Shown piece after piece: positions 1-64,000 of a stretch of 64,000 nt of DNA (the stretch's first letter is position 1; each line of letters starts with the position of its first letter). Source of the DNA: Halogeometricum sp. S1BR25-6 (GTDB taxonomy: Archaea > Halobacteriota > Halobacteria > Halobacteriales > Haloferacaceae). The position numbers and the translations under genes are program-made. The notes beneath the pieces were generated by a model that was given only the letters and a program-made list of their open reading frames with translations, did no database searches and had not been told where the DNA came from. The stretch lies in contig NZ_JAMQOP010000002.1 in assembly GCF_031624495.1 (NCBI RefSeq), forward strand, positions 682,001 through 746,000. Direction: 5' to 3'.

Positions 1-339
1 TCGGCGGGACTGTTCTACGGCGTCGAGGTCCGGACGAACCCGGATATCGAGAACTTCGGCGACGCGTTCTACTACGTCGTCATCGCTCTCACGACCGTCG
101 GCTTCGGCGACATCACTCCGGTCACGCGGGCGGGACGGTGGGTCACCGTCGCCGCCGTCCTCACCGCCATCATCCTCGTTCCGTGGCAGGCGAGCAAAAT
201 CGTCCGCGAGTGGACGCGCAGGGAGACGGTCGACGTGACCTGCCCCGACTGCGGCCTCACCGGCCACGACCCCGACGCTTCCCACTGCAAGGCCTGCGGC
301 CACGTCATCTATCAGGAGTTCGACTCGCACGAGCAGTAG
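1..339 (+). CDS. K+ channel family protein, C-terminal part with zinc ribbon (partial)
   Basis: The reading frame is open from the first base of the window, so the 5' end is missing; 112 residues remain. It holds the pore helix and the K+ selectivity filter TTVGFGD (residues 31-37 of the fragment), then one hydrophobic inner helix (about 47-63). This is the layout of a two-helix (Ion_trans_2) potassium channel pore. After the membrane part comes a short cytoplasmic tail with a four-cysteine zinc ribbon (C82, C85, C97, C100), in place of the RCK domain found in many prokaryotic K+ channels. The pore assignment is firm; the role of the zinc ribbon is unknown. The missing part probably holds at least the first membrane helix. 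Confidence 0.85.
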   Translation, partial: SAGLFYGVEVRTNPDIENFGDAFYYVVIALTTVGFGDITPVTRAGRWVTVAAVLTAIILVPWQASKIVREWTRRETVDVTCPDCGLTGHDPDASHCKACGHVIYQEFDSHEQ

Positions 340-492
340 TCCGTCGTCAAGGGGACCCGCGCGCCGCGAGCGGGGCGCTCTCGCGTTCGAGACGTGTTTC
401 AGGGCGACGGCCGGGGAATCCCGCCCGGCGCGCGCTTCGAGTTCTCCGGCGTCGAAGTCGCCGACGTCGGCGCCGAGGCGACTGTCGCCTGA
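340..492 (+). other. Open in-frame stretch after the channel stop codon, possible gene remnant
   Basis: The frame of the channel gene stays open for 50 codons after its TAG, up to a TGA at 490-492, and the last 30 codons keep a coding-like G/C third position (ending EVADVGAEATVA). There is no ATG in it; the only internal start would be a GTG at 394. It may be the remnant of a longer C-terminus, or chance in G+C-rich DNA. I recognise no family. Nothing else is visible between the channel and the next gene. Confidence 0.2.
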
Positions 493-534
493 GCGGTCGT
501 TCGGTGCGAGCGAAACCGAAGGGGGGACTGCGTG

Positions 535-711
535 TCAGCGGCCGACGTCAAGTTCGCGCCGGATTCCGTCCGCGAGGGCGGCGACGCCGACGAGGACGAG
601 TCCGACGCCCGCCGCCCACGCGAGCGACTGGGTCTCGGAGAGCGTGACCGTCCAGAGTCCCGCGACCAGCACCGCGCCGCCGACGACGACGTACCGGACG
701 AACCGTTCCAT
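535..711 (-). CDS. Small two-helix membrane protein
   Basis: This 58-residue protein starts at the ATG at 711 (MERFVRY...). A longer upstream extension to 825 is possible but is rich in Arg and Pro and would run into the divergent gene that starts at 819. It has two hydrophobic stretches, about residues 6-22 and 28-45, joined by a short polar turn, and ends in a charged tail. Such small double-helix proteins are common in haloarchaea and are usually of unknown function. No family is recognised. Confidence 0.55.
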   Translation of the reverse strand: MERFVRYVVVGGAVLVAGLWTVTLSETQSLAWAAGVGLVLVGVAALADGIRRELDVGR

Positions 712-818
712 GGACGTTCGTCGCGCCGGCGACAGGAAGGTCCACCGCTCCGCGGGAGGGGCGTCCGTTACGCGCCGGGAGATACAGACGTTTCCCTCTG
801 CGGCCCCAACTCCCGCGC

Positions 819-1184
819 GTGACACGACCGACCCTCGTCTACGACGACGACTGCGGCTTCTGTACGTGGTGCGCCGAGTGGCTCGACGACAACGCGAACG
901 TGCGCATCGTCGGCTTCTCCGAACTCGACGACTCGCTGCGCGAGCGACTGCCGCCGTCGTACGAGAACTGCGCGCACCTCCTCGTCGGCGAGGAGCGATA
1001 CTCCTGCGGCGCCTCGATAGAGGAGTCGCTGCTCCGGACCGAGTACGGGCGGTTCGCGCGTCCCCTCGTCTCGAAGCTCCGGGAGTACGGCGCCTACCGG
1101 AACGCCCGCGAGTGGGCGTACCGCCGCGGCGCGGACAACCGCGACGTCCTCGGCAAGTTCCTCTCGAAGCCGACGCGGGCGTAG
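819..1184 (+). CDS. DCC family (DUF393) thiol-disulfide oxidoreductase-like protein
   Basis: The 121-residue protein starts at a GTG. Its N-terminus has the DUF393 signature DDDCGFC followed by WC, giving cysteines at 12, 15 and 18; the fold is thioredoxin-like and the family name DCC comes from this motif. The length matches the family (about 120-130). It is convergent with a lipase-maturation-factor-like membrane protein at 1213, 28 bases away. The two families often occur together or fused, which suggests that the DCC protein handles thiols for the membrane partner or its clients. The exact substrate is not known. Confidence 0.85.
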   Translation: MTRPTLVYDDDCGFCTWCAEWLDDNANVRIVGFSELDDSLRERLPPSYENCAHLLVGEERYSCGASIEESLLRTEYGRFARPLVSKLREYGAYRNAREWAYRRGADNRDVLGKFLSKPTRA

Positions 1185-1212
1185 CTTCGACTTCGACCCC
1201 GGCCAGAGCGAC

Positions 1213-2724
1213 TCACTGAACCGCCCTCGACCCCCGAATGGCCCGTCTCTCCTCGCGCTCGAACGCCTCACCGGAGACGGGGGCGACGTAGGTGCCGAGG
1301 CGTTCGCGGCGCCACCACTCGCCCGTCTCGGCGCGCTCCTCGGGCGTGGTGAACCGATAGCGGTAGCGGAGCACGCGAACCCGCTCGGGCGGGTCGCCGT
1401 CGAACGGATTCTCCCCCACGAGCGACAGCGTCGCCTCGTCGCCGTTGAGAAGGCCGGCGAGGAACGGGGCGACCCAGCGCTGGCGAGGGCCGGGACGGGG
1501 GCGCATCGCGGCGAACCAGAGCTGCCAGTCCAGTCGGAGGTGGTACGGCGCCCACTGCGGCGGTCGCTCGTCCGTCCGCACGGGCTGTCCCGCGAACTCG
1601 TAGGCGGTCCAGTCGCCCTCCGCCGGGTCCGCGGCGTTCGTTCCCTCGACGACGAGTTGGTAGCGCTCCCTGGTGACCGAGCCGAACGCGCCGTAGGTGT
1701 TGACGAGGCTGAGCGGGTCGAACGACGTGTTCATCGCCTGCGACTCCGAGAGGAGGTTCTTCACCGGCTTGACGCTCAGTGCGAGGACGACGAGGGCGAC
1801 GAGCCACGCCGCGATTCGGAGGGGAAGCGGGGCGGGCGCGACCGTCGGCGCCGCGAGGGAGACGCCGGGGAGGAGCGAGGCGGCACCCGTCAGCACGCCG
1901 TCGCTGAACGTCGCTATCGCCTGCACCGCCGAGAGCGCGTTCAGCCACGAGAAGTTGCCCGAGACCATCAGCCACAGTTGAAAGGCGATGGTGGCGACGC
2001 CGCCTATCGCCGCGTAGGGTTGCGGCGCGAAGAAGAGAAACGGGACGGCGAGTTCGACGACGTGGTTGCCGAGCGCTTCGAGGCGGTGGAACCGCTCGGG
2101 GAGGTGGTGGACGTACCAGCTTCCGGGGTTCGGCATCGGCTGGGTCTCGTAGTGGTAGTCGAGGCAGGTCAACTCGCGCCAGCAGTTGTCGCCGCGTATC
2201 TTGATGAGTCCCGCGCCGAACATGTTGCGGAACAGCACCCACTTCAGAAGCCACATCACGACGACGGGCGGACCGCTCGGCCCCGCGCCGAGGAAGACGG
2301 CGAGAAAGCCCGTCTCCAACAGCATCGACTCCCAGCCGTAGCCGTAGAACACCCGGCCGGCGTTGACAAAGGAGAGGTACAGCGCCCACATCGCACCCCA
2401 AAGCAGCATCGACGCGGGGACGGCGTACGGGTCGGGGAGCCAGTAGGGGACGCCGAGGAGGGCGCAGACGGCGAGGGCGACGCCCGTCCACGCCGCCGCG
2501 CCGACGACCCGGTCGTCGGGAAAAAGATGAAAGAGACTCGGTCGCTCGCGGAACGCCGTTCGGTCGACGTACTCGTCGAGGGGGAGCAGGCCCTCCTCGC
2601 CCGCCAGCGCCCGGAACTGCCGCGCCGCGACGAGGAAGGCGACGACGTAGACGACGGCGAGCGCTCGCTGGAAGACGAGGCGCACCAGCCAGTAGCTCTC
2701 GGTCCACGCGAACGCGTCCGGCAC
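1213..2724 (-). CDS. Lipase maturation factor (LMF1-like) family membrane protein
   Basis: The 503-residue protein has several transmembrane helices in its first 320 residues and a soluble C-terminal domain of about 170. Family hallmarks are the conserved middle block with LIKIRGDNCWRELTCLDYH, the MPNPGSWYVHHLP segment and the DWQLWFAAM motif near residue 390, typical of the LMF domain. The animal relative LMF1 helps fold secreted lipases in the endoplasmic reticulum; the prokaryotic role is not established. The gene converges on the DCC protein gene at 819-1184, a known family association, so a joint role in folding or oxidising an exported product is inferred. Confidence 0.88.
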   Translation of the reverse strand: MPDAFAWTESYWLVRLVFQRALAVVYVVAFLVAARQFRALAGEEGLLPLDEYVDRTAFRERPSLFHLFPDDRVVGAAAWTGVALAVCALLGVPYWLPDPYAVPASMLLWGAMWALYLSFVNAGRVFYGYGWESMLLETGFLAVFLGAGPSGPPVVVMWLLKWVLFRNMFGAGLIKIRGDNCWRELTCLDYHYETQPMPNPGSWYVHHLPERFHRLEALGNHVVELAVPFLFFAPQPYAAIGGVATIAFQLWLMVSGNFSWLNALSAVQAIATFSDGVLTGAASLLPGVSLAAPTVAPAPLPLRIAAWLVALVVLALSVKPVKNLLSESQAMNTSFDPLSLVNTYGAFGSVTRERYQLVVEGTNAADPAEGDWTAYEFAGQPVRTDERPPQWAPYHLRLDWQLWFAAMRPRPGPRQRWVAPFLAGLLNGDEATLSLVGENPFDGDPPERVRVLRYRYRFTTPEERAETGEWWRRERLGTYVAPVSGEAFEREERRAIRGSRAVQ

Positions 2725-2850
2725 GTCGGGGCGTGCGCGGGGCGGCGGCTAATGGTTGGCGGCGGACGGGAAAGGGCGCGGGGCGACGACCGGTCCGACG
2801 GTCTCGCCGCGGCCCGTTCACTTTACCCGCGGGCGGCCGTCCGTCCCCCC

Positions 2851-3132
2851 ATGAGCGAACGCGAGGAACCCATGGAGTTCGAGGAGGTCAAAGAACAGGC
2901 GGCCGCGGCCGTCCGCGACAGCGACGCCGAGTCGGTGTACGTCGGCCTCGTCGGCGACGACGTGGACGACGAGTACTACTTCGCCAACGACGTGGACGAA
3001 GACGAGTTACAGGAGATGGCCACCCGCCAACTCGGTATGCTGGCGCGCGTGCTCTCCGAGCAGTCGGGCGCGAGCATCGACCAGGTGGCGCAGCACGCCG
3101 CCGAGACGGCGAAGAAGATGAACCTGCGGTAG
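2851..3132 (+). CDS. Small acidic conserved haloarchaeal protein
   Basis: This 93-residue soluble protein has many Asp and Glu residues (the run DDVDDEYYFANDVDEDE at about 37-53) and an amphipathic helical C-terminus (QLGMLARVLSEQSG...AETAKKMNLR). The start ATG at 2851 was chosen because the sequence upstream in this frame is Arg-rich antisense of the LMF gene. No cofactor motif is visible. It is divergent from the LMF gene with 126 bases between. Function unknown. Confidence 0.7.
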   Translation: MSEREEPMEFEEVKEQAAAAVRDSDAESVYVGLVGDDVDDEYYFANDVDEDELQEMATRQLGMLARVLSEQSGASIDQVAQHAAETAKKMNLR

Positions 3133-3160
3133 CGCGACGCGACTGGAGGACGAGCGGAGA

Positions 3161-4858
3161 CTACCGGGCGAACCCGCCGCCGACCGTCGCCGCTTCGCGC
3201 GCGGCGGGCGTCCACGGCGTCTCCGCGGACGCCGTCGGACCGAGCGACCGCGCGGCGAGGGACTCGCGGTCGGCCGCCGTCCCGGTCGTCGCGTTTCCGG
3301 CGTCAGAGGAGTTCGACGCGTTCGACTCCTGCAGGACGTAGCGCTGGCCGACCATCGGGTCGAGCAGGCTATCGACGGGCGCCCTGTCGTCGCGGAGGAG
3401 GGGTACGTCGTCGGTCGGCGGCGCCTCGCGGTAGTTCCGTATCTCGCTCGATAGGTCGATTCCTATCTCGCGCTCCGCGTTCCGCGCGAGCAGTTCCTCC
3501 TCGGTCAGTCGGGCGTCGTTTTTCGTCGCCACGACTTCGATGTTCTGCACGACGGTGCCGCCGGCCGTCGGGAAACTGTACACCCGCGGGAACGCCCGCG
3601 ATATCGTCTTGTACTCCGCTCGGTAGAACTGCGAGGCCGGCCCGGAGGGCGCCGAGATGAGGTTCGCGAAGAGCACGCCGTCCTCGTCGAGTCTGCTGTT
3701 CGTCAGTTCCATGAACTCCACCGTCGTCAACTCGAACGGCACCTTGTCCTTCTGGTAGGCGTCGAGGACGATGAGGTCGTACGTCCGGTTCGTCTCCCGA
3801 AGGTACTGTCTGCCGCCCTGCGTGTAGATGTTCAGCCGCTCGGACTCCTCGACCGAGAAGTACCGCTTGGCCGTCGAGACGACCTCCGGGTCTATCTCGA
3901 CCACGTCGACGGTGACGTTCGGATAGTCGTGGACGAACCGCTTCGGGCCGGTGAACCCGCCGCCGCCGACGAACAGCACGCGGTCCACGTCGTCGGTCAT
4001 CAGGAGGGGGAGGTGGAAGTAGCGCGTGTAGTCGAAGACGTGGCGGTAGGGTTCTTCGAGGTCCATCGCGCTGTGCCGCTGACCGTCGAGGTAGAGCGTT
4101 CGCACCTCGCCGCTGTCGACCACCCGAAGCTCCTGATACGGCGTCTGCGTTTCGTAGACGACCTGTCCCTCGGCGGTGAGGCCGGCCGCGCCGCTTCCGG
4201 CGGCCGCGAGGAGCATCAGGGCCACGAGCGCGCTAGCGACGGCGTGGTCGCCGTCGGCGCTCGGACGGACGAGGACGAGCGCCGTCCCCACCGACAGCAG
4301 GCCGAACACGAGCGCTATCTGGTTTATCCCCAGCGACGGGACGAGAAAGTACGTCGTCGCGAACGCGCCGACGATGCTCCCGACGGTGCCGAGGGCGTAC
4401 ACGTGTCCCGACGCCTCCCCGAGACCCTCCTTCGCGGACAACTGCGCGGCGTAGGGGCTGACGTAGCCGAGGAGGAAGGTGGGCGGACCGAACAGCAGCG
4501 TGATGGCCGGCAGCGAGGCGAACCGACTCGGGAGCGGGAAGCCGGCCGCCGACCGGAGGAGGAGGTCGCCGAGGAAGATGAGACCGGCGACGTACGCCCC
4601 CGTCAGGAGGAACACGCGAGCCATCCGAGCGTTCGTCGCCCGTTCGGCCGCGAGTTTGCCGCCGCGGTGGTAGCCGTAACTCAGCGCCGCGAGGAAGACG
4701 CCGATGATGCTGCCCCACGTGTAGATACTGCTGCCGAACTGCGGGGCGATCATCCGACCGGCGAGAATCTCCAGCCCCATGCTGGCGACGCCGGAGACGA
4801 ACACCGCGAGTTCCGGCTTCGTCAGTCGGAGGGCGTCGAGAGAGCGGATCGCACTCAT
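3161..4858 (-). CDS. Membrane-bound spermidine synthase-like protein (fused transporter-like and SAM domains)
   Basis: The 565-residue protein has about seven transmembrane helices (residues 15-225), then a polyamine-synthase-type Rossmann domain. Visible motifs are YQEL (241-244), YLDG (256-259), the nucleotide-binding glycine loop VGGGGF (297-302), the acidic end of the next strand EIDPEV (321-326) and the catalytic-site-like LDAY (365-368). The C-terminal 80 residues are polar and low in complexity. This fused type is usually annotated as spermidine synthase, but similarity alone does not prove an aminopropyl transfer; the membrane part may bind or move the substrate. It runs divergently from the sugar isomerase gene at 4945. 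Confidence 0.82.
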   Translation of the reverse strand: MSAIRSLDALRLTKPELAVFVSGVASMGLEILAGRMIAPQFGSSIYTWGSIIGVFLAALSYGYHRGGKLAAERATNARMARVFLLTGAYVAGLIFLGDLLLRSAAGFPLPSRFASLPAITLLFGPPTFLLGYVSPYAAQLSAKEGLGEASGHVYALGTVGSIVGAFATTYFLVPSLGINQIALVFGLLSVGTALVLVRPSADGDHAVASALVALMLLAAAGSGAAGLTAEGQVVYETQTPYQELRVVDSGEVRTLYLDGQRHSAMDLEEPYRHVFDYTRYFHLPLLMTDDVDRVLFVGGGGFTGPKRFVHDYPNVTVDVVEIDPEVVSTAKRYFSVEESERLNIYTQGGRQYLRETNRTYDLIVLDAYQKDKVPFELTTVEFMELTNSRLDEDGVLFANLISAPSGPASQFYRAEYKTISRAFPRVYSFPTAGGTVVQNIEVVATKNDARLTEEELLARNAEREIGIDLSSEIRNYREAPPTDDVPLLRDDRAPVDSLLDPMVGQRYVLQESNASNSSDAGNATTGTAADRESLAARSLGPTASAETPWTPAAREAATVGGGFAR

Positions 4859-4944
4859 TGGGGGGTTCGAAGGGCCGCAGGGGGTTAACTGTTGGACGCC
4901 GTCGGCGCGCGAACACTTTTTCGTCCGTCGCGCGCAGGGAGACC

Positions 4945-5694
4945 ATGAGCACCGAGTACGCCGTCGGCGTGCAGACCGTCGTCTTCCAACACCGGACGCT
5001 CGACGAACTCCTGTCGGACCTCGCGGAGACGGGCATCGACACCGTCGACCTCTGGGACGGCCACCTCTCGGTCGACGACGACGAGGCGACGGTCGCGGCC
5101 GCAGAGGACGCCCTCGAATCGGCCGGCGTCTCCGTCTGCGGGTACGGCGTCGTCGACGTCGAGGACCCCGAGTCGGTCCGCGACCACGTCGCGTTCGCGG
5201 ACCGACTCGGCGCGTCGTACCTCGCGGTCAACTACCCGCCGGACCGCGACGACGTGACGGAGGCGCTCGTCGAGGCGGCCGAGGAGTTCGGCGTCGACGT
5301 GGCCATCCACAACTACTCGTCGGTCCACCACGACGACCTCTCGACGGTCTTCTCCTCCATCGACGACGTGCGGGCGGTGTTGGACCGCTACGACGACCCG
5401 CGACTCGGCGTCTGCGTCGACACCGGCCACTTCCTCGTCGAGGACGTCGACCCCGAGAGCGTGATTCGAGAACTCGGCGACCGCATCGTCGCGGTCCACC
5501 TGAAGGACACCACCGAGGCGGAGATAGAAGACGTACCGGGGGCGGGACGGTTGGACCTCCCCTCGCTCGTCGCGCTACTGGACGAGCACGCCGACCTGAC
5601 CGCGCCGCTCGTCATCGAGTACGAACTGCCCGAAGACCGGGCGGTTGCGGCGCTCCGGGAGGCCGAGGCGAACGTCAGAGCGGCGATGCGGTGA
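4945..5694 (+). CDS. Sugar phosphate isomerase/epimerase family (xylose isomerase-like TIM barrel)
   Basis: The 249-residue protein has the motifs of the AP-endonuclease-2/xylose-isomerase-like barrel: VDLWDGHLS near residue 33, AIHNYSSVHH near 117, CVDTGHFL near 158 and VAVHLKD near 185, ending with VIEYELPED, where the glutamate is a metal-site residue in the family. These His, Asp and Glu side chains normally bind a divalent metal. The substrate cannot be told from sequence. The start was set at the ATG at 4945, with a T-rich box (4917-4921) about 26 bases upstream; the earlier ATG would overlap the divergent gene. Confidence 0.82.
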   Translation: MSTEYAVGVQTVVFQHRTLDELLSDLAETGIDTVDLWDGHLSVDDDEATVAAAEDALESAGVSVCGYGVVDVEDPESVRDHVAFADRLGASYLAVNYPPDRDDVTEALVEAAEEFGVDVAIHNYSSVHHDDLSTVFSSIDDVRAVLDRYDDPRLGVCVDTGHFLVEDVDPESVIRELGDRIVAVHLKDTTEAEIEDVPGAGRLDLPSLVALLDEHADLTAPLVIEYELPEDRAVAALREAEANVRAAMR

Positions 5695-5760
5695 GAGGGC
5701 CGGGGCGGCGGACGGTGCGAGAGAGACGCACGGAAGCGCACCCGCGCGCAGGTACGAGCG

Positions 5761-5767
5761 TTTAATA
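5761..5767 (+). promoter_or_regulatory. TATA-like box of the 5795 gene
   Basis: TTTAATA stands 34-28 bases before the ATG at 5795, the right distance for a transcript with almost no leader, as is usual in haloarchaea. Confidence 0.5.
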
Positions 5768-5794
5768 CAGACAGTCGACATATACCCGTCCGAA

Positions 5795-6610
5795 ATGGGG
5801 ACACAGCGGGGACGGTACAACGGGAGTCTTGACGTGTTGCACGGGCGCGCGGTGGTGACGCCGCTCCCGGACGAGGACGCCGAGCGGGAGTTCCACCGAA
5901 ACATGATGCGAATCGCGGACGCCCAAGAGCGGAAGGCCGCGATGCTCGCCGACCCGGACGTACCGCTCTTGGTGGCGTACGAACGCGAGATGGAGGGCAT
6001 CGCCGACACCTATCGGAATCGGCTGCGGAGCGTCGTCGGCGACGACTACGAGTCGGTCGCCTTCGCCTACGCGCGCGGCGAACGCGACGACGCCGTCGCG
6101 GCCATCGCGGCCTACTACACCGAAGCCATCTGGCGGATGCAACAGCGGATCACCGTCTCGGACGCGCTGTTCTTTCCGATCATCCTCCGCTACCCGGACT
6201 GTTTCACGGTCAACGTTCGGTTCGCCAGCGACCACCGGACGACGCGTTCGGTGCTGTACGAGTCCCCCGAGCATCTGACCGAGGGGTTGGAGGCGAAACA
6301 CGCCGCGACGTACGTCGAGGAGAGCCTGCACACCCAGCGCGAGGCCGCGAAACTCATCGAGGAGACGGCCGACATCATCCGCGAGGAGTTCCCCGACCCC
6401 GACGAAGTGCCGTTCGAGGAGCGGAAGTACGGCGGCATCGTCTCCGCCGGCGGGCGAAAGGGGACGGTGTTCTCCTCGATGCTCGAACGGGTCGAACCCA
6501 ACCCGGACCGCTTCCCGACGGCGCCGACCGAACCCGGTCTCGTCGAGGCGGGGCCGGAGGCCGCGCGGACCGAACGGGAGTTGCTCCCCGAGGACGCGTT
6601 CGTCCTCTGA
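5795..6610 (+). CDS. Conserved haloarchaeal protein of unknown function
   Basis: The 271-residue protein is acidic, soluble and predicted mostly helical. The start at 5795 follows a TATA-like box at 5761. The middle part (residues 85-165) contains AAYYTEAIWRMQQR, ALFFPIILRYPDC and a polar segment VRFASDHRTTRS; the C-terminal 60 residues are rich in Pro and Glu. There are no transmembrane helices and no recognised nucleotide- or metal-binding motif. It lies between the sugar isomerase gene and the convergent ABC exporter gene. I cannot assign a function. Confidence 0.7.
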   Translation: MGTQRGRYNGSLDVLHGRAVVTPLPDEDAEREFHRNMMRIADAQERKAAMLADPDVPLLVAYEREMEGIADTYRNRLRSVVGDDYESVAFAYARGERDDAVAAIAAYYTEAIWRMQQRITVSDALFFPIILRYPDCFTVNVRFASDHRTTRSVLYESPEHLTEGLEAKHAATYVEESLHTQREAAKLIEETADIIREEFPDPDEVPFEERKYGGIVSAGGRKGTVFSSMLERVEPNPDRFPTAPTEPGLVEAGPEAARTERELLPEDAFVL

Positions 6611-6641
6611 GGGGTCGAGCGGTCGCTCGCCGGACGAGCGC

Positions 6642-8651
6642 TCACTCGCCGCCGTCGCTCTCCAGCGCCGCCCGCCGCGCGACGGCCGCCTCGAAGAACG
6701 ACTCGGGCAGCGAGTCGATGTCGCCGGCCTGCACGCGCCAGAGGTTGGCGTAGAGGCCGTCCTCGGCGAGCAGTTCCCCGTGGGTTCCGCGCTCGACGAT
6801 TCGCCCGGCTTCGAGGACGAGAATCTCGTCGGCGTCCTTCACCGTCGAGAGGCGGTGCGCGATGGCGACGGTGGTCCGGTCGGCCCCGAACTTGTCGAGA
6901 CTGCGGCGGATGAGCGCCTCCGTCTCGGTGTCGACGTGGCTCGTCGCCTCGTCCAACACGAGGATAGCGGGCTCTTTCAGGAACGTCCGCGCGAGGGCGA
7001 TTCGCTGGCGCTGGCCGCCCGAGAGCTTCACGCCCCGTTCGCCGACCAGCGTGTCGTAACCGTCGGGCAGGTTCTCGACGAACTCGCGGGCCGCCGCTCG
7101 GTCGGCCGCCCGGGCGACGTCTTCGTCGGTGGCGTCGAACGTCCCGTAGGCGATGTTCTCGCGGACGGTGCCGTAGAACAGGAACGGCTCCTGGGAGACG
7201 TAGCCGACCGCCCGGCGCAGACTCGACAGCGTCGCGTCGCGCACGTCCCGGCCGTCGACCCGGACGACGCCCTCGTCGGGGTCGTACAGGCGGACGAGCA
7301 GTTTCACGAGCGTCGATTTCCCGCTACCCGTCGGGCCGACGACGCCGACGGTGTGGCCCGGTTCGACCGAGAAGGAGACGTCGCGGAGGACCGGCGCCGG
7401 GGGGTTCGGATTCGAGTCCGGCGTCGCGTCCGCGTCCCCCGCGTTCTCCGCGTCCGCTGCGGCCACCGCCTCCTCGTCGTACCCCGTCTCGTAGCCGAAC
7501 GTCACGCCCTCGTAGTCGATGCGGCCCGCGATGCCGTCAAAGACGACGGCGTCCGGTCGCTCCGTCACCGCACGCTCGGCGTGGAGCAGGCCGTACACGC
7601 GGTCGCTCGACGCCTTCGCGCGCTGGTAGTTGTTGACTATCTGCCCGAACTGCGCGAGCGGCCAGATGAACTGCTGGGTGTACAGCATGAACGTGACGAA
7701 CTCGCCGGGCGAGAGGGTGCCCGAGAGGAACGCCGGCGGCCCGTTGAGCACCCACAGCGCGCCGACGGCGAAGGTCAGCGCGAAACTCAGCCCCGAGACG
7801 ACCGTGAGGCCGGGGAAGAACGTGATGCGCGTCTTGATGGCGTCCCAGTTGGCGTCGTAGTACGAACGGGACGCCTCGCGGACGCGGTCGAGTTCGTACC
7901 CCTCGGTGTGCTCGGTCTTTATCACCTCGATACCGCCGACGTTGTTCTCCAGTCGGGCGTTCAACTCGCCCACGCTCCGCCGCATCCGGGCGTACTTCGG
8001 CTGAACTCGCCGGACGAACAGGAGCGTGAAGACGGCCAGGAGCGGCACCGCAGCCATCGACACCAGCGCCAGCCACGGGTTCAGGGCGGCCAACACGAGG
8101 CCGACGCCGACGACGAGGGCGACGAGTCGGAGCGCCGAACTCACGCCGTCGGTCAGAAACGACTCCAGTTGGTTCACGTCGTTGTTCAGCACCGACAGCA
8201 GTTCGCCGGTCCGCGAGTGGTCGAAGAACGCGCGGTCCTGCAGTTGCAGTCGCTCGTAGGCGTCGACGCGGAGGGCGTGCTGGATGTTCTGCGCGAACCG
8301 GTTCCAGCCGTAGTTCTGGAGCCACGACGCCGCGCCGCCGAGGAGCGTCGCCGCCAGGAGCACGCCGACGGTGAACCACACCTGTCCGTCGGGCACCGTC
8401 GGGAGCCGCGAGTCGGGGACCAGGGGGAACCCGAACGGGCGCGTCCCCAGCAGGATGGCGTCGATAGCCAGCCCCAAGACGAGCGGCGGGACGAGCCCCG
8501 TCGCTCGGGCGAACAGCGTCATCACCGCGCCGATGACCGCGTTTTCGACGTTGTCGCGGCCGTACTCGGCGTACAACCGCCACATCGACCCGCCGTCGAG
8601 GGCGGGTGCGGAGGGAGCGGCGTCCGCCTCGTCCGTCACGTCAGTCCTCAC
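6642..8651 (-). CDS. ABC exporter, fused permease and ATPase (MsbA/multidrug type)
   Basis: The 669-residue half-transporter starts at a GTG. Residues 30-345 form the six-helix exporter domain (with RTGELLSVLNNDVNQLE in a coupling region), and residues 375-660 the ATPase. Walker A is GPTGSGKST (439-447), followed by the Q-loop YVSQEPF, the signature LSGGQRQR, Walker B ILVLDEATS and the H-loop IAHR. Between the start of the ATPase domain and its first strand lies an Ala/Asp/Pro-rich insert (about 393-420) that looks like a haloarchaeal surface loop. It probably works as a homodimer in the cell membrane; the substrate (lipid, drug or peptide) is not evident. Confidence 0.93.
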   Translation of the reverse strand: MRTDVTDEADAAPSAPALDGGSMWRLYAEYGRDNVENAVIGAVMTLFARATGLVPPLVLGLAIDAILLGTRPFGFPLVPDSRLPTVPDGQVWFTVGVLLAATLLGGAASWLQNYGWNRFAQNIQHALRVDAYERLQLQDRAFFDHSRTGELLSVLNNDVNQLESFLTDGVSSALRLVALVVGVGLVLAALNPWLALVSMAAVPLLAVFTLLFVRRVQPKYARMRRSVGELNARLENNVGGIEVIKTEHTEGYELDRVREASRSYYDANWDAIKTRITFFPGLTVVSGLSFALTFAVGALWVLNGPPAFLSGTLSPGEFVTFMLYTQQFIWPLAQFGQIVNNYQRAKASSDRVYGLLHAERAVTERPDAVVFDGIAGRIDYEGVTFGYETGYDEEAVAAADAENAGDADATPDSNPNPPAPVLRDVSFSVEPGHTVGVVGPTGSGKSTLVKLLVRLYDPDEGVVRVDGRDVRDATLSSLRRAVGYVSQEPFLFYGTVRENIAYGTFDATDEDVARAADRAAAREFVENLPDGYDTLVGERGVKLSGGQRQRIALARTFLKEPAILVLDEATSHVDTETEALIRRSLDKFGADRTTVAIAHRLSTVKDADEILVLEAGRIVERGTHGELLAEDGLYANLWRVQAGDIDSLPESFFEAAVARRAALESDGGE

Positions 8652-8792
8652 CGCCTGCGCCGCGCGTCGGTCTCACGTTCGAACCGAGTCGCCCGAGCTA
8701 TATAGCGCGCTCGTCGGTGCCGCGCTCGGCCGACCCGGCGACGCCCGCGGACCGGGGCAAACGGTTTGTCCGCGGTGTGCGAGGAGCCAACG

Positions 8793-9017
8793 ATGTCGCT
8801 CACCGGCGCGCCCGCCGTCAGACGCAACGCCGCGGCGGGGGCGGTCTGTGCGACCCTTCTCGTCGCCGTCGCCGAGTTCCTCGTTCCCCTCGTCTTCGAC
8901 GGCGCGGCGGACGCGACGGCCCGGTACGCGCTGGCCCTGCTGGCGTTCGCGTTGTGGATGACGTGGTTCGTCCTCACCGGCGTCGCGGTGCTGGCCGACG
9001 ACGAGTCGGCGGAGTAG
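8793..9017 (+). CDS. Small two-helix membrane protein
   Basis: The 74-residue protein has hydrophobic segments at about residues 15-34 and 43-64 and an acidic tail DDESAE. The ATG at 8793 is chosen over a TTG at 8766 because GGAG stands a few bases before it and a T-rich GTTTGTCC box lies 28 bases upstream. No family is recognised. The following gene is convergent and begins 18 bases past its end. Confidence 0.6.
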   Translation: MSLTGAPAVRRNAAAGAVCATLLVAVAEFLVPLVFDGAADATARYALALLAFALWMTWFVLTGVAVLADDESAE

Positions 9018-9035
9018 CCGGGTGACCGAAGATCC

Positions 9036-9851
9036 TCAGACCGGTCCCGTCCGCTCGACGGCCGCCTCGAACGCGTCGAGGAACGTCGGGTCGTACGACT
9101 CCTCGACGTGCTCGACGTTCCAGAGCCCCGAGGTGCGAATCTTCGCGCTCCGCGCGTAGTCGCCGAGCCAGTCGCTCCGCCGCGGGTCGATTGGGGAACG
9201 GTCGTATAGTGGCGTTCGCAACCGATTACTCACCCGACCGCACGACGTCGTGCGGTCGGTGAGCGAAGACTTGCGAACGCTACTATAGTTGCTCAGCAGC
9301 GCAATGAGGTTCCGTTCGAGATACGCCCGGTCGCTGTCGGGTCCCGGTTCGTCGTCCACGTCGACCCAGAGAAACGGCTGGTCGCGGAGGAACGCGCTGA
9401 CCCGCCGTTCCAGCGGGTACTCCTCGTCGCGCACGTCGCTCCGCTCGCGCCCCTCGGGAATTCGTGGGGTTCCCCAGTCGGGATACCTGTCGTGGAGGGC
9501 GTACCGCTCGACGAACGCCTCGCCGACGCGGCGGCGGTAGACGGACCCGCGGTGGTTGCCGCCGTGCGGGTGTGCCGAACTGCGCGCGCCGGTGCCGTAG
9601 TGCTGTTTCACCCGGTCCCACATCGTCGTCGAACTCCCCGCGGAGACGGCGTGCGTGCCGACCCGCGTCACGCGGCGCGCGCCGCTTCCCGCCCGCGTCT
9701 CGCCCGGCGCGAGGAAGAGGTACACCCCGCGAGCGGGCCAGTCCATCCGGCCCGTGCAGTCGCCGAGGCGACGCGCGCCGCCGACCCGTTCGTCGAGTCG
9801 AGCGAGGAGGGCGTACAACCGGTCGAGGTCCGCGCGCCTGTCCTTCGTCAC
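9036..9851 (-). CDS. GIY-YIG-like domain protein carrying an in-frame palindromic insertion
   Basis: The 271-residue protein opens with a helical part, then ARGVYLFLAPGE and RVGTHAV, placed like the two strands of the GIY-YIG nuclease fold, followed by LWDR-type (here MWDRVKQH) and HRGSVYRRRVG motifs; a later YLERNLIALL could supply the metal-binding Glu. This suggests a nuclease-like fold; the assignment is by pattern only. Residues 188-215 are encoded by an 85-bp palindrome (9204-9288): the flanks read ...LLSNY and DRSPIDPRR..., which would join into a sensible continuous sequence without it. The insertion keeps the frame, so a full-length protein with a 28-residue extra loop is still predicted. 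Confidence 0.65.
   Translation of the reverse strand: MTKDRRADLDRLYALLARLDERVGGARRLGDCTGRMDWPARGVYLFLAPGETRAGSGARRVTRVGTHAVSAGSSTTMWDRVKQHYGTGARSSAHPHGGNHRGSVYRRRVGEAFVERYALHDRYPDWGTPRIPEGRERSDVRDEEYPLERRVSAFLRDQPFLWVDVDDEPGPDSDRAYLERNLIALLSNYSSVRKSSLTDRTTSCGRVSNRLRTPLYDRSPIDPRRSDWLGDYARSAKIRTSGLWNVEHVEESYDPTFLDAFEAAVERTGPV
9204..9288. repeat. 85-bp palindromic element (MITE-like) inside a coding sequence
   Basis: The outer arms 9204-9221 and 9271-9288 match as an inverted repeat in 16 of 18 positions (core GCGTTCGCAA / TTGCGAACGC). The inner arms 9229-9246 and 9247-9263 match completely except for one bulged C, and are centred on CACGAC/GTCGTG. About 7 bases per side between the arms do not pair. 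The element sits in the gene at 9036-9851 and adds 28 codons (84 bp) without a frameshift. TA stands at both outer borders, so a TA target duplication is possible. No second copy was noticed in the window. Confidence 0.8.
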
Positions 9852-9909
9852 GAGCGGATCTATTCACCGCATCTGATAAAAACGTTCGTCGGAGCACCCG
9901 CCCAGTCGC

Positions 9910-10302
9910 TCAGTCGTACGTGCTGTGCGTCGCGGTTCCGACGTCGACGCGGACGAGGACGTTCTCCGACCACGCGTCCTCCTCGGCGCCGTACTTCCGA
10001 TTTATCTCCCGCGTCGCCGTTCGCGTCTCGGCCTCGTCCTCGACTATCTCGGCGGTCCCGAGGAGCGTCACCGCCCACCGGGCGCGTCCGCCCTCGTCCT
10101 TCTGTACCGACAGGGAGACGCGAGGATTCTCACGAAGGTTCCGCAGTTTCGTCCCCGTGGTGACGAGTTCCACGACGCCGTCCTCGTAGCGGAACCAAAC
10201 GGGCGCGACGTGGGGTCGGCCGTCGCGGCACGTCGCCAGGTGCGCCATCAGGGGTTCGCTCGTCAGCAGTTCCTCCACCTCGTCGGGCACGTCGTCGGTC
10301 AT
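9910..10302 (-). CDS. Pyridoxamine 5'-phosphate oxidase family protein (split-barrel flavin-binding)
   Basis: The 130-residue protein has the family pattern: LLTSEPLMAHLATCRDGRPHVAP at residues 10-32 (first barrel strands), VWFRYEDG, then KLRNLRENPRVSLSV, typical of small FMN- or F420-binding split-barrel proteins. The start is the ATG at 10302; the frame is open much further upstream, but only as antisense of other genes. Because the organism makes F420 (cof genes at 38-42 kb), either FMN or F420 could be the cofactor. The substrate is unknown. Confidence 0.85.
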   Translation of the reverse strand: MTDDVPDEVEELLTSEPLMAHLATCRDGRPHVAPVWFRYEDGVVELVTTGTKLRNLRENPRVSLSVQKDEGGRARWAVTLLGTAEIVEDEAETRTATREINRKYGAEEDAWSENVLVRVDVGTATHSTYD

Positions 10303-10381
10303 ACCCCGTGTAGACGGACGCGGACGGGAAAGCCCTCCCGCCGCAGGGCGTTTACCGGTCGGCGTCCTATCCACGTCCGAT

Positions 10382-10939
10382 ATGGGAGACGACGAGGAGG
10401 CCGAATCCGGGATGTACGCCGTCACGAGGTCCGGTCTGACGGTCGGCTGTGAGAACTTCAAAGCGATAGACGGAGGCGTCCTCCTCTTCGCGGACGTCAA
10501 GCGAAAGCGCGTCTCGGGGTTCGTCCCGCGCGAGGAACTGAAGTACGTCCTCTCCGCCGACGCGACGACGCGGACGGGCGAGAGCGTCTGGGACGCCGGA
10601 GGTCGGGAGGACTCGGAGGTGCGGTCGGTGTCGCCGTCGTCCGCAGAGTCGGGGTCGGCCGACGAGGACGAGAGCGGGGACGAGGACGGCTTCCGGAGCG
10701 AACTGACCGTGCTCGGCGGTCTCGGAGATACGTACGCCGAGCGACTCCACGGAGGGGGTATCGACTCGCTGTCGGCGATGCGCGGCGCCGACGCCGCGCG
10801 CGTGGCGGCCGCGGCGGGCGTCTCCGAGAGCAGGGCGAACCGATGGATAGACGCCGCGAACGAACGGGACGAGGGGGCGAGTTCGGAGCGACAGGCCAAC
10901 GCGGAGACGTCGGCGGAGGACGAGGCCGACACCGCCTGA
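10382..10939 (+). CDS. Acidic protein with C-terminal helix-hairpin-helix domain
   Basis: The 185-residue protein has an N-terminal small beta domain (about 1-60, with GGVLLFADVKRKRVSGFVPRE), an Asp/Ser/Glu-rich linker (80-108), and a C-terminal segment (112-155) with GGLGDTYAERLHGGGI and VSESRANRWIDAA. The last part has the shape of a helix-hairpin-helix unit like that of RuvA/ComEA-type or topoisomerase-tail domains, which bind DNA backbone or other proteins. Whether it binds DNA is an inference. It is convergent with the epimerase gene, with only 7 bases between. Confidence 0.7.
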   Translation: MGDDEEAESGMYAVTRSGLTVGCENFKAIDGGVLLFADVKRKRVSGFVPREELKYVLSADATTRTGESVWDAGGREDSEVRSVSPSSAESGSADEDESGDEDGFRSELTVLGGLGDTYAERLHGGGIDSLSAMRGADAARVAAAAGVSESRANRWIDAANERDEGASSERQANAETSAEDEADTA

Positions 10940-10946
10940 ACCCGAA

Positions 10947-11978
10947 TCAGGCCCGTTCGGCGTCGAACGCCGCGACGAACTCGTCGGTCGACTCGCGCCA
11001 CGCCGTCGCGAGTCGGTCCTCGAACTCCCGTTCTCCGAGGGCGTCGACCTCGTCGCGTTCGTCCAACCACTCGACCGTCCGCTTCGCGCCCGTTCGGAAA
11101 TCGACGGTGTACTCGAATTCGAGGTCGCGTTTCGCCTTCGCGTTGTCGAAGACGGTGCTGTAGCGGAAGTGGTCGCGGAGCATCTCGGTGCGGTCGGGCG
11201 CGACGACCCGGAGCACGTTCGTCGGGACGTGGACGAGGTCCGGGTCGGGCGCGTCGAGGGCCTCGGCCACGCGCCGGTGGTACTGGTTCCACGTCATCGT
11301 CTCCTCGCTGGTGACGTTGTACGCCTCGCCGGCCACCGTCCCGGCGTCGGCCTCGACGGCCCCGACGAACGCGCGGGCCACGTCGTCGCGGTGGCACATC
11401 CCCCACAGCGAGGTGCCGTCGCCGTGGACGACGATGGGTCGCCCCTCGCGGATTCTGGAGACGTACGAGGAGTCGGTCCCGAACGTGTGCAGGAGCGTCC
11501 CGCCCTCGCCGTAGGTGCTCCACGGTCGGAGAACCGTCGCGTCGAAGGCGTCGCCGTCGGCCGCGAAGAACACGTCCTCGGCGGCTATCTTTTCGGCGGC
11601 GTAGTCGCTGACGGGCGGGTTCCGCGGCGCCGTCTCGTCGACGGGGTTCGACGGCGGCGGCCGGTGGTAGACGTCGATGGTCGAACAGAAGACGAAGCGG
11701 TCGACCCGCCCCTCGAACGCGCGGACGGCGCTCTCGGCGTCGGCCTCCGAGAAGCAGACCATGTCGATGACCGCGTCGGGCGCGGGGTCGAGGTCGCGCA
11801 TCCGGCGCTCGAACGCCTCGTAGTCCGTTCGGTCCGCGTGAATCTCCCGGACCTCGTCCGGAATCTCGGCGTCCGTCTCGCCGCGGGTAACCGTCGTCAC
11901 GTCGTGACCCGACGCGACGAGTTGTCGCGTGATTCCCGTGCTGATGAGACCGGTGCCGCCGACGAGAAGTACGTCCAT
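10947..11978 (-). CDS. NAD-dependent epimerase/dehydratase family protein
   Basis: The 343-residue extended short-chain dehydrogenase/reductase has the nucleotide-binding loop VGGTGLISTG at residues 6-15, FCSTIDVY near 97, and a tyrosine-lysine pair Y126-x3-K130 in the usual active-site position (DYAAEKIAAED). VLRPWSTYGEG follows as the substrate-binding segment. It most likely acts on a nucleotide sugar or similar substrate; the reaction is not determinable. A TTTTGTCC box lies 21-28 bases upstream of the ATG, and a short CGCGAG/CTCGCG palindrome (11981-11994) sits between box and start. Confidence 0.87.
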   Translation of the reverse strand: MDVLLVGGTGLISTGITRQLVASGHDVTTVTRGETDAEIPDEVREIHADRTDYEAFERRMRDLDPAPDAVIDMVCFSEADAESAVRAFEGRVDRFVFCSTIDVYHRPPPSNPVDETAPRNPPVSDYAAEKIAAEDVFFAADGDAFDATVLRPWSTYGEGGTLLHTFGTDSSYVSRIREGRPIVVHGDGTSLWGMCHRDDVARAFVGAVEADAGTVAGEAYNVTSEETMTWNQYHRRVAEALDAPDPDLVHVPTNVLRVVAPDRTEMLRDHFRYSTVFDNAKAKRDLEFEYTVDFRTGAKRTVEWLDERDEVDALGEREFEDRLATAWRESTDEFVAAFDAERA

Positions 11979-11998
11979 ACCGCGAGTGCTCGCGGCGG

Positions 11999-12006
11999 GG
12001 ACAAAA
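11999..12006 (-). promoter_or_regulatory. T-rich promoter box of the epimerase gene
   Basis: On the minus strand this reads TTTTGTCC and begins 28 bases before the ATG at 11978. The same box occurs at near-identical spacing before several other genes in the window. Confidence 0.45.
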
Positions 12007-12024
12007 GTGGGTCGTCCGTTGGGG

Positions 12025-12279
12025 TCAGGACCGGCCGCGCGCGAGAACGAGTATCTCGCCGAGGAACACCCACGTCAACCCGACCAAGACGAGTCCGGCG
12101 CCGACGACGACGGGCCGCCCGTCGAACGTCGGCCCCGAGGAGACGAGCGCCCACGCCGTTGTCTCCGAGAGGAGCGCCTCGGCGGGGTAGAGCACGCCGG
12201 CCGTGACGACGAGGAACCCGAAGAACACGAGTCCGTACGCCGAGAGGGAGAGCGCCCGTCCGGGGGTGCCGGGAGTCAT
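12025..12279 (-). CDS. Small membrane protein, two to three helices
   Basis: The 84-residue protein has hydrophobic segments at about residues 14-30 and 56-78, with a polar loop containing PTFDGRPVVVG between them, and a short basic tail. The pattern is that of an integral membrane protein with both ends on the same side. No family is recognised. It lies between the epimerase and msrB genes on the same strand. Confidence 0.6.
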   Translation of the reverse strand: MTPGTPGRALSLSAYGLVFFGFLVVTAGVLYPAEALLSETTAWALVSSGPTFDGRPVVVGAGLVLVGLTWVFLGEILVLARGRS

Positions 12280-12347
12280 TGGGAACCTACTCGCCGGGGG
12301 AGTATTCAGTACGAACTCGGTAGCCCGGTCGAATCGAGTCGTTACGG

Positions 12348-12370
12348 CGCGTTACGAGCGCTGTAACGCG
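12348..12370. repeat. 8-bp inverted repeat CGCGTTAC/GTAACGCG with 7-base loop
   Basis: A perfect stem (12348-12355 with 12363-12370) in the 177-base space between the 12025 gene and msrB. A second pair, GGACGCTC near 12371 and GAGCGTCC near 12419, surrounds it. These could be an operator or a weak terminator; there is no T tract, so termination is not supported. Confidence 0.35.
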
Positions 12371-12456
12371 GACGCTCCGGATGAGGTCGGGACGACAGTT
12401 CGGTCGCCGGACGGAAGCGAGCGTCCGGGGCGCGGCTTAACGACCGGTTCGGAGCG

Positions 12457-12861
12457 TCACTCCTCGGGGTCGAAGTCGAGGGCGACGGAGTTGATGCAGT
12501 AGCGCTTGCCGGTCGGGTCGGGGCCGTCGTCGAAGACGTGGCCGAGGTGGCCGTCGCAGTTCTTGCAGGTGACCTCGATGCGGCGCATCCCGTGACGGGT
12601 GTCCGTCTCCGTCTCGACGGCGTCGTCGTTCGCGGCGAAGAAGGCGGGCCACCCGCACCCGGAGTCGTACTTCGTCTCGGCCTCGAACAGTTCGGCGCCG
12701 CACCCCGCACAGCGGTAGACGCCGTCCTCGTCGCGGTCGAGGTGCTCGCCGCTGAATTTGGGTTCCGTCCCGCGTTCGCGGAGAATCTCGTACTCCTCGT
12801 CGGTGAGTCGCTCGCGCCACTCGTCGTCGCTCGTCGGAGCGTCCGAACCCTGGTGAGACAT
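12457..12861 (-). CDS. msrB: Peptide-methionine (R)-S-oxide reductase
   Basis: The 134-residue protein repairs oxidised methionine (the R epimer) in proteins. It has the two zinc CxxC pairs (C51/C54 in YRCAGCGAEL and C99/C102 in VTCKNCDGH), the substrate pocket CGWPAF (69-74) and the catalytic cysteine in RYCINSVAL (C122). Length and motifs are complete for the family. It uses thioredoxin-type reductants in other organisms. It is a single gene, transcribed with its neighbours' orientation but separated by 177 bases from the next gene. Confidence 0.96.
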   Translation of the reverse strand: MSHQGSDAPTSDDEWRERLTDEEYEILRERGTEPKFSGEHLDRDEDGVYRCAGCGAELFEAETKYDSGCGWPAFFAANDDAVETETDTRHGMRRIEVTCKNCDGHLGHVFDDGPDPTGKRYCINSVALDFDPEE

Positions 12862-12933
12862 ACTCGACCGTAGGCGTCCGACACCGAAGAATCCACGGTT
12901 CGGTCGGGTTCGCGCACCGACGCCGGTCCGCGC

Positions 12934-13347
12934 TCAGTCCTCGCGTCGGAGGAACTTCGGCAGTCTGAGCCGTTCGAGGTCGTCGACGTCGAGTTCGAGC
13001 ATCGACGCCCGGCCGATGGCGTTCGGGAGGCGCCGCCCGGGGTCGTCGACGTCGGTATCCTCGTCCTCGGGGTCGACCGCGATGCCTTTCGCCTCGATGA
13101 GCGCCTCCCACGTCTCCGCGTCGGAGTCGTACTCCTCGCGGTGGTCTCGGACGGCGTTGCGCCCCTCCGCGTACGCCAGGTCGAGCACGCTCCGCTGGTA
13201 CGCCGTGGCGGCTATCCGAAGGATGCGCGCGCGTTCGGTCTCGTGCTCGTGGCCCAACTCCGCGGCGGTCCCCAACGCGTACATCCGGCGGAGGGCCTCC
13301 TCGGCGTCGAGCGAGTCCCACTCCAGGTCGAAGGCGCGTTCGTACAT
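12934..13347 (-). CDS. Acidic helical protein, partner gene of the KaiC-like ATPase
   Basis: The 137-residue protein is mostly helical (residues 1-80), followed by an acidic linker (DPEDEDTDVDDPG) and a short C-terminal segment LERLRLPKFLRRED. Its start codon lies 3 bases after the stop of the KaiC-like gene, so the two are very probably one transcript and translationally linked. No recognised motif. Context suggests it works with or is controlled by the ATPase. Confidence 0.7.
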   Translation of the reverse strand: MYERAFDLEWDSLDAEEALRRMYALGTAAELGHEHETERARILRIAATAYQRSVLDLAYAEGRNAVRDHREEYDSDAETWEALIEAKGIAVDPEDEDTDVDDPGRRLPNAIGRASMLELDVDDLERLRLPKFLRRED

Positions 13348-13350
13348 GGC

Positions 13351-14055
13351 TCAGAAGTCCACGTGGTCCATCGGGTCCACGCTCAACCCCTCGTCCGTGA
13401 ACGTCAGCGACCGGATGTCGCAGTCGATGTTGGTTCCGCGCATCTTCACCACCTGAATCCCCCGCGTCATCCCCGTCGCTTCGAGGTAGTTGTGGAAGAA
13501 GATGACGCCGTGCGCGAGGAAGTGCTCGTCGGAGTAGGAACTCGGGTCGGTCATCTCGGAGATGAGAAGCGTCGTCGCGTCCCCCTGTTTCAGCGCGGTC
13601 AGAAACCGCGTCATCTCCTGGTCGTCCCCGGTGAACAGCAGTTGGAGCAACATCGTCGAGTCGATGACGAGGCGGTCGACCTTCCGCGAGTTCACGAACG
13701 CGACGATTTTGTCCGTCAGGCTCTGCACGCCCGAGGTATTCCCGCTCCCGGAGAACTGATTCAGGATGTGCTTTCCCTTCTGACTGGCGAGATTGATGAA
13801 CCGGAACTGGTCCGACGAGGTGAGCGTCTCGAAGCCGAAGTCGTAGCTCGACATGTCGCTGACGAGTTCCTCGCGCGTCTCGTGCATCGTGATATACATA
13901 CAGTTCTCTCCATTACGTAGCCCCTCGGCGACGAACTGGGCCGTGAACGTCGTCTTCCCACTTCCCGGAGGACCCGACAGCACGTAGAGTCGACCGGGGA
14001 GGAACCCCCCCTGGATGAGGTGATCGAAACCGCTGACCCCACTCGGAATCCGCAT
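13351..14055 (-). CDS. KaiC/RAD55 family ATPase
   Basis: The 234-residue single-domain RecA-fold protein has Walker A SGPPGSGKTT (27-36) and a Walker B-type strand VDRLVIDST (about 125-133), after the typical opening GVSGFDHLIQGGF. It is much shorter than circadian KaiC, which has two such domains; single-domain forms are widespread in archaea, where some act in signalling or motility. Its TATA-like box lies 23-28 bases before the ATG, implying a leaderless message. The downstream gene begins 3 bases after its stop. Third-base G+C looks slightly lower than in neighbouring genes. Confidence 0.85.
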   Translation of the reverse strand: MRIPSGVSGFDHLIQGGFLPGRLYVLSGPPGSGKTTFTAQFVAEGLRNGENCMYITMHETREELVSDMSSYDFGFETLTSSDQFRFINLASQKGKHILNQFSGSGNTSGVQSLTDKIVAFVNSRKVDRLVIDSTMLLQLLFTGDDQEMTRFLTALKQGDATTLLISEMTDPSSYSDEHFLAHGVIFFHNYLEATGMTRGIQVVKMRGTNIDCDIRSLTFTDEGLSVDPMDHVDF

Positions 14056-14077
14056 ACCTTATTCACTATATTATGAC

Positions 14078-14083
14078 TTATAA
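14078..14083 (-). promoter_or_regulatory. TATA box of the KaiC-like operon
   Basis: TTATAA on the minus strand lies 23-28 bases upstream of the ATG at 14055, in one of the few AT-rich patches of the region. Confidence 0.55.
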
Positions 14084-14103
14084 CCGTTCCGGGGAATACG
14101 GTG

Positions 14104-14922
14104 TCACTCCGGAAACAGCTCTCGCTCGCGGTCGATACCGTCGATTCGGACCACGTCTTCGTCGTCGAGTTCGAGCGTCGTCGCCGCCGCGAGGTTGGCG
14201 CGGAGGTGCGACTCCGAACTCGCCTTCGGGACGACGGCGCACCCCTTCGCACGCGCCCACGCCAACGAGACGGCGTGGGGCGTGGTGTCGTGTTTTTCGG
14301 CGACCGCGACCACCTCCTCCACCTCCGAGACGAGACCGCCGGCCAGCGGCGAGTAGGCGACGACCGCTTCGCCGTGGTCTCGCGCGTCGTCGAGCAGTTC
14401 CGGTCGGGCGAACAGCGGGTGATACTCCGTCTGGTGGGCGGCTATCGGCGCGTCGAGGTGGTCGCGCGCCGTCGCGAGTTCCTCGACGGTGAAGTTGCTC
14501 ACGCCGACGTTGCGAATCAGTCCCTCCTCGCGCAGGCGGTCGAACGCCGCGAGCGTCGTCTCGGGGTCGTAGGCGTCGATGGGGCGGTGGACGTACAGCA
14601 GGTCGACGTACTCCGTGCCCAGTCGCTCCAGACTCTCCCGCGCGCTGGAGAGCACGTCGTCGTGCGCGAGTTCGTCGGCCCACACCTTCGTCGCGAGGAA
14701 GACGTCCTCGCGCGGTACGTCCCCGGCGGCCACGGCGTCGCCGACGACCGCTTCGTTCCCGTATATCTGCGCGGTGTCGACGTGGCGGTAGCCCATCTCC
14801 AGCGCCGTCGTGACCGCGCGGGCCTCCGCGGCGGTGTCGAGACCCATCGTCCCGAGTCCGACGGCGGGGACGGCGGCGTCCCCCACTCTGTCGACGTCGT
14901 CGACCGTTCGGCGTTCGTCCAT
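14104..14922 (-). CDS. Aldo/keto reductase
   Basis: The 272-residue TIM-barrel oxidoreductase has the catalytic set of the superfamily: Asp and Tyr in VDTAQIYGNE (D48, Y53), Lys in LATKVWADE, and His in LLYVHRP. IRNVGVSNF and YHPLFARPELL are classic family segments, and VVPKASSESH near the C-terminus binds the NADPH phosphate. The enzyme reduces aldehydes or ketones with NAD(P)H; the natural substrate is unknown. It is divergent from the FAD oxidoreductase gene at 15070, with a 147-base shared control region holding a TATAAA at 14997. Confidence 0.92.
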   Translation of the reverse strand: MDERRTVDDVDRVGDAAVPAVGLGTMGLDTAAEARAVTTALEMGYRHVDTAQIYGNEAVVGDAVAAGDVPREDVFLATKVWADELAHDDVLSSARESLERLGTEYVDLLYVHRPIDAYDPETTLAAFDRLREEGLIRNVGVSNFTVEELATARDHLDAPIAAHQTEYHPLFARPELLDDARDHGEAVVAYSPLAGGLVSEVEEVVAVAEKHDTTPHAVSLAWARAKGCAVVPKASSESHLRANLAAATTLELDDEDVVRIDGIDRERELFPE

Positions 14923-15069
14923 ACGCGGGTCCGCGTCGGCACGGGTAATAGCCCTGTCCGATTCGCGCGAAACGCGGGGGAGGCCTACGGGCGCTACTAT
15001 AAAGCGGGGAGGGTCCTAAGCCGCGTTCGTGTGCGACAGGACGACACCGGACGACGGCGAGGCGAAGCG

Positions 15070-16140
15070 ATGACCACCCGCGTCGGCATCGTCGGCGCGG
15101 GCGCCGCGGGCGCCGGGGCGGCGTACGCCCTCCGCGGGGCGGACGCCGAAGTGACGATACTGGAGAAGAGCCGCGGCGTCGGCGGGCGCGCGGCGACGCG
15201 GAGAAAGAACGACTGCCGCTACGACCACGGCGCCAACTACGTCAAAGACGGCGACGAGCGAACCGACTCGCTGCTCCGCGAACTCGGCGACGAGGGGTTA
15301 GTCGACGTCGAAAAGCCGGTCTGGATATTCGAGGGCGACGGCGAGATACGCGAGGGCGACGACGACGAGGCCCACAAGTGGACGTGGACCGAGGGAATCA
15401 CCCAGTTGGCCAAGCGCCTCCTCGCCCGGACGGACGCCGAGGTGCGAAAGGGGACGCGCGTCGAGCGAATCGCCCGCGAGGGAGCGGGAGACGGGACTGA
15501 CTCGGAGACGTGGACCGTCACCGACACCGACGGGGAGACGCACGGCCCGTTCGACGTCCTCCTCCTGACGCCGCCCGCGCCGCAGACGACCGCCCTCCTG
15601 GAGGCGACAGAGTGGGACGACGAGCGACTCGGGACGCTGACCGACGCCGTCGCCGAGGTGGAGTACCGCACCATCCGCACGTTCGTGCTGGACTACGACT
15701 TCCGCGAGTCGTACCCGTGGTACGGCGCCGTCAACGTCGACGACGACCACGAGGTGGGGTGGCTCTCCCGCGAGGAGTGCAAGGACGGACACGTCCCCGA
15801 CGGGGAGAGCCTGCTGGTCGCACAGATGGCGCCCGACTGGTCGGCCGAGCGCTACGACGACCCCCTCGACGAGGCGGGCGCGGACGCCGCGGAACTGGTC
15901 GCGGACCTCCTGGGCGACGAACGGTACGCCGACCCCGAGTGGGTCGACGACCAGGGCTGGCGCTACGCCCTCCCGGAGGGCGGCGTCGACGATGACGCGG
16001 TCCGGAGCGCCGAGGGCGCCGGCCTCTTCTTCGCCGGCGACTGGACAGTCGGCGAGGGCCGCGTCCACCGGGCGCTCTGGAACAGTCACGACGTCGGCGA
16101 GCGAATCGGGGAGGGCGCCGGCGGCGCGGACGAGAACTGA
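15070..16140 (+). CDS. FAD-dependent amine oxidase/renalase-like oxidoreductase
   Basis: The 356-residue flavoprotein opens with a Rossmann dinucleotide loop (VGIVGAGAAGAGAAYAL), then EKSRGVGGRAATRR, the second FAD contact of the amine oxidase/protoporphyrinogen oxidase group. Near the C-terminus GLFFAGDWTVGEGRVHRALW closes the FAD site. The overall pattern is that of renalase-like bacterial proteins. The substrate is unknown. The gene ends at the very base before the stop of the convergent Rieske gene. Confidence 0.87.
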   Translation: MTTRVGIVGAGAAGAGAAYALRGADAEVTILEKSRGVGGRAATRRKNDCRYDHGANYVKDGDERTDSLLRELGDEGLVDVEKPVWIFEGDGEIREGDDDEAHKWTWTEGITQLAKRLLARTDAEVRKGTRVERIAREGAGDGTDSETWTVTDTDGETHGPFDVLLLTPPAPQTTALLEATEWDDERLGTLTDAVAEVEYRTIRTFVLDYDFRESYPWYGAVNVDDDHEVGWLSREECKDGHVPDGESLLVAQMAPDWSAERYDDPLDEAGADAAELVADLLGDERYADPEWVDDQGWRYALPEGGVDDDAVRSAEGAGLFFAGDWTVGEGRVHRALWNSHDVGERIGEGAGGADEN

Positions 16141-17907
16141 CTACTCGGTCTCCCCGCCACCCCCGCCGTCGACGTGGAGTTTCTCGCCACGCTGTAATCG
16201 CGCGGCGATAGTGAACGTCTGCTCGCGTTCCCGGCGCGTCGGGAAGTGCGCGCCGAGGTAGCGCGCGACGGCGACGAGGAGCGTTCTGACCTGTTCGGGG
16301 TCCTCCCGGAGGTCCGCCTGGGCGAATCCGGCTTCGAGCGCCTGGTAGGTGTGGAAGTCGGCGTCCTCCCGGAGCAGCGCCTCACCGAGTCGCTCGCGGA
16401 GGACGGCGACGTCGCCGCCGCAGTCGAGGAAGTGCGCGGCGCGTGCGCCGGCCTCGTTCACCTCGCCTTCCGCGTCGAACGTCCCGAGGAGTGCGTCGAG
16501 GTGGGTCTCGGGGTCGGCGTCCCGGTCGGACGCCGGGTCGGGGAGCGGCGCGGGCGGCGTGTTGAGGAAGCGGTCGAGGTAGACGTTGACGGCGGCGTCG
16601 AACACCCCGCGGTAGAGGTCGGTCGACCCCGTTCTTCGAGCTAGCTGGTGGACGGCGTTCGCGTAGGTGAACGTGTGGTGGACCGTGTTCCAGTCGGAGA
16701 ACTCGTTGACGGTGGCGAACCGCGCGACGCGCGTCGCCGCCGCGAACGCGACTTCCGACGCCAGTTCCTCGACGGACGCCCCGGCGCGAATCGCGTCTTC
16801 GAGCGCCGAGATGACGACGTCGGGGTCCTCGGAGAGCAGCGTCTCGGTGAAGTCGTCGGGGGGTGACCAGTGCGACTCCGAACCCTCCGCGACCAGCGAG
16901 TCGAGGTCCGCGAACGTCTCCTCCAGCGTCGCCGCGAGGTCGACCGGTTGCCGCCACGAGGACGTCTCCTCGGCGCGCGTCGCCGTCGCCAGTCCGTCGA
17001 CCAGACTCGGCAGGACCGCCTCGGCGTGCTCCCAGCCGATGCGGTCCAGCGCCTCGCACGCTTTGTTCACGAAGTCGAGCGTGTGCCCCGTGTCGAGATA
17101 GCGGTGGTCCGTCGCGGCCGCGGCCAGCATCTCCGCGAGGCGGGCGTCGTCGGCGCCGTTCTCGATTGCCGTTCGGAGCACCCGCTCCGCGCCGTCCGAG
17201 TCGCGCACCTCGACGTTCTCGCGGAACCATCCCTTCAGGCGGGCGAACGGAACGTCGTCGGTGTCGAACGGTTCCTGGTCGAACCGCGGCGGTTCGCCCG
17301 CGCAGTCGTCGCCGACGTGGACGAGCCCCTGATACAGCGCCCGCTTGCAGTCCTCGTCTCCCAAGTCGGGGAGGACGTTCCGCATCGCCGCGAGGATGGT
17401 GAGCCCCGGTCCCCACCCGCTCTCGCGGTAGCGCGCGCCGAAGCGCACCCCCTGCTCCGTTATCTCGTCGGCGGAGACGCCGGCGTCGACGAGGCCGATG
17501 GCGGACTTGGCGACGACGAGGCGGAGGTTCTGCTCCATCCCGTCCTCCAGTCGCGCGGCCCAGTGCTCGGCGGGCGGGTCGTCCGGTTCGGGGTGGGGGT
17601 CGACGTAGACGCTCCCGTCGCGCACCTCGACTGGGAACGTCCGCACGTCGTCTGCCCACGGGTCGAACGTATCGCCGCACGACAGTTCGAAGCGGGCGTG
17701 GTGCCAGTGGCAGGTGAGGACGCCGTCCTCGACGCTCCCCTCCGACAGCGGGAATCCCATGTGGGGACAGCGGTTGTCGACGACGCGCACCTCCCCCTCG
17801 TGGTGGAAGAGGGCGAGCGAACGGCCGTCCACGGTGGTCTGTACCCGTCCCTCGCGTTCGAGTTCGGCTACGGGGACGACTTCGCGGAATCGGTCTGTCG
17901 AACTCAT
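16141..17907 (-). CDS. Rieske [2Fe-2S] domain fused to a large uncharacterised helical domain
   Basis: Start taken at the ATG at 17907 (588 residues), supported by a GTTTAC box 30 bases upstream; an alternative GTG lies at 17922. Residues 5-100 are a Rieske domain of the ferredoxin type: CPHMGFPL supplies C47 and H49, and CHWHHARF supplies C66 and H69. The remaining 470 residues have no other cofactor motif I can see; they look largely helical, and several histidines occur (for example NTVHHTFTYANAVHQLARR). It is not the usual Rieske oxygenase: the mononuclear iron motif is not recognised. An electron-transfer or oxygenase-like role is possible. Confidence 0.8.
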   Translation of the reverse strand: MSSTDRFREVVPVAELEREGRVQTTVDGRSLALFHHEGEVRVVDNRCPHMGFPLSEGSVEDGVLTCHWHHARFELSCGDTFDPWADDVRTFPVEVRDGSVYVDPHPEPDDPPAEHWAARLEDGMEQNLRLVVAKSAIGLVDAGVSADEITEQGVRFGARYRESGWGPGLTILAAMRNVLPDLGDEDCKRALYQGLVHVGDDCAGEPPRFDQEPFDTDDVPFARLKGWFRENVEVRDSDGAERVLRTAIENGADDARLAEMLAAAATDHRYLDTGHTLDFVNKACEALDRIGWEHAEAVLPSLVDGLATATRAEETSSWRQPVDLAATLEETFADLDSLVAEGSESHWSPPDDFTETLLSEDPDVVISALEDAIRAGASVEELASEVAFAAATRVARFATVNEFSDWNTVHHTFTYANAVHQLARRTGSTDLYRGVFDAAVNVYLDRFLNTPPAPLPDPASDRDADPETHLDALLGTFDAEGEVNEAGARAAHFLDCGGDVAVLRERLGEALLREDADFHTYQALEAGFAQADLREDPEQVRTLLVAVARYLGAHFPTRREREQTFTIAARLQRGEKLHVDGGGGGETE

Positions 17908-18079
17908 GGGAGGAGGTAGCACGCACCTCGGGGTAAACGTTCGCTGAAGACCGTTATAGTAATTAATCTGATACTGAGGAACTTGAATGAACTAGTTGCC
18001 CCTCGTGGAGAACCGTCTTATCGACAGTCTGACGCGTTCTCCCGCCTCTCTGACTCGTGCTACCGTACGCTCCGACGGG

Positions 18080-18088
18080 TTTTTGTCC
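18080..18088 (+). promoter_or_regulatory. T-rich promoter box of the PHP gene
   Basis: TTTTTGTCC begins 29 bases before the GTG at 18109. The spacing is the same as for other genes here and is the main reason for choosing that start. Confidence 0.45.
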
Positions 18089-18108
18089 GAGAACACGAAT
18101 GTTCTCGT

Positions 18109-18888
18109 GTGTCCCTCACCGTCCGTATCGACCCCCACGTCCACTCGGAAGCGTCGTACGACGCGGACGACCCCGTGGAGCTGATACTGGAGCAGGCCGC
18201 CGAAATCGGCCTCGACGCCGTGGTCATCACCGACCACGACGTCGTCCACGAGTCGGTCCGCGCGGCCGAGTTGGCCCCCATGTACGGCCTCGTCGGCATC
18301 CCCGGCGTCGAAGTCTCCACCGCGGACGGCCACCTTCTCTGTCTCGGCGTCCGGGAGATGCCGCCGCGGCGCGCGCCGATGAAGGAGACGGTCGAGTGGG
18401 TGCGCGACCGCGGCGGCGTCGCCATCGTCCCGCACCCGTTCCAGCGGAGTCGCCACGGTGTTCGGAAGAAGCACCTGCGCGGCGTCGACCCCGACGCCAT
18501 CGAGGTGTACAACTCGTGGCTGTTCACGGGGTGGAAGAACCGCCGCGCGCGCCGGTTCGCGAAGGGTCGCGGCTACCCCGGCGTCGCCGGGAGCGACGCG
18601 CACAAGGTGGGGTACGTCGGGCGCGCCTACACCGAGATAGACATCCCGGACGCCACCCGCACCGGTCTCTCCGAGGACGTCATCCTCGACGCCATCCGCG
18701 GCGGGTCCACCCGCGTCGAGGGACGTCGGACGCCCATCCCGACCAGCGCGCGCCACTACGCCGGTGCGGGCGTCCGTAAGAGCGGCTACTTCGCCAAGCG
18801 GGGCGCGCTCAAGAGCGGGTCGCTCGCGAAGACGGGCGCCGCGCAGATGGCGCGGACGCTCTACCGCGTCTCGCCGTTCACCCGGTAG
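18109..18888 (+). CDS. PHP domain phosphoesterase
   Basis: The 259-residue protein begins at a GTG that follows a T-rich promoter box; the frame is open to an ATG at 17983, but that part lacks family similarity. Metal-binding motifs of the polymerase-and-histidinol-phosphatase (PHP) family are visible: DPHVHSEASYD at the start, VITDHD at about residue 40, IPGVEVS, VPHPF near 107 and GSDAHK near 163. These bind two or three metal ions and hydrolyse phosphoesters. The C-terminal 45 residues (RKSGYFAKRGALKSGSLAK) are basic and may contact nucleic acid or membrane. The specific substrate is unknown. Confidence 0.87.
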   Translation: MSLTVRIDPHVHSEASYDADDPVELILEQAAEIGLDAVVITDHDVVHESVRAAELAPMYGLVGIPGVEVSTADGHLLCLGVREMPPRRAPMKETVEWVRDRGGVAIVPHPFQRSRHGVRKKHLRGVDPDAIEVYNSWLFTGWKNRRARRFAKGRGYPGVAGSDAHKVGYVGRAYTEIDIPDATRTGLSEDVILDAIRGGSTRVEGRRTPIPTSARHYAGAGVRKSGYFAKRGALKSGSLAKTGAAQMARTLYRVSPFTR

Positions 18889-18950
18889 TCCGACCGCCGC
18901 TCGCCGACGCTGCCGAAGCTACTTGTTCTGTTAGTCTGTAGACAGAATCG

Positions 18951-19352
18951 GTGCCCTCCAATACGACGAGCGGAAGCCGGGACTTCAGCCCGGAGAACCG
19001 CCCGGTGTTCAACCTCCTGATGGCGGGACTCGTCACGGTGAGTATCGGAACGGGCCTGTACGGGACGGGCGACGCCTCCCCCGCGCTGGCCGTCGCCGGA
19101 TTCGCGGCGACGGGCGTCGGCCTCGGACCGGTTTCGTCGAGTGCGTTCGGACGGCGAGTCGGGGAGTGGTTCGAGGCCATCGGTGGCGCGGCCCGCGTCG
19201 GAGTCATGCTCGTGGTCGCGACGGGCGTCGTCACCGCCACTCTCGCTCTCGACGTGCCCGTCGTGTGGACGCAGAGCGCTCTCTTCGGGTCGATGCTCGC
19301 GCTGAACTGCTACGTCGTCTACAGAATCGCCAGTCACCGTCTGCAGCGGTGA
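18951..19352 (+). CDS. Membrane protein with four predicted helices
   Basis: The 133-residue protein starts at a GTG. Hydrophobic segments appear at about residues 19-38, 43-60, 80-100 and 105-125. The N-terminal 18 residues are polar. No recognised family and no motif. It lies between the PHP gene and the convergent siroheme decarboxylase-type gene. Confidence 0.6.
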   Translation: MPSNTTSGSRDFSPENRPVFNLLMAGLVTVSIGTGLYGTGDASPALAVAGFAATGVGLGPVSSSAFGRRVGEWFEAIGGAARVGVMLVVATGVVTATLALDVPVVWTQSALFGSMLALNCYVVYRIASHRLQR

Positions 19353-19405
19353 GCGTCGGTCGGACCGCGGAACGGAGAGCGGAAGCGAACGAGCGAAGCC
19401 GCGCG

Positions 19406-20464
19406 CTACTTCCCGTTCCCGACCAGTTTCTCGTACTGCGCGCCCGTCTGCTTCAGCGTCTCCGTCGAGTACAGGCGCTCGTGGTCGAACGGGAGATACT
19501 CCGAGGCGAGTTCGTCTATCTTCTCGTCCACCGCCTCCGCCTCGCGGCCGTGAATCATCGTGAAGAGGCTGTACGGCCAGTTCTGCTCGGGGCGGCGCGG
19601 CCGGTGATAGCAGAGCGTGACGTACGGGAGTCGGCCCACCGCTTCTCCTCTCCCGTCGAGTTCGTCGTCGGGCACGTCCCAGACGACCATGCAGTTGGCG
19701 TCGAAGCCGGTGACGACGTGGTTGACGACGCAGCCGACGCGCTTGATACAGCCGTCGTCGAGCAGTCGCCGGACGGCGGCGAGCACGTCCTCCACGCTCG
19801 CGTCGACGCCGGCGGAGGCGAGCCGTTCGGCGACGTCCCGGTACGGCGTCGCCGTCAGCGGGAACCCGTCCTGAATCTCGACCAAGAGGGCGGCGTCGAG
19901 GGCCGAGAGGTCCCCCGCCGCCTCCTCGGAGATGCGGGTGGCGTTCACCGCCGTCGCCGCGAGGCTCTCGCGGGCGAAGCGGTCGTCGTTGACGACCGGA
20001 AATTCGAGGTCGATGTAGTAGTCGGTCAGCATCGGGAGGTTCAGAACCTCCAAGCCGGTTCGCTCCTCGATGTCGGCCAGGATTTCGTCGCGCTCCTCTC
20101 GGGAGGCGGCGGTGACGACGAACCACATGTTCCACTCGTGGTCTCGCCGGTAGTTGTGGTTCACCTGCCGGTGGTCGTTGATTATCGCCGCCACCTCGGC
20201 GAAGCGGTCCTCGGGCGCCGAGACGGCCGCCAGCGTCGAACTACCGATGACGGGGGGGTTCAACACCGCGCCGAACCGCCGGAAGATACCCCGTTCGGAG
20301 AGGGTTCGGACGCGCGCGAGCGCCTCGTCCTCGGAGACGCCGAGTTCCTCGCCGACGGCGCGAAACGGACGTTCGACGACCGGGAAGTCGCTCTGGTACT
20401 CGTCGACGAGGCGCGCGTCGACGGCGTCGAGGTCCGAGCGCCAGTCGTCGGTCAGTGCGCTCAT
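19406..20464 (-). CDS. Tandem AsnC-type protein, siroheme decarboxylase (AhbA/AhbB/NirDL-like)
   Basis: The 352-residue protein contains two copies of the Lrp/AsnC layout. Residues 15-165 comprise a winged helix (DEALARVRTLSERGIFRRFGAVLN) and a ligand domain with NHNYRRDHEWNMWFV; residues 185-345 repeat it (RRLLDDGCIKRVGCVVNH, then CYHRPRRPEQNWPYSLFTMIHG). The paired His and Arg segments are those used by siroheme decarboxylases to convert siroheme to didecarboxysiroheme in the archaeal (alternative) heme pathway. Many databases call such proteins transcription regulators. A heme role is the better fit; both halves in one chain is worth noting. Confidence 0.75.
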   Translation of the reverse strand: MSALTDDWRSDLDAVDARLVDEYQSDFPVVERPFRAVGEELGVSEDEALARVRTLSERGIFRRFGAVLNPPVIGSSTLAAVSAPEDRFAEVAAIINDHRQVNHNYRRDHEWNMWFVVTAASREERDEILADIEERTGLEVLNLPMLTDYYIDLEFPVVNDDRFARESLAATAVNATRISEEAAGDLSALDAALLVEIQDGFPLTATPYRDVAERLASAGVDASVEDVLAAVRRLLDDGCIKRVGCVVNHVVTGFDANCMVVWDVPDDELDGRGEAVGRLPYVTLCYHRPRRPEQNWPYSLFTMIHGREAEAVDEKIDELASEYLPFDHERLYSTETLKQTGAQYEKLVGNGK

Positions 20465-20567
20465 CGTCGACTATGAGGACTCGGTGAACGTACCTATTTC
20501 GGGTTCGAGCGGCGATTCAGCTCACGCTAACGTACGACTTTTCACGCGCGCTGTCCAACGTCAGACC

Positions 20568-21641
20568 ATGTCACAGGTACCGGAGCGACGGGAGTTCGGG
20601 GAGTGGCCGCTGAAGCGACTCATGACCGAAGTAGTCGGAACGGGGACGAAGTCCGCCGAGGACATGAACCGCGAGCAGGCGACCGAGGCGATGCGGCGCA
20701 TCCTCGCCGACGAACCGGACCACACGACGCTGGGGGCGTTCTGGCTGGCGAACCGCTGGAAGCACAACGTCGCGGAGGAACTCGCCGCCTACGCGGACGT
20801 GATGTGCGAACACGTCGAGTACGCCGAACCCGACGCCGACCCGGTCGACTGCGGCGCGAACTACGACGGGAAGGGTGATACCGCCATCCTCGGCGCCGCC
20901 GCGGGCATCGTCGCCGCCGCCGCCGGGACGCCCGTCGTCGCCCACTCCGGGGACCGAGTGCCGACGCAGAAGCAGGACGCCTACAAGCACGTCCTCGACG
21001 AACTCGGGATTCGGACGGAACTCTCCCCCGAAGAGAGCGCCGACCAGGTGGACGAAACGGGGTTCGGCTTCTACTACCAACCGGCGTTCAACCCCGCGAT
21101 TCACGACTTGTTCGACCGCCGCGACCAGATGGGCGTGCGCACGTTCGTCAACACCGTCGAGACCATCGCCAACCCGGCGAACGCCGACGTCCACCTCGGA
21201 AGCTTCTACCACCTCTCGTTCGCCAAGAAAATCGTCGACACGTTCGAACGGTCCGAGAACCTCGGCCCGCGCCGCGTCGTCATGTTCCAGGGCATGGAGG
21301 GGTACGACGACATCCGACCGGGCTACACGAAGGTCGGCGAATCCACCGACGGCGTGTTCACCGACTTCGAGATAGAGACCGCGGAGTACGGGATGGACTT
21401 CGAGACGGAGGACCTCGAAGTCGACCCCGACGACGTGGCGGGCGACTCCGCCGAGATTACGGAGTCGGTGATAGCGGGCGACCGAACCGACCACTTCGCC
21501 GACGCCGTCGAACTCAACGCGGCGTTCCGCATCTACGCCCGCGAGGACGCCGAGTCGCTGTCCGAGGGGCTGGAGATGGCCCGCGAGAGCCTCGACTCCG
21601 GCGCCGCAGAGGCCGTCCTCGAAGACCTGCGGGCGTTCTGA
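20568..21641 (+). CDS. Anthranilate phosphoribosyltransferase-like protein (TrpD2 group)
   Basis: The 357-residue protein has the two-domain form of the family: an N-terminal helical part (MRRILADEPDHTTLGAFWLANRWK) and the nucleoside-phosphorylase-like alpha/beta domain. Motifs near the phosphoribosyl site are modified (VAHSGDRVPTQKQDAYKHVLDELGI, where the true enzyme has GNR and SS-containing segments). NPANADVHLGSFYHLSFAKK and VVMFQGMEG follow. Because the catalytic loops differ from TrpD, it is probably one of the TrpD2-like proteins, whose reaction is unclear. It is not near other trp genes. Confidence 0.75.
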   Translation: MSQVPERREFGEWPLKRLMTEVVGTGTKSAEDMNREQATEAMRRILADEPDHTTLGAFWLANRWKHNVAEELAAYADVMCEHVEYAEPDADPVDCGANYDGKGDTAILGAAAGIVAAAAGTPVVAHSGDRVPTQKQDAYKHVLDELGIRTELSPEESADQVDETGFGFYYQPAFNPAIHDLFDRRDQMGVRTFVNTVETIANPANADVHLGSFYHLSFAKKIVDTFERSENLGPRRVVMFQGMEGYDDIRPGYTKVGESTDGVFTDFEIETAEYGMDFETEDLEVDPDDVAGDSAEITESVIAGDRTDHFADAVELNAAFRIYAREDAESLSEGLEMARESLDSGAAEAVLEDLRAF

Positions 21642-21680
21642 GATTCCGGGGTCCGACCCGTCTTCACCGCTTTCCGCGCG

Positions 21681-21691
21681 TTTTTTTGTCC
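21681..21691 (+). promoter_or_regulatory. T-rich promoter box of the amidohydrolase gene
   Basis: Seven Ts followed by GTCC, beginning 29 bases upstream of the ATG at 21710. Confidence 0.45.
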
Positions 21692-21709
21692 GGACGGCGA
21701 GCGACGGGT

Positions 21710-22984
21710 ATGACCTCGTTCGCCGACCTGACGCTCCGGGAGATCCGCCGCGACCTCCACCGCCACCCCGAGGCGGGGTGGAAGGAGTTCCGAACGACCG
21801 CGCTCGTCGCCGAGGAACTGGACGCCCTCGGCTTCGACCTCTCGCTCGGCCCCGATGCCGTGAACGTCGCCGAACGACTCGGCGTTCCCGACGACGACGA
21901 CATCGCCGCCGCCCGCGAACGCGCGAAGCGCGAGGGCGCCCCGGAGGAGTACTTGGAGTACATGGACGACGTGACCGGTCTCGTCGCCGAGAAGCGCTAC
22001 GGCGACGGGCCGACGGTGGGGGTTCGCGTCGACATCGACGCGCTCGAACGGTCGGAGGCGATGGACGACGACCACCGCCCCGCCCGCGAGGGGTTCGCCA
22101 GCACGCACCCCGGTGAGATGCACGCCTGCGGTCACGACGGCCACACCGCCATCGGCGTCGGCGTCGCCCGCGCGTTCGACGAGGAGGGCTTCGACGGCAC
22201 GCTGAAACTGTTCTTCCAACCCGCCGAAGAGGGCGGCCGCGGCGGCAAGCCGATGAGCGAGACCGACCACCTGGACGACGTGGACGCCCTGTTCGCCCTC
22301 CACCTCGGCCTCGACGAGGAGACGGGCACTATCGTCGGCGGTTACGACCGCCCGCTGTCGAACGCGAAGATAGACGTGACGTTCGAGGGCGAACCCGCCC
22401 ACGCCGGCGGCGCGCCGCAAGAGGGGAGAAACGCCCTGCAGGCGATGAGCACGGCGATACAAAACCTCTACGCCATCCCGCGGCACGCCGACGGGATGAC
22501 TCGAATCAACGTGGGCCGGGTCAGCGCCGACAACGCCCAGAACGTTATCTGCGAGGAGGCGCGGATGCGCGTGGAGGTACGCGGCGGCGACGCCGACCTG
22601 AACGACTACATGATGGCGAAGGCCGAACGCGTGCTGAAGCACGCCGCCGACATGCACGAGGTGGACTACGAGACGAGTCTGTACGGCATGACGACGACGT
22701 TCGAGAACGACCAGTCGATGGTGGACGCGGTGATGGCCGCCGCCGAAGAGGTCGACGACGTGAATCAGGTCTGCGGCCGAAGCCCGTTCGGCGGGAGCGA
22801 GGACGCCTCGTTCTTGATTCGGAAAGTCCAGGAGAACGGCGGTGTGGCATCGTACATCGGCGTCGGAGCGAGCAATCCCGCCGGCCACCACACGGCGTAC
22901 TTCGACGTCGAGGAGGAGTCGCTCGACATCGCCGTCGACGTGGTGACCGAGTCGATTCGGCGGGTGGCGGGCGACCTGCGCTGA
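21710..22984 (+). CDS. M20 family amidohydrolase (AbgA-like aminobenzoyl-glutamate hydrolase)
   Basis: The 424-residue metallopeptidase-family enzyme opens with LREIRRDLHRHPEAGWKEF and has the metal-binding set RVDIDALE, HACGHDGH and FQPAEEGGRGG, where the Glu pair supplies catalysis. A lid domain lies at about 200-320 (DVTFEGEPAHAGGAPQEGRNAL, the usual dimerisation segment). The C-terminal GASNPAGHHTAYFDVEEESL gives the last metal His. The family removes acyl or aminobenzoyl groups from amino acids; the closest naming is amidohydrolase or aminobenzoyl-glutamate utilisation protein. The substrate is not proven. Confidence 0.92.
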   Translation: MTSFADLTLREIRRDLHRHPEAGWKEFRTTALVAEELDALGFDLSLGPDAVNVAERLGVPDDDDIAAARERAKREGAPEEYLEYMDDVTGLVAEKRYGDGPTVGVRVDIDALERSEAMDDDHRPAREGFASTHPGEMHACGHDGHTAIGVGVARAFDEEGFDGTLKLFFQPAEEGGRGGKPMSETDHLDDVDALFALHLGLDEETGTIVGGYDRPLSNAKIDVTFEGEPAHAGGAPQEGRNALQAMSTAIQNLYAIPRHADGMTRINVGRVSADNAQNVICEEARMRVEVRGGDADLNDYMMAKAERVLKHAADMHEVDYETSLYGMTTTFENDQSMVDAVMAAAEEVDDVNQVCGRSPFGGSEDASFLIRKVQENGGVASYIGVGASNPAGHHTAYFDVEEESLDIAVDVVTESIRRVAGDLR

Positions 22985-22985
22985 C

Positions 22986-23999
22986 TTATTCCGAGTCCGG
23001 CACCAGCACCGACCGGAACCGAACTTCGTTCTCCATCATCGCCGCGTAGGCCTCCTCCGCCTCGTCCAAGGAGAACGTCTCGACTTTCGGCGTCACGTCG
23101 CGCAGGGCGCTGAAGTCGAGGGTGTCCTCCGAGGCGTGCGGCGTGCCCGAGGGCCACCCGCCGACGCTCCGCCGCCCGGTGACGAGGGGTTGCACGTCGA
23201 CCGAGAGCGGTTCGCCCGGCACGGCGATGGTGAGGAGTTTGCCGTCGACGCCGACGCCGTCGGCGATGGAGGACATCGCGTCGGCGCTGGGCGCGGTGGC
23301 GAGAACGACCTTCGCGCCGCCCATCGACTGGAGTTCCTCGCCGGCGTCGGCCTCGCTGGCGTCGATGAAGTGGTCGGCGCCGAGTTCGTACGCGAGGTCC
23401 TCCTTCTCGGGCGACGTGGAGACGGCGACCGTTTCGAACCCGGCCTCGTAGGCGTACTGGATGCCGAGGTGGCCGAGGCCGCCGACGCCCTGGACGGCCA
23501 CGAGGTCACCCGGCCGGGCGTCGGAGTTTCTGAGGGAGTTGAACGTCGTGATGCCGGCGCACAGGAGGGGCGCGGCGTCGACGGCGTCCAGTTCGTCGGG
23601 GACCTTCGCCAGCGCCTCGCGCGGGGCGGTCAGGTACTCGGCGTAGCCGCCGTCGTAGTCGAAGCCGGTCACCTGCGCGTTCTCGCAGGCGATGAAGTCG
23701 CCGCGGCGGCAGGCCTCGCAGGTGAAACAGTGGCCGCCGTGCCACCCGACGCCGACTCGCTCCCCCTCCTCCCACTCGGTTACGTCCTCGCCGACCGCAT
23801 CCACGCGGCCGGCCACCTCGTGGCCGGGGACGCGCGGGTACTCCACGCCGGGCCACTGGCCCTCCTTGACGAACGCGTCGCTGTGGCAGATGCCGCAGGC
23901 CTCGACGGCGACTCTGACTTCGTTCGCTTCGGGTTCTGGCACGTCTCGGTCGACGACTTCGAACTCCGCTCCGGGTTCCGGAATCTGGACAGCTTTCAT
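22986..23999 (-). CDS. Zinc-dependent alcohol dehydrogenase
   Basis: The 337-residue medium-chain dehydrogenase has catalytic zinc ligands in CGICHSDAF (C37) and in GHEVAG (H60), and the four structural-zinc cysteines in CFTCEACRRGDFIACEN. The coenzyme fold shows GVGGLGHLGIQYA near residue 170 and VAVSTSPEKE after it. The overall form is that of the AdhP/propanol-preferring group. It ends one base after the stop of the convergent amidohydrolase gene. The likely reaction is NAD(P)-linked alcohol/aldehyde interconversion; the natural substrate is unknown. Confidence 0.92.
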   Translation of the reverse strand: MKAVQIPEPGAEFEVVDRDVPEPEANEVRVAVEACGICHSDAFVKEGQWPGVEYPRVPGHEVAGRVDAVGEDVTEWEEGERVGVGWHGGHCFTCEACRRGDFIACENAQVTGFDYDGGYAEYLTAPREALAKVPDELDAVDAAPLLCAGITTFNSLRNSDARPGDLVAVQGVGGLGHLGIQYAYEAGFETVAVSTSPEKEDLAYELGADHFIDASEADAGEELQSMGGAKVVLATAPSADAMSSIADGVGVDGKLLTIAVPGEPLSVDVQPLVTGRRSVGGWPSGTPHASEDTLDFSALRDVTPKVETFSLDEAEEAYAAMMENEVRFRSVLVPDSE

Positions 24000-24074
24000 C
24001 GAGTCGAAGTAGGGAAGGAACGACCGTAGGCGGTTTGGGCGGTTCGCTTACCAGTTCGATACCGTAGGGGTTCG

Positions 24075-25097
24075 CTACGCCCCGTCCAGCGGCATCGCCA
24101 CGCCGACGAGCGTCTGGCCGGCCGTCACCGTCGCCTCGCGGCAGACGGAGTAGACGACGCCGGCGCGGTCGGCCGTCGCCTCCTGTAGCACCTCGTACGT
24201 CGTCGGGTCGTAAACACGCCCGAGGTGGTCGCCCTCCGCCACCTCGCGGCCGAGTTCGGCGTCCGGAGCGGCGTGGAAGAGTCCGGAGTCGGCGGCGGTG
24301 ACGCGCCCGAGGTGGTTCCGGGCCGTCGTCTGCTCGGCCGGGAGTTCGGGGTCGCTCGGAAGCATATCGAGTTCGCGCAGGACGTTGAACACGCCGCGGA
24401 CGCCCGTCTCGATGGCGGGTTCGACCAACTGCTTGTTGTGCGCGAGTTCGGGCGTGATGGAAGGGATGCCCCGGCGCGTGGCGGCGACGCGGAGTTTCCC
24501 GCCGAAGTTGCGCTCGGACCACTCCACGTCGGCGTCGTCACCAGAGCCCGGCGAGTTCTGGTTGGCTCGCAAATCGTCCGATTTGCGATCGTCGCCCGCC
24601 GCCTCCGCGAGGAGGAGGTCGGTTCCGAACGCCTCCGCGAGGCGACGGCTCTCGGTATCGCCCTGCAGGTACACCGTGTGGGTCAGCATCTCGGGGCTAC
24701 CGGTGTGCAGGTCGACGATGTAGTCGACCTCGCCCGCGTACTCCCACAGTGCCGCGGCCATGCGCTCGTGCAACGACCCCTCGGCGTCGCCGGGCCAGAC
24801 GCGGTTCATGTTCGAGTGGACCGAGTCGAGCGACTCGGGCGTCGTGTAGGAACTGCGGTCGAACGTCAGCGGGTCCGCGACGGGGACGGCGACGAGTGTG
24901 CCCGATAGCTCCTCAGAATCGAGTCGCTCGTGGACGCGGCGGAGCGTCTCGGTGCCGTTTATCTCGCGGCCGTGCTGGGCCGCTTGGACGTAGACGGTGG
25001 GGCCGTCGTCGTCGCCCGAGCCGTAGGTGTGAACCGTCGTCTCCACGTCGATTCCCGAGGGGAGGCGCGCGAGGGTGACCGTCTCGGCGGTGTGCAT
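24075..25097 (-). CDS. Succinylglutamate desuccinylase/aspartoacylase family protein
   Basis: The 340-residue zinc carboxypeptidase-fold protein has the M14-like metal motif QAAQHGREINGTE (His and Glu ligands near residues 40-47), the next His in VDLHTG (about 130), and a Glu-containing segment SITPELAHNK in the active-site position. The C-terminal beta domain (about 270-335, with EVAEGDHLGRVYDP) is typical of the AstE/aspartoacylase group. The reaction is probably hydrolysis of an N-acyl amino acid. An unusual loop at about 171-180 contains a palindromic DNA segment that may be an insertion. Confidence 0.85.
   Translation of the reverse strand: MHTAETVTLARLPSGIDVETTVHTYGSGDDDGPTVYVQAAQHGREINGTETLRRVHERLDSEELSGTLVAVPVADPLTFDRSSYTTPESLDSVHSNMNRVWPGDAEGSLHERMAAALWEYAGEVDYIVDLHTGSPEMLTHTVYLQGDTESRRLAEAFGTDLLLAEAAGDDRKSDDLRANQNSPGSGDDADVEWSERNFGGKLRVAATRRGIPSITPELAHNKQLVEPAIETGVRGVFNVLRELDMLPSDPELPAEQTTARNHLGRVTAADSGLFHAAPDAELGREVAEGDHLGRVYDPTTYEVLQEATADRAGVVYSVCREATVTAGQTLVGVAMPLDGA
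24568..24587. repeat. 20-bp palindrome within the aspartoacylase-like gene
   Basis: CGCAAATCG and CGATTTGCG form a perfect 9-bp inverted repeat separated by two bases (TC). It encodes part of the polar loop RKSDDLRA. It is AT-rich compared with the surrounding coding DNA and looks like a small mobile palindrome that stayed in frame. Confidence 0.5.
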
Positions 25098-25158
25098 GTC
25101 CGGTGGTTCGCGAGGCGGGGCTTTGTAGCTACGGAAAGCGGGGCGGTCGGCGCTCGCG

Positions 25159-26232
25159 CTAACGCTGACTGTCGCGGAGGACGAACGGGCCGATAGAGAG
25201 CGTCCGCTTGGCGACGGTGGCGATGCGGAGCACGTACGACAGGAGGAGGAGGAACGGGAGAATCGAGACGGAGAAGGCGAACATCGTCACCCAGACGATG
25301 TTGTCGACGGCGAGGAACGACCCCGTGAACGTCGTGTAGTCGACGAACGCCAGCATGCCGACGGAGACGAGCAGCGCCGGGATGGCGGCGTAGGCGACGA
25401 GTTGGGAGAGGCTGGTCAGCGCCCACTGGAAGTACAGCGTCTTCACGTGCTCGCGGGCGGGGCCGAACATGACGAGCGCATCCCGCAGGTCGTTCAGCGC
25501 CGTCCGCGTCCGCTCGTCGATAGCGTCGTTGTGCCGGGCGAGGAGTCGGTCCACCTCGAACACCTTCCGACCGTAGTTGAAATCCAGCGCCGCCGAGAGG
25601 AGGTCGAACGTTCCGAACGTCGCGCCGTGCAGTCTGTCGAGCACCACGTCGGCGTTCTCGGAGGTGCTGTCGCAGAACTCGGCCAGTTCGTCGGTGGCGT
25701 CCTCGTCGTCGATTCGCTCCGTCGCGTCCTTCACGTTCGTAGCCTGAACTTGCGCCGCCGCGACGAGCGCCGAGAGGAGCGCCGAGGGGTCCGCCGGTGC
25801 GGAGTTCAAACCGGTGAGTTCGCGGATGTACTCGCGGGTGTCCATCGCGCCGCTCATCCGCGAGCGCTGGTCGCCGAACGGGCCGAGTTCCTGGGAGATG
25901 ACCACCTGCGTGATGGTGACGACGAGGGTGACGCCGGTGATGGTGGCGCTGGCCATCGTCGCGAAGATGGAGTCCAGCACGTCGCCGGACCTGACGGTCG
26001 TCAGGAACGGCGGGTCGAGCGAGATGCCGCCGATGACGAGGAGAACGAAGAAGACGGTTGCGAGCACCCCCGTGGCGACGAGGCGGTTGGCTTCGAGGAG
26101 GATCCACAGTTTCAGTCGGGACTCGCCGGCCCGTTCCCGCATCGTGTTCGCCGACCCGACCGTCGCGTCGTCGTCCTCGCTCGGGTCGTACGTCCGGTCG
26201 AGGATTTCCGAGCGTTCGGTGCCGTCAGTCAT
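25159..26232 (-). CDS. Conserved haloarchaeal membrane protein, four or more helices
   Basis: About 357 residues from the ATG at 26232; an ATG at 26244 adds four residues and a larger overlap. Hydrophobic segments lie at about residues 45-68 and 85-110 near the N-terminus and 275-300 and 305-335 near the C-terminus. Between them is a helical soluble part (RLHGATFGTFDLLSAALDF, LLARHNDAIDERTRTALNDLRDAL). No enzyme motif is seen. The start overlaps the end of the upstream DUF4177-like gene by 8 bases, so the two are cotranscribed. Function unknown; the layout resembles DUF2254-type membrane proteins, but I am not sure. Confidence 0.65.
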   Translation of the reverse strand: MTDGTERSEILDRTYDPSEDDDATVGSANTMRERAGESRLKLWILLEANRLVATGVLATVFFVLLVIGGISLDPPFLTTVRSGDVLDSIFATMASATITGVTLVVTITQVVISQELGPFGDQRSRMSGAMDTREYIRELTGLNSAPADPSALLSALVAAAQVQATNVKDATERIDDEDATDELAEFCDSTSENADVVLDRLHGATFGTFDLLSAALDFNYGRKVFEVDRLLARHNDAIDERTRTALNDLRDALVMFGPAREHVKTLYFQWALTSLSQLVAYAAIPALLVSVGMLAFVDYTTFTGSFLAVDNIVWVTMFAFSVSILPFLLLLSYVLRIATVAKRTLSIGPFVLRDSQR

Positions 26233-26437
26233 GACGTTCCGCATCGTCGTCCGCTTTCGGCCGTTTGAGGACGAGGTACTTCGTTCCCCCCTCCACGTAG
26301 TCGACGCCGCAGACCAGTTCCCAGCCGTCGTCGCCGAGGTCGTTCAGTTCCTCGACGGGGTCTGACGCCTCCGCTCTCGCCGACCCGCGGGGCGGCCGGA
26401 GGGTGTGGTACTCCCAGCGCGTCGTCTCTTCGGACAT
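26225..26437 (-). CDS. DUF4177-like small protein
   Basis: The 70-residue protein begins [16 protein letters not shown] and contains [19 protein letters not shown], the pattern of DUF4177 (a short beta-alpha-beta unit with conserved LN-x-G-x-GWE-L). It ends with a polar tail. The stop overlaps the start of the membrane protein gene by 8 bases. It is transcribed divergently from the cyclophilin gene. Function unknown. Confidence 0.75.
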
Positions 26438-26527
26438 ACTGTGTACACCGGGATGCAACTGGTATGGCGTTACCGGCCGACGGAGCAACTCACCAACGTT
26501 TTCACCCCGCACCGCGTCCGGAGTGAC

Positions 26528-27040
26528 ATGAGCAACCCGACTGCGACGCTCCACACGACCCGAGGCGACATCGTCGTCGAACTGTTCGAAGAGCGCGCGC
26601 CGCGGACGGTGGAGAACTTCATCGGTCTCGCGACGGGCGAGAAGGAGTGGAAGGACCCCGAGACCGGCGAGGAGCGGACGGACTCGCTGTACGAGGGAAC
26701 CGTCTTCCACCGCGTCATCAGCGACTTCATGATTCAGGGCGGGGACCCCGAGGGGACCGGCCGCGGCGGCCCCGGCTACCAGTTCGACGACGAGTTCCAC
26801 GACGAACTGCGCCACGACGGGGCGGGTAAACTGTCGATGGCCAACAGCGGTCCGAACACGAACGGCTCGCAGTTCTTCATCACCCTCGACGCCCAACCGC
26901 ACCTCGACGACCGCCACGCCGTCTTCGGCGAGGTCATCGAGGGGATGGACGTGGTCGAGGAGATCGGCTCGCTCCCGACGGATCGCAACGACAAGCCGAT
27001 GAAGGACGTCGAAATCGAGTCCGTCGACGTCGACCGGTAG
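26528..27040 (+). CDS. Peptidyl-prolyl cis-trans isomerase, cyclophilin type
   Basis: The 170-residue cytoplasmic cyclophilin catalyses proline isomerisation in folding proteins. Active-site residues are visible: [25 protein letters not shown] (with the catalytic Arg in FHR), [18 protein letters not shown], and [11 protein letters not shown] with the conserved His. The length is normal for prokaryotic single-domain cyclophilins. The start was set at the ATG at 26528; upstream sequence in this frame lacks similarity. Confidence 0.96.
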
Positions 27041-27141
27041 CTCTCTTCCCGTCTTCTCGATTCGGCACGCGGCGTGCGACAACCGGGCACCGGCACCCGA
27101 CAACCGACAGCGCAAAGTCCGCCTCCCCGCTAGGTGCCTCC

Positions 27142-27495
27142 ATGAGCGACTCCGAGGACGCCGACGGGCCACTCCGCCCGAGCGACGTGGGCGACGAGGC
27201 GAACGCGCCGCCGATAGACGAGAAGCCCTACAAGATAATCTTCGAGGCGAACAAATGCTTCGGGGCGGGCCGGTGCGCCGAAGTCGCCGACAACTGGGAG
27301 ATGGACATGGCGTCGGGGCTCGCGCGGCCGAAGTCCTACTTTATCGGCGAAGAGGAGTTAGAGGAGAACGTCCGCGCCGCCGAGGTGTGCCCGGCGAAGA
27401 AGGACCGCGGCGTCATCCACGTCATCGACCGACGGACGGACGAGGAGATAGCCCCGGACCCGAACGGCGACGGGTCGCTGAGCGTCGACTGGTAA
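27142..27495 (+). CDS. Ferredoxin, single cluster (3Fe-4S or 4Fe-4S type)
   Basis: The 117-residue acidic protein has an N-terminal extension (about 25 residues), then KIIFEANKCFGAGRCAEV and a distant AAEVCPAKK. The cysteine spacing C-x5-C ... CP leaves three candidate ligands, as in small ferredoxins with a single 3Fe-4S cluster; the middle Cys of the usual CxxCxxC is absent. Such proteins donate electrons to partner oxygenases or oxidoreductases; the partner is not obvious here. Confidence 0.82.
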   Translation: MSDSEDADGPLRPSDVGDEANAPPIDEKPYKIIFEANKCFGAGRCAEVADNWEMDMASGLARPKSYFIGEEELEENVRAAEVCPAKKDRGVIHVIDRRTDEEIAPDPNGDGSLSVDW

Positions 27496-27498
27496 CCG

Positions 27499-29172
27499 CT
27501 ACTCGTCCAGCGTAACCGTCCCGAGGGGGCCGGCCATGCGCGGGTTGATGCCGGAGATGGTGTGCGGGCGGAAGCCCTGCACCTCGCTCCGGACGCCGAA
27601 GCTGTTCTTGAGGTTGTACGCCGGGAGGTGCGGGCGGTCCTCCAGAATCGTCGTGATGGCGTCGGTGTACAACTGTTTGCGCTCCTCGCGGTTCGGGGAC
27701 TCGCGGGCCTGGTCGAGTTGCGTCATCACCTCGTCGTTCTCGTAGTAACAGCCGTTGGTCGACCCCGCCTCGGACTCGTGGAACATGTAGTAGAGGTAGC
27801 CGTCCGGGTCGACTTCGTCCACCCAGCCGAGGGTGTACATGTTGTAGTCGTCCTCGTTGCCCGTCGCGTACTTGTCGAGGAACGCCCCCCAGTCGAGACG
27901 CTGGACGGAGGCGTTCGAGAAGCCCATGCTGTTGAGGGCGTTCGAGACGGTGATACCGATCTGTTCGCGCTTGTCGTCCGGCGGGACGATGATGGTCCAG
28001 TCGTAGTCCTTGTCGACGCCGGCCTCCTCCATCAACTGCTCGGCCTTGGTCTGGTCCTTCTCGTGGGGTATCTGCTGCCACTCCTCGATGGGGAAGTCCC
28101 ACGACTCGATGAGGCTCTGCGGCAGGGGACTGGTCATGCGGACCCCCGCGGGTTCGACGTAGTTCGAGACGGCCTCGTCCATCGAGATGGCGTAGTCGAT
28201 GGCCTCGCGCACCTTCTTGTCGGCCGTCGGCCCCTCGTTGCAGTTGAAGGAGAGGTAGTAGTAGCCGAGGCCGCCGCGTTCGGCGACGTCGGCCTCCTGA
28301 ATCCCGTTCACCGTGGAGTACAGTTTCGGCGGCACCGTCTGGATGATGTGGTTCTCGCCGTTGCGGAGCGTCGTGACTCGCGTCGTCGGTTCCGAAATCG
28401 GTCTGAACTCCAGTGACGCTATCTCCGGCATGGGTTCGCCCCAGTAGTCGTCGTATCGCTGCATGCGGACGTAGCTGCCTTCCTGCCACTCGACGAACTC
28501 GTAGGGGCCGCTGCCGACGGGGTCAGAGGTGTTGAACGCCTGCTTGTTCTCCTCTCGGACGGACTTCGGCACAGGGTACCACGAGAGTTTGTGCCGGAAC
28601 GGCCCGAACGGGTACTTCAGGTCGAACTGCACCGTCGCCTCGTCGACGGTGGTGATGGAGTCTATCATCGTGAACTCCGACCCGTTCTCCGTCTCCTCGC
28701 GACCCGGCGCGAGGAACGAGTACTTCACGTCCTCGGCGGTGATGGGGTCGCCGTTGTGGAACGTGATTCCGTCCTTCAGCGAGACGACGTACCGCGTTCC
28801 CTCCCTGCTCACCTCGGGTTCGCCGTCCGCGAGTTGCGGGGTCAGCGTCGTCCCCTCCTCGTAGGTGTACAGTCCGTCGAAGACCTGCTCGACCACCTGC
28901 AGCGACGGGATGTCGTTGGCCTTCATCGGGTCGAGGTCCAGCGGCGACTTCGTCTGCGCGAAGTTGAGCGTCGGGCCGTCCCCGCCCGCCGACGTCGCCG
29001 TCTCCTCCGTCCCGGTGGCTCCGGCGCCTTCCGTCGACGTCGCGGTGCCCGCCCCGGTCCCCTCGCTCTCGCCGCCGTCGCCGCCCGCACAGCCGGCGAG
29101 ACCGGTGATTCCGGCCGCACCGATTCCTTGCAGCACTCTCCGCCTCGAACGATTTTCGCTCTCCTCGGTCAT
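27499..29172 (-). CDS. Tat-exported lipoprotein, peptide/oligosaccharide ABC substrate-binding protein
   Basis: The 557-residue protein begins with a twin-arginine signal (SRRRVLQGIG) and a lipobox LAGC, with C28 as the lipid-attached cysteine. A Ser/Thr/Gly/Glu-rich spacer follows (about 29-70). The mature domain is of the family-5 (dipeptide/oligopeptide, DppA/OppA) type: DGLYTYEEG, VVSLKDGITFHNGDPITAEDV and PVGSGPYEFVEWQEG. It is anchored outside the cell membrane and delivers a substrate to an ABC permease, but no permease or ATPase genes adjoin it here. The start at 29172 was chosen because it gives a clean Tat signal. Confidence 0.92.
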   Translation of the reverse strand: MTEESENRSRRRVLQGIGAAGITGLAGCAGGDGGESEGTGAGTATSTEGAGATGTEETATSAGGDGPTLNFAQTKSPLDLDPMKANDIPSLQVVEQVFDGLYTYEEGTTLTPQLADGEPEVSREGTRYVVSLKDGITFHNGDPITAEDVKYSFLAPGREETENGSEFTMIDSITTVDEATVQFDLKYPFGPFRHKLSWYPVPKSVREENKQAFNTSDPVGSGPYEFVEWQEGSYVRMQRYDDYWGEPMPEIASLEFRPISEPTTRVTTLRNGENHIIQTVPPKLYSTVNGIQEADVAERGGLGYYYLSFNCNEGPTADKKVREAIDYAISMDEAVSNYVEPAGVRMTSPLPQSLIESWDFPIEEWQQIPHEKDQTKAEQLMEEAGVDKDYDWTIIVPPDDKREQIGITVSNALNSMGFSNASVQRLDWGAFLDKYATGNEDDYNMYTLGWVDEVDPDGYLYYMFHESEAGSTNGCYYENDEVMTQLDQARESPNREERKQLYTDAITTILEDRPHLPAYNLKNSFGVRSEVQGFRPHTISGINPRMAGPLGTVTLDE

Positions 29173-29383
29173 TCTCTCGCGGATTAACGGATGCTGGGTA
29201 AAAAACTTGGTGCAGGACGCGTCGGTTTCCGCCATCTCGGTCGGCGACGGCGCGGAAAGTAGACGAACGTCGCGGCGAGGCGGAAGAAGACGGACGACCC
29301 GACGGCGCCGAACCGCCCGACGCCGCCCGTTCGCGGCGGCGAAGCGAAACCATATTGGTGACGGCAGGAAAGCCAAGAAACGA

Positions 29384-29468
29384 GCGGGGGTGGCTGAGCT
29401 AGGCCAAAGGCGGCGGACTTAAGATCCGCTCTCGTAGGAGTTCATGGGTTCGAATCCCATCCCCCGCA
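29384..29468 (+). tRNA. tRNA-Leu (anticodon UAA)
   Basis: The 85-base gene folds as a class II tRNA. Acceptor arms GCGGGGG (29384-29390) and CCCCCGC (29461-29467) pair, followed by discriminator A. The anticodon arm has stems GCGGA/TCCGC around the loop CTTAAGA, so the anticodon is TAA (reads UUA/UUG leucine). A long variable arm and a T arm with GGTTCGAATCC are present. CCA is not encoded. No intron is seen. No repeat of its 3' end was noticed nearby, so it is not an evident integration site. Confidence 0.95.
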
Positions 29469-29583
29469 TAGTCGTCTGCGAGCGAAGCGAGCGGAGCGAC
29501 CGTGTCGATGGTTGAGCCTCGTACGCTCCCGTCAGTCGGTACTCGCCGACGCGGTTATCTCCTCTTCGACCCAACCTATAGGA

Positions 29584-30315
29584 ATGACTACCAGTAACGA
29601 CCGGCCGCACCGGTACTCCGACGGACAGGGGTTCGGCGACCCCTACGAGGGGTTCGACCTCGGCGCCGACGGCCCGGTGGCCGACGTCGACCCGGCGGAC
29701 GACTACGTCCTCGCGGACGTCGTCGAGGAGTCGCAGGTGCACCCCGACGGCGTGGACGTCTCGACGCTGATAGACGTCGGACTGGAGTACCTCGCCATCG
29801 AACAGTACGAACAAGCCATCGACTCGTTTACGCGGGCGGCGTTCTACGCGCCCGAGGAGTCGGCGGCGGCGGCCGAAGCGTGGGTGAACAAGGGCATCGC
29901 GCACGGCGAGTTGGACGAGTGGGACGAGGCGGCGAGTTCGCACCGCGAGGCGATGCGAATCGACGCCGACGACGCCCTCTCGGCCGCGGCGGAGACGAAC
30001 TTCGCGGCGGCGCTGTGGGAGTCCGGCGAGAGCACGGCGCCGTTGGAACACGCCGAGGCGGCCGTCGAACGCGACCCGCGGTTGGCCGAGGCGTGGTACA
30101 ACCGGGGCTACCTCCTGAACGAACGCGGCCAGTACGAAGAGGCGCTCCGGTGTCTCGACGCGGCCGCCTCGCTCGGCCTGCGGACGGCGTGGGTCGCCGA
30201 CGAGCGACGCCGGGCGCTGGAGGCCCTGGGCGAGTACGACCGCGCCGCCGAAATCGAAGAACGGGCGCGGAGCGGTCTGGAGACGCGCTCGTTGAACCGT
30301 CTCCGCGAGGAGTGA
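29584..30315 (+). CDS. Tetratricopeptide-repeat protein
   Basis: The 243-residue soluble protein has a disordered polar N-terminus (1-55) and then helical pairs of the TPR type: residues 62-95 (LIDVGLEYLAIEQYEQAIDS), 100-135 (AWVNKGIAHGELDEWDEAAS), 140-165, 170-205 (AWYNRGYLLNERGQYEEALR) and 208-235 (EALGEYDRAAEIEERA). TPR proteins provide binding surfaces for partners; none is evident from context. It stands 115 bases after the tRNA gene. Confidence 0.85.
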   Translation: MTTSNDRPHRYSDGQGFGDPYEGFDLGADGPVADVDPADDYVLADVVEESQVHPDGVDVSTLIDVGLEYLAIEQYEQAIDSFTRAAFYAPEESAAAAEAWVNKGIAHGELDEWDEAASSHREAMRIDADDALSAAAETNFAAALWESGESTAPLEHAEAAVERDPRLAEAWYNRGYLLNERGQYEEALRCLDAAASLGLRTAWVADERRRALEALGEYDRAAEIEERARSGLETRSLNRLREE

Positions 30316-30365
30316 CCCGCGCCGCAACTTATTCCCCGCTGGCCCTAATTATATCTCATTACACC

Positions 30366-30551
30366 ATGTCGGTGATGCCCGCCAACGAGCCCACGCGATT
30401 CGACTACCTCCTCGCGGTGATGGGAGTCAGTCTCGCCTGCGCCGCCGTGCTGGGCGTCCTCTCGTCGATTCCCGTCTACCTCGCGGCCAGCGCCGGGTCC
30501 ATCCTCGCCGCGGGCGTCCTCGTCGGCGGCACCCTCGGAGAGTATCTGTAG
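30366..30551 (+). CDS. Small two-helix membrane protein
   Basis: The 61-residue protein has a polar start (MSVMPANEPTRFDY) and two hydrophobic segments at about residues 16-31 and 36-56, ending GGTLGEYL. A TATA-like TTATAT lies about 15 bases before the ATG. No family is recognised, but the composition is coding-like and similar tiny membrane proteins are common in haloarchaea. Confidence 0.6.
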   Translation: MSVMPANEPTRFDYLLAVMGVSLACAAVLGVLSSIPVYLAASAGSILAAGVLVGGTLGEYL

Positions 30552-30674
30552 TCCGGGAGCTCTCCGCTCGACGTCGTTTCTCGACCGTCCGCAGAAGACT
30601 TTCGCGAGCGCCGTCGCTGTGAATTTCGCGTATCGCGTCCGACGGACGGCACGCTCAGAATGTGAGTATCGTGG

Positions 30675-30768
30675 GAAAAGGTAGCGCCCGTTCGGGAACA
30701 GCCCGAACGGACGCTGCCGCCCTGAATTGGTCCCCGCTGACGCTTCGGCCCTCCAAAGCGAAGCGTCA
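30675..30768 (-). ncRNA. Candidate structured small RNA, about 94 nt
   Basis: The 347-base gap between 30552 and 30898 has no gene, but on the minus strand it holds a compact RNA-like unit. A CTTAAG box (30797-30792) is followed, at the usual initiation distance, by a perfect 10-bp hairpin (TGACGCTTCG/CGAAGCGTCA, 30768-30738) with GGAGGG in its loop. About 22 bases later comes a 14-bp hairpin (30715-30683, one G-U pair) with a 5-base loop, and then TTTT (30679-30676), which resembles an archaeal termination signal. No reading frame of coding character crosses it. Identity with a known RNA family was not recognised. Confidence 0.5.
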
Positions 30769-30791
30769 CTTACGTCCAAGCCGGGGAACCA

Positions 30792-30797
30792 CTTAAG
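30792..30797 (-). promoter_or_regulatory. TATA-like box before the candidate small RNA
   Basis: CTTAAG on the minus strand, 24-29 bases before the first hairpin, in a G+C-rich setting. The upstream activator (BRE) element is not clear. Confidence 0.35.
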
Positions 30798-30898
30798 CGT
30801 GCCGCACGCTCGCAAACTCTCCGGTTGTGTGCCCGCTGTCGGGAATGAGGGGGGCCGAACGCGAGGGGCTTTTGTCCCGCGAACGCCTCTCCCGTCCT

Positions 30899-31399
30899 AT
30901 GAGCGAACTACCCGACAGGGCGCGGCGCGCCCTCAGCGACCACGACTCCTTCGAGAAGCGAGACGGGTCCACGTACGAGTGGACCGCGACGGCGTTCGAC
31001 GGCCGGGTCGACGTCGGCGAAAACGAGGGAGAGATCACGTTCGACGTGACCGTCCGCGTGCCGATGCTCGACGACGTCACGGAGGACGAGGTGGCGCCCG
31101 TCGTCGAGGACGGTTGGTACGAGACGTTCGCGTTGCGCGTCGAGGACGTGGGCGGCGTGACGAAGAAGGAACGCGACCTCGACGTGGACGTGACCCGCGA
31201 GGTGACGTCGGCCGTCGTCAGGACGTCGTTCTCGGACATCAACGAACGGCGGGGCGTCGAGGACGCCGGTGCCGTCGTCGACTACGTGGAGGGAACGTAC
31301 GTGCAGGGAGTCATCCCCGGCTACGAGTACACCGACCCCGTCGCGGGCCTCATCAACCGCGCGACCGACGCGGCGAACAGCGAAGGAACGCCGCTCTGA
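30899..31399 (+). CDS. DUF5813-like conserved haloarchaeal protein
   Basis: The 166-residue soluble, acidic protein appears to be mixed alpha/beta: residues 20-60 are beta-rich (TYEWTATAFDGRVDV, ITFDVTVRVPML), and the C-terminus has VVDYVEGTYVQGVIPGYEYTDPVAGLINRA. I match it to the haloarchaeal DUF5813 family by overall pattern, without a search. A TTTTGTCC box begins 29 bases before the ATG. Function unknown. Confidence 0.7.
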   Translation: MSELPDRARRALSDHDSFEKRDGSTYEWTATAFDGRVDVGENEGEITFDVTVRVPMLDDVTEDEVAPVVEDGWYETFALRVEDVGGVTKKERDLDVDVTREVTSAVVRTSFSDINERRGVEDAGAVVDYVEGTYVQGVIPGYEYTDPVAGLINRATDAANSEGTPL

Positions 31400-31415
31400 C
31401 CCGGGCACCCCCGAT

Positions 31416-31646
31416 TCAGTCCATCGCGATGTACGTCTGGGTGTCCTCGATGCCGGACATCTCGTGGATGGACGCGGCTATCTCTTTGACCTGCGCGGTG
31501 TCGTCCACGCTCGTTTTGACGATGAAGTCCACGTCGCCGGCGACGATGCTGACGCTCTCGACGCCGTCGTGGAGGTCCAGCATGGAGCGTTTCAGTCCGT
31601 CGACGTCGCCCGTCGACGCCTTCACCATCACGTAGGCGGTCACCAT
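31416..31646 (-). CDS. Stand-alone Lrp/AsnC ligand-binding (RAM) domain protein
   Basis: The 76-residue protein is only the ligand-binding half of an Lrp/AsnC regulator: MVTAYVMVKAS, then VESVSIVAGDVDFIVKTSV and a final TQTYIAMD. It has no DNA-binding helix-turn-helix. Start set at the ATG at 31646, one base after the TrkA stop (a GTG at 31655 would overlap). Such domains form dimers and bind small molecules such as amino acids. A clear paralogue (32426-32659) lies on the other side of trkA, so the pair may sense a metabolite that tunes K+ uptake. Regulation by this protein is inferred. Confidence 0.88.
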   Translation of the reverse strand: MVTAYVMVKASTGDVDGLKRSMLDLHDGVESVSIVAGDVDFIVKTSVDDTAQVKEIAASIHEMSGIEDTQTYIAMD

Positions 31647-31647
31647 C

Positions 31648-32334
31648 TCAGGCACCCCCCGCGGCGGCGGCGACGCCGCTTTCGCCGACGATCAACTGTC
31701 TGACCTCCCCGAGTACCTCGAAGTCGGCGAGGATGGCCAACCGGTCGCCCGTCTCCAAGGAGTCGTCGGTCATCGGAATGCCCATCGGCTGGTCGGCCTT
31801 GCCGAACGCGATAACGCGCGCGTGCGCCGGGAGCGCCACCTCCTCGATGGAGTACCCGTGCATCGGGGAGTCGTCGCTGACGGTCATGAGGACGACCTGG
31901 AGGTTCTGTGCGATGTCCGCGATGGCCCGGACCGAGCCGCCGAGTAGGGCGTTCTTCGCGCCGATGGCGCCCAGTCGCTCCGGGTAGACCACCTGGTCGA
32001 CCTGGTCGGCGTACTTCTGGTACACCTCCTCGCGATAGTCCTCGTCGACCCGGAGCACCGTCCGGAGCCCGTGGTGTTTGGCGATGGAGCAGGCCGCGAA
32101 GTTGACGTTCAAGTCGCTCGTGAGCGCTCCGAGAGCGTCGGCGTCGCCGACGCCCGCACGTTCGAGCACGTCCTCGCGGGAGCCGTCGCCTTCGACTATC
32201 TCGAAGCCCGCTTCGCGAGCGCGTTCGGCTCTGTCGTCGTCGATTTCGACGAGCGTCACCTCGTGGCCTTCGTCTCTGAGAACACGGGCCGTTCGAAGCC
32301 CCACACGTCCTGACCCAATGATAACGAATCGCAT
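31648..32334 (-). CDS. trkA: TrkA family potassium uptake regulator (RCK domain)
   Basis: The 228-residue cytoplasmic protein has an N-terminal NAD-binding Rossmann domain (MRFVIIGSGRVGLRTARVL, then LVEIDDDRAERA with the acidic ribose contact) and a C-terminal RCK_C/TrkA_C domain (about residues 140-215, with YSIEEVALPAHARVIAF). It gates Trk/Ktr-type K+ transporters in response to nucleotide binding. The start was set at the ATG at 32334; a longer frame to 32427 would overlap the divergent gene. The stand-alone RAM gene follows within one base. Confidence 0.9.
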   Translation of the reverse strand: MRFVIIGSGRVGLRTARVLRDEGHEVTLVEIDDDRAERAREAGFEIVEGDGSREDVLERAGVGDADALGALTSDLNVNFAACSIAKHHGLRTVLRVDEDYREEVYQKYADQVDQVVYPERLGAIGAKNALLGGSVRAIADIAQNLQVVLMTVSDDSPMHGYSIEEVALPAHARVIAFGKADQPMGIPMTDDSLETGDRLAILADFEVLGEVRQLIVGESGVAAAAGGA

Positions 32335-32425
32335 GGGAAAGCAGTACGCTGTCTGAGATGAATAAGCTTCCCCCGTTGGACCGGTCGGCGCAAACGCTAT
32401 GTCGCGTGCCGTGCACCACCATACC

Positions 32426-32659
32426 ATGGTACACGCCTACATCATGGTGAAGACGGGGGCGGGCGTCTCCGAGACGCTCCTCGCGCCGATTCGGGAGTTA
32501 GAGACGGTGACGGAGGCGCACGTCGTCGCGGGCGCGTACGACATCATCGCGGAGGTGACGTCCGACGAGGTGTATCAGGTCCTTCAGACGGCCTCCAGCG
32601 GGATTCAGGGGCTCGACGGCGTCACCGATACGAAGACGTACATCTCGATGGAAGACTGA
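32426..32659 (+). CDS. Stand-alone Lrp/AsnC ligand-binding (RAM) domain protein
   Basis: The 77-residue protein is a ligand domain without helix-turn-helix: MVHAYIMVKTGAGVSETLL, HVVAGAYDIIAEVTSD, and a final TKTYISMED. It is a paralogue of the protein at 31416 (same opening and same ending pattern). The ATG at 32426 is preferred over one at 32399, since homologues of this type begin with MVxAYxMVK. It is transcribed divergently from trkA, from a shared 91-base control region. Confidence 0.87.
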   Translation: MVHAYIMVKTGAGVSETLLAPIRELETVTEAHVVAGAYDIIAEVTSDEVYQVLQTASSGIQGLDGVTDTKTYISMED

Positions 32660-32713
32660 GTCGGTCGGTCGGCGCACGACGGTCAGGGGTCGGCGGTCCG
32701 CGCGTCCGCGACC

Positions 32714-33769
32714 TCAGCGCTCCAGTTCGTTCGGGTCGTGCCGGGTCAGGAACTCGCGCATCCCCTCTCGCTGCGCCCGTAGGTCCGGCGGCAGCGACTC
32801 GTAGGCGTGTTCGAACACGTCGTCGGGGTCGGGTTCCGGCAGGTCCTCCACCGCCTCGACGGCCTCGCGGAGTTCCTCGTCGGCCGCTTCGTACGTCGAC
32901 TCCACGAACTCGTCGTCTATCGCTCCCTCCCCGCGCAGGAACTCCTCGGTCCGTTCGAGGGGGTCGCGGACGCGCCACTCGGGGAGGTCCGGGTTGTCGT
33001 CGCGGTAGGCGCTCGGGTCGTCGGCCGTCGTGTGCGGCCCTCGCCGGTACGTGAGGCTCTCGACGAGGACGGGGCTGCCGTCGCGCGCGTCCGCCAGCGC
33101 CTCCGTGACCGTCTCGCGGACGGCGAACGGGTCGTTGCCGTCCACCTGCACGCCCTCGAAACCGTACGCCTCGGCCTTGACGGCGATGGAGTCGCTGGCG
33201 GTCTGGCGCTCCCGCGGCAGCGAGATGGCCCAGTCGTTGTTCTCACAGAAGAAGACGACGGGGGCGTCGAACACGCCCGCGAAGTTCAGCCCCTCGTGGA
33301 AGTCGCCCTCCGAGGTGGCGCCGTCGCCGAAGCAGACGAGTATCGCGTGCGACTGTTCGAGGTACGTCGCCGCCATCCCCGCGCCCGTCGCCAGCGGAAT
33401 CTGCGTGGCGATGGGGACGGCTTGCGGGAAGACGGGCACGTCGTGGCCCGAGGTGAACTCCGGGTGGCCGCGGCGGAAGGCGAACACGTCGCTCATCGGC
33501 ACGCCGCGGGCTATCTGGAGGGCGTTCGAGCGGTACGTCGGAAAGAGCACGTCGTCCTCGCGCATCGCGTGCGCGGCGCCCACCTGCGAGGCCTCCTGCC
33601 CGTGGAACGGCGGATAGCCGCTCATCCACCCGCGCCGCTGAAGCGCGAGCGCGCGTTCGTCGAAGCGCCGCGTCCGGACCATATCGCGGAACGCGGCGCG
33701 CGCGTCCCCCTCGTCGAGCCACGAGTCGGCGAGCGAACGCTCGCCGATGAGTCGATGCATGTCGGCCAT
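32714..33769 (-). CDS. Thiamine-pyrophosphate 2-oxoacid dehydrogenase E1 component, alpha subunit
   Basis: The 351-residue enzyme, counted from the ATG at 33769, has the TPP motif GDGATSEGDFHEG to FCENNDWAIS (the GDG-to-NN segment that binds the diphosphate and Mg), and YPPFHGQEASQVGAAHAM and YRRGPHTTADDPSAYR as the E1-alpha hallmarks. It would work with an E1-beta subunit, not found next to it. The N-terminus is shorter than that of many relatives, and another ATG lies at 33760. A perfect 10-bp palindrome (33726-33747) falls in its first codons. The substrate (pyruvate or branched-chain 2-oxoacid) is not certain. Confidence 0.85.
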   Translation of the reverse strand: MADMHRLIGERSLADSWLDEGDARAAFRDMVRTRRFDERALALQRRGWMSGYPPFHGQEASQVGAAHAMREDDVLFPTYRSNALQIARGVPMSDVFAFRRGHPEFTSGHDVPVFPQAVPIATQIPLATGAGMAATYLEQSHAILVCFGDGATSEGDFHEGLNFAGVFDAPVVFFCENNDWAISLPRERQTASDSIAVKAEAYGFEGVQVDGNDPFAVRETVTEALADARDGSPVLVESLTYRRGPHTTADDPSAYRDDNPDLPEWRVRDPLERTEEFLRGEGAIDDEFVESTYEAADEELREAVEAVEDLPEPDPDDVFEHAYESLPPDLRAQREGMREFLTRHDPNELER

Positions 33770-33863
33770 CTCGCCGGGGTCCGTGATAAACGCCCGCGAT
33801 TCGCGCCCCCGACCGGCCGCTCCGACCCGAGGGTGTAAAGTTCGCAGGCCCCCTACCTCGGGT

Positions 33864-34184
33864 ATGGTCTCGGTCCTCAACCTCGTGCTGTTCGGTGTGG
33901 TGCTGGCCGGCCACACCCTCCTCGCGGCGGTGATGACGCGGTTCTTCCGCATCCGACTGAACACGCAGTGGGGATACGTCGTCTACTCGTTGACGCTCAT
34001 CCCCGTCGCCCTGTTCGTCACGACGCTCGTGTTCACGGGCGTCCTCGGCATCGGGCCGAACCTGGGGAGTCCAGTGGCGGCGCTGGCCGTGATGGTCGGG
34101 ATGCCGCTGGCGCTCGGATTCACCGTCGACACGCTGTACGTCCCGCCGCCGGAGGAGTACGACCTGCCGGAGACGGGAAACTGA
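33864..34184 (+). CDS. Membrane protein with three predicted helices
   Basis: The 106-residue protein has hydrophobic segments at about residues 4-24, 38-58 and 68-88, and an acidic, Pro-rich tail (PPPEEYDLPETGN). The start ATG at 33864 follows the T-poor region; the upstream frame is antisense of the E1-alpha gene. No family recognised. It converges on thymidylate kinase with 3 bases between. Confidence 0.6.
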   Translation: MVSVLNLVLFGVVLAGHTLLAAVMTRFFRIRLNTQWGYVVYSLTLIPVALFVTTLVFTGVLGIGPNLGSPVAALAVMVGMPLALGFTVDTLYVPPPEEYDLPETGN

Positions 34185-34187
34185 GGG

Positions 34188-34799
34188 TTAGCCCCGACGC
34201 CCGTCGTCACCGTCCTCGCGGACGAGTCGCTCGACGCTCCGCTCGACCATCTCGACCACGTCTTCGGGAGACTGCGTCGCGTCGACGCGGACGAAGCGGT
34301 GCGGTTCGGCGTCGATGAGTCGCTCGTAGTTCTCTCGTACCCGCGCCAAGTAGGAGGCGCGCTCGAACTTGTTCGTCGCGCCGGCGCGGGCGGCGGCCGT
34401 CTCGGGGTCGACGTCGAGGTAGATTGTCGCGTCGGGGGGTCGGGAGAATGCCGCGTGGATGCCCCGGATGAACTCTAGCGGGCGGCGCAGGTCCGAGTCT
34501 TCGAGCGACGCCGCTTGGTACGCGAAGCGCGAGTCCGAGTACCGGTCGGAGATGACGAGGTCGTCCTCCGCGAGAGCGGGGCGAATCACCCGCGAGAGGT
34601 GGTCGGCGTGGTCCGCCGTGAAGAGGAACAGTTCCGCGAGGGAGTCGGCGTCCTCGTCGGCCATCGAGCGGTAGACGGCGTCGCCGTACCACGACTCGGT
34701 GGGCTCGCGGGTGAACACTGCGTCGGGGTAGACGTCCCGTAGCGCCTCCCAGACGGTGGTCTTCCCGCTCCCGTCCAACCCCTCCAGCGTGATGAGCAT
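34188..34799 (-). CDS. tmk: Thymidylate kinase (dTMP kinase)
   Basis: The 203-residue enzyme phosphorylates dTMP to dTDP. Motifs are the P-loop [11 protein letters not shown] (residues 5-15), the substrate arginine segment TREPTES (30-36), [13 protein letters not shown] (about 84-96, the DRY motif of the family) and a lid segment with EDSDLRRP. Length and order are typical. A TTTTAAT box lies 24-30 bases before the ATG, fitting a leaderless transcript. Confidence 0.94.
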
Positions 34800-34941
34800 G
34801 CTTCGGGGTGGACGGCGGGGCGATTAAAACCGCACGAGTCGCGGCGGCGGACTCGGTGGACGCGTCGAGTCGGCCGCGAAACCGAGGGACGACGGGGCCG
34901 ACGGGGGTACATTTACGTCGCTTCCGCGACAACTATAGGCG

Positions 34942-35838
34942 ATGAAAGTTCTCGTCGTCGGCGGCAGCGGCTTCATCGGGACGAACCTGTGTCGCGAACT
35001 CAAATCGCGGGGTCACGAGGTGACGGCCCTCTCGCGGAGTCCGAGCAGCGAGGACCTCCCGGCGGGTGTGAACAAGGCGATGGGGAACGTCACGGCGTAC
35101 GACTCCATCAAGGAGGCGTTCGAGGGGATGGACGCCGTCTACAACCTCGTCGCGCTCTCGCCGCTGTTCAAGCCCAGCGGGGGCAACGAGATGCACGACA
35201 AGATTCACCGCCAGGGGACGGAGAACGTCGTGCGCGCCGCCGAGAAGCACGAGGTGGACCACCTCGTCCACATGAGCGCGCTGGGCGCCGACCCGGACGG
35301 TCCGACCGCCTACATCCGGGCGAAGGGACGAGCCGAGGAGATCGTCACCGAGTCCGTCCTTGATTGGACCGTGTTCCGGCCCTCAGTGGTGTTCGGCGAC
35401 GGCGGCGAGTTCGTCTCGTTCACGAAGATGCTCGCGCCCCCGTACGTGAGCATGCTCCCCGGCGGCGGGAAGACGCGCTTCCAACCCATCTGGGTGGGGG
35501 ACCTCGTGCCGATGATGAGCGACGCCCTCGAGGACGAGAAGCACGTCGGGCAGGTGTACGAGGTCGGCGGTCCGGACAAGATGACGCTGGCCGAGATAGC
35601 GAAACTAATCCACGAGTCGGACGGCCGGTCGACGACGGTCGTCTCCGTCCCGATGGGACTGGCGAAGATAGGACTCACCGTCGCCGGGTCGGTCCCGGGG
35701 TTCCCCATGGGCGCCGACCAGTACCGCTCGCTCAAGTTCGACAACGTCACCGACGACAACGACATCGGCGCCTTCGACTACTCCACCGGCGAACTGACGA
35801 CGCTCAAAGCGTACCTCAACGACCGCCGCGAACGGTAG
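34942..35838 (+). CDS. NDUFA9-type NAD(P)-binding reductase-like protein
   Basis: The 298-residue SDR-fold protein has the loop VGGSGFIGTNLC (residues 6-17), then VYNLVALSP and VDHLVHMSALGADP, and FRPSVVFGDGGEF near 142. This arrangement is that of the complex I NDUFA9-like atypical SDR proteins. A tyrosine-lysine active site is not conserved (YIRAKGRAEE has Y at 113 and K at 117, so a Y-x3-K pair may remain). The reaction is unknown. A GACCGG-AAAA-CCGGTC stem follows the stop. Confidence 0.85.
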   Translation: MKVLVVGGSGFIGTNLCRELKSRGHEVTALSRSPSSEDLPAGVNKAMGNVTAYDSIKEAFEGMDAVYNLVALSPLFKPSGGNEMHDKIHRQGTENVVRAAEKHEVDHLVHMSALGADPDGPTAYIRAKGRAEEIVTESVLDWTVFRPSVVFGDGGEFVSFTKMLAPPYVSMLPGGGKTRFQPIWVGDLVPMMSDALEDEKHVGQVYEVGGPDKMTLAEIAKLIHESDGRSTTVVSVPMGLAKIGLTVAGSVPGFPMGADQYRSLKFDNVTDDNDIGAFDYSTGELTTLKAYLNDRRER

Positions 35839-35855
35839 CGTCGGTCGCCGCGCGC

Positions 35856-35871
35856 GACCGGAAAACCGGTC
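35856..35871 (+). terminator. Short stem-loop after the NDUFA9-type gene
   Basis: GACCGG (35856-35861) and CCGGTC (35866-35871) pair perfectly around AAAA, 18 bases after the stop. There is no T tract, so its role in termination is only possible. Confidence 0.3.
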
Positions 35872-36082
35872 CGTTGGGGGCGTTAACGACACCGAAATGT
35901 CGAGCTGGCGGCAGACGTGCTCGCCCGTTAAGCTAGCTTGTTTGGGAGAGATACCGTGTGTCGTAGCGGTCCTGTCCGTCGTTTCCGGAGTTATTGTAAC
36001 ATTTTCCAGACATTAATGCAGCGCAAGGTTTATGTTCGTGTTCGTATACCTGACAGTCAATGGTGAGGGGAACGAAGAAACG

Positions 36083-37264
36083 ATGAAGCTCGCAATGATC
36101 GGATTCGGGCAGGCCGGGGGAAAGATCGTCGACAAGTTCGTCGAGTACGACAAGCGGCACGGGTCCGGTATCGTCCGGGCGGCCGTCGCCGTCAACTCGG
36201 CGAAAGCCGACCTGATGGGTCTCGAACACATCCCGCAGGACCAGCGCGTACTGATCGGGCAGTCCCGCGTGAAGGGCCACGGCGTCGGCGCCGACAACGA
36301 ACTCGGCGCGGAAATCGCCGAGGAGGATATCGACGAGGTGCAGGGTGCCGTCGACAGCATCCCCGTCCACGAGGTGGACGCCTTCCTCGTCGTCTCCGGT
36401 CTCGGCGGCGGCACCGGAAGCGGCGGCGCGCCGGTGCTGGCGAAACACCTGAAGCGCATCTACACGGAACCCGTCTACGGAATCGGCGTCCTGCCGGGCG
36501 GGGACGAGGGCGGTATCTACACTCTCAACGCCGCGCGGTCGTTCCAGACGTTCGTCCGCGAGGTGGACAACCTGATGGTGTTCGACAACGACTCCTGGCG
36601 GAAGACCGGAGAGTCGGTTCAGGGCGGGTACGACGAGATCAACGAGGAGATAGTGACGCGCTTCGGCGTGCTCTTCGGAGCCGGCGAGGTCGAACAGGGG
36701 GGCGAGGTCGCAGAGAGCGTTGTCGACTCCTCGGAGATTATCAACACCCTCGCGGGCGGCGGCGTCTCCACGGTCGGGTACGCCTCCGAGACCGTCGAGG
36801 AGAAGAGTTCGGGCGGCGGCCTCCTCTCGCGCATCACGGGCGGGGGCGAGGACGAGCAGATAGACACCGCTCACACGACCAACCGCATCACGTCGCTGGT
36901 CCGCAAGGCCGCGCTCGGTCGCCTCACGCTCCCCTGCGAGATAGAGGGCACAGAGCGCGCGCTGTTAGTGATGGCCGGCCCGCCGGAGCACCTCAATCGG
37001 AAAGGCATAGAGCGCGGTCGGAAGTGGATCGAAGAGCAGACCGGCAGCATGGAGGTTCGCGGCGGGGACTACCCCATCCGCAACTCCGGCAAAGTCGCGT
37101 CGGTCATCCTGCTGTCGGGCGTCACGAACGTGCCCCGCATCAAGGAACTCCAGCAGGTCGCCATCGAGGCGCAGGAGAACATCGACGATATCAGACAGGA
37201 GAGCGATCAAAACTTGGAGAATTTAGTCAACGATGGCGAAGACGAGTTGGAGTCGCTGTTCTAA
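36083..37264 (+). CDS. cetZ1: CetZ tubulin-like cytoskeletal protein (CetZ1 type)
   Basis: The 393-residue GTPase of the FtsZ/tubulin superfamily controls cell shape in haloarchaea. The nucleotide loop begins MKLAMIGFGQAGGK; the tubulin signature GGGTGSG is at residues 108-114; the T7-loop region GGYDEINEEIVTRF follows near 186-199. The opening sequence and length are those of the CetZ1 group rather than of FtsZ. A variable acidic C-terminal tail ends LENLVNDGEDELESLF. The 244-base upstream region is AT-richer, with TTTATG at 36029. The gene overlaps the next by 32 bases. Confidence 0.94.
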   Translation: MKLAMIGFGQAGGKIVDKFVEYDKRHGSGIVRAAVAVNSAKADLMGLEHIPQDQRVLIGQSRVKGHGVGADNELGAEIAEEDIDEVQGAVDSIPVHEVDAFLVVSGLGGGTGSGGAPVLAKHLKRIYTEPVYGIGVLPGGDEGGIYTLNAARSFQTFVREVDNLMVFDNDSWRKTGESVQGGYDEINEEIVTRFGVLFGAGEVEQGGEVAESVVDSSEIINTLAGGGVSTVGYASETVEEKSSGGGLLSRITGGGEDEQIDTAHTTNRITSLVRKAALGRLTLPCEIEGTERALLVMAGPPEHLNRKGIERGRKWIEEQTGSMEVRGGDYPIRNSGKVASVILLSGVTNVPRIKELQQVAIEAQENIDDIRQESDQNLENLVNDGEDELESLF

Positions 37265-38021
37265 ACTCGTCCTCGCGGCGCTCGTCGTCCTCGTGACCGC
37301 GGCGGCCCCGGCGGCCGCCGTCTCGGTCGGCGGAGACGACGTGCCCGAGGAGGCGCAGGTGGACTCGAAAGTCACCGCGTCGGTAACGCTCGACGAACTG
37401 TACAAGAACCCGCAGTTGGAGTCGTGGACGCTCGCCGGGTCGACCGAGTTGGAGGACGTGACGTGGACCGTCACCTACTACGACCAGACCGGCGCGAAGG
37501 TCGGACAGGAGTCCTTCGACGGGCAGAACTTCAGCGGCGCGAGCGTCGTCGCCGACGACGGCACGAGCGAGGTCGAAGTGAGCGTCTCGGGCACCGCGCC
37601 CGAGGTGGAGTCGTACGTCTACGACCCCGCCCAGTCGTTCACCGTGCTGAGCCTCGAACAGACCCGCGCAGGCGGGTCGACGAACGATATCGACTCGTGG
37701 TCGGCGCACCACTTCACCGAGGAGAGCGGCGACGCGCGGGGCGCACTCGACGAGGCGCGGGCCGCCGTCGACGCGTCCGGGTCGGACGAAGCGCAGAGCA
37801 CGTTCGAGAAGGCCGTCTCGGCGTTCGAGAGCGGCAACAGCTTCGACCTCGCGACCGAACTGGCGTCCGACGCCGAGTCGCAGGCCCAGCAGGCCGAGCA
37901 GTCGAGTCAGACGAGACAGATGGCCATCTACGCCGGCGGCGGACTTCTCGCCCTCGGCGCCGTGGTCGGCGGTGTCTTCTACTGGCGCTCCCAGCAGACC
38001 GGCTACGACAAACTGGGCTGA
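37233..38021 (+). CDS. Exported, membrane-anchored protein encoded with cetZ1
   Basis: The 262-residue protein has an N-terminal signal segment (LVLAALVVLVTAAAPAAAVS, ending at about residue 31), a beta-rich extracellular domain (50-145, with VTASVTLDELYKNP, DVTWTVTYYDQTG and SEVEVSVSG), a helical stretch (160-220) and a C-terminal transmembrane helix (about 227-250) with a short basic-aromatic tail. The ATG lies inside the end of cetZ1 (32-base overlap in another frame), so translation is probably coupled. Same-place genes next to cetZ1 are known in Haloferax, with no assigned function. A link between the cytoskeleton and the envelope is an inference. Confidence 0.8.
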   Translation: MAKTSWSRCSKLVLAALVVLVTAAAPAAAVSVGGDDVPEEAQVDSKVTASVTLDELYKNPQLESWTLAGSTELEDVTWTVTYYDQTGAKVGQESFDGQNFSGASVVADDGTSEVEVSVSGTAPEVESYVYDPAQSFTVLSLEQTRAGGSTNDIDSWSAHHFTEESGDARGALDEARAAVDASGSDEAQSTFEKAVSAFESGNSFDLATELASDAESQAQQAEQSSQTRQMAIYAGGGLLALGAVVGGVFYWRSQQTGYDKLG

Positions 38022-38078
38022 CTCGCGACTCGCGAACGGACCGTTCTGTTCTTTATTCCGGACGACGCGGATGCATCT

Positions 38079-38717
38079 ATGCAGGTCGTCGTCCCGTACG
38101 CGGCGCGTGACCCGAAGAGCCGCCTCGCCGACGTTCTCGACGCCGACGAGCGGCGGGCGTTCGCCCGAGCGATGCGCGCGGACGTAGTCGACGCCGTCCG
38201 CGCCGCCGGCGGGACGCCGACCCTCCTGACGACCGCCCCGCCGGAGTCGAGCGAGGACCCCGCGCTCGACGGCGTCGCCGTCGCCGTCGACGACAGACCG
38301 CTCACGGACGCCGTCGACGACGCGCTTCCGGAGGGGCCGGGCGAGACGGTGGCCGTCGTCATGGCCGACCTCGCGCTGGCGACGCCCGAGTCGCTGACCA
38401 GACTGTTCGAGACGACCGGCGACGTGGCGATAGCGCCGGGTCGCGGCGGCGGGACGAACGCGCTGGTCGTCCGCCACCCCGACTTCCGGGTCGACTACCA
38501 CGGCGCGTCGTACCGCGACCACCGCCGAATCGCGGCCGACGCCAGCCTCTCGGTGGGCGTCGTCGACTCGATGCGACTGGCGACGGACGTCGACGAACCC
38601 GTCGACTTTGCGGAGGTCCTCCTCCACGGCGAGAGGCGGGCGCGCGACTGGCTTGCGGACGCCGGCTTCGAGGTGGTCGTCCGGGAGGGGCGCGTCGGCG
38701 TCCGCCGGTCGGAGTAG
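38079..38717 (+). CDS. cofC: 2-phospho-L-lactate guanylyltransferase
   Basis: The 212-residue enzyme activates 2-phospholactate with GTP in coenzyme F420 synthesis. It begins MQVVVPYAARDPKSRLADVL, the conserved nucleotide-binding start of CofC, then VVMADLALATPES near residue 91 and APGRGGGTNALVVRHPDFRVDYHG (split here by the residues between 115 and 145). The context is decisive: cofG follows 91 bases downstream, and cofH lies 2 kb on. Cytoplasmic. Confidence 0.92.
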   Translation: MQVVVPYAARDPKSRLADVLDADERRAFARAMRADVVDAVRAAGGTPTLLTTAPPESSEDPALDGVAVAVDDRPLTDAVDDALPEGPGETVAVVMADLALATPESLTRLFETTGDVAIAPGRGGGTNALVVRHPDFRVDYHGASYRDHRRIAADASLSVGVVDSMRLATDVDEPVDFAEVLLHGERRARDWLADAGFEVVVREGRVGVRRSE

Positions 38718-38779
38718 CGACGGAACCGGGCGACGGGCGCGACGACGCCGAGGCGGCGCGCCTGCCCGGAAGTGAACCC

Positions 38780-38787
38780 TTTTGTCC
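38780..38787 (+). promoter_or_regulatory. T-rich promoter box of cofG
   Basis: TTTTGTCC begins 29 bases before the GTG at 38809 and is the reason for choosing that start. Confidence 0.45.
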
Positions 38788-38808
38788 GTTCGCTGCGCAC
38801 GCGGAGTC

Positions 38809-39966
38809 GTGTTCCCCGCGGCCGAGACGTACGGCATCGAACTCGAACCCGACGACGCCGACGTCGAACGACTGCTCGCCGTGACGCCCGCGGACGCCTC
38901 CCCGGCGTCCGAACTCACGTTCTCGCGGAACGTCTTCCTCCCGCTGACGACGGCCTGTCGGTACACCTGCACCTACTGCACCTACTACGACGTGCCCGGC
39001 GAGGCGGCGCTCATGTCCCCCGAGGACGTGCGCGAGACGCTTCGACTCGGCGCCGACGCCGGATGCACGGAGGCGCTGTTCACGTTCGGCGACGAACCCG
39101 ACGAGCGCTACACGGCGGTTCACGACCAGTTGGCCGAGTGGGGGTACGAGGACATGCTCGACTACCTCCGCGACTGCTGCGAGATGGCGATGGAGGAGGG
39201 TCTGCTGGCGCACTCGAACCCCGGCGACCTCTCCGAGGAACAGTTCGAACGCCTCGCGCCCATCAACGCGAGCATGGGCGTCATGCTGGAGACGACGGCC
39301 GACGTGAAAGCCCACTCGGGCGGCCGGCGGAAGACGCCCGGCCAACGTCTTAACACCCTCCGCGCGGCGGGGAGAGTCGGCGTTCCGTTCACGACCGGCC
39401 TTTTAATTGGAATTGGCGAGACGTGGCGCGACCGCGCGGAGAGCCTCCTCGCGATACGTGAACTGCACGAGCGCTACGACCACGTCCAAGAGGTCATCGT
39501 CCAGAACGTCGTGCCGAACGAGCGCTCGGACTTCGAACGGCCCTCGCTGGAGACCATGCGCCGCGTCGTCGCCATGGCGCGGGTCGCCCTCCCGGAGGAG
39601 GTATCCGTGCAGGTTCCGCCGAACCTCTCGCCGACGCGCGACCTCTTGGACTGCGGCGTCGACGACCTGGGCGGCGTCTCTCCGGTCACCGACGACTACG
39701 TCAACCCGGACTACGCCTGGCCCGCGCTGGACGAACTCCGCGATATCGCCGACGGCGCCGACGTTCCGCTGTACGAGCGACTACCCGTCTACGAGCGGTA
39801 CCTCCCGGAACGCCACCGTCGTCCCGGCTTCGACGGCGTCGAGACGGACCGCTCGTGGCTCTCCGACCGGGTCGCGCGCGCGATGGACGCCGACGACGTG
39901 CACGGCGAACGCTACCGCGGCGTCGCCCGCCGGGACGGACCGCTGGCGGTCGGGTCGGCCGACTGA
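38809..39966 (+). CDS. cofG: 7,8-didemethyl-8-hydroxy-5-deazariboflavin synthase, CofG subunit
   Basis: The 385-residue radical SAM enzyme is one half of FO synthase. The [4Fe-4S]-binding motif CRYTCTYC (C-x3-C-x2-C) lies about residues 51-58, followed by FTFGDEPDERY and HSNPGDL. GVMLETTADVK and GIGETWRDR continue the barrel. It starts at a GTG at 38809, 29 bases after a TTTTGTCC box; the frame is open further, but that part has no similarity to the family. CofG with CofH makes the deazaflavin chromophore of F420. Confidence 0.93.
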   Translation: MFPAAETYGIELEPDDADVERLLAVTPADASPASELTFSRNVFLPLTTACRYTCTYCTYYDVPGEAALMSPEDVRETLRLGADAGCTEALFTFGDEPDERYTAVHDQLAEWGYEDMLDYLRDCCEMAMEEGLLAHSNPGDLSEEQFERLAPINASMGVMLETTADVKAHSGGRRKTPGQRLNTLRAAGRVGVPFTTGLLIGIGETWRDRAESLLAIRELHERYDHVQEVIVQNVVPNERSDFERPSLETMRRVVAMARVALPEEVSVQVPPNLSPTRDLLDCGVDDLGGVSPVTDDYVNPDYAWPALDELRDIADGADVPLYERLPVYERYLPERHRRPGFDGVETDRSWLSDRVARAMDADDVHGERYRGVARRDGPLAVGSAD

Positions 39967-40005
39967 GCCGAAGGCGTAACCGTTCAGTGACCGCTCAGTG
40001 ACCGC

Positions 40006-40557
40006 TCAGATGCCGAGAATGTCGGGGACGCGTCGACGGAAGAGCGTGTACGCCGCAGCGACGAGGAGTCCCGCCCCGACGACGATGCGGACGGGACCGT
40101 CGAAGAGGTACGCGACCGGTAGCGAGAAGACGAGCGTGAGCAGGAAATCCTCCGGCGCGCCGTCGTACCGGACGACGTGACGGGGTTCTAACCAGCGTTT
40201 CGCCGGGTGGAGATACACCGCGCGGAGGGACGTACGCTCCCACGGCCGGAGTTCGTCACTGGCGCCGAACCAGTCGGAGGCGGCGTGCAGGCCCGCACCG
40301 AGGAGGAACGTCGCCGCGGCGACGGTCAGGGGGGAGGGTGCGAAAGCGGCGACGACGGCGGCTCCCAGTCCCGCGAGCGAGGCGTAGACGGGGAAGTGCA
40401 GCGTCTTGCGGTGCGTCCCGACGAACAGGTCGATGTCGGGCGCGATGCCGCCGAGAAGCGCCCCGGCGAGGGCCGGCAGGGCGAACTGCGGCGCGAGGAG
40501 GGACGCGGGCGCGCCGAAGAAGAGGAGCGCGGCGGCCGCGTGAGTCGTCACCATCAT
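40006..40557 (-). CDS. Membrane-bound metal-dependent hydrolase-like protein (YdjM type)
   Basis: The 183-residue protein begins TTHAAAALLFFGAP with a His in the first helix and has APDIDLFVGTHRKTLHF, where His and Asp residues form a likely metal site, as in the YdjM/LexA-regulated membrane hydrolase family. There are four or five hydrophobic helices. The C-terminus (EDFLLTLVFSLPVAYLFDG) is membrane-embedded. The reaction is unknown. It stands on the opposite strand between cofG and cofH. Confidence 0.8.
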   Translation of the reverse strand: MMVTTHAAAALLFFGAPASLLAPQFALPALAGALLGGIAPDIDLFVGTHRKTLHFPVYASLAGLGAAVVAAFAPSPLTVAAATFLLGAGLHAASDWFGASDELRPWERTSLRAVYLHPAKRWLEPRHVVRYDGAPEDFLLTLVFSLPVAYLFDGPVRIVVGAGLLVAAAYTLFRRRVPDILGI

Positions 40558-40627
40558 GGGGAGAGAGGAGGGGCGGCGCGTACTTCAGACTGCGCCCGCC
40601 GGCGCCGCTCGCCGGTGTGCGAGCGAG

Positions 40628-42040
40628 TCAGTCGTCCGCGGGAGCGGGAGCGCCGTCGTCCCCGTCTCCGGAACCGGAGTCGGAGTCGGCGTCCGAGAGC
40701 ATGGGCGTCCCGTCCGCGCGCGGGCCGAGCGTCGGGCCGTGCGGGCCGTCGTCGGGGTCGAGCGGACGCGTCTGTCGGTAGTCCGTCGAGCGTTCCACCG
40801 GCGGGCGGCCGATGGCCGACACCATGTCGACGTAGTCGTCGAACGAGCGGTACTCGCCGTAGCCGCCGCCCGCGCGCTTCGTTATCTCCTCGGAGAGGAT
40901 GGTGCCCATGAAGTCGTTGGCGCCGCAGTTGAGCAGTTTCAGCCCCTTCGCGTTGCCGTACTTCACCCACGAGGACTGCACGTTGTCCACGTTGTCGAGA
41001 AAGAGGCGCGCGACGGCGACCATCAGTTCGTCCTCTGCGTCGGAGGCCCCCTCCGTGACGAGTCCCCGGTCGTACAGCGGCGTGTTCTGGTGGACGAAGG
41101 AGAGGGGGACGAACTCCGTGATGCCGCCGGTGCGGTCCTGCAGGTCTCGGATGACCTTCAGGTGCATCACGCGGTGGGCGGCGTTCTCGACGTGCCCGTA
41201 CATGATGGTCGCCGTCACGTCGAGACCGGCGGCCATCGCGCCCTCCATCCCTTCGACCCACTCCTCGGTCGAAATCTTCCCCGGGCAGATGACTTCGCGC
41301 ACCTCGGGGACGAGAATCTCCGCGGCGGTACCCGGTGCGGACGAGAGACCCGCGGCCTTCAGTTCTCGGTACACCTTCTCGTAGGACCAGTCGGTGCCGC
41401 GGCGGGCGTGGTAGGCCTCCTCGGGCGTCATCGAGTGGAGGTGGGCGCCGCCGACGGACATCGCGCGCATCTGGTCGACGTAGGTCCCGGGGTCTTTGTC
41501 GTACGCCGCCGGCGGCTTGTAGTCCACCTCGGCGTAGGGGTTCTCGTAGCCCGCCAGAATCTCGCGGTGCTCCTCGTTCAGGACGAACGCGGGGTGGAGG
41601 CCCGAGACGGAGGTCACCTCGTAGATGCCGGTATCGAGGGCGTCCTCGACGATTTCGCGCGACTCCGCGGGCGTCTTCGTGAACCCGGTGTGTTCGCCCT
41701 CGTGGTCGGACTCGAACTGGTGGGCGGTGTTCTTGAAGTTACAGAACAGACAGCCGGTGTTGCAGGCCGTCGTGACGTTGTTGTTCAGGTTCGCCACGAA
41801 GGTGACGTCGTCGCCGACCACCTCGGCGCGGCGGCGGTCCGCGGCCTCCAGCACCTGCTCTTTGCGTCGGAGGTCGATCCCCGACCGGTCCGTCCCCGTC
41901 GTCATCAGTTCGATGCCGTCGGCGACGGCGAGTCGGTCGCCGGCGCGCGCCTTCGCGAGGGCGTTCTCGAACGACTGGTCGGTGTCGGGCACGTGGTCGA
42001 ACTCGACCTCCTCCTCGCTCGGTACCGGCGCGTCGGTCAT
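40628..42040 (-). CDS. cofH: FO synthase, CofH subunit (5-amino-6-ribitylaminouracil-tyrosine 4-hydroxyphenyl transferase)
   Basis: The 470-residue radical SAM enzyme joins tyrosine with 5-amino-6-ribitylaminouracil, the first half of F420 chromophore synthesis. The cluster motif is CNTGCLFCNF (C-x3-C-x2-C) near residue 97; EVTSVSGLHPAF and SAPGTAAEILVPEVR are family segments. The last 50 residues are an Asp/Gly/Ser-rich tail with no known role. The ATG at 42040 is preferred, because a TTTTGTGC box begins 29 bases upstream; the frame extends to 42088. Confidence 0.95.
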   Translation of the reverse strand: MTDAPVPSEEEVEFDHVPDTDQSFENALAKARAGDRLAVADGIELMTTGTDRSGIDLRRKEQVLEAADRRRAEVVGDDVTFVANLNNNVTTACNTGCLFCNFKNTAHQFESDHEGEHTGFTKTPAESREIVEDALDTGIYEVTSVSGLHPAFVLNEEHREILAGYENPYAEVDYKPPAAYDKDPGTYVDQMRAMSVGGAHLHSMTPEEAYHARRGTDWSYEKVYRELKAAGLSSAPGTAAEILVPEVREVICPGKISTEEWVEGMEGAMAAGLDVTATIMYGHVENAAHRVMHLKVIRDLQDRTGGITEFVPLSFVHQNTPLYDRGLVTEGASDAEDELMVAVARLFLDNVDNVQSSWVKYGNAKGLKLLNCGANDFMGTILSEEITKRAGGGYGEYRSFDDYVDMVSAIGRPPVERSTDYRQTRPLDPDDGPHGPTLGPRADGTPMLSDADSDSGSGDGDDGAPAPADD

Positions 42041-42204
42041 ACGCACGACCACCGCGCCGGCGCACAAAAGTGAGGCGGTCGCGGTCACCCGCGGAACTCG
42101 GAAAACCCCAGCGGAATCGGTCCCTCGCCGTCACCGCCGGTCCGCCGACGGGTGCTGTCACCCCTCGCTCGCGGTTTATCTCCTCGGCGCGCGTCTAGAG
42201 GAGC

Positions 42205-42660
42205 ATGTACGATGAGTCAGTCGTCGGTGCGGAACGGGACGGAACGGGCTTTTGGGTCAGCGCCCTCCTCGGCGCGGTGGTGAGCGTGGTCACCTCCTTC
42301 GTTCCCTTCTCCCCCGTCATCGGGGGCGGAGTGGCGGGATACCTCCACGCCGGGTCGCGCGAGGACGGCCTCCGCGTCGGTGCCGCCTCGGGCGCCATCG
42401 CCGCGATTCCCGTCGTCCTCCTCGTCGCCCTCGTCTTCGGCGGCTTCGGGTTCTTCACCATCGTGGAGAACGCGTTCGGCGCGACGGCGTTCTTCGCCGG
42501 CCTCCTGCTGGTCGTCGCGCTGCTCGTCGTGACGCTCTCGGCCGGGTTGTCCGCCGTGGGCGGTTACCTCGGCGTCTACGTCCGCGAAGAGACCCGGAAC
42601 GGGGACGGCGCCCGCCGCCGCGGCGAGAGCGTCGACGTCGACGCCGACTCCTCCCTCTGA
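42205..42660 (+). CDS. DUF5518-like membrane protein
   Basis: The 151-residue protein has four hydrophobic segments (about 16-38, 43-60 with the Gly-rich GGGVAGYLHAGSREDGLRVG between, 62-85 and 95-130) and a charged tail. The Gly-rich loop followed by a further helix is the DUF5518 pattern common in haloarchaea, which often carry many paralogues. Function unknown. Confidence 0.75.
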   Translation: MYDESVVGAERDGTGFWVSALLGAVVSVVTSFVPFSPVIGGGVAGYLHAGSREDGLRVGAASGAIAAIPVVLLVALVFGGFGFFTIVENAFGATAFFAGLLLVVALLVVTLSAGLSAVGGYLGVYVREETRNGDGARRRGESVDVDADSSL

Positions 42661-42723
42661 ACGCGTGACCGTCGCGTCCGAGTCGACCCGTCCGGTTTCG
42701 TTCGTTCTTACGTTTCGTCGTTC

Positions 42724-43536
42724 TTACCTGACCCGCCTTCCCTCCCGCGTGGGATGTGCCTCCTCCATCCCGGTCATCCGCGACTGTACCGCCTCGACGA
42801 GGGCCGGGAGCGTCTCCGCGGCGTCGCCGCGAACGACGTAGTCCGCGAGGCCGTCGTTGACCGTCTCGGCGGCGTCGAAGACGGCGAGTTCCCCGCGCTC
42901 GGCCGCCTCGACGGGAAGCGACGCCGCGGGTTCGACCGTCATCGACGACCCGACGACGAGGAACACGTCGCTCTCCCAGGCGAGTCGGCGCGCCGACCCG
43001 TAAGCCGCCTCCGAGAGGTCCTCGCCGTAGAGGACCACGTCGGGTCTGAGGTGACCCTCGCAGCCGAACTCGGGGCACGAGGGCGGGGCGTCGCCGGCGC
43101 GGACCTCGTCCAGCGACGTTTCGGTCGGTACGGACTCCCCGCACGCCGCACAGACCGACCGCGACGCGTCGCCGTGCAGTTCGACGAGTCGCTGCGTCCC
43201 CGCGTCGCGGTGGAGTCCGTCGGTGTTCTGCGTCACGACGGCGTCGACGACGCCCAGTTCCTCCAGCCACACGAGCGCGCGGTGGGCCTCGTTCGGTCCG
43301 GAGGCGTCCCCGAACAGTCGGTCGTGCAGTTCGAGGCGGTCCTCCCAGAACCCCCGCGGGTCGCGTTCGAATCGTTCGAGCGTGAACTTCTCGACGTCGA
43401 ACTCGGTTCCCCAGATTCCCCCGTCGCCGCGGAACGTCGGTACGCCGGACGCGGCGCTCGCGCCCGCACCGGTCAGCACGGTTACCCCGTCGGCCGCGAC
43501 CAGCGTCTCCGCCAGGTCGGCCACCTGTTCATCCAT
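42724..43536 (-). CDS. Sir2 family NAD-dependent protein deacetylase
   Basis: The 270-residue sirtuin has the NAD site GAGASAASGVPTFRG (about 22-36), TQNTDGLHRDAG, the catalytic His in VELHGD, and a zinc site with CAACG and the later CPEFGC. VVGSSMTVEPAASLP completes the cofactor pocket. Archaeal sirtuins deacetylate proteins such as chromatin components. The ATG at 43536 is preferred to 43542 because a TTTTAC box (minus strand 43566-43561) lies 25-30 bases upstream. Confidence 0.94.
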   Translation of the reverse strand: MDEQVADLAETLVAADGVTVLTGAGASAASGVPTFRGDGGIWGTEFDVEKFTLERFERDPRGFWEDRLELHDRLFGDASGPNEAHRALVWLEELGVVDAVVTQNTDGLHRDAGTQRLVELHGDASRSVCAACGESVPTETSLDEVRAGDAPPSCPEFGCEGHLRPDVVLYGEDLSEAAYGSARRLAWESDVFLVVGSSMTVEPAASLPVEAAERGELAVFDAAETVNDGLADYVVRGDAAETLPALVEAVQSRMTGMEEAHPTREGRRVR

Positions 43537-43697
43537 GAACATTCATCGTAGCCGAAGTGTAAAAGCTTCACGCTAGACATTAATTCGTCTCTAGAACACT
43601 TTAACGATACAGGTTCGTGAGTATATCCGGCAATGAGTCGCCGAGAGTAGGCACGGGAGTGGAAGGATTCTTGTGAGAGGCCGACCCCACCTCTCGC

Positions 43698-44723
43698 ATG
43701 ACCAGCGTGAAGGAGTTCCGCGTGGAGGCGGAGCCGACGGCGACGGAACCGGGCCGCGGCCGGTTCGTGTTCACCGACCAGTACTCGGTGTTCGATTGGG
43801 GGGAGATGCCCGACCACGTCCCGGGGAAGGGGGCGTCGCTCTGCACGATGGGAGCGTTCAACTTCGAGCTTCTGGACCTCAACCACATCCCGACGCACTA
43901 CGTCGGCGTGAGCGAGGGCGGCGAGGTGAAAGACCTCGGCGACTGCGAGTCGCCGCCGACGGAGATGGTCATCGAACTCACGCAGGTGCCGGACCTGCCG
44001 TATCTCTCCGAGGAGAACGCCTACGACTACGACGCCTACCACGCCGAGGCCGGCGAGAACTACCTGATTCCGCTCGAAATCGTCTTCCGAAACACCGTCC
44101 CCGTCGGCTCCAGCCTCCGCGGTCGGGGGTCCCCGCGCGACTACGGACTGGACGCCGACGTGTGGCCCGAGGGCGTCGTCGACCTGCCGGAACCGGTCGT
44201 CGAGTTCTCCACGAAGTACGAGGAACAGGACCGTTACCTCGACCGCGCCGAGGCCGAATCGATAGCCGGGGCCGCCGAGTTAGATCAATTAGAGGAACTC
44301 GCCCTCGCGGTCAATCACATCCTGAACGAACGTGCCGAGCGCGCCGGGTTCGCTCACGAGGACGGGAAGATAGAGTGTCTGTACCACGACGGCGCGATAA
44401 AAGTCGCGGACGTGGTGGGGACGTTCGACGAGAACCGATTCTCCTACGACGGCCAGGAGGTCTCCAAGGAGGTCGTCCGCCAGTACTACAAGAAGACCGA
44501 CCCCGAGTGGGTGGCCGCCGTCGCCGACGCGAAGGAACGGGCCGTCGAGGAGGGCGTCGCGGACTGGCGCTCGCTCTGCGAGGCGTCGCCGGACCCCCTC
44601 CCGGCCGCCGTCGTCACCGCCGTCTCGGAACTGTACGCCGCGGGGACGAACGCCTACACCGGGTCGGAGTGGTTCGACGCGCCGCCGGTCGCGGACGCGG
44701 TCGACCGCGTACGAAACCTGTAG
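43698..44723 (+). CDS. purC: Phosphoribosylaminoimidazole-succinocarboxamide synthase
   Basis: The 341-residue SAICAR synthetase joins aspartate to CAIR in purine synthesis. The haloarchaeal form is longer than bacterial PurC (about 240). Motifs include [18 protein letters not shown] (residues 23-40, the ATP/CAIR region), [18 protein letters not shown] (about 127-144) and [12 protein letters not shown]. Other purine genes are close (purS, purQ). Between it and the sirtuin gene is a 155-base AT-richer control region with imperfect inverted repeats. Confidence 0.93.
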
Positions 44724-44775
44724 CGTCGCCGTATCTCTCCGACTGCGAGAGCGACATAAGGAGAGAGCGGCCGCG

Positions 44776-45789
44776 CTAGTCGTCGGACGGGCCGGGCGTC
44801 GTCTCGGCTTCGTCCTCGGCGTCGACGTCTTCGGCTTCGTCTACACCGCCGAGCGCGCTCGTCAGTCCGTCTATCGGCCGGTCCGGGTTCGCCTCGACGG
44901 CCTCGTCGGTCGCACCGAGTTGATACTTCGAGGCGTCGGCGTCCTCGCGGAGACTGGTTCGGCCGCGGTGGACGCTCACCGCGTTGTCGAGATGGAGGTT
45001 GACCGCCTCGACCAGGGCGTCGGCCTCGAGCGGTTGGCCGAGCGACTTTATTTCCTCGATGGAGGCGTCGTCGGGCACGTCGAACGCCCGTTGGGTGATG
45101 ATGGGCCCTTGGTCGAGGTCCGTCGTCACGTAGTGTGCGGTGACGCCGGCGATGCGGACGCCCTCCTCCTTCGCCTGTCGATAGGCGGCCGCGCCGGGGA
45201 ACGCCGGGAGCAGCGACGGATGGATGTTGATGATGCGGTCCTCGTAGCGGAAGACCACGTTCGGCCCGAGGATGCGCATGTAGCGCGCGAGGACGACGAG
45301 GTCCGCGTCGTACTCGTCCAAGCGCTCTAAGAGTTCGTCCTCGTCGGGCGACCCCTTCTCGTCGCCGACGTCGTGGAACGGCACGTCGTAGTGTTCGGCG
45401 AGGGGCCGTAGGTCGTCGCGGTTGGCGATGACGACAGAGATGTCCGCGCCGAGGTCGTCGTTCGCCCACGCCTCGAACAGCGCTTCGAGGCAGTGGCTCT
45501 CGCGGGTGGCGAGAACGGCGATCTGTTTGGTCCCCCGATCGGCGGGAAAGCGGACCTGTACGTCGACTCCGAGGTCCTCCCCGAGGTCCTGGAGGGCCTC
45601 CCGGAGGGTATCCTCCGTGCAGACCATCTCGGAGGTGTCCGCGTTCAGCGTCATCCGGAAGACGCCATCGCGGACGGCCTGGTCGAGGTCCTCGACGTTG
45701 ATTCCGCGCTCGAACAGCAGGGTGGTGAAGTTGGCGATGAGTCCGGTTTCGTCCCCCCCGATGACCGTAATCTCGGTGAGTTCTGTCAT
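44776..45789 (-). CDS. purU: Formyltetrahydrofolate deformylase-like protein (PurU/PurN family)
   Basis: The 337-residue protein has an N-terminal ACT-type domain (residues 3-85, EITVIGGDETGLIANFTTLL) and a formyltransferase domain with VLARYMRIL, INIHPSLLPAFPGA (catalytic Asn-His) and TDLDQGPI (catalytic Asp). A polar tail of about 60 residues follows. PurU would release formate from 10-formyl-tetrahydrofolate; the active-site segment resembles PurN (glycinamide ribonucleotide transformylase) as well, and the purine-gene setting leaves both open. The ATG at 45789 follows a GGAGGT ribosome-binding sequence. Confidence 0.85.
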   Translation of the reverse strand: MTELTEITVIGGDETGLIANFTTLLFERGINVEDLDQAVRDGVFRMTLNADTSEMVCTEDTLREALQDLGEDLGVDVQVRFPADRGTKQIAVLATRESHCLEALFEAWANDDLGADISVVIANRDDLRPLAEHYDVPFHDVGDEKGSPDEDELLERLDEYDADLVVLARYMRILGPNVVFRYEDRIINIHPSLLPAFPGAAAYRQAKEEGVRIAGVTAHYVTTDLDQGPIITQRAFDVPDDASIEEIKSLGQPLEADALVEAVNLHLDNAVSVHRGRTSLREDADASKYQLGATDEAVEANPDRPIDGLTSALGGVDEAEDVDAEDEAETTPGPSDD

Positions 45790-45951
45790 CGGTCCCACCT
45801 CCGACTGCCGTACTGCGGAGTCATCGGCGGAAGAAGACGGTGAGCGGTGAAAAGCATGCCCATCCGCACAGCGGGCCTCCGTCCGTACTGCGGAACCGAC
45901 TCCGGCCGGGTCAGTTGCACGTTCGTGTACACCAAACGCAGTCCAAAACTG

Positions 45952-45957
45952 CTTTTA
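45952..45957 (+). promoter_or_regulatory. TATA-like box of purS-purQ
   Basis: CTTTTA lies 25-30 bases before the purS ATG, fitting a leaderless transcript for the purS, leader-ORF, purQ unit. Confidence 0.45.
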
Positions 45958-45981
45958 CGCACGACCGCGCACCACGAACCG

Positions 45982-46233
45982 ATGACGACCTACACCGCCA
46001 CGGTGACGGTCCGCCTGAAGCGGGGAGTCCTCGACCCGGAAGCCGAGACGACCAAGCGCGCGCTCGAACGCCTCGGGTTCGAGTTGGAGGCGCTCCGCTC
46101 GGCCGACCAGTTCGAGGTCGACGTGGACGCGGCGTCGGCGTCGGACGCCGAGGACCGGGCCGACGAGATGGCCCAGCGCCTCCTCGCCAATCCGACGATT
46201 CACGACTACGACGTCGACGTGACGGAGGCGTAG
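45982..46233 (+). CDS. purS: Phosphoribosylformylglycinamidine synthase, PurS subunit
   Basis: The 83-residue small subunit of FGAM synthase has the standard opening TYTATVTVRLKRGVLDPEAE and the closing LLANPTIHDYDVDV. PurS dimerises and bridges PurL and PurQ in the complex that aminates FGAR. Its stop codon is followed directly by the first tiny leader ORF that leads to purQ. The purL gene is not in the window. Confidence 0.93.
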   Translation: MTTYTATVTVRLKRGVLDPEAETTKRALERLGFELEALRSADQFEVDVDAASASDAEDRADEMAQRLLANPTIHDYDVDVTEA

Positions 46234-46293
46234 ATGGCCGTCGCACCTGCGACGACTTCCGTCGAGGCTCCGCACGGAGGTGCGTCCCGATGA
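46234..46293 (+). CDS. 19-codon leader ORF in front of purQ (first copy)
   Basis: A tiny reading frame MAVAPATTSVEAPHGGASR follows the purS stop with no gap. Its TGA overlaps the ATG of the next leader ORF (ATGA). It is a diverged 56-base tandem copy of the next unit and holds a CGCAC-GGAG-GTGCG hairpin with the ribosome-binding-like GGAGG in the loop. Translation is not proven; the precise overlapping is what supports it. Confidence 0.35.
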   Translation: MAVAPATTSVEAPHGGASR

Positions 46294-46346
46294 CAGTCGC
46301 CGTCTTCACCCCGCCCGTCGAGACTGCACACGGAGGTGCAGTCTGA
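46290..46346 (+). CDS. 18-codon leader ORF in front of purQ (second copy)
   Basis: MTVAVFTPPVETAHGGAV starts with the same five residues as PurQ itself (MTVAV), suggesting that this unit arose by duplication of the purQ start. Its TGA shares a base with the purQ ATG (TGATG). Translation through this frame would open the strong hairpin at 46321-46344 and free purQ's start. Not proven. Confidence 0.35.
   Translation: MTVAVFTPPVETAHGGAV
46321..46344 (+). promoter_or_regulatory. Hairpin enclosing the purQ ribosome-binding sequence
   Basis: AGACTGCAC and GTGCAGTCT form a perfect 9-bp stem with a 6-base loop; the GGAGG runs through the loop into the stem. The purQ ATG lies 1 base after it, so the hairpin could hide the start site unless a ribosome melts it. 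Confidence 0.55.
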
Positions 46347-47029
46347 TGACGGTCGCGGTGATCCAGTTCGGCGGGTCGAACTGCGACCGCGACGCCGTCC
46401 GTGCCCTCGACCACCTCGGTATCGACGCCGAACGCGTCTGGCACGAGGACGGTCTGCCCGAGGGCGTCACCGGCATCATGCTCCCCGGCGGCTTCTCCTA
46501 CGGCGACTACCTGCGCGCGGGCGCGATGGCCGCGCGGTCGCCGGTCATGCGCGAAGTCCGTGACGCGGCGAGCGAGGGGACGCCCGTCCTCGGCGTCTGC
46601 AACGGCGCGCAGGTCGGCTGCGAGTCCGGTCTCACCGAGGGCGCCTTCACCACGAACGAGAGCGCCCGCTTCCAGTGCGAGCGCGTCCATCTGCGCGTGG
46701 AGAACGCCGAGACGCCGTGGACGGCGGCCTACGAGGAGGGTGAGGTCATCGAACTCCCCATCGCGCACGGCGAAGGACGCTTCGAGGTGAGCGAGGACCG
46801 GTACGAGACGCTGGTCGAGGAGGACCGCGTCCTCTTTCGCTACTGCGACGCCGAGGGGAACGTCACGTCCGAGGCGAACCCGAACGGGTCGCGCGGCAAC
46901 GTGGCGGGCATCCGCGGGGAGGCCGAGAACGTCGGCGTGCTGATGCCGCACCCCGAGCGCGCGTCGCTTCCGGACCTGAACGGCAGCACCGACGGCGCGG
47001 GCGTGCTCCGCGGGTTCGAGAGCGTCTGA
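46346..47029 (+). CDS. purQ: Phosphoribosylformylglycinamidine synthase, PurQ (glutaminase) subunit
   Basis: The 227-residue class I glutamine amidotransferase supplies ammonia to PurL. It has the catalytic cysteine in LGVCNGAQVG (about residue 87), the oxyanion segment LPGGFSYGDYLRAGA (49-63) and the His-Glu pair in LMPHPERA near the end. Start at the ATG at 46346 follows the leader ORF and hairpin described separately; family members begin with this MTVAVIQFGGSNCDRD segment. Confidence 0.95.
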   Translation: MTVAVIQFGGSNCDRDAVRALDHLGIDAERVWHEDGLPEGVTGIMLPGGFSYGDYLRAGAMAARSPVMREVRDAASEGTPVLGVCNGAQVGCESGLTEGAFTTNESARFQCERVHLRVENAETPWTAAYEEGEVIELPIAHGEGRFEVSEDRYETLVEEDRVLFRYCDAEGNVTSEANPNGSRGNVAGIRGEAENVGVLMPHPERASLPDLNGSTDGAGVLRGFESV

Positions 47030-47168
47030 AGCGGTCGCTCGGCGAGTAGCTTCCCGAAAATCGAGGCGCCGCGACGACGCATCGCGTCACCGTCGAACCC
47101 GCGGTCCGCGGACCCGTCTCCGACCCCATGAGCGAAACAAACCGTTCTATCGGCGTGAATCAGGTCGG

Positions 47169-47282
47169 TTACCGGTCGACCGCGCACGGGTCGCTCGTGG
47201 CTATCCACCCGTCAGGGTTGTCTCCCTCGCGGATTTCGAGCCACCCGTCGGCGTAGTACACCGTCTTGTACGTTGTTGTCAT
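47169..47282 (-). CDS. 37-residue small protein of a conserved haloarchaeal type
   Basis: MTTTYKTVYYADGWLEIREG begins a 37-residue acidic protein that ends GWIATSDPCAVDR. The pattern of two Trp-containing strands (YYADGW, GWIATS) and the codon use look coding; I recall very similar short haloarchaeal proteins (of the DUF7331 kind), but no search was run. It occupies part of the gap between purQ and raSEA. On the other side (47283-47467) nothing is seen. Function unknown. Confidence 0.6.
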   Translation of the reverse strand: MTTTYKTVYYADGWLEIREGDNPDGWIATSDPCAVDR

Positions 47283-47467
47283 AGTGAGGTACGACGCCGC
47301 TCGGGCGCGCGGGAACGCTTCCGATGCGTGCGCCGCACCTACTTCTCCGAAGGGCGGACACCACCCTTACTACCCGCAGCCTTCGCGGGGCGTAACCGGC
47401 GGTTAGGAACGGTATGGTGCCGTATAGAACGGGTTGTCGGCAACCTAACGAAGGGGAAAGAGCGCTC

Positions 47468-48544
47468 TCAGCGAGCCAGCGGCATCGAGTAGGACGTCTC
47501 CTCGTCCATCACGACGTCCCACGTCCCTTCGCACTCGCAGGACACCTGCGAGAACACGGAGGGGTCCTGCCGCAGGTCGAAGTCCTTGATGGCCTTCTGC
47601 ACCAAGTCGTCGCAGTCGCCGCAGTTGTGCGCGCCGCGGTCGGAGCCGTGACCGACGGGGTCGGAGACGACGATGGCGTCGACGTCGGCGGTCGATTCGA
47701 GCACCTCGGCGACCGACCAGAGCCACGGCGGGCGGTAGCCGCCCTGGAAGTAGAGTTCGTCCACCATCGTGTACCGCTGGACGTTCGTTGGGTTCATCGA
47801 GACGGTGTGGCAGTAGTCGACCTCGGCGCACCGACGGATGGAGGACTTCATGTCCTCGACGGCTTCGGACTCCGAGAGGAACGGCGGCTTCATCAGGAGG
47901 TACGCCTTCACGCCCGCGTCGACGGCGCCCGCCTCCGCGCAGGCGTCCTCAAAGTCCGAGAAGTCGAAGTACTTGTTCACGCAGTCGTGTCGGACGCGGT
48001 CGGTCGCCGTTTCCAACCCCACCGCGACGTCGGTTTCGAGTCCCTGCGAGGTGAAGTCCTTCAGTTTCTCGCGTTCGACGAAGTCGGGGAGCGACTCGAC
48101 GACGATTCGCTCGCGGTCGCCGAACGTCTCGGCGATGGCGCGGCGCGTCTCCGCGCCGACCTCTCGCTCGTCGAGGAAGCTCCCGGAGGTGTATATCTTG
48201 ATGAGTTCGGCCTCTTCGTCCGAGTTCTCCTCCTCGTGGTCCAGGCACACCTGAATCTGGTCCATCAGCGCCTCGTGGGCGACGCTGCCGCCCTCGACGG
48301 ACTCGGCGACGTAGCCGCACATCGTACATCCGCCGGCGCGCGCCCACCGACAGCCGCCGGTGTTGAGGATGATGGTGAGCGACTGCTTCACGCCGTCCGG
48401 CGTGTTGTCCTCGTCCATCCAGACGCGCGTCGGTTCGTGGGGGTCGTACGTGCGGTCCTTGCGCGAGCGAATCTCGCGCATCACTTCGTTGTGGGCGTCC
48501 ATGCCCTTCCCCCGTTCGTACACTTCGGGACTCGGCTGACTCAT
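47468..48544 (-). CDS. raSEA: Archaeosine synthase radical SAM subunit (RaSEA)
   Basis: The 358-residue radical SAM protein acts on lysine-modified preQ0 in tRNA: it cleaves the lysine side chain to leave archaeosine. The cluster cysteines are C65, C73 and C76 (CRWARAGGCTMC), spaced C-x7-C-x2-C rather than the common C-x3-C-x2-C, a feature of this subgroup. KAYLLMKPPFLSE and TVSMNPTNVQRYT are family segments, and CGDCDDL near the end offers more cysteines. The partner ArcS gene lies at 54493 and tgtA at 60085. Confidence 0.93.
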   Translation of the reverse strand: MSQPSPEVYERGKGMDAHNEVMREIRSRKDRTYDPHEPTRVWMDEDNTPDGVKQSLTIILNTGGCRWARAGGCTMCGYVAESVEGGSVAHEALMDQIQVCLDHEEENSDEEAELIKIYTSGSFLDEREVGAETRRAIAETFGDRERIVVESLPDFVEREKLKDFTSQGLETDVAVGLETATDRVRHDCVNKYFDFSDFEDACAEAGAVDAGVKAYLLMKPPFLSESEAVEDMKSSIRRCAEVDYCHTVSMNPTNVQRYTMVDELYFQGGYRPPWLWSVAEVLESTADVDAIVVSDPVGHGSDRGAHNCGDCDDLVQKAIKDFDLRQDPSVFSQVSCECEGTWDVVMDEETSYSMPLAR

Positions 48545-48629
48545 TACCGGTGGTATCCGACGTGCGCGTAAATCCGCTTCGCCTGCCGGCGCGAGAAAGC
48601 GTCTTGTCGCTCCGTTCCGAACCCCTCGT

Positions 48630-49787
48630 ATGCCAACTCGTCGCAGGATTCTCGCCGCACTCGCCGCCGTCGGGAGCGCCGGCGTCGCCGGATGTGACGG
48701 CCTCGGAGACGGCCGAGCGACGACGCGACGGACGACGGCCGAACCGGGCGACGGAGGCGTCGAAACCGGACCGGAAACCGGCGGGCCGTCGGTCGACGCG
48801 GTCCCCGACGAGGAGTCGTCGCTCCCCTACCGCGCGGGCGACGACGGCGAGAACGTCGAGCGACCCCTCGGCCTCGTCGTGCGGAACGTCGGGTCCGAAA
48901 CGCGGTTCGCCACCGTCGTCGTGAGTCGGGGCGAGGAGACGCTGTTCGTCGACAGCGCCGAGTACGCCCCCGAGGGAACTGACCGCACGCGGCGCTACCC
49001 GAGTTTGGTCGCCCGGCGCGGCGTCTACGACGTGTTCGCCGAGACGGACGACGGCGCGACGGGAAGTGGGACGCTCCGCGTCGACGGCGTGCACGCCGAC
49101 GCGACGGTGGAACTCGACGGCGACGTGCGCGTCCGGCAGGCCGTCCGCTGCGCCCCCGACTGCGGACCGGTCTCCGTCGGCGGCGACGCCCGCCCGTTCG
49201 GCAACCCGCGGTGGCCGGAGGTCGACGCGTGGGCGGGGTACGGCGTCACCGTCGCCAACGCGGGCGCCGACCGCCGCGAGGTCCGGGTCGAGTTCGAGAT
49301 AGACGACCGGACGGCATTGGACTACCGTTACCGCCCGCCGCCCGGCAGCGTCCTCACCTTCCCCACGGTGCCGCCGCTCAGACGCCTCCGCGTGACCGTC
49401 GAGACGGCGGGCGACCGGTGGAGCGGGCGGTTGGACGAGGACCGAAGCGTCGCCCTCCCCCTCGCCGTCGACGCCGACGGCGTGCGCATCGACGCGTGGC
49501 CCGACGCCGGCGCTGACCTCCGCTTTCGGAACGAGGGCGAACGGCGGGTCGCCGGCATCGTTCTCCGGAGGGACGGCGAACGCGCGGCCGCCTGGTCGTC
49601 GGAACTGTCGCCCGGAGAGACGGCGACGGTGGCGGAGTTCGTCCCCGGACCCGGTCTCTACCGCGCCGAGATGTCGGTCAGCGGGGACGGGGAGACGCTG
49701 GCGAAGACGCGGACGCTCGTCGTCACCCGGCGAAATACCCTGCTGGTGCGCGCCCGCGAGGGCGTCGACGCCTTCCTCGTGCGGTAG
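48630..49787 (+). CDS. Exported lipoprotein of unknown function (paralogue 1)
   Basis: The 385-residue protein begins with a basic TRRR, a hydrophobic run and the lipobox VAGC (C22), so it is probably a lipid-anchored protein on the outside of the membrane (twin-arginine-like start). A Thr/Glu/Pro-rich spacer follows to about residue 65. The mature part consists of repeated beta-sandwich-like units (LGLVVRNVGSETRFATVVV, DVFAETDDG, YGVTVANAGADRREVRVEF, LRFRNEGERR), and holds a conserved CAPDCG pair. It is followed by a paralogue at 49853. I do not recognise the family. Confidence 0.72.
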   Translation: MPTRRRILAALAAVGSAGVAGCDGLGDGRATTRRTTAEPGDGGVETGPETGGPSVDAVPDEESSLPYRAGDDGENVERPLGLVVRNVGSETRFATVVVSRGEETLFVDSAEYAPEGTDRTRRYPSLVARRGVYDVFAETDDGATGSGTLRVDGVHADATVELDGDVRVRQAVRCAPDCGPVSVGGDARPFGNPRWPEVDAWAGYGVTVANAGADRREVRVEFEIDDRTALDYRYRPPPGSVLTFPTVPPLRRLRVTVETAGDRWSGRLDEDRSVALPLAVDADGVRIDAWPDAGADLRFRNEGERRVAGIVLRRDGERAAAWSSELSPGETATVAEFVPGPGLYRAEMSVSGDGETLAKTRTLVVTRRNTLLVRAREGVDAFLVR

Positions 49788-49852
49788 CGCGTCGACGGGT
49801 TCTCCGCCTCCGTCCGCGATGCGCTTTTCTCCGTACCGCCGAACTCCCGGAT

Positions 49853-50974
49853 ATGCGCACGCCCACCAGACGCGCCCTCGTCGGGACGCTCGCGACGCTC
49901 GGAGCGGCGGGGTTGGCGGGGTGCAACGCGCTGTTCGACGACGAGAACGAGGGCGCGGGCGACGAGACGCGGCGCGGGGACGGGAGGTGGAACGGGCGCG
50001 GCGGGACCGAAAGCCGGGCGACGGAAGCGTCCGAGGGGACGACGACCGCGCCGGCGTTCGAGCAGACCGTCTCGGTCGGCAACCCGAACGCGACGGCGGG
50101 GTACGTCACCGTCGTCGTCGAGTCTCCCGACGGGGAGACGGCGTTCGTCGAGAGCCTCGAACTGACGTCGGGCGAACGCCGCCCCGTCGTCGCGCGACTG
50201 CCCGGACCGGGGACGTACCGCGTCGTCGCGGAGGCCGTCGACGGGGGACGGGGCGCGTTCGAGTGGGTCGCAGACGACCGACTCGACGGGTTCTCGCTGA
50301 CGCTGCTGAGAGAAAAATTCGAGTTCTGGCGGACCGCCGTCTGCCGCGACGCCTGCCGCCTCGTCTCGGAGGGAGAGAACGGCTCGCCGCTGACGGGAAA
50401 CGGGGTCGGGCGGTGGTACGCGCCGGCCGGCGTCGTTCTCCGGAACCCCGCGTCGTCAGCGCGGACGGCCCACGTCGACGTCGAACTCGACGACCGCACG
50501 GTCCTCGCGGCGGCCTACGACGCGCCGGCGCGGACGCAAGTGGAGATTCCCGTCACCTACCGGACCGGAGAGTACCGGGTCCGCGTCCGCGTCGGGTCCG
50601 GCGACGAGGCGGTGACGGCGGCGTGGTCCGTTCCGGACCAACCGAGCCTGTTCGTCGACCTCGAAGAGCGGACGACCGGGTGCGGCCTCGCGAACTCCGA
50701 ACTCGGCGTCCTGAACGCCGACGACGAACCTCACGCGGTGAGCGTCGCCGTCGAGTCCGACGGCGAGGAGGTGTTCGCGCGGCGGTGGAACCTCGCTCCC
50801 GACGAACGGGTCGACGTCGTCCCCGTCGACGCCTCCGGCCGGTACGGCCTGCGCGTGCGCGTGGACGACCGCGACCCCCTCTACTCGTCGTGGTGGTCGT
50901 GCCCGCCGCGCGGTCCGGCCGCAGTCGTCGTCGACGCCACGGGGGACGCGTCGGTGAGTCAGTCGCGGCTGTAA
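49853..50974 (+). CDS. Exported lipoprotein of unknown function (paralogue 2)
   Basis: The 373-residue protein has a signal with RR and a lipobox LAGC (C24), a polar spacer, then beta-rich units (QTVSVGNPNATAGYVTVVVE, VVLRNPASSARTAHVDVEL, GTYRVVAEAVDG). CRDAC (around residue 165) parallels the cysteine pair of the gene before it, and the arrangement is the same, so the two arose by duplication. Beyond this no family is known to me. Both genes read the same way with 65 bases between them and may be one transcript. Confidence 0.72.
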   Translation: MRTPTRRALVGTLATLGAAGLAGCNALFDDENEGAGDETRRGDGRWNGRGGTESRATEASEGTTTAPAFEQTVSVGNPNATAGYVTVVVESPDGETAFVESLELTSGERRPVVARLPGPGTYRVVAEAVDGGRGAFEWVADDRLDGFSLTLLREKFEFWRTAVCRDACRLVSEGENGSPLTGNGVGRWYAPAGVVLRNPASSARTAHVDVELDDRTVLAAAYDAPARTQVEIPVTYRTGEYRVRVRVGSGDEAVTAAWSVPDQPSLFVDLEERTTGCGLANSELGVLNADDEPHAVSVAVESDGEEVFARRWNLAPDERVDVVPVDASGRYGLRVRVDDRDPLYSSWWSCPPRGPAAVVVDATGDASVSQSRL

Positions 50975-51022
50975 GTAGCTACCGGCAGAACCCACAACCG
51001 CGTCGGCGCTCGAACTGACCGT

Positions 51023-51166
51023 ATGAGCTATCGCACGACCCTCGGTTGGTCACTCATCACGTCCGGTATCGTCACCCTCCTTCTCGCGGTGCTCCCGGGG
51101 AGTTCGCTCTTCTGGGGCATCCTGCTCTTAGTCGTCGGCATCGCCGTGTTCTTCGTCCGCCGGTAA
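51023..51166 (+). CDS. 47-residue membrane protein
   Basis: MSYRTTLGWSLITSGIVTLL begins a 47-residue protein with two hydrophobic stretches (about 9-23 and 28-43) split by PGSSLFW and ending in FVRR. The ATG lies 48 bases after the lipoprotein gene. The start, composition and positive-tail topology are coding-like; the type is common among haloarchaeal minor membrane proteins. Function unknown. Confidence 0.6.
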   Translation: MSYRTTLGWSLITSGIVTLLLAVLPGSSLFWGILLLVVGIAVFFVRR

Positions 51167-51197
51167 GCGCGGGTTGCCGCTACCGGCCACCTTCGGG

Positions 51198-51581
51198 TCA
51201 GACGACGAAGCGGAGAAACCACAGCGTCAGCATGCCGGCGGCGATGGTGGCGAAGACGTCCTCCGTGACCCACGCGGCGCCCGCCGCGACGAGGCCCGCG
51301 AGGAGCCGTTCGTTACCGACCGCGACGGAGACTCCCTCCGAGGCGGAGGCGGAGACGGCGACCGGAACGAGGTCGGCCGACCCGTCGACCACGACCAGCG
51401 AGGGGACGACGAGCGCGGCGAACACCGCGGGCGGGACGAACCGAAGCGCGCGCGTCACCCGCGGCGGCACCGTCTCGATGCGGCCGAACAGGTAGACGAA
51501 CGACCCGCGGACCGCGAACGTGGCGAGGCCGACGACGGCGGCGACGCCCCAGATGGCGACCGGCCCGTAGTCGGTGGGCAT
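51198..51581 (-). CDS. azlD: AzlD-type branched-chain amino acid export subunit
   Basis: The 127-residue membrane protein begins MPTDYGPVAIWGVAAVVGLATF and has FVYLFGRIETVPPRVTRALRFVPPAVFAALVVPSL split across two helices; three to four helices in all, as in AzlD. Its start shares one base with the end of azlC (TGATG), so the two are translated together. AzlC and AzlD together export branched-chain amino acids or similar compounds in bacteria. Confidence 0.87.
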   Translation of the reverse strand: MPTDYGPVAIWGVAAVVGLATFAVRGSFVYLFGRIETVPPRVTRALRFVPPAVFAALVVPSLVVVDGSADLVPVAVSASASEGVSVAVGNERLLAGLVAAGAAWVTEDVFATIAAGMLTLWFLRFVV

Positions 51582-52351
51582 CAGTCGCTCACCCCCTCGG
51601 GCGTCCCCGGTTCCCCGTCGTCGCCCTCCGTCCCGTCGCTCGACGCGGAGACGGCGACGCCGGCGAGGATGCCGGCGACGGCGCCGACGACGAGCGAGAG
51701 GTTGTACGGGAGGCCGGTGCTGCCGCCCACCACGACCACGTCGCCCGCGACGGCCACGCCGCCGCCGACGACGGCCGCCGCGAGGGTCGGTCGGGTCGAG
51801 ACGGCCGGAACGAGGAGACCCAAGAACACGAGTGGGACGGCGAACTCCAGGCCCCACGACGCCGGCACGTTTGCGCCCGCGACTACCCCGGCGACCAGCG
51901 ACGCCTGCCAGACCACCCACAGCGACCCCCCGGCGGCGACGAAGTACCGGAATCGCGCCGTCGAGTCGGGGTCAGCCTCGCGGTACCACGAGACGGCGAG
52001 CGCGTAGGCCTGGTCGGTGAGGAGGTACGAGGAGAGCGTCTTCCGGCGCGAGCCGAACGGTCGGAAGTACGGCGCGATGGACGCCGAGAACATCAGGAGT
52101 CGGAGGTTGATGACGACGCCCGTGAGAACGGCCACGGCGAGCGCCGCGTTCCGACCCAGGAGGTCGACGACGGCCAACTGCGAGGCGCCCGCGAAGGCGA
52201 GAACGGAGAACCCGACCGCCTGCGCCGGCGAGAGCCCCGCTTCCACGGAGGCGACGCCCGTGACCAGTCCGAACGGAACGATACCGACTGCGACGGGCGT
52301 CGCGTCGCGGACGCCGCGTCGAACCGCGGGCGGGACGTGAGAGACGGGCAC
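51581..52351 (-). CDS. azlC: AzlC-type branched-chain amino acid exporter subunit
   Basis: The 256-residue membrane protein (start taken at the GTG at 52351) has the AzlC pattern: GVRDATPVAVGIVPFGLVTG, FAGASQLAVVDLLG, INLRLLMFSASIAPYF and LLTDQAYALAVSWY, with seven or so helices. A longer frame to 52468 is Arg-rich and lacks similarity. It is followed immediately by azlD. The proteins form a two-part exporter in the cell membrane. Confidence 0.88.
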   Translation of the reverse strand: MPVSHVPPAVRRGVRDATPVAVGIVPFGLVTGVASVEAGLSPAQAVGFSVLAFAGASQLAVVDLLGRNAALAVAVLTGVVINLRLLMFSASIAPYFRPFGSRRKTLSSYLLTDQAYALAVSWYREADPDSTARFRYFVAAGGSLWVVWQASLVAGVVAGANVPASWGLEFAVPLVFLGLLVPAVSTRPTLAAAVVGGGVAVAGDVVVVGGSTGLPYNLSLVVGAVAGILAGVAVSASSDGTEGDDGEPGTPEGVSD

Positions 52352-52457
52352 GGCTACCCCTCGTCGCCGTCCGACCAAACCGCTACCGCTTCCGGCACGG
52401 CCGGCGCTCGGAGCGCGGGTCCCTTCGGCGACGGGGGTTGCCGCGCGCAACAGCGTT

Positions 52458-52553
52458 CTACGCCTCACGAGGGACGAGTCGGTCGACTGTGACGTTCGCT
52501 CGCTCTTCGGCCAGAATGAGCACGTCGCCGTCCGAGGGGAGGGACTCTATCAT
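52458..52553 (-). CDS. Possible 31-residue ORF
   Basis: MIESLPSDGDVLILAEERAN... is open for 31 codons and ends in TAG, with a coding-like acidic composition and G/C third bases. It fills part of the 235-base gap between azlC and the winged-helix gene. No match is known to me, and chance cannot be ruled out. Confidence 0.25.
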   Translation of the reverse strand: MIESLPSDGDVLILAEERANVTVDRLVPREA

Positions 52554-52586
52554 CGCTGTCGGGCGTCCCGCGCCTCTCCCCGCGCG

Positions 52587-52886
52587 CTAATCGGACCGAG
52601 CCGTCTCCAGTTGGGTCGCCACCAGCGCGTCGAAATCCACGTCGTCGGTTCGGTACTGGTCGCGTTGTGAAAGGACGACGCGCCCCTTCTCGGTGATGGC
52701 GTACAGCCCGGAGTTCCGTGCGGGACCGATGCGCTCGACGAGGCCGTAGTCGGCCAGCACCGGCAGTCGGGTGTTGATGTACGAGCGGTCCCGGTCGAGG
52801 ATGTGAGAGAGGTTCACCGCCGTGTTTCGCTTTCCGTCGGAGAGGGCTCGCAGGATGTCGAAATCTGTGGGGACTGCCAGTTTCAT
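52587..52886 (-). CDS. Winged-helix transcription regulator (PadR/MarR-like)
   Basis: The 99-residue DNA-binding protein is essentially one winged helix: TDFDILRALSDGKRNTAVNLSHIL as the first helices, DRSYINTRLPVLADYGLVERIG as recognition helix, and a wing NSGLYAITEKGRVVL. The final 25 residues are an acidic helix, likely for dimerisation. Such short regulators are common in haloarchaea. Its target is not known; azlCD and the propeller protein at 53093 are the neighbours. Confidence 0.85.
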   Translation of the reverse strand: MKLAVPTDFDILRALSDGKRNTAVNLSHILDRDRSYINTRLPVLADYGLVERIGPARNSGLYAITEKGRVVLSQRDQYRTDDVDFDALVATQLETARSD

Positions 52887-53092
52887 GCCTCAGTTTCGTG
52901 TTCGGTTACGGAGGTGAATACTAACTGCCTCTCAGCCACTGGACCGCTCATATCTCCCGTTTTAGACCCGATACTACCATAAAAGACGGTGCTCGTATAT
53001 TCATGTCTTCGGCAATCGGCTGAGATTACGGAACGGAAACGTCCCCGAGACGGCGAAAGGACTCAACAGGCCTCGGGCGCTACGCACACCCA

Positions 53093-54469
53093 ATGACTGG
53101 TCGCCAAGACGACGGATTCGTCGCGTTCTTCCGGCGGTACACGAAGACGTCGCTGCACACCGTCTCGACGGCGGCGCTCACCGCGTTCGGGACGCTGACG
53201 TTCGTCAACCGCGCGTTCGCCGCCGTCGCCATCGCGGCGTACGTCCTCCCGCCGGTCGTCCAGTACCTCAGGGACCCGACGTGGCCGCACGACGAGGCCG
53301 ACGGGGACGGAGAGGCGGACGCCGCGGACGAAGAGACGGTGAGCGGCGAGACGGCGAGCGATAGGGAGGCCGCCGGAGGCGCGGGAGCCGAATCTGCGGA
53401 ATCTACCGAATCTACCGAACCTGCCGAATCCGCCGAACCGTCCGGTGCGGCCGCCGCCGCCTCTTCCGGTACCGGGTCGGAGAGCGAGAGGGTCGACTCC
53501 GAGGACGGAACGAGGGGCGCGCGGAGCGACGAGGACGGAGACGAGACGAGCGAGTCCGGCGACCCGTCCGAGGAAGACCCGACGGAGGAGTCTCCGGAAC
53601 CCGAGTGGGTCGTCGCGGACGCGCCGACGGACGGAGAGTTGTTCGACGCCGCCGTGACGGAGACGGGGGCGTACGCCGTCGGAGAGGACGGCGTCGTCGT
53701 CGCCGAGGGCGAATCCGAGTGGACCGTCGTCCTCTCGGACGGCCCCGGCGCGGCCGCAAACGACCTCACCGGCGTCGACGCCGTCGCGGGCGGCGGCGTC
53801 TGGGTCGCCGGCGAGAGCGGCGCAGTCGGTCGAATCGATCCGGAGTCGGGGCGGCACGCCGACTTCTCCGCGCCCGACGACGATACGAACGACGTCGCGG
53901 CCGTCGCCGCGGCCGGGTCCGGCGGGACGGAGACGGTGCTCCTCGCGGACGGGTCCGGACAGGTCCGCCGCGGCCGGTACCGCGACGGCGACGTAGCGTG
54001 GGAGGAGGCGGTGAAGCCGGGAAGCGGGTCGAGCATCGTCGGCGTCGAACTCCGCGGCGACGAGGGGTACGTCTGCGACAGCAACGACGCCGTGTTCCGG
54101 ACGACGGACGCCGGGCGGACGTTCGAGTCGCTCGACTTCGAGGGGGCGAACGGCACGCTGACGGACGTGACCGCCGGCGGCGAGGCCCCCCTCCTCAGCG
54201 ACGACGACGGCGCCCTCCACCGGTACGACGGGTCGCGGTGGACGCCCGAACGCCTTTCGGAGGACCCGGTGCTGGCGGTGGCCGCCGCGGACGCGGACGG
54301 CGTCGCCGTCGGCGAAGACGCGGTGTACGAACGGTTCGGCGCCGGATGGGAACGGGCGTCGCCGCCCGCCGTCGAGTCGCTGTCCGGCGTCGCGTTCGAC
54401 GGGGCGACGGCCGTCGCCGTCGGCGAGGCGGGGACGGTGCTCGAACGGCGGACGGGCGCGGGCGAGTAG
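53093..54469 (+). CDS. Beta-propeller (YCF48/BNR-like) protein with N-terminal helix and long acidic linker
   Basis: The 458-residue protein has a basic-aromatic start, a hydrophobic stretch (about 35-58), a disordered linker of about 100 residues rich in Glu, Ser, Ala and Thr (65-165), and a propeller of repeated short blades: GAYAVGEDGVVVAE, GGVWVAGESGAVGRIDP, VFRTTDAGRTFESLDFEG, PLLSDDDGALHRYDGSRW, GVAVGEDAVYERFGAGWE and TAVAVGEAGTVLERR. The blade pattern (VGE.G.V) is that of YCF48/BNR-type proteins. The role is probably binding of a partner near the membrane. In the linker, repeated GAATCTACC-like units vary at DNA level. Confidence 0.75.
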   Translation: MTGRQDDGFVAFFRRYTKTSLHTVSTAALTAFGTLTFVNRAFAAVAIAAYVLPPVVQYLRDPTWPHDEADGDGEADAADEETVSGETASDREAAGGAGAESAESTESTEPAESAEPSGAAAAASSGTGSESERVDSEDGTRGARSDEDGDETSESGDPSEEDPTEESPEPEWVVADAPTDGELFDAAVTETGAYAVGEDGVVVAEGESEWTVVLSDGPGAAANDLTGVDAVAGGGVWVAGESGAVGRIDPESGRHADFSAPDDDTNDVAAVAAAGSGGTETVLLADGSGQVRRGRYRDGDVAWEEAVKPGSGSSIVGVELRGDEGYVCDSNDAVFRTTDAGRTFESLDFEGANGTLTDVTAGGEAPLLSDDDGALHRYDGSRWTPERLSEDPVLAVAAADADGVAVGEDAVYERFGAGWERASPPAVESLSGVAFDGATAVAVGEAGTVLERRTGAGE

Positions 54470-54492
54470 CGGGCGGGTCGCGAACCGGTCGG

Positions 54493-56250
54493 CTACTTCT
54501 CTTCGACGTGACGCACCTCGACGGCCACACCGCGGGTGCTCTCGGCCATTTCGGCGCCGAACATCTCCGCGCGGCCGACGGCGAACGCCTTCGGCCCCTC
54601 GACGACGACTTCGTCGCCGACGCGGATGTCGTCGTCCGCGTCCACGACGCCCGGCGCGAGGACGCTACCGTGCGGCGCGAAGTTGTCGATTTCGACGCGC
54701 TTGGTGGGCGCGTCCGACTCGCTCCAGACGCGCGCACCTTCGAGCGTGAAGGAGAGGACGCCGTACTGCGGCACCATCGTCGCCAACTGTTCGCCCCCTT
54801 CGTTCCAGACCTGCAGTTTGGGGTAGCGGCTGTTCATCTCTATGTCCGCGTCGGCGAACAGGTCGTCGCCCGCCCCGTCGCCGAACTGGAAGTCGGCGAT
54901 GGCGCTCACGGTGTTGTGCTCTCGCTCCCGCTTCGAGTACTTCAGTTCGCCCTGGAGGGTGGACATGAGGTTCGCCAAGGAATCGGTCGTCGTCGGGTGG
55001 TCCTCGACGGTGTACTCGAACGGCACGCCCACCTGTTCTTCGACTCGCTCGCAGATATCCCGGTAGCCGTCTCCGGGGACGTGCGCGATGACGCGGGGGT
55101 AGTCGTTGCGTTCGAGATACCGTCGAAGAACGGTGGCGACGAAGCCCTTCTCGTCCTCGGACCACCGGCCCGTCACCACCGAGTCGTAGTGCTGGGCGGG
55201 GTAGGTGAGTTCGAGTTCCGAGGGAACGACGCCGATGGGCGAGGTCATGGAGGCGACGTGCGCGCGGAACTGGACGGCGTCGTGGAACTGCGAGTGACTC
55301 TGGGACTCGCTGTACGGTTTCGTCGCCGAACAGGGGACGAGGACGAGGGGGTTGTCGAAGCGGTTTCGATAGCGCGTCGTCACGCGTTCGGCGAAGCGCT
55401 GAATCTCGGCGCGGCGAATCGTGTCCGAGGAGGCCGCCGATATCTCGGCGTTGCGGACCACGGGCGTCCGTGCTTCGAGGTAGCCGTACTGCTGGTCGAA
55501 CTCCCGGAAGGCGGCCGTGAGCCACTGGTCGTGGCGGGCCTGCCCCTCGATGTAGTCTCGCAGGCGGCCGTCCCGAATCCGCCGGCGAACGGTGGCGAGT
55601 TCCGCTTCGAGGACGTTCGCGTTGTGGGCCGCGCAGTCCTCGCGTGCGAACTCCTCGCGGGGGACGCGGCACGCCTCGCAGGCGCAGGGCAGTTCCTCCA
55701 AGTCCTCGAGGAAGTACTCGCTCTCGGTGGTGAGATACATCCCCTGCCGGCCCTTCACGCGGGCGAGTTTGGCGTCCACGAGGTCCACGCCGGCGTACGC
55801 CAGCGTCGAGACGTTACGCGGGGTGGCGACGCCCGAGAGGTAGAGTGCGGTGTCGGCCGGGAGCGCCCCCTTGGCCTCGATAATCGCCTCGCGGAACGCC
55901 GCGCCGTGGCCGACGAACCCGCCCGCGTCCGACAGAATGTAGGCGTCCGCGCCGGTGTCGGCGGCCGTCTCCGAGGAGACGACCGACGCGCTCGGATACT
56001 CGACGTCCGGCGGGTCGACGGCGAACGACTCCTGGACGCGTTCGTCGGTACCGGCGGGGAACGACCGGTGCGGCAACACCGTGAGCACGTCCTCGGACCC
56101 CTCGGGGAGGGTTCGCTCGGCGGTCCAGAGACTGCCCGCGTCCGCGGTCACCTCGTCGGCGAGGGCGGGCGTCGTCACGGACTCCGCGAGGCGGAGTTCG
56201 CCGAGTCGGGCGGCCCCGTCGCGCCCGTGAATCTCGAAGTAGTCGGTCAT
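54493..56250 (-). CDS. arcS: Archaeosine synthase alpha subunit ArcS (TgtA2)
   Basis: The 585-residue enzyme attaches lysine to preQ0 at position 15 of tRNA, making the substrate of RaSEA. The N-terminal part (1-310) resembles TGT but lacks the catalytic DSGSFQ (here SDAGGF at 106-111); it carries zinc-type cysteines CACEAC. The family hallmark PCSATKPYSESQSHSQF follows at about 311-327, and the C-terminal 75 residues (RVEIDNFAPHGSVLAPGVVD...) form a PUA RNA-binding domain. Divergent from the flavin-domain protein at 56531. Confidence 0.95.
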   Translation of the reverse strand: MTDYFEIHGRDGAARLGELRLAESVTTPALADEVTADAGSLWTAERTLPEGSEDVLTVLPHRSFPAGTDERVQESFAVDPPDVEYPSASVVSSETAADTGADAYILSDAGGFVGHGAAFREAIIEAKGALPADTALYLSGVATPRNVSTLAYAGVDLVDAKLARVKGRQGMYLTTESEYFLEDLEELPCACEACRVPREEFAREDCAAHNANVLEAELATVRRRIRDGRLRDYIEGQARHDQWLTAAFREFDQQYGYLEARTPVVRNAEISAASSDTIRRAEIQRFAERVTTRYRNRFDNPLVLVPCSATKPYSESQSHSQFHDAVQFRAHVASMTSPIGVVPSELELTYPAQHYDSVVTGRWSEDEKGFVATVLRRYLERNDYPRVIAHVPGDGYRDICERVEEQVGVPFEYTVEDHPTTTDSLANLMSTLQGELKYSKREREHNTVSAIADFQFGDGAGDDLFADADIEMNSRYPKLQVWNEGGEQLATMVPQYGVLSFTLEGARVWSESDAPTKRVEIDNFAPHGSVLAPGVVDADDDIRVGDEVVVEGPKAFAVGRAEMFGAEMAESTRGVAVEVRHVEEK

Positions 56251-56530
56251 ACCTCGCGTTCGGCAACGGAGGGTGAACTATCTTCCCTTCTCCGAACGGG
56301 AACCGTGGCCGCCCTCGTTTCGGCGCGGCGCGTTCCCGGGTTCGGGCGTCCGACGCTCGTTCGGTGCTACCGTGCGCCGAACTAGCATTTGTTACCCGCA
56401 CGTGCGTGTACGATTCCGTTCATCGCTCGCCACGCATGAGCGTCCGAGGTCGCGTCTGTTCATCACGATTCCGCACCGAGGCGCCGCGCCGACCCCCTCC
56501 CTTTTGCGAGTTCCGGACGAATCGGTTCCC

Positions 56531-57031
56531 ATGAGACGCACCGGTCCGTGGTCGGCCGACGAGGCGGCGACGTTTCTCGAATCCGCGACCGTCCCGATTC
56601 GACTGGCGTGTCGGACGCCGGACGGCGGCCTGTGGATGCTGTCGCTGTGGTACGTGTGGGTCGGGGGCGAGGAACCGGAACTGTGCTGCGCGACGGGCGC
56701 GGACGCCGACGTGGTCCGCTACCTCCGCGCGAACGACGAGGTGGCCTTCGAGGTGTCGACGAACGACCCGCCGTACCGCGGCGTCCGCGGGCGCGGGACG
56801 GCGACCGTCGAACCCGACGAGGGGAAGGCGCTGCTTCGGAGCCTCTTAGAGCGATACCTCGGCGGCGCCGACAACGAACTCGGCGCGTTCCTGTTGGACG
56901 AGGGGAGAGAGGAGGTGCGAATCCGAATCTCGCCCGAGCGCCTGCACTCGTGGGACTTCACCGACCGAATGCGGGACGTGACCGCCGAGGCGGACGCGCC
57001 GACGCCGAGTCGACTGCGCGGCCCGGACTGA
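56531..57031 (+). CDS. Pyridoxamine 5'-phosphate oxidase family protein
   Basis: The 166-residue split-barrel protein opens RRTGPWSADEAATFLESATVPIRLA (residues 2-26), with the first barrel strand and the segment MLSLWYVWV, then FEVSTNDPPYRGVRGRGTATV, the flavin-binding part of the family. The final helix carries EEVRIRISPERLHSWDF. Cofactor FMN or F420; substrate unknown. The ATG at 56531 is chosen because homologous proteins begin near this point; in the 280 bases before it nothing else is seen. Confidence 0.82.
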   Translation: MRRTGPWSADEAATFLESATVPIRLACRTPDGGLWMLSLWYVWVGGEEPELCCATGADADVVRYLRANDEVAFEVSTNDPPYRGVRGRGTATVEPDEGKALLRSLLERYLGGADNELGAFLLDEGREEVRIRISPERLHSWDFTDRMRDVTAEADAPTPSRLRGPD

Positions 57032-57141
57032 CGGCGAAGTCGGGACCGAGTCCGCGGCGCGGAGGAACGCGGCCCCGAGAGCGGCGTCGCCGCTCGGCGG
57101 GTGACGGTCAAAAAATCGGAGGTCGGAGTCTCGCGTCGCAC

Positions 57142-59175
57142 TCAGTCGCGCCGGACCGCGAGGAGGGCCGCCGCGAGGAGGGCGACGACGGCGACGGCGA
57201 CGCCGAACCCGGGCGTGCTGCCGTCGGTGCTCGTCGCCTCGCCGCCGTTCGTCTCGGTGGCCGCCTCCATGCCCATCTCCTGCTCCGTCTCGGTCATCTC
57301 GGACATCTCGGTGCCCGTGCCCATCTCCGTCCCGGTTTCGGTCGTCTCGCCGGAGAGGGAGACCTCCGCCGTGGCGACGACCGGACCGCCGCGGGCGACG
57401 TACGGCCCGTCGGCCTCGCCCTCGCTGGTGACGAAGTCGTAGGCCTCGTTGCCGTTCGTGTCCATGTGCGCCATCGGGACGATGGTCGTCGTCTCGTTCA
57501 GGGGCGCGGAGAGTTCGACGGTGACGTTCTCGTGGGTGCCGGGCGCGAGGTACTCGGAGGTGCCGCGGACGCTGTCGAAGACGGCGCCTTCGGTGACGCT
57601 CGCGTCGTGCACCGTCACGAATCCGCCGTCCGCCAGCGTCACGGAGTCTATCGTCACGCTCCGCCCGTCGGTCGTCTGGTTCGAGACGGCGACGACGGCG
57701 TTCACGGAGACGCGCGCGGTGTCGACGACGGCCTCACCGTCGGCCGTGTACGGGCCGTCGGCCTCGGGGAACGTGTACTCCTCGTCGCCGTCGGTGTCCA
57801 TGTGCGCCATCGGAACCAGCGTCTGCGAGGCGCGGATTGGTTCCTCGAACGTTACGGTGACGTTCTCGTGGACGCCGGGGGCGAGGTACTCCGAGGTGCC
57901 GAGTATGCTGCCCTCGACCTCGCCGGCGAACAGCGAGGCGTCGTGGACGGTGACGAACCCGCCCTCCGAGAGTTCGACGCGGTCCACGACGACGCCGTGC
58001 CCGTCGGAGGCCTGCGACATCATGTGGACGTCGGCGGAGACGTTCACCGCGGCCTGCGCAACGACGGGTTCACCGTCGGCCGTGTACGGACCGTCCGCCT
58101 CACCCTCGCTCTCAGGGAAGGTGTACTCCATGTCGCCGTCGGAGTCCACGTGCGCCATCGGAACCAGCGTCGTCGACTCGTTCACGGGCGCGTCCAAGGA
58201 GACGCGGACGTCCCGGTGCAGACCGGGCGCGAGGTACGCGGAGGTGCCGCGGATGCTCTCGAAGACGGCTCCCTCCGTCACGCTCGCGTCGTGAACCGTT
58301 ACGAACCCGCCCTCGGGCAGGAAGGCGCTATCGACGACGACGGACCGCCCGCCGGTCGACTGCGCGGTAAACGTCACGTTCGCCGTCTCCGAGAGCGTCA
58401 CCTCGGCGGTGTCGACGACGGGGTTACCGTCGACCGTGTACGGACCGTCCGTCTGGCCTTCGCTCTCGGGGAAGGTGTACTCCTCGTCGCCGTCCGAGTC
58501 CACGTGCGCCATCGGAACCAGCGTCGTCGACTCGTTCACGGGCGCGTCCAGCGCGATACGGACGTTCTCGTGGACGCCGGGAGCGAGATACTCGGAGGTG
58601 CCGCGGATGCTCTCGAAGACGGCGCCTTCCGTGACCGAGGCGTCGTGAACCGTCACGAACCCGCCCTCGGAGAGTTCCACGCGGTCCACGACGACCGAGG
58701 CGCCGTCGGTGGGTTGCTCGCTCATCGATACCGTCGCGGCGACGGTGACGTTCGCCTGCGAGACGACGGCCGACCCGTCGGCGGTGTACGGACCGTCCGT
58801 CTCGCCGTTGTCGGCGACGAAGTCGTAGACGCGGTCGCCGTCGGTGTCGAGGTGCGGCATGGCGACGAACGCGCCCGACTCGGTCGGGGGTTCGTCGAGG
58901 TGGACGGTGACGTTCTCGTGCGTCCCCGCCTCGAGGTACGCGGAGGTGCCGACGACGCTCCCGAGGACGTTCCCTTCGGTGACGCTCGCGTCGTGAATCG
59001 TCACGAACCCGCCCTCCGAGAGTTCGACGCTCTCGACGACGACGGTGTGTCCGCCCGAGGGTTGGGCGGCGAACGATACTGTCGCCTCCGGCGACGACTG
59101 TTGTGCGGCCGCACCCGCCGGGATGCCCCCGACGAGAACGACCAGCGCTGCGAACACTGTTAGTGCGCGTTGCAT
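57142..59175 (-). CDS. Secreted five-repeat (DUF7282-like) surface protein with PGF-CTERM anchor
   Basis: The 677-residue protein has a signal peptide (about 1-24), five tandem repeats of 110-118 residues and a C-terminal Thr/Glu/Met-rich stalk, then TPGFGVAVAVVALLAAALLA and a basic RRD, the PGF-CTERM archaeosortase signal. Every repeat has ELSEGGFVTVHDASV, TSxYLxxGxHENV, LVPMAHxDxDGDxEYTF and DGPYTADG, the shape of DUF7282. Proteins of this type sit on the cell surface after sortase-like processing and lipid attachment; the role is unknown. The TATA TTTTAAATA lies about 25 bases upstream of the ATG. Glycine and Asp-rich repeats may bind Ca2+, but this is inferred. Confidence 0.85.
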   Translation of the reverse strand: MQRALTVFAALVVLVGGIPAGAAAQQSSPEATVSFAAQPSGGHTVVVESVELSEGGFVTIHDASVTEGNVLGSVVGTSAYLEAGTHENVTVHLDEPPTESGAFVAMPHLDTDGDRVYDFVADNGETDGPYTADGSAVVSQANVTVAATVSMSEQPTDGASVVVDRVELSEGGFVTVHDASVTEGAVFESIRGTSEYLAPGVHENVRIALDAPVNESTTLVPMAHVDSDGDEEYTFPESEGQTDGPYTVDGNPVVDTAEVTLSETANVTFTAQSTGGRSVVVDSAFLPEGGFVTVHDASVTEGAVFESIRGTSAYLAPGLHRDVRVSLDAPVNESTTLVPMAHVDSDGDMEYTFPESEGEADGPYTADGEPVVAQAAVNVSADVHMMSQASDGHGVVVDRVELSEGGFVTVHDASLFAGEVEGSILGTSEYLAPGVHENVTVTFEEPIRASQTLVPMAHMDTDGDEEYTFPEADGPYTADGEAVVDTARVSVNAVVAVSNQTTDGRSVTIDSVTLADGGFVTVHDASVTEGAVFDSVRGTSEYLAPGTHENVTVELSAPLNETTTIVPMAHMDTNGNEAYDFVTSEGEADGPYVARGGPVVATAEVSLSGETTETGTEMGTGTEMSEMTETEQEMGMEAATETNGGEATSTDGSTPGFGVAVAVVALLAAALLAVRRD

Positions 59176-59193
59176 ACCTCAACCGGCGGACGA

Positions 59194-59202
59194 TATTTAA
59201 AA
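59194..59202 (-). promoter_or_regulatory. TATA box of the surface repeat gene
   Basis: TTTTAAATA on the minus strand, about 19-27 bases before the ATG at 59175, the best TATA box seen in the window; a leaderless transcript is predicted. Confidence 0.6.
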
Positions 59203-59369
59203 GAAGATTTTCCGGACTGCGACCCAAATCTCTCCCCCTTCCGACCGTTTTCCGGCGTCTGAAGGACCGATGGAGCGTCTCCGCGGTCGAGAATCGTCGA
59301 GAGGAACGCGGCGCTCGGCGGACAGAGAGAGCGGAGGAACGGGGAGACGGAAGAAGCGAAAGGAGCGCG

Positions 59370-59675
59370 TCAGTCGAACGTGATCCAGGCGAGGAAGGCG
59401 AGTCCGGCCGTCTCGAAGACGTGCAGGAGCATCATCAGCCGCCAGACGATGACGGGGACGGCGGTGTTGAACCACCCCGACAGCGTCGGGTCGACGAGGT
59501 ACATGTACAGCGCCAGGGCGTTCTGCGCGATGAGGAACGAGGCGAAGATGAGCAGACCCAGCGGGTGCTTAGACCGGAATTGGAGGTAGTTGCGGCCCCA
59601 GACGGACGCGAGCGCCAGCAGTAGCAGGATGTTGACTGCTGAGGCGACCCGCGCGACGTCAACCCAGATACTCAT
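59370..59675 (-). CDS. Small membrane protein with three or four helices
   Basis: The 101-residue protein has helices at about 8-28, 38-60 and 72-98, with charged turns. It begins MSIWVDVARVASAVNILLLL and ends VFETAGLAFLAWITFD. It lies 54 bases after the winged-helix gene at 59730 and on the same strand, so the two may be cotranscribed, with the regulator upstream. Function unknown. Confidence 0.7.
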   Translation of the reverse strand: MSIWVDVARVASAVNILLLLALASVWGRNYLQFRSKHPLGLLIFASFLIAQNALALYMYLVDPTLSGWFNTAVPVIVWRLMMLLHVFETAGLAFLAWITFD

Positions 59676-59729
59676 TCGTTCTCCCTAGCCGGTTGCCGTT
59701 TAAATACACTTTCCCAAATCTGACCATGT

Positions 59730-60005
59730 TCACTCCATCCCCTCTAGAATCTCCTCTATCGTCTCCCAGTTCGACTGCGCTCGCGGGGAGGGCAGATAGA
59801 CAGCGCCGTAGTCGTCGCCGCTCCGCTGAACGACGTCGTTGTCCATCAGCACGTCGAGGTGATGTCTGACCGTCTTGTAGTCCAACTCTAACTCCTCGGC
59901 GAGTTGGTTCGCGTTGCGAGGCCGCTCATCGAGCGTCCGAAGGATACGCGCGCGGTTCGCTCCGCCGCGCGTTCCGGTCAGCACGTACCACAGGACGGCC
60001 TCCAT
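59730..60005 (-). CDS. Winged-helix DNA-binding protein (ArsR-like)
   Basis: The 91-residue protein has a helix-turn-helix winged fold: GGANRARILRTLDERPRNANQLAEELELDYKTVRHHLDVL (split at residues 13-53) with recognition helix YKTVRHHLDVLMDN, then a wing and a final acidic helix. It is likely a repressor or sensor for the small membrane protein that follows. It is 79 bases from the end of tgtA, and reads the same way. The ATG at 60005 is well placed. Confidence 0.88.
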   Translation of the reverse strand: MEAVLWYVLTGTRGGANRARILRTLDERPRNANQLAEELELDYKTVRHHLDVLMDNDVVQRSGDDYGAVYLPSPRAQSNWETIEEILEGME

Positions 60006-60084
60006 TGTCCCTCATAACTCGCGCACACCACCTAAGCCCACCGAAGATGTCGGAGAGTGAGATTCTCTCTCCCAAAACGAGGAT

Positions 60085-61602
60085 TCAGACCGTCTCGTCG
60101 GCGTCGTCGGGCGATACGCCGTCCGGAGACACTCCGTCGAGCGGTTCCAGTTCGACGCCGTCGGGGACGCGGGCGAGGGCCGTCTCGGGCCACCCGTCGT
60201 GCGCGAGAACGAACGACGCGTCCGGGTTCGACTCGACCAGTCGCGCGACGCCCGCCGCGGCCGCCTCGGAGGCGGCGCGGTCGGTCCGGTCGGGGACCTG
60301 CGCGGTGAGCGGGTACGTCTCCGAGAGGGCGCGCGGGAACGGTCCGAACGGCGGGAGGACGCGCCACGCCGCGTCGAAGCGGTCACCCGTCGGTGTCCCG
60401 GCCTGCGTGAGCAGCACCGTCCCGGAAACGTCCAACCGGTCGAGTCTGTCGTGGTGACGGCGCACCTCCGGCCGGCGGGCGCTCTCCGCGGAGACGGAGA
60501 AGAACGACCCCTTCGAGACGGGGTCCTCGCGTTCGAGTTGGTCGGCGTGGTCGAGGAGGGTGCGGTAGCCGTCGAGCATCGCGGGGTGCGACCGGGCGCG
60601 CTCTTCGACCAGTTCGAGGAGGTTGCCCGACCGAATCGCCTGCTTCACGCGTCGGAGTTCCTCGAAGGAGACGTGGAGGTTGTGCTCGGCGAGGAGTCGC
60701 TCCTGTTCTTCGCCCTCCGCCGCGCGCAAGTCGTCCGGGGAGTGCTCGGCGCAGATGGGACACGAACAGGGCAGGTAGTCGAGGTCCTCGAGGTGTTCGG
60801 TGCCGCGGACGGTGAGGTAGCGTCCGTCGCGGGCGTACAGGGCGTAGGCGGCCGAGTCGAACAGGTCACAACCCATCGCTACCGCGAGGGCGAACATCAT
60901 CGGGTGGCCGGCGCCGAACAGGTGGACGGGCGCGTCGCGGCCGAGTCCGCGTTTGGCGCCCGCCACCGCGTCGACCATGTCGTCGTAGCGGTAGGCGTTC
61001 ATCAGGGGGACGACGGCGCCGACGGGGAACACGTCCAACTCCGTCGCGTACGCCGCCCGGCCCGCCTCCTCGCGCAGGTCGGGGTACGTCGACCCCTGCA
61101 CGGGCGCGTTGACGAGCATCTCGCCGGTATCGACGTCCTCGGCGTCGCGCAGAGCCTTCGCGGTGACCGCGAGTTCCTCTTCGGCCTGCTCCCGGGGGAC
61201 GTCCGGCGGCGTCGGGATGTCGACGGGCGTGCCGATATCGGTCCCAACGTCGTACTGGAACTCCAGAATCTCGCGGGTCGTCACGGATATCTCGCCGTAC
61301 TCGGCGAGTTGGAACGACCCCGAGTCGGTCACGATGGCGCCGTCGAAGCCGAGCATCTCGTGGAGGCCCGATTCTAAGGCCTCCTCGCGCAGGTCGTCGT
61401 TCTTGTGGATGATGTAGGAGTTCGTGATGAGTATCTGGGCCCCGAACTCGCGTTCGAGGCGCGCGGGCGACACCGTGATGATGTTGGGGTTGACGACCGG
61501 CATCAGGGCCGGCGTCTCCACCGTCACGCCCGCGCGGGGGACGTCGAGTTCGCCGATTCTGCCGGCGGCGTCCCCGTCGCGTATCTCGAAGTGGTCGCGC
61601 AT
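60085..61602 (-). CDS. tgtA: Archaeal tRNA-guanine(15) transglycosylase
   Basis: The 505-residue enzyme replaces guanine at position 15 of tRNA by preQ0, the first step of archaeosine synthesis. The catalytic Asp lies in [13 protein letters not shown] (D93), the nucleophile region in CDLFDSAAY (about 245-253), and zinc ligands in CSCPIC (C279, C281, C284) with a later His. The C-terminal 140 residues are shorter than in many archaeal relatives and no PUA domain is visible; in this group the PUA domain is on ArcS. Upstream of its ATG is a 34-base tandem repeat (61629-61697). Confidence 0.95.
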
Positions 61603-61628
61603 GGTCGGGGTTTCCCGCCGGCGTTGCT

Positions 61629-61697
61629 AAGGGTTGCGTTCGGCCGGCAGTTCCGCCGGGCGAAGGGTTGCGTTCGGCCGGCCGTCACCGCCGGGCG
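61629..61697. repeat. Tandem direct repeat of about 34 bp upstream of tgtA
   Basis: Two copies of AAGGGTTGCGTTCGGCCGGC plus a variable 14-15-base end (…CCGCCGGGCG), at 61629-61662 and 61663-61697. The first 20 bases are identical. It lies between tgtA and the CPBP protease gene, 27-95 bases before the tgtA ATG; a regulatory effect is possible but unproven. Confidence 0.6.
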
Positions 61698-61759
61698 CTT
61701 CGACCTCCGATAGTCGCGGTCTCGAACCGACGCTCGGGTCGGACCGGTGTCGAGGTCGA

Positions 61760-62572
61760 CTAGGGGAGGAAGGCGGGTTGCTGCATCTGTCCGCCGTACT
61801 TCACGAAGAGGTAGAGCCCCGAGAACAGCGTCGCGTTGTACGCGCCGTGGGTCAGCGCGGGGACGACGATGTTGTCCGAGAGTTCGTAGACGGCGCCGAA
61901 GACGAGCGTCGGGAGCACGAGCACCGCGATGCTGATGAGGCGCGCGGAGGGGGCGCCCGACAGCGAGAAGTAGTGGATAGACGCGAAGATGAGGCTCGCG
62001 ACGGGAATCGCCACCACGGCCGGGAACCGCTCGCGGATGCGGTTCTGGACGACGCCGCGGTAGAGCAGTTCCTCGCCGGGACCGATGAGCAGGATGGACG
62101 CCGGGATGAGCAGCAACAGCACCTCGGGGTTCTCCATGCCGATCTGCGCGGCGTTGTTCGTCCCGCCCTCGGCGCCGACCGAGGAGATGACGACCGCCGC
62201 CGAGAACGCCAATCCGAGCGCGAGGACGTAGCCGCCGACCACGTAGGCGAACTCGCGGAGCGACGGCACGCGGACGCCGACGTAGGAGATGTCGAAGTCG
62301 CGGTACCAGAGGTAGAGAACGGCGACGCCGCCGAACCCGACGCCGGTCGCCAGCGCCAAGGAGATGACGATGCTCAGGACGGGCGTTATCGGCACGCCGG
62401 CGAGGCTCAGGGCGACGCCGGCGGCGAGTACGAGGACCGAACCGACGGCGATACCCAGACCGGCCAACAGGACGGCGACGAGGAGCGCCCGGAGGCGGGC
62501 GCGAAGCGAGCGTGCGTCCGAGTCCGGCGAGACCGAAGACCCGGACGAGGACGTTCGTGGGTCAGTAGACAC
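61760..62572 (-). CDS. CPBP (CAAX protease/bacteriocin-processing) family membrane protease
   Basis: The 270-residue integral membrane protein has seven or eight helices and the catalytic motifs of the ABI/CPBP family: EELLYRG (paired Glu and Arg, about 167-173), FASIHY with its His (about 196-201) and THGAYNAT with a third His/Asn site. The GTG start is supported by TTTT at 62600-62597, 25-28 bases upstream. In other organisms the family removes prenyl-modified tails or processes peptides; the substrate here is not known. Confidence 0.9.
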   Translation of the reverse strand: MSTDPRTSSSGSSVSPDSDARSLRARLRALLVAVLLAGLGIAVGSVLVLAAGVALSLAGVPITPVLSIVISLALATGVGFGGVAVLYLWYRDFDISYVGVRVPSLREFAYVVGGYVLALGLAFSAAVVISSVGAEGGTNNAAQIGMENPEVLLLLIPASILLIGPGEELLYRGVVQNRIRERFPAVVAIPVASLIFASIHYFSLSGAPSARLISIAVLVLPTLVFGAVYELSDNIVVPALTHGAYNATLFSGLYLFVKYGGQMQQPAFLP

Positions 62573-62634
62573 ACCGGGCGTAGGGTTCCCGCCGTCAAAA
62601 CGATTCGTGCTCCGGTGACGGTCTCACGACTCAG

Positions 62635-63204
62635 TCAGCGCCAGCGCTCGGCGAGTTCGTATCTGAGGACGCCGACGAGCGTGCGTCCGTCGCGCAGGTC
62701 GCCGTCCAGCGCCGCCGCGAGCAGGTCGTCGTACGCCTCGACGGCGACTCGGATACTCTCGTTGAAATCGAGGTTCCGCTCGCCCGTCGGTTCGCAGTCG
62801 CGCGCGACGAAGTGGTGGTGGACGGAGTTCAGGAGGCCGTTGGAGGGTTCGACCGCGCCGAGAGACTCCATCTCCCCGGCCTCGTACCCCGTCTCCTCTT
62901 CGAGTTCGCGACGCGCGGCCGTCTCGACGTCGTCGTCGTCGGATTCGAGCGACCCCGCGGGCAGGCCGCGGTTCACCCGACCGACCGCCTGTCGCCACTC
63001 CTCGACGAGCACCACGTCGCCGTCGGGCGTAAAGGGGAGAATCACGGCCGCAGCCGGTTCGTCCACGTAGTGAAAGTCCGTCTCGGTGCCGTCGGGAAGC
63101 GTCACCTCGTCCCGCCGGACGTCGAACCCCGGGCAGGAGTAGTCGATGTCGGTGCCGGTCGTCGCCCACGTCAGGTCCTCGTCGGCGTCCGCGTCGCGTG
63201 CCAT
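62635..63204 (-). CDS. NUDIX hydrolase
   Basis: The 189-residue enzyme has the Nudix box ending ETAARRELEEETGY (about residues 93-106), preceded by GSLESDDDD. The metal-binding glutamates are all present. VDEPAAAVILPFTPDGDVVLVEEWRQAVGR gives the earlier barrel strands when read in pieces. It probably hydrolyses a nucleoside diphosphate derivative such as ADP-ribose; the GSLE-type sequence before the box resembles ADP-ribose pyrophosphatases. The ATG at 63204 has a TTTTT box 25-29 bases upstream. Confidence 0.93.
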   Translation of the reverse strand: MARDADADEDLTWATTGTDIDYSCPGFDVRRDEVTLPDGTETDFHYVDEPAAAVILPFTPDGDVVLVEEWRQAVGRVNRGLPAGSLESDDDDVETAARRELEEETGYEAGEMESLGAVEPSNGLLNSVHHHFVARDCEPTGERNLDFNESIRVAVEAYDDLLAAALDGDLRDGRTLVGVLRYELAERWR

Positions 63205-63282
63205 ACGCCGAGTCCGACCGGGCGCCGCAAAAAGCCGCGGGACGCGGGGGAAGGGGAGAAGAGAAGCGAAGACGGCGACCCG

Positions 63283-64000
63283 CTACCGGTCTCTGACGAT
63301 CAGGACTGCGCCGGCCAGCACTAACACGACGGAGACGAGCGTGATAGCGACGTGGAGTTCGGTGAACCAGAACGGGGTCTGGAGTCCGGTCTGGAACACC
63401 ACGAGGAGCAGCGAGAGGACGGGGACGTCCCCGTTCGCGCCGTCGCTCGCCGCGCGGTCGAAGGCGTACCGCTGCCCGCCGACCGTCTCGCCTTCGGGGA
63501 GTCGTTCGGCCTCGTAGGGGACCTCCGGCGTCCCGTAGCTCCACACCGTCTCGCCGGACTCGTTCACCTCGACGATGCGCTGGTTCAGCGAGTCGGTGAC
63601 GAGGGTGTTGCCGTTCTCCAGCCGGTCGGCGTCGCGAGGCCAACTGAACTCGACGCCCTCGGCCTCGTAGAGGGTCCACGCCGGCTCCCATCGGCCCGTC
63701 GACTCGTTGCGGTGGAGTTCGACGACGCGGTCGTTGTGGCTGTCGGCGACGAGGACCGACCCGTTGCCCAGCCACTGGGGGTTGTGCTGCTGGCGGAGCA
63801 GTTGCGGGTCGCCGAAGCCGTCGCCGTCCTCGTCCTCGTTGATGACCTCGACGACGCCCTCGCCGCGTTCGACGATGACGAGTTGGTGGGCGTTCCGCAC
63901 GGAGACAAGGTAGCGGTCCTCGCCGATGACGTCCACGTCGTTGATGTGGAGCCAGTCGGTCCGCGTGGGGTCGTCGGGCGCGTCGTACATCGAACTCGCG
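63283..64000 (-). CDS. Arylsulfotransferase-like (beta-propeller) membrane protein, C-terminal part (partial)
   Basis: The gene continues past the window end; 239 residues of its C-terminal part are visible (ATG-like Met at 63990 is internal, since the frame stays open). DWLHINDVDVIGEDRYLVSVRNAHQLVIV, QHNPQWLGNGSVLVADSHNDRVVEL and SWPRDADRLENGNTLVTDSLNQRIVEV (each in propeller blades) are typical of the arylsulfotransferase family, including HND/NPQ-type active-site positions. A transmembrane segment near the C-terminus (VAITLVSVVLVLAGAVLIV) anchors it. Substrate unknown. Confidence 0.82.
   Translation of the reverse strand, partial: ASSMYDAPDDPTRTDWLHINDVDVIGEDRYLVSVRNAHQLVIVERGEGVVEVINEDEDGDGFGDPQLLRQQHNPQWLGNGSVLVADSHNDRVVELHRNESTGRWEPAWTLYEAEGVEFSWPRDADRLENGNTLVTDSLNQRIVEVNESGETVWSYGTPEVPYEAERLPEGETVGGQRYAFDRAASDGANGDVPVLSLLLVVFQTGLQTPFWFTELHVAITLVSVVLVLAGAVLIVRDR

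Follow-up and report, generated by a model that had tools for sequence, protein, structure and literature searches.

How does a near-perfect DNA palindrome come to lie inside a conserved haloarchaeal gene without closing its reading frame? This question is raised by a gene in the window, i.e. the 64,000-nucleotide stretch of Halogeometricum sp. S1BR25-6 that was analysed here (contig NZ_JAMQOP010000002.1, positions 682,001 to 746,000). Our answer is that the palindrome is very probably a non-autonomous IS630-type MITE that was moved in trans and duplicated a TA, and that the copy in this gene is an unusual, frame-preserving coding insertion. The answer builds on sequence comparison, in which we directly observed numerous copies of the element, sites that lack it, a duplicated TA at two loci, a preference for CTAG, IS630-like ends and homologues without the insert. 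The locus has the following parts.

9036 to 9851, minus strand: host gene, 271 aa, with residues 189-215 derived from the insertion; matches the PADLOC candidate defence family PDC-M57B
9205 to 9287, family '+' orientation on the plus strand of the window: candidate MITE copy, palindromic, 83 bp (family consensus 84 bp)
9205 to 9206, no strand: one copy of the TA target duplication, a single dinucleotide in 4/4 congeneric orthologues (TA in 3, TT in 1)
9286 to 9287, no strand: other copy of the TA target duplication, from the empty-site comparison
9205 to 9221, plus strand: left terminal arm TATAGTGGCGTTCGCAA, 17 bp, from arm pairing (covarying helix 1)
9271 to 9287, minus strand: right terminal arm, reading TATAGTAGCGTTCGCAA on the minus strand, from arm pairing and covariation
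9226 to 9232, plus strand: subterminal motif TTACTCA, 22-28 from the left end, the same place as in IS630 ends
9260 to 9266, minus strand: subterminal motif TCGCTCA, 22-28 from the right end, from comparison with IS630 ends
9234 to 9259, no strand: central perfect palindrome CCGACCGCACGAC/GTCGTGCGGTCGG, from arm complementarity
9258 to 9259, no strand: site at which one base of the 84-bp consensus is missing, so that the net insertion becomes 81 bp, from copy lengths and alignment

The sequence-only reading had placed an 85-bp palindrome at 9204-9288. The palindrome is real, but its limits had to be corrected to 9205-9287, an 83-bp span reading TATAGT...ACTATA from outer TA to outer TA. The single centre proposed at 9246/9247 is borne out, as the inner arms (9234-9246 and 9247-9259) meet there and pair perfectly; the outer arms (9205-9234 and 9258-9287) are 77% complementary when ungapped and pair over 17 bp. 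What had been described as a bulge is the 1-bp deletion between 9258 and 9259, and one of the mismatched patches (columns 18-20 versus 65-67) is conserved in the family. When 9195-9300 was folded as single-strand DNA, the energy was -34.7 kcal/mol compared with -18.0 ± 2.4 kcal/mol for shuffled sequences (z = -7.0), and none of 200 shuffles folded equally well. The terminal sequence of the MITE is given as the TATAGTAG end. A lone match to TATAGTAGCGCCCGTAG at 14985-15001 (minus strand), which lacks a second arm, is probably a chance occurrence or a remnant.

A genome-wide search showed that the palindrome is one of many: further copies, which the mobile-element interpretation in the sequence-only reading requires, do exist, about 22 of them outside the host gene, and near-full copies, 83-85 bp in length, number at least 23 in the genome in total, none with coding capacity for a transposase. 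Copies L020 and L021 sit in a common 2.4-kb stretch (94% identity, contigs C7 and C5 of the same genome) and therefore go back to duplication of one insertion and not to two separate ones. The 84-bp consensus was matched in 51 of 197 related genomes (E ≤ 1e-4), representing 17 of 63 genera; as no more than four candidates were scored per genome, the number of copies per genome is a minimum. Forty-six stretches from named genomes, all of them Halobellus, Haloferax or Halogeometricum, contain an exact 20-bp pattern of the end. The element is also present in 14 plasmid records, including Haloferax mediterranei pHME505, where it occurs at 22 places. A search of the phage collection gave no match to the element, and 18 viral contig stretches with the end sequence were discarded, each being a single match in unrelated DNA. 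The distance from TA to TA was measured in 95 copies, a non-random sample consisting mostly of the best matches of the 197-genome search plus two plasmid copies, and was 84 bp in 84 of them, 83 bp in seven, 85 bp in three and 82 bp in one. In searches of an open-licence library of papers we found no account of this palindrome family.

Comparison with close relatives revealed what the gene looked like without the element. At the DNA level, four of four congeneric orthologues lack it, and their empty site reads AAC-TA-CGACC in three cases and AAC-TT-CGACC in one, whereas the filled site in the window reads AAC-TA-TAGTAGCG...CCACTA-TA-CGACC. One TA (TT in one congener) versus two TAs here indicates insertion of the element at a TA, which was duplicated in the process. 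Because the empty sites have a single dinucleotide, the net addition is 81 bp, i.e. 27 codons (residues 189-215); the earlier claim of an in-frame insertion of 84 bp and 28 codons was therefore correct as to frame but not as to size. The second locus with a duplication, L009, lies in a gene of the same genome that we take from its sequence to be GNAT-like; its site is empty in two congeners, with flanks that share exactly 2 bp. A flank search for an empty site at L010 found no precise one.

A protein search of 79 related genomes gave matches in 22, this genome included. The homologues align to one or both flanks of the insert, and none across it. Apart from the window, the insert segment itself was matched in this search only by a separate copy of the MITE in a congener (G004). 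In the protein alignment (A2) the 27-residue segment is absent from 13 of 13 full-length homologues, and is thus not a shared ordinary loop. These results bear on one alternative, namely that the protein simply has an ordinary variable loop here whose sequence happens to be palindromic. The segment is in frame, and AlphaFold does put a loop there, after a helix, but the homologues, the TA duplication and the copies elsewhere in the genome all speak against this explanation, and it is refuted by the other copies together with the empty sites; we put its chance of being right at practically nil.

A transposon with matching ends, for which the sequence-only reading had proposed a search, was also found, among the haloarchaeal IS630 elements. 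DDE_3 (IS630-type transposase) is present in 111 of 293 relatives, and at 25 of the best 30 IS630 loci a TATAG was found to be paired with a CTATA, mostly at a distance of 1059 bp and nearly always at one of 1054-1062 bp. This element is annotated as ISNpe3/ISNamo16 in named plasmids and matches NCBIfam transpos_IS630. Its ends are mainly TATAGTA(G/A)NNNTTAGAA, and one end continues TAATT(G/A)CTCAC. Like the MITE, ISNpe3/ISNamo16 has TA at both ends, TATAGTA(G/A) termini, T(T/C)RCTCA at 22-28 and a preference for CTAG; unlike the MITE, it is 1059 bp long and contains a transposase, and its arms do not form a full palindrome. The sequence common to the MITE and IS630 ends comprises the first 8 bp and the motif T(T/C)RCTCA 22-28 from the end, and the two differ at positions 9-17, so that the similarity is confined to about 8 bp at the terminus and the 7 bp of the subterminal motif.

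To quantify this similarity, profiles of the IS ends were made from 26 elements (25 of the 30 loci L111-L140, and L189). The p values were 1.5e-4 for the right MITE end against the distal IS end, 1.1e-3 for left against proximal, 4.5e-3 for left against distal and 0.037 for right against proximal. The unshifted register was the best in three of these four comparisons, with right against proximal, the weak one of the four, scoring best at another offset. The exact subterminal motif occurs in 24 of 26 distal and 7 of 26 proximal IS ends, and in 34 of 84 right and 24 of 84 left MITE ends. IS630 is known to prefer 5'-CTAG-3'. Taken as the NTAN target, CTAG was found in 45 of 95 MITE copies compared with 137 of 7946 (1.7%) in the surrounding DNA; for the haloarchaeal IS630 elements the figure was 14 of 24. 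Insertion at TA with duplication of the TA is the general rule for IS630/Tc1-mariner elements, according to PMC2170065. At L111 (1363-2503) a diverged palindrome copy contains an IS630 element, which had inserted at a TA. Two other sites in this genome that had looked like possible parent ends proved to be copies of the MITE, i.e. C1:602304, a full diverged copy, and C2:394636, a truncated copy located at the end of a hydrolase-like gene. At L024 (5000-5035) a truncated copy provides the final residues and the stop codon of an alpha/beta-hydrolase-like gene.

A mechanism can be proposed in which a transposase of the IS630 family (Tc1/mariner-like, DDE) and of the ISNpe3/ISNamo16 type would move the MITE in trans. 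The transposase would bind the common terminal and subterminal motifs and transfer the element by cut-and-paste, and the MITE would enter a TA in the conserved gene, doubling it. Against an IS630 origin stand the limited similarity of the ends, the fact that no mobilisation was seen and the fact that the genome has no IS630 transposase of its own, neither a profile search nor a protein search having given any DDE_3 or IS630 transposase match there. For a MITE, a partner within the same genome is usual, although it is not a strict requirement. Since none is detectable, the source transposase may have come from another genome or belonged to an element that has been lost, and the copies in this genome are ones whose mover is now absent. 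In G004 an IS630 transposase is encoded in two overlapping frames without stops. Part of an IS630 transposase is found in the first ∼110 bases of contigs C3, C5, C6 and C8 of that genome; the assembly therefore seems to be broken at further IS630 copies.

We also analysed the structure of the family in an alignment (A1) of 60 of the 84 copies that are exactly 84 bp long, of which 58 are distinct. Pairing was found in 92.5% of 1856 cells, and in 94.3% of the cells of helix 1, which is formed by the 17-bp terminal arms; in structures that were slid along the alignment, pairing fell to 21-39%. Double compensatory changes affected 16 of 32 pairs and 106 cells, compared with 41 cells in shuffles, and none of 500 shuffles reached the observed value. 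Positions 18/67 and 20/65 are unpaired in nearly all rows, while other positions covary. The covariation may reflect selection for symmetry, or one arm may have been overwritten with the sequence of the other; that some mismatches are conserved argues against complete homogenisation. Perhaps the left and right ends need to be distinct; in IS630 they are.

This structure is relevant to two further explanations. The first is that a single-strand transposase (Y1, of the IS200/IS605 or REP type) moves the hairpin itself, as has been suggested by the haloarchaeal PATEs. The full-length hairpin, its strong covariation and the conserved unpaired positions are consistent with this, and palindromic mobile repeats are known in haloarchaea from the description in PMC3119063. 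According to the same description, IS605-type elements and PATEs have neither target duplication nor terminal inverted repeats. Both of these are present in our family, which does not fit that class, and the IS630-like ends and target also argue against a Y1 enzyme; we therefore consider this explanation very unlikely.

The second is that the element is a mobile functional RNA or regulatory hairpin that is kept for its structure, transposition being only its mode of spread. The double compensatory changes and the fixed length of the family could be taken in its favour. In palindromes, however, arm homogenisation by template switching could yield the same covariation without function. In addition, an Rfam search of positions 8000-11000 of the window gave no match, and the copies inspected are scattered without a common neighbour gene, so that a structural role of this kind is in our judgement quite unlikely. 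The reading of the element as an IS630-type MITE could also be extended into a broader proposal: that selection acts on the 84-bp palindrome in its entirety, including the covarying arms and the two conserved positions that do not pair, as a recognition unit, which the IS630 transposase handles as a symmetric unit of fixed length; that the enigmatic small mobile repeats found in Haloquadratum are of this class too, with a TA duplication hidden in their ends; and that in the host gene a frame-breaking insertion was rescued by the loss of one base, so that a candidate defence protein gained a new loop of 27 residues. Taken as a whole, this proposal is rather unlikely.

The host protein matches PDC-M57B at 1.8e-63, and it has no Pfam or NCBIfam family, no PDB match or solved structure and no significant fold match. 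Compared with the two nearest congeners, the gene has dN values of 0.048-0.052 and dS values of 0.27-0.32, and its own branch carries 14 synonymous and 8 non-synonymous codon changes among 244 codons. Given the low dN relative to dS and these counts, the gene looks maintained under normal purifying selection; the insertion may fall anywhere on its branch. An AlphaFold model from 14 sequences had a mean pLDDT of 80, and the only run below 50 was at residues 191-214, i.e. in the insert, which is predicted to be a low-confidence loop; no other sequence in the input covers these columns, which by itself lowers the confidence there. The idea that the insert is tolerated thus agrees with the purifying selection and with the model, but its suggested use as a loop is not shown.

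A canonical 84-bp copy would give a net gain of 82 bp and shift the reading frame, as at L009 (1501-1584), where an 84-bp copy truncates the GNAT-like acetyltransferase gene and leaves a frameshifted tail. The window copy is one base short, and the frame therefore stays open; it would add 27 residues, tolerated as a loop. Among 84 copies, one plus frame is open in 73, two minus frames in 79 and 39 and another plus frame in six, and the remaining two frames in none. The earlier suggestion that an open frame lets the element survive in genes is consequently only part of the explanation, because the shorter length is needed as well. That the loss of the base was selected for keeping the frame is unproven and by counts alone not significant, since seven of the 95 copies are 83 bp long and several of these (L068, L076, L083 and L087) lie outside clear genes. 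The data are compatible with the base having been lost either before or after the insertion.

Among 53 copies scanned for spanning ORFs and six further loci, the window copy is the only clear in-frame insertion in a conserved gene, with ORF prediction that is rough around the other copies. A GC-periodicity test of coding context was set aside as too noisy, having failed to pick up even the host gene on one of its flanks. Some of the long ORFs that run across copies (at L005, L088 and L240) were judged on reading to be spurious or upstream of real genes. The copies inspected thus agree with the earlier statement that small palindromic elements are usually intergenic. The Rickettsia palindromic elements (RPEs) are likewise palindromic mobile repeats found in frame within genes, but they are about 150 bp long and often intragenic, as summarised in part of PMC10969869, and a systematic in-gene insertion of this kind is not borne out here.

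The element described here is of a familiar kind, and it is its location that is unusual: MITEs, archaeal IS630 MITEs, the in-gene palindromes of Rickettsia and haloarchaeal small repeats are all already known. A close parallel in size and partner is a Methanosarcina mazei IS630-family MITE listed in Table 4 of PMC3852290 (89 bp, IR of 16 bp, five copies, partner ISMma9). It too is archaeal and similar to its IS at the ends only, but it belongs to another host group, its DR is listed as 0, and that part of the paper mentions no coding insertion. The small mobile repeats (SMRs) of Haloquadratum walsbyi, compared by description only, resemble the family in being haloarchaeal inverted repeats of 80-110 bp with a high copy number and no transposase, and differ in that they are described in PMC3119063 as lacking a target duplication and any known transposon partner. 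If they are of the same kind, the stated puzzle of their movement becomes testable. For the palindromic repeats that are common in Halobellus, Haloferax and Halogeometricum, the comparison offers an IS630-type candidate partner with testable ends and target, and the window provides a fully traced example of a MITE that would ordinarily disrupt genes but has stayed in frame within a conserved protein.

Correia elements of Neisseria have the end sequence TATAGTG and duplicate TA. They are bacterial MITEs, larger and of other sequence, for which the relevant part of PMC10969869 reports a similar inversion of orientation in place; switches between forward and reverse orientation are likewise reported for the Haloquadratum repeats (PMC3119063, in part). 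In our family, L005 (1501-1584, this genome) and L088 (1464-1546, G004) occupy the same site with near-identical flanks and opposite orientations of the element. With one copy inverted, 77 of 84 columns match, compared with 64 in direct alignment, and the simple reading that this suggests is an in-place inversion.

Follow-up and report, generated by a model that had tools for sequence, protein, structure and literature searches.

A structured small RNA with a G-rich loop and linker, predicted across an order of haloarchaea

The described systems that come closest to the RNA reported here are small RNAs of Haloferax volcanii. Two of these, sRNA132 and s479, are trans-acting, act on mRNAs and, like our RNA, are intergenic with BRE/TATA promoters of their own; sRNA132 also shares its plan of two stems and a single-stranded linker (PMC6560208). 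It differs in being confined to Haloferax and in having a pyrimidine-rich linker, in contrast to the order-wide occurrence and the G-rich linker and loop of the present RNA. Haloarchaeal small RNAs are hardly conserved as a rule, 22 of 27 tested being confined to H. volcanii according to PMC3956466. The same paper also catalogues hts10 (HVO_2213s, CHR 2078656-816/F), which follows HVO_2213, was both predicted and sequenced, was found in 18 other haloarchaeal genomes and gave mild phenotypes on deletion; structure, paralogue and family do not figure in the accessible text of that paper. Bacterial sponge RNAs of the CsrB/RsmZ type likewise carry GGA in a hairpin loop, a likeness of working that probably does not extend to membership: the RNA described here is archaeal, has two GGA motifs only and has no known CsrA. 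To our knowledge, hts10 has not been described as a structured family.

In the window, by which we mean the whole stretch of 64,000 nucleotides of Halogeometricum (Haloferacaceae) DNA that was analysed, the minus strand almost certainly carries a genuine stand-alone small-RNA gene (Table 1). An earlier note had picked out here a CTTAAG box, a 10-bp hairpin, a 14-bp hairpin and TTTT, and direct reading of the sequence found all four in place. The 5′ end of the RNA was set at 30768 ± 2 by TATA spacing and the 3′ end at the T run; the loop of the 10-bp hairpin includes CUUUGGAGGGC. The RNA folds with z = -4.4, none of 200 shuffles being equally stable, and the window contains a single occurrence of its 21-base core, allowing up to 3 mismatches, against 0 expected. 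Conservation among relatives, described below, is much the stronger evidence that the RNA is no chance product. Gene-like open reading frames leave a gap at 30552-30900 around it. The sole tRNA gene of the window, tRNA-Leu (anticodon TAA), lies at 29384-29468 on the plus strand. Beyond the hypothetical gene, two short Lrp/AsnC-type ligand-binding proteins that lack the DNA-binding part are encoded on either side of a TrkA-type gene, one as listed in Table 1 and the other at 32399-32659 on the plus strand.

Table 1. Features of the small-RNA locus (window positions) and of the gene beside plasmid-type copies (positions within the loci named)
Feature	Position	Strand	Remarks
Small RNA	30676..30768	-	about 93-97 nt; predicted ends
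BRE-like CGGCA, 5′ of TATA box	30800..30804	-	read directly and from copy consensus
TATA box CTTAAGT	30791..30797	-	CTTAAG = 30797-30792; read directly and from copy consensus
5′ hairpin, 10-bp perfect stem TGACGCTTCG/CGAAGCGTCA	30738..30768	-	arms 30768-30759 and 30747-30738
Apical loop CTTTGGAGGGC	30748..30758	-	TGGAGGGC invariant; 5′ side variable in length
Single-stranded G-rich linker GCGGGGACCAATTCAGGGCGG	30717..30737	-	GCGGGGACC nearly invariant
3′ terminator-like hairpin AGCGTCCGTTCGGG...CCCGAACGGGCGCT	30683..30715	-	14 bp including one G-U; structure kept, sequence variable
T run at 3′ end	30676..30679	-	TTTT (UUUU in RNA); read directly
Conserved haloarchaeal hypothetical gene	30901..31400	+	promoter side of RNA; no Pfam or NCBIfam match
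Small membrane-protein-like gene	30366..30551	+	convergent, downstream of RNA
Lrp-like gene	31416-31655	-	with hypothetical gene, marks paralogous locus
325-aa protein gene	L255 3920-4897; L257 407-1384; also L174, L246, L247, L249, L296, L297		

Comparison of 178 distinct copies bears out the proposal that this is an independently transcribed, structured haloarchaeal RNA. A BRE of consensus C(163/178)G(154/178)nYA(166/178) occupies -36 to -32 relative to the RNA start, followed by a TATA consensus TTTAAGT at -29 to -23, in which the T, T and A at -28 to -26 are found in 174, 173 and 167 copies, and by a weaker conserved T at -10. The copies thus have, at the proper distance, the BRE/TATA promoter by which independent intergenic small RNAs of haloarchaea are recognised. 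The end signal ascribed to the RNA also holds up, a terminator-like hairpin being present in virtually all copies. Its 5′ arm takes 134 distinct forms among the 178 copies, and its stem averages 10.7 bp where shuffles reach 6.6. Across 92 non-redundant copies the terminator region has a mean fold z of -4.2, against -0.0 for an upstream control. Changes on both sides are seen at three pairs of the copy-A terminator among seven gap-free sequences.

The structural claim had been staked on covariation in relatives, and compensatory changes are what we found. When 21 distinct core variants are scored over the ten pairs of the stem, 94% of cells hold a pair, against 29-46% when the pairing is slid, and the covariation score of the stem exceeds those of all 500 shuffles and of all slid controls. 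At pair 8-25, U-A gives way to C-G in four variants and to U-G in a fifth; pair 9-24 undergoes a compensatory change from C-G to U-A, and seven variants have G-U in place of A-U at pair 3-30. Pairing is less well kept at the outermost positions, 1-32 and 2-31. The U-A to C-G change at 8-25 arose at least twice, in chromosomes of one genus (g58; L291 and L292) and in plasmid-type copies (L255 and L295-L297). Every genuine copy altered at position 25 is still paired, by compensation or as U-G; the one unpaired exception, L293, proved to be a chance match within a gene. Both strands had been judged non-coding, and the copies agree: loop length varies from 9 to 13 nt, differing by 1-4 nt between invariant flanks, so that no reading frame is kept, and a GTG at the RNA 5′ end is not conserved among the 178 copies.

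The RNA is found nearly everywhere in its order. A DNA search with 141 bases recovered a near-identical core in 55 of 60 relatives (36/36 in its own family and 19/24 in other families of the order), with stretches of about 54 nt that are 100% identical between families. The five non-matching relatives belong to families f2, f9 and f11 and include several small, incomplete genomes; a covariance model gave nothing convincing in them. Run over 295 genomes sampled across the phylum, the same model was positive in 52 of the 53 genomes of the order, the miss being G045, and detected no true copy in the approximately 242 genomes outside it, where the sole match (G183, E 0.001) forms another hairpin and lacks the loop motif. 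Most Haloferacaceae genomes carry two copies, as do all 15 Haloferax genomes. Conservation is greater in the single-stranded loop and linker patches than in the stem, the invariant segments being UGGAGGGC, within the loop, and GCGGGGACC, which follows the stem. Because loci L098-L215 were gathered with a pattern that fixed part of the core and are biased towards invariance, these statements rest on copies from BLAST and the covariance model and on a pattern that leaves most of the stem unconstrained. Gene architecture, structure, order-wide conservation and the presence of two paralogues are documented in this way at the level of sequence.

Searches for a known identity agree with the earlier note, which could match the RNA to neither SRP RNA nor RNase P RNA. 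With 4227 Rfam models, only the tRNA of the window exceeded a gathering threshold; a permissive search of 30600-30850 gave at best 22.2 against a threshold of 79 and 19.2 against 35 (E 0.21), and neither the second copy, the plasmid copies nor a compensated copy matched any model. The RNA sequence contains no C/D boxes (RUGAUGA, CUGA) and no ACA near its 3′ end, and no Rfam guide RNA matches it. No viral carrier of the core pattern was found in IMG/VR, where a looser pattern returned five coding coincidences, and no match to the RNA was found in phage records.

The copies occupy two main loci. Of 213 copies, 120, spread over most families, have a PadR-type regulator gene downstream of them in the same orientation, and we take this locus as ancestral because of that spread; among the copies listed, the regulator shares 81-100% identity with its Haloferax counterpart. 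The PadR-type gene beside one ancestral copy (L175, 5749-6036, minus strand) is extremely conserved, with orthologues in 108 loci, and beside its promoter the inverted repeat TTATT..AATAA resembles an autoregulatory operator. In the window-type arrangement, 29 copies adjoin the hypothetical gene and the Lrp-like gene is nearly always present. Since this set is seen in the RNA's own family, the window copy would be a paralogue of Haloferacaceae origin, a reading that comes from gene neighbourhood. A third, degraded copy near position 9690 of locus L250 (G035:C1:378703) retains TGGAGGGCC and GGGGACC with a decayed stem, and near position 9465 of L248 (G034:C14:94507-94535), not far from a tRNA gene, stands a lone hairpin that has the same loop and lacks the G-rich patch.

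By gene order, numbering and strand, the H. volcanii orthologue of the window copy is very probably hts10. The window reads E1-alpha, Lrp-like, TrkA, 79-aa Lrp-like, hypothetical gene, RNA; in H. volcanii HVO_2209 is oadhA4 (PMC8305020) and HVO_2212 encodes a 78-aa protein (PMC12850539), so that the order and strand match HVO_2209 to HVO_2212, HVO_2213 and HVO_2213s. The Lrp/TrkA/Lrp arrangement also fits the numbering HVO_2210-2212. As catalogued, hts10 is 161 nt long against about 95 nt for the conserved RNA, and the two are equated by gene order, numbering and strand. The description of this RNA as uncharacterised therefore stands for family and structure, of which we found no record, and falls in so far as PMC3956466 has its probable orthologue detected by sequencing and deleted. 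Other candidates fitted less well. H225.2R (HVO_1727s2) of H. volcanii is similar in size (96 nt) and in the number of genomes that contain it (19); its number adjoins HVO_1728, the 16S rRNA gene, which makes it an rRNA leader and not the present RNA. The HVO_2876 motility locus and HemAT HVO_1126 were rejected as neighbours by gene order. We also considered the vesicle-enriched HVO_2908s and H3.2 (PMC10927574), as well as sRNA_60/61 and STRG.2577.4 (111 nt, 905,191 TPM), as possibly the same RNA. No pieces of its sequence were found in the texts of the open-access papers searched.

Mobile elements carry the RNA as well. Plasmid pHLAC01 of Halorubrum lacusprofundi has two copies and one Haloarcula plasmid has one; two further plasmid matches, H8 and H12, were discarded as isolated partial matches lacking the hairpin. 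The pHLAC01-type copies and their chromosomal relatives in several genera adjoin a divergent gene for a 325-aa protein, which has no Pfam, NCBIfam or PADLOC family match, and the pair is possibly a two-part mobile cassette. Stems vary among these copies, and the loop and GGGGACC patch are constant in all except L249 (GAGGGAC). About 400 bases downstream of one of its two copies, pHLAC01 encodes a TRAM-domain protein, a putative RNA chaperone (L255, 5417-5854).

Free-standing as the window copy is, and with copies on plasmids, the RNA very likely acts in trans. As a whole explanation we favour, with moderate confidence, a stand-alone haloarchaeal RNA of about 95 nt that acts in trans on several mRNAs. 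Its own strong promoter would produce the RNA and an intrinsic-type terminator would end it; a rigid stem would present the invariant loop UGGAGGGC, followed by the invariant single-stranded patch GCGGGGACC; the two G-rich patches would pair with C-rich stretches of mRNAs and alter their translation or stability; and the 3′ hairpin with its U-rich end would both stop transcription and protect the RNA. That the single-stranded parts are the most conserved is the pattern of an interaction surface, and on whether mRNA pairing is the main mode our judgement is evenly balanced. Hexamers complementary to the RNA show no enrichment at the 597 start regions examined, and in coding sequence they show nothing beyond the seed itself, with equal depletion for the seed; matching sites are absent from the neighbouring PadR mRNA, and the RNA's own genome has no long complementarity to it elsewhere. 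Pairing of loop and linker with 16S and 23S rRNA is no better than that of shuffles. Because the ribosomal, seed-enrichment and PadR-mRNA tests gave no specific partner, base-pairing action, targets and mechanism are what we infer.

The order-wide invariance exceeds that of many mRNA-pairing small RNAs, and a protein partner would fit it equally. An RNP housekeeping or sponge RNA, in which a protein binds the GGAGGG-loop hairpin and the GGGGACC patch and is stored or titrated, is to us the main rival, though an unlikely one; in principle such an RNA would be comparable to bacterial CsrA-binding sponge RNAs. The near-invariance, throughout the order, of the loop and of most of the stem, a GGA in the apical loop and a second in the linker, and the lack of any pairing partner that beats shuffles all argue for it; against it, usual sponge RNAs carry many GGA motifs in place of two, and no protein partner is known. 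We know of no CsrA in haloarchaea. Less probable still, the RNA could be a core housekeeping RNA of the order, whose hairpin and G-rich patch serve to bind a single dedicated protein or to set the global state of translation; this would be a functional class new to archaea, with which plasmid copies interfere or which they exploit.

We consider it improbable that the RNA is directed at the ribosome, its GGAGG loop pairing with the anti-Shine-Dalgarno tail of 16S rRNA so as to favour leaderless over Shine-Dalgarno-led translation or to store subunits. The exposed loop offers GGAGG, the complement of CCUCC at the 16S 3′ end, and ribosome-occupied non-coding RNAs, a class to which this RNA may or may not belong, are reported from H. 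volcanii (PMC12482152). The pairing amounts to five pairs only, at -9.8 kcal/mol where a full Shine-Dalgarno reaches -18.4, and the invariant U before and G after GGAGG mismatch the tail, which argues that selection has not extended it; the shuffle comparison with 16S and 23S rRNA counts against this reading too. The mimicry of a ribosome-binding site raised in the earlier note is for the same reasons weakly compatible with the loop, which matches the tail in GGAGG and not in its flanks.

It is very unlikely that the RNA is a cis leader or attenuator of the PadR-type gene and the window copy a displaced relic. The same-strand position of that gene in most families is what recommends this reading; but from the RNA start to the start codon of PadR there are 245-900 nt, the gene has a TATA box of its own about 40-50 nt before that codon in most examples, the terminator would end the RNA before the gene, and window-type and plasmid copies keep an intact core without any PadR gene. 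The window copy converges on a plus-strand gene and has no same-strand gene downstream, and is therefore not a leader there. That the locus is a DNA element, an operator palindrome or small mobile repeat, is scarcely credible: perfectly palindromic arms and additional plasmid copies would suit it, but each genome has a single copy or two, placed at fixed loci among conserved neighbours, a strand-specific promoter and terminator stand in fixed order, loop and linker are conserved along with the arms, and the stem tolerates U-G and G-U, which is relevant for RNA only.

Neither Rfam 15 nor the open-access papers searched appear to describe the RNA family, its paralogy or its covariation, and the plasmid copies tied to the 325-aa gene are likewise new. 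The transcript was probably detected earlier in one species, H. volcanii. A covariance-grade alignment could found an Rfam entry, and it lets any haloarchaeal RNA-seq data set be read for this RNA. Deletion of a single gene such as hts10 would leave the second copy in place, which may explain the mild phenotypes. Opposite to the published trend for haloarchaeal small RNAs, this RNA is nearly universal in its order, almost invariant and duplicated in Haloferacaceae, which makes it a strong candidate core regulator of haloarchaea.
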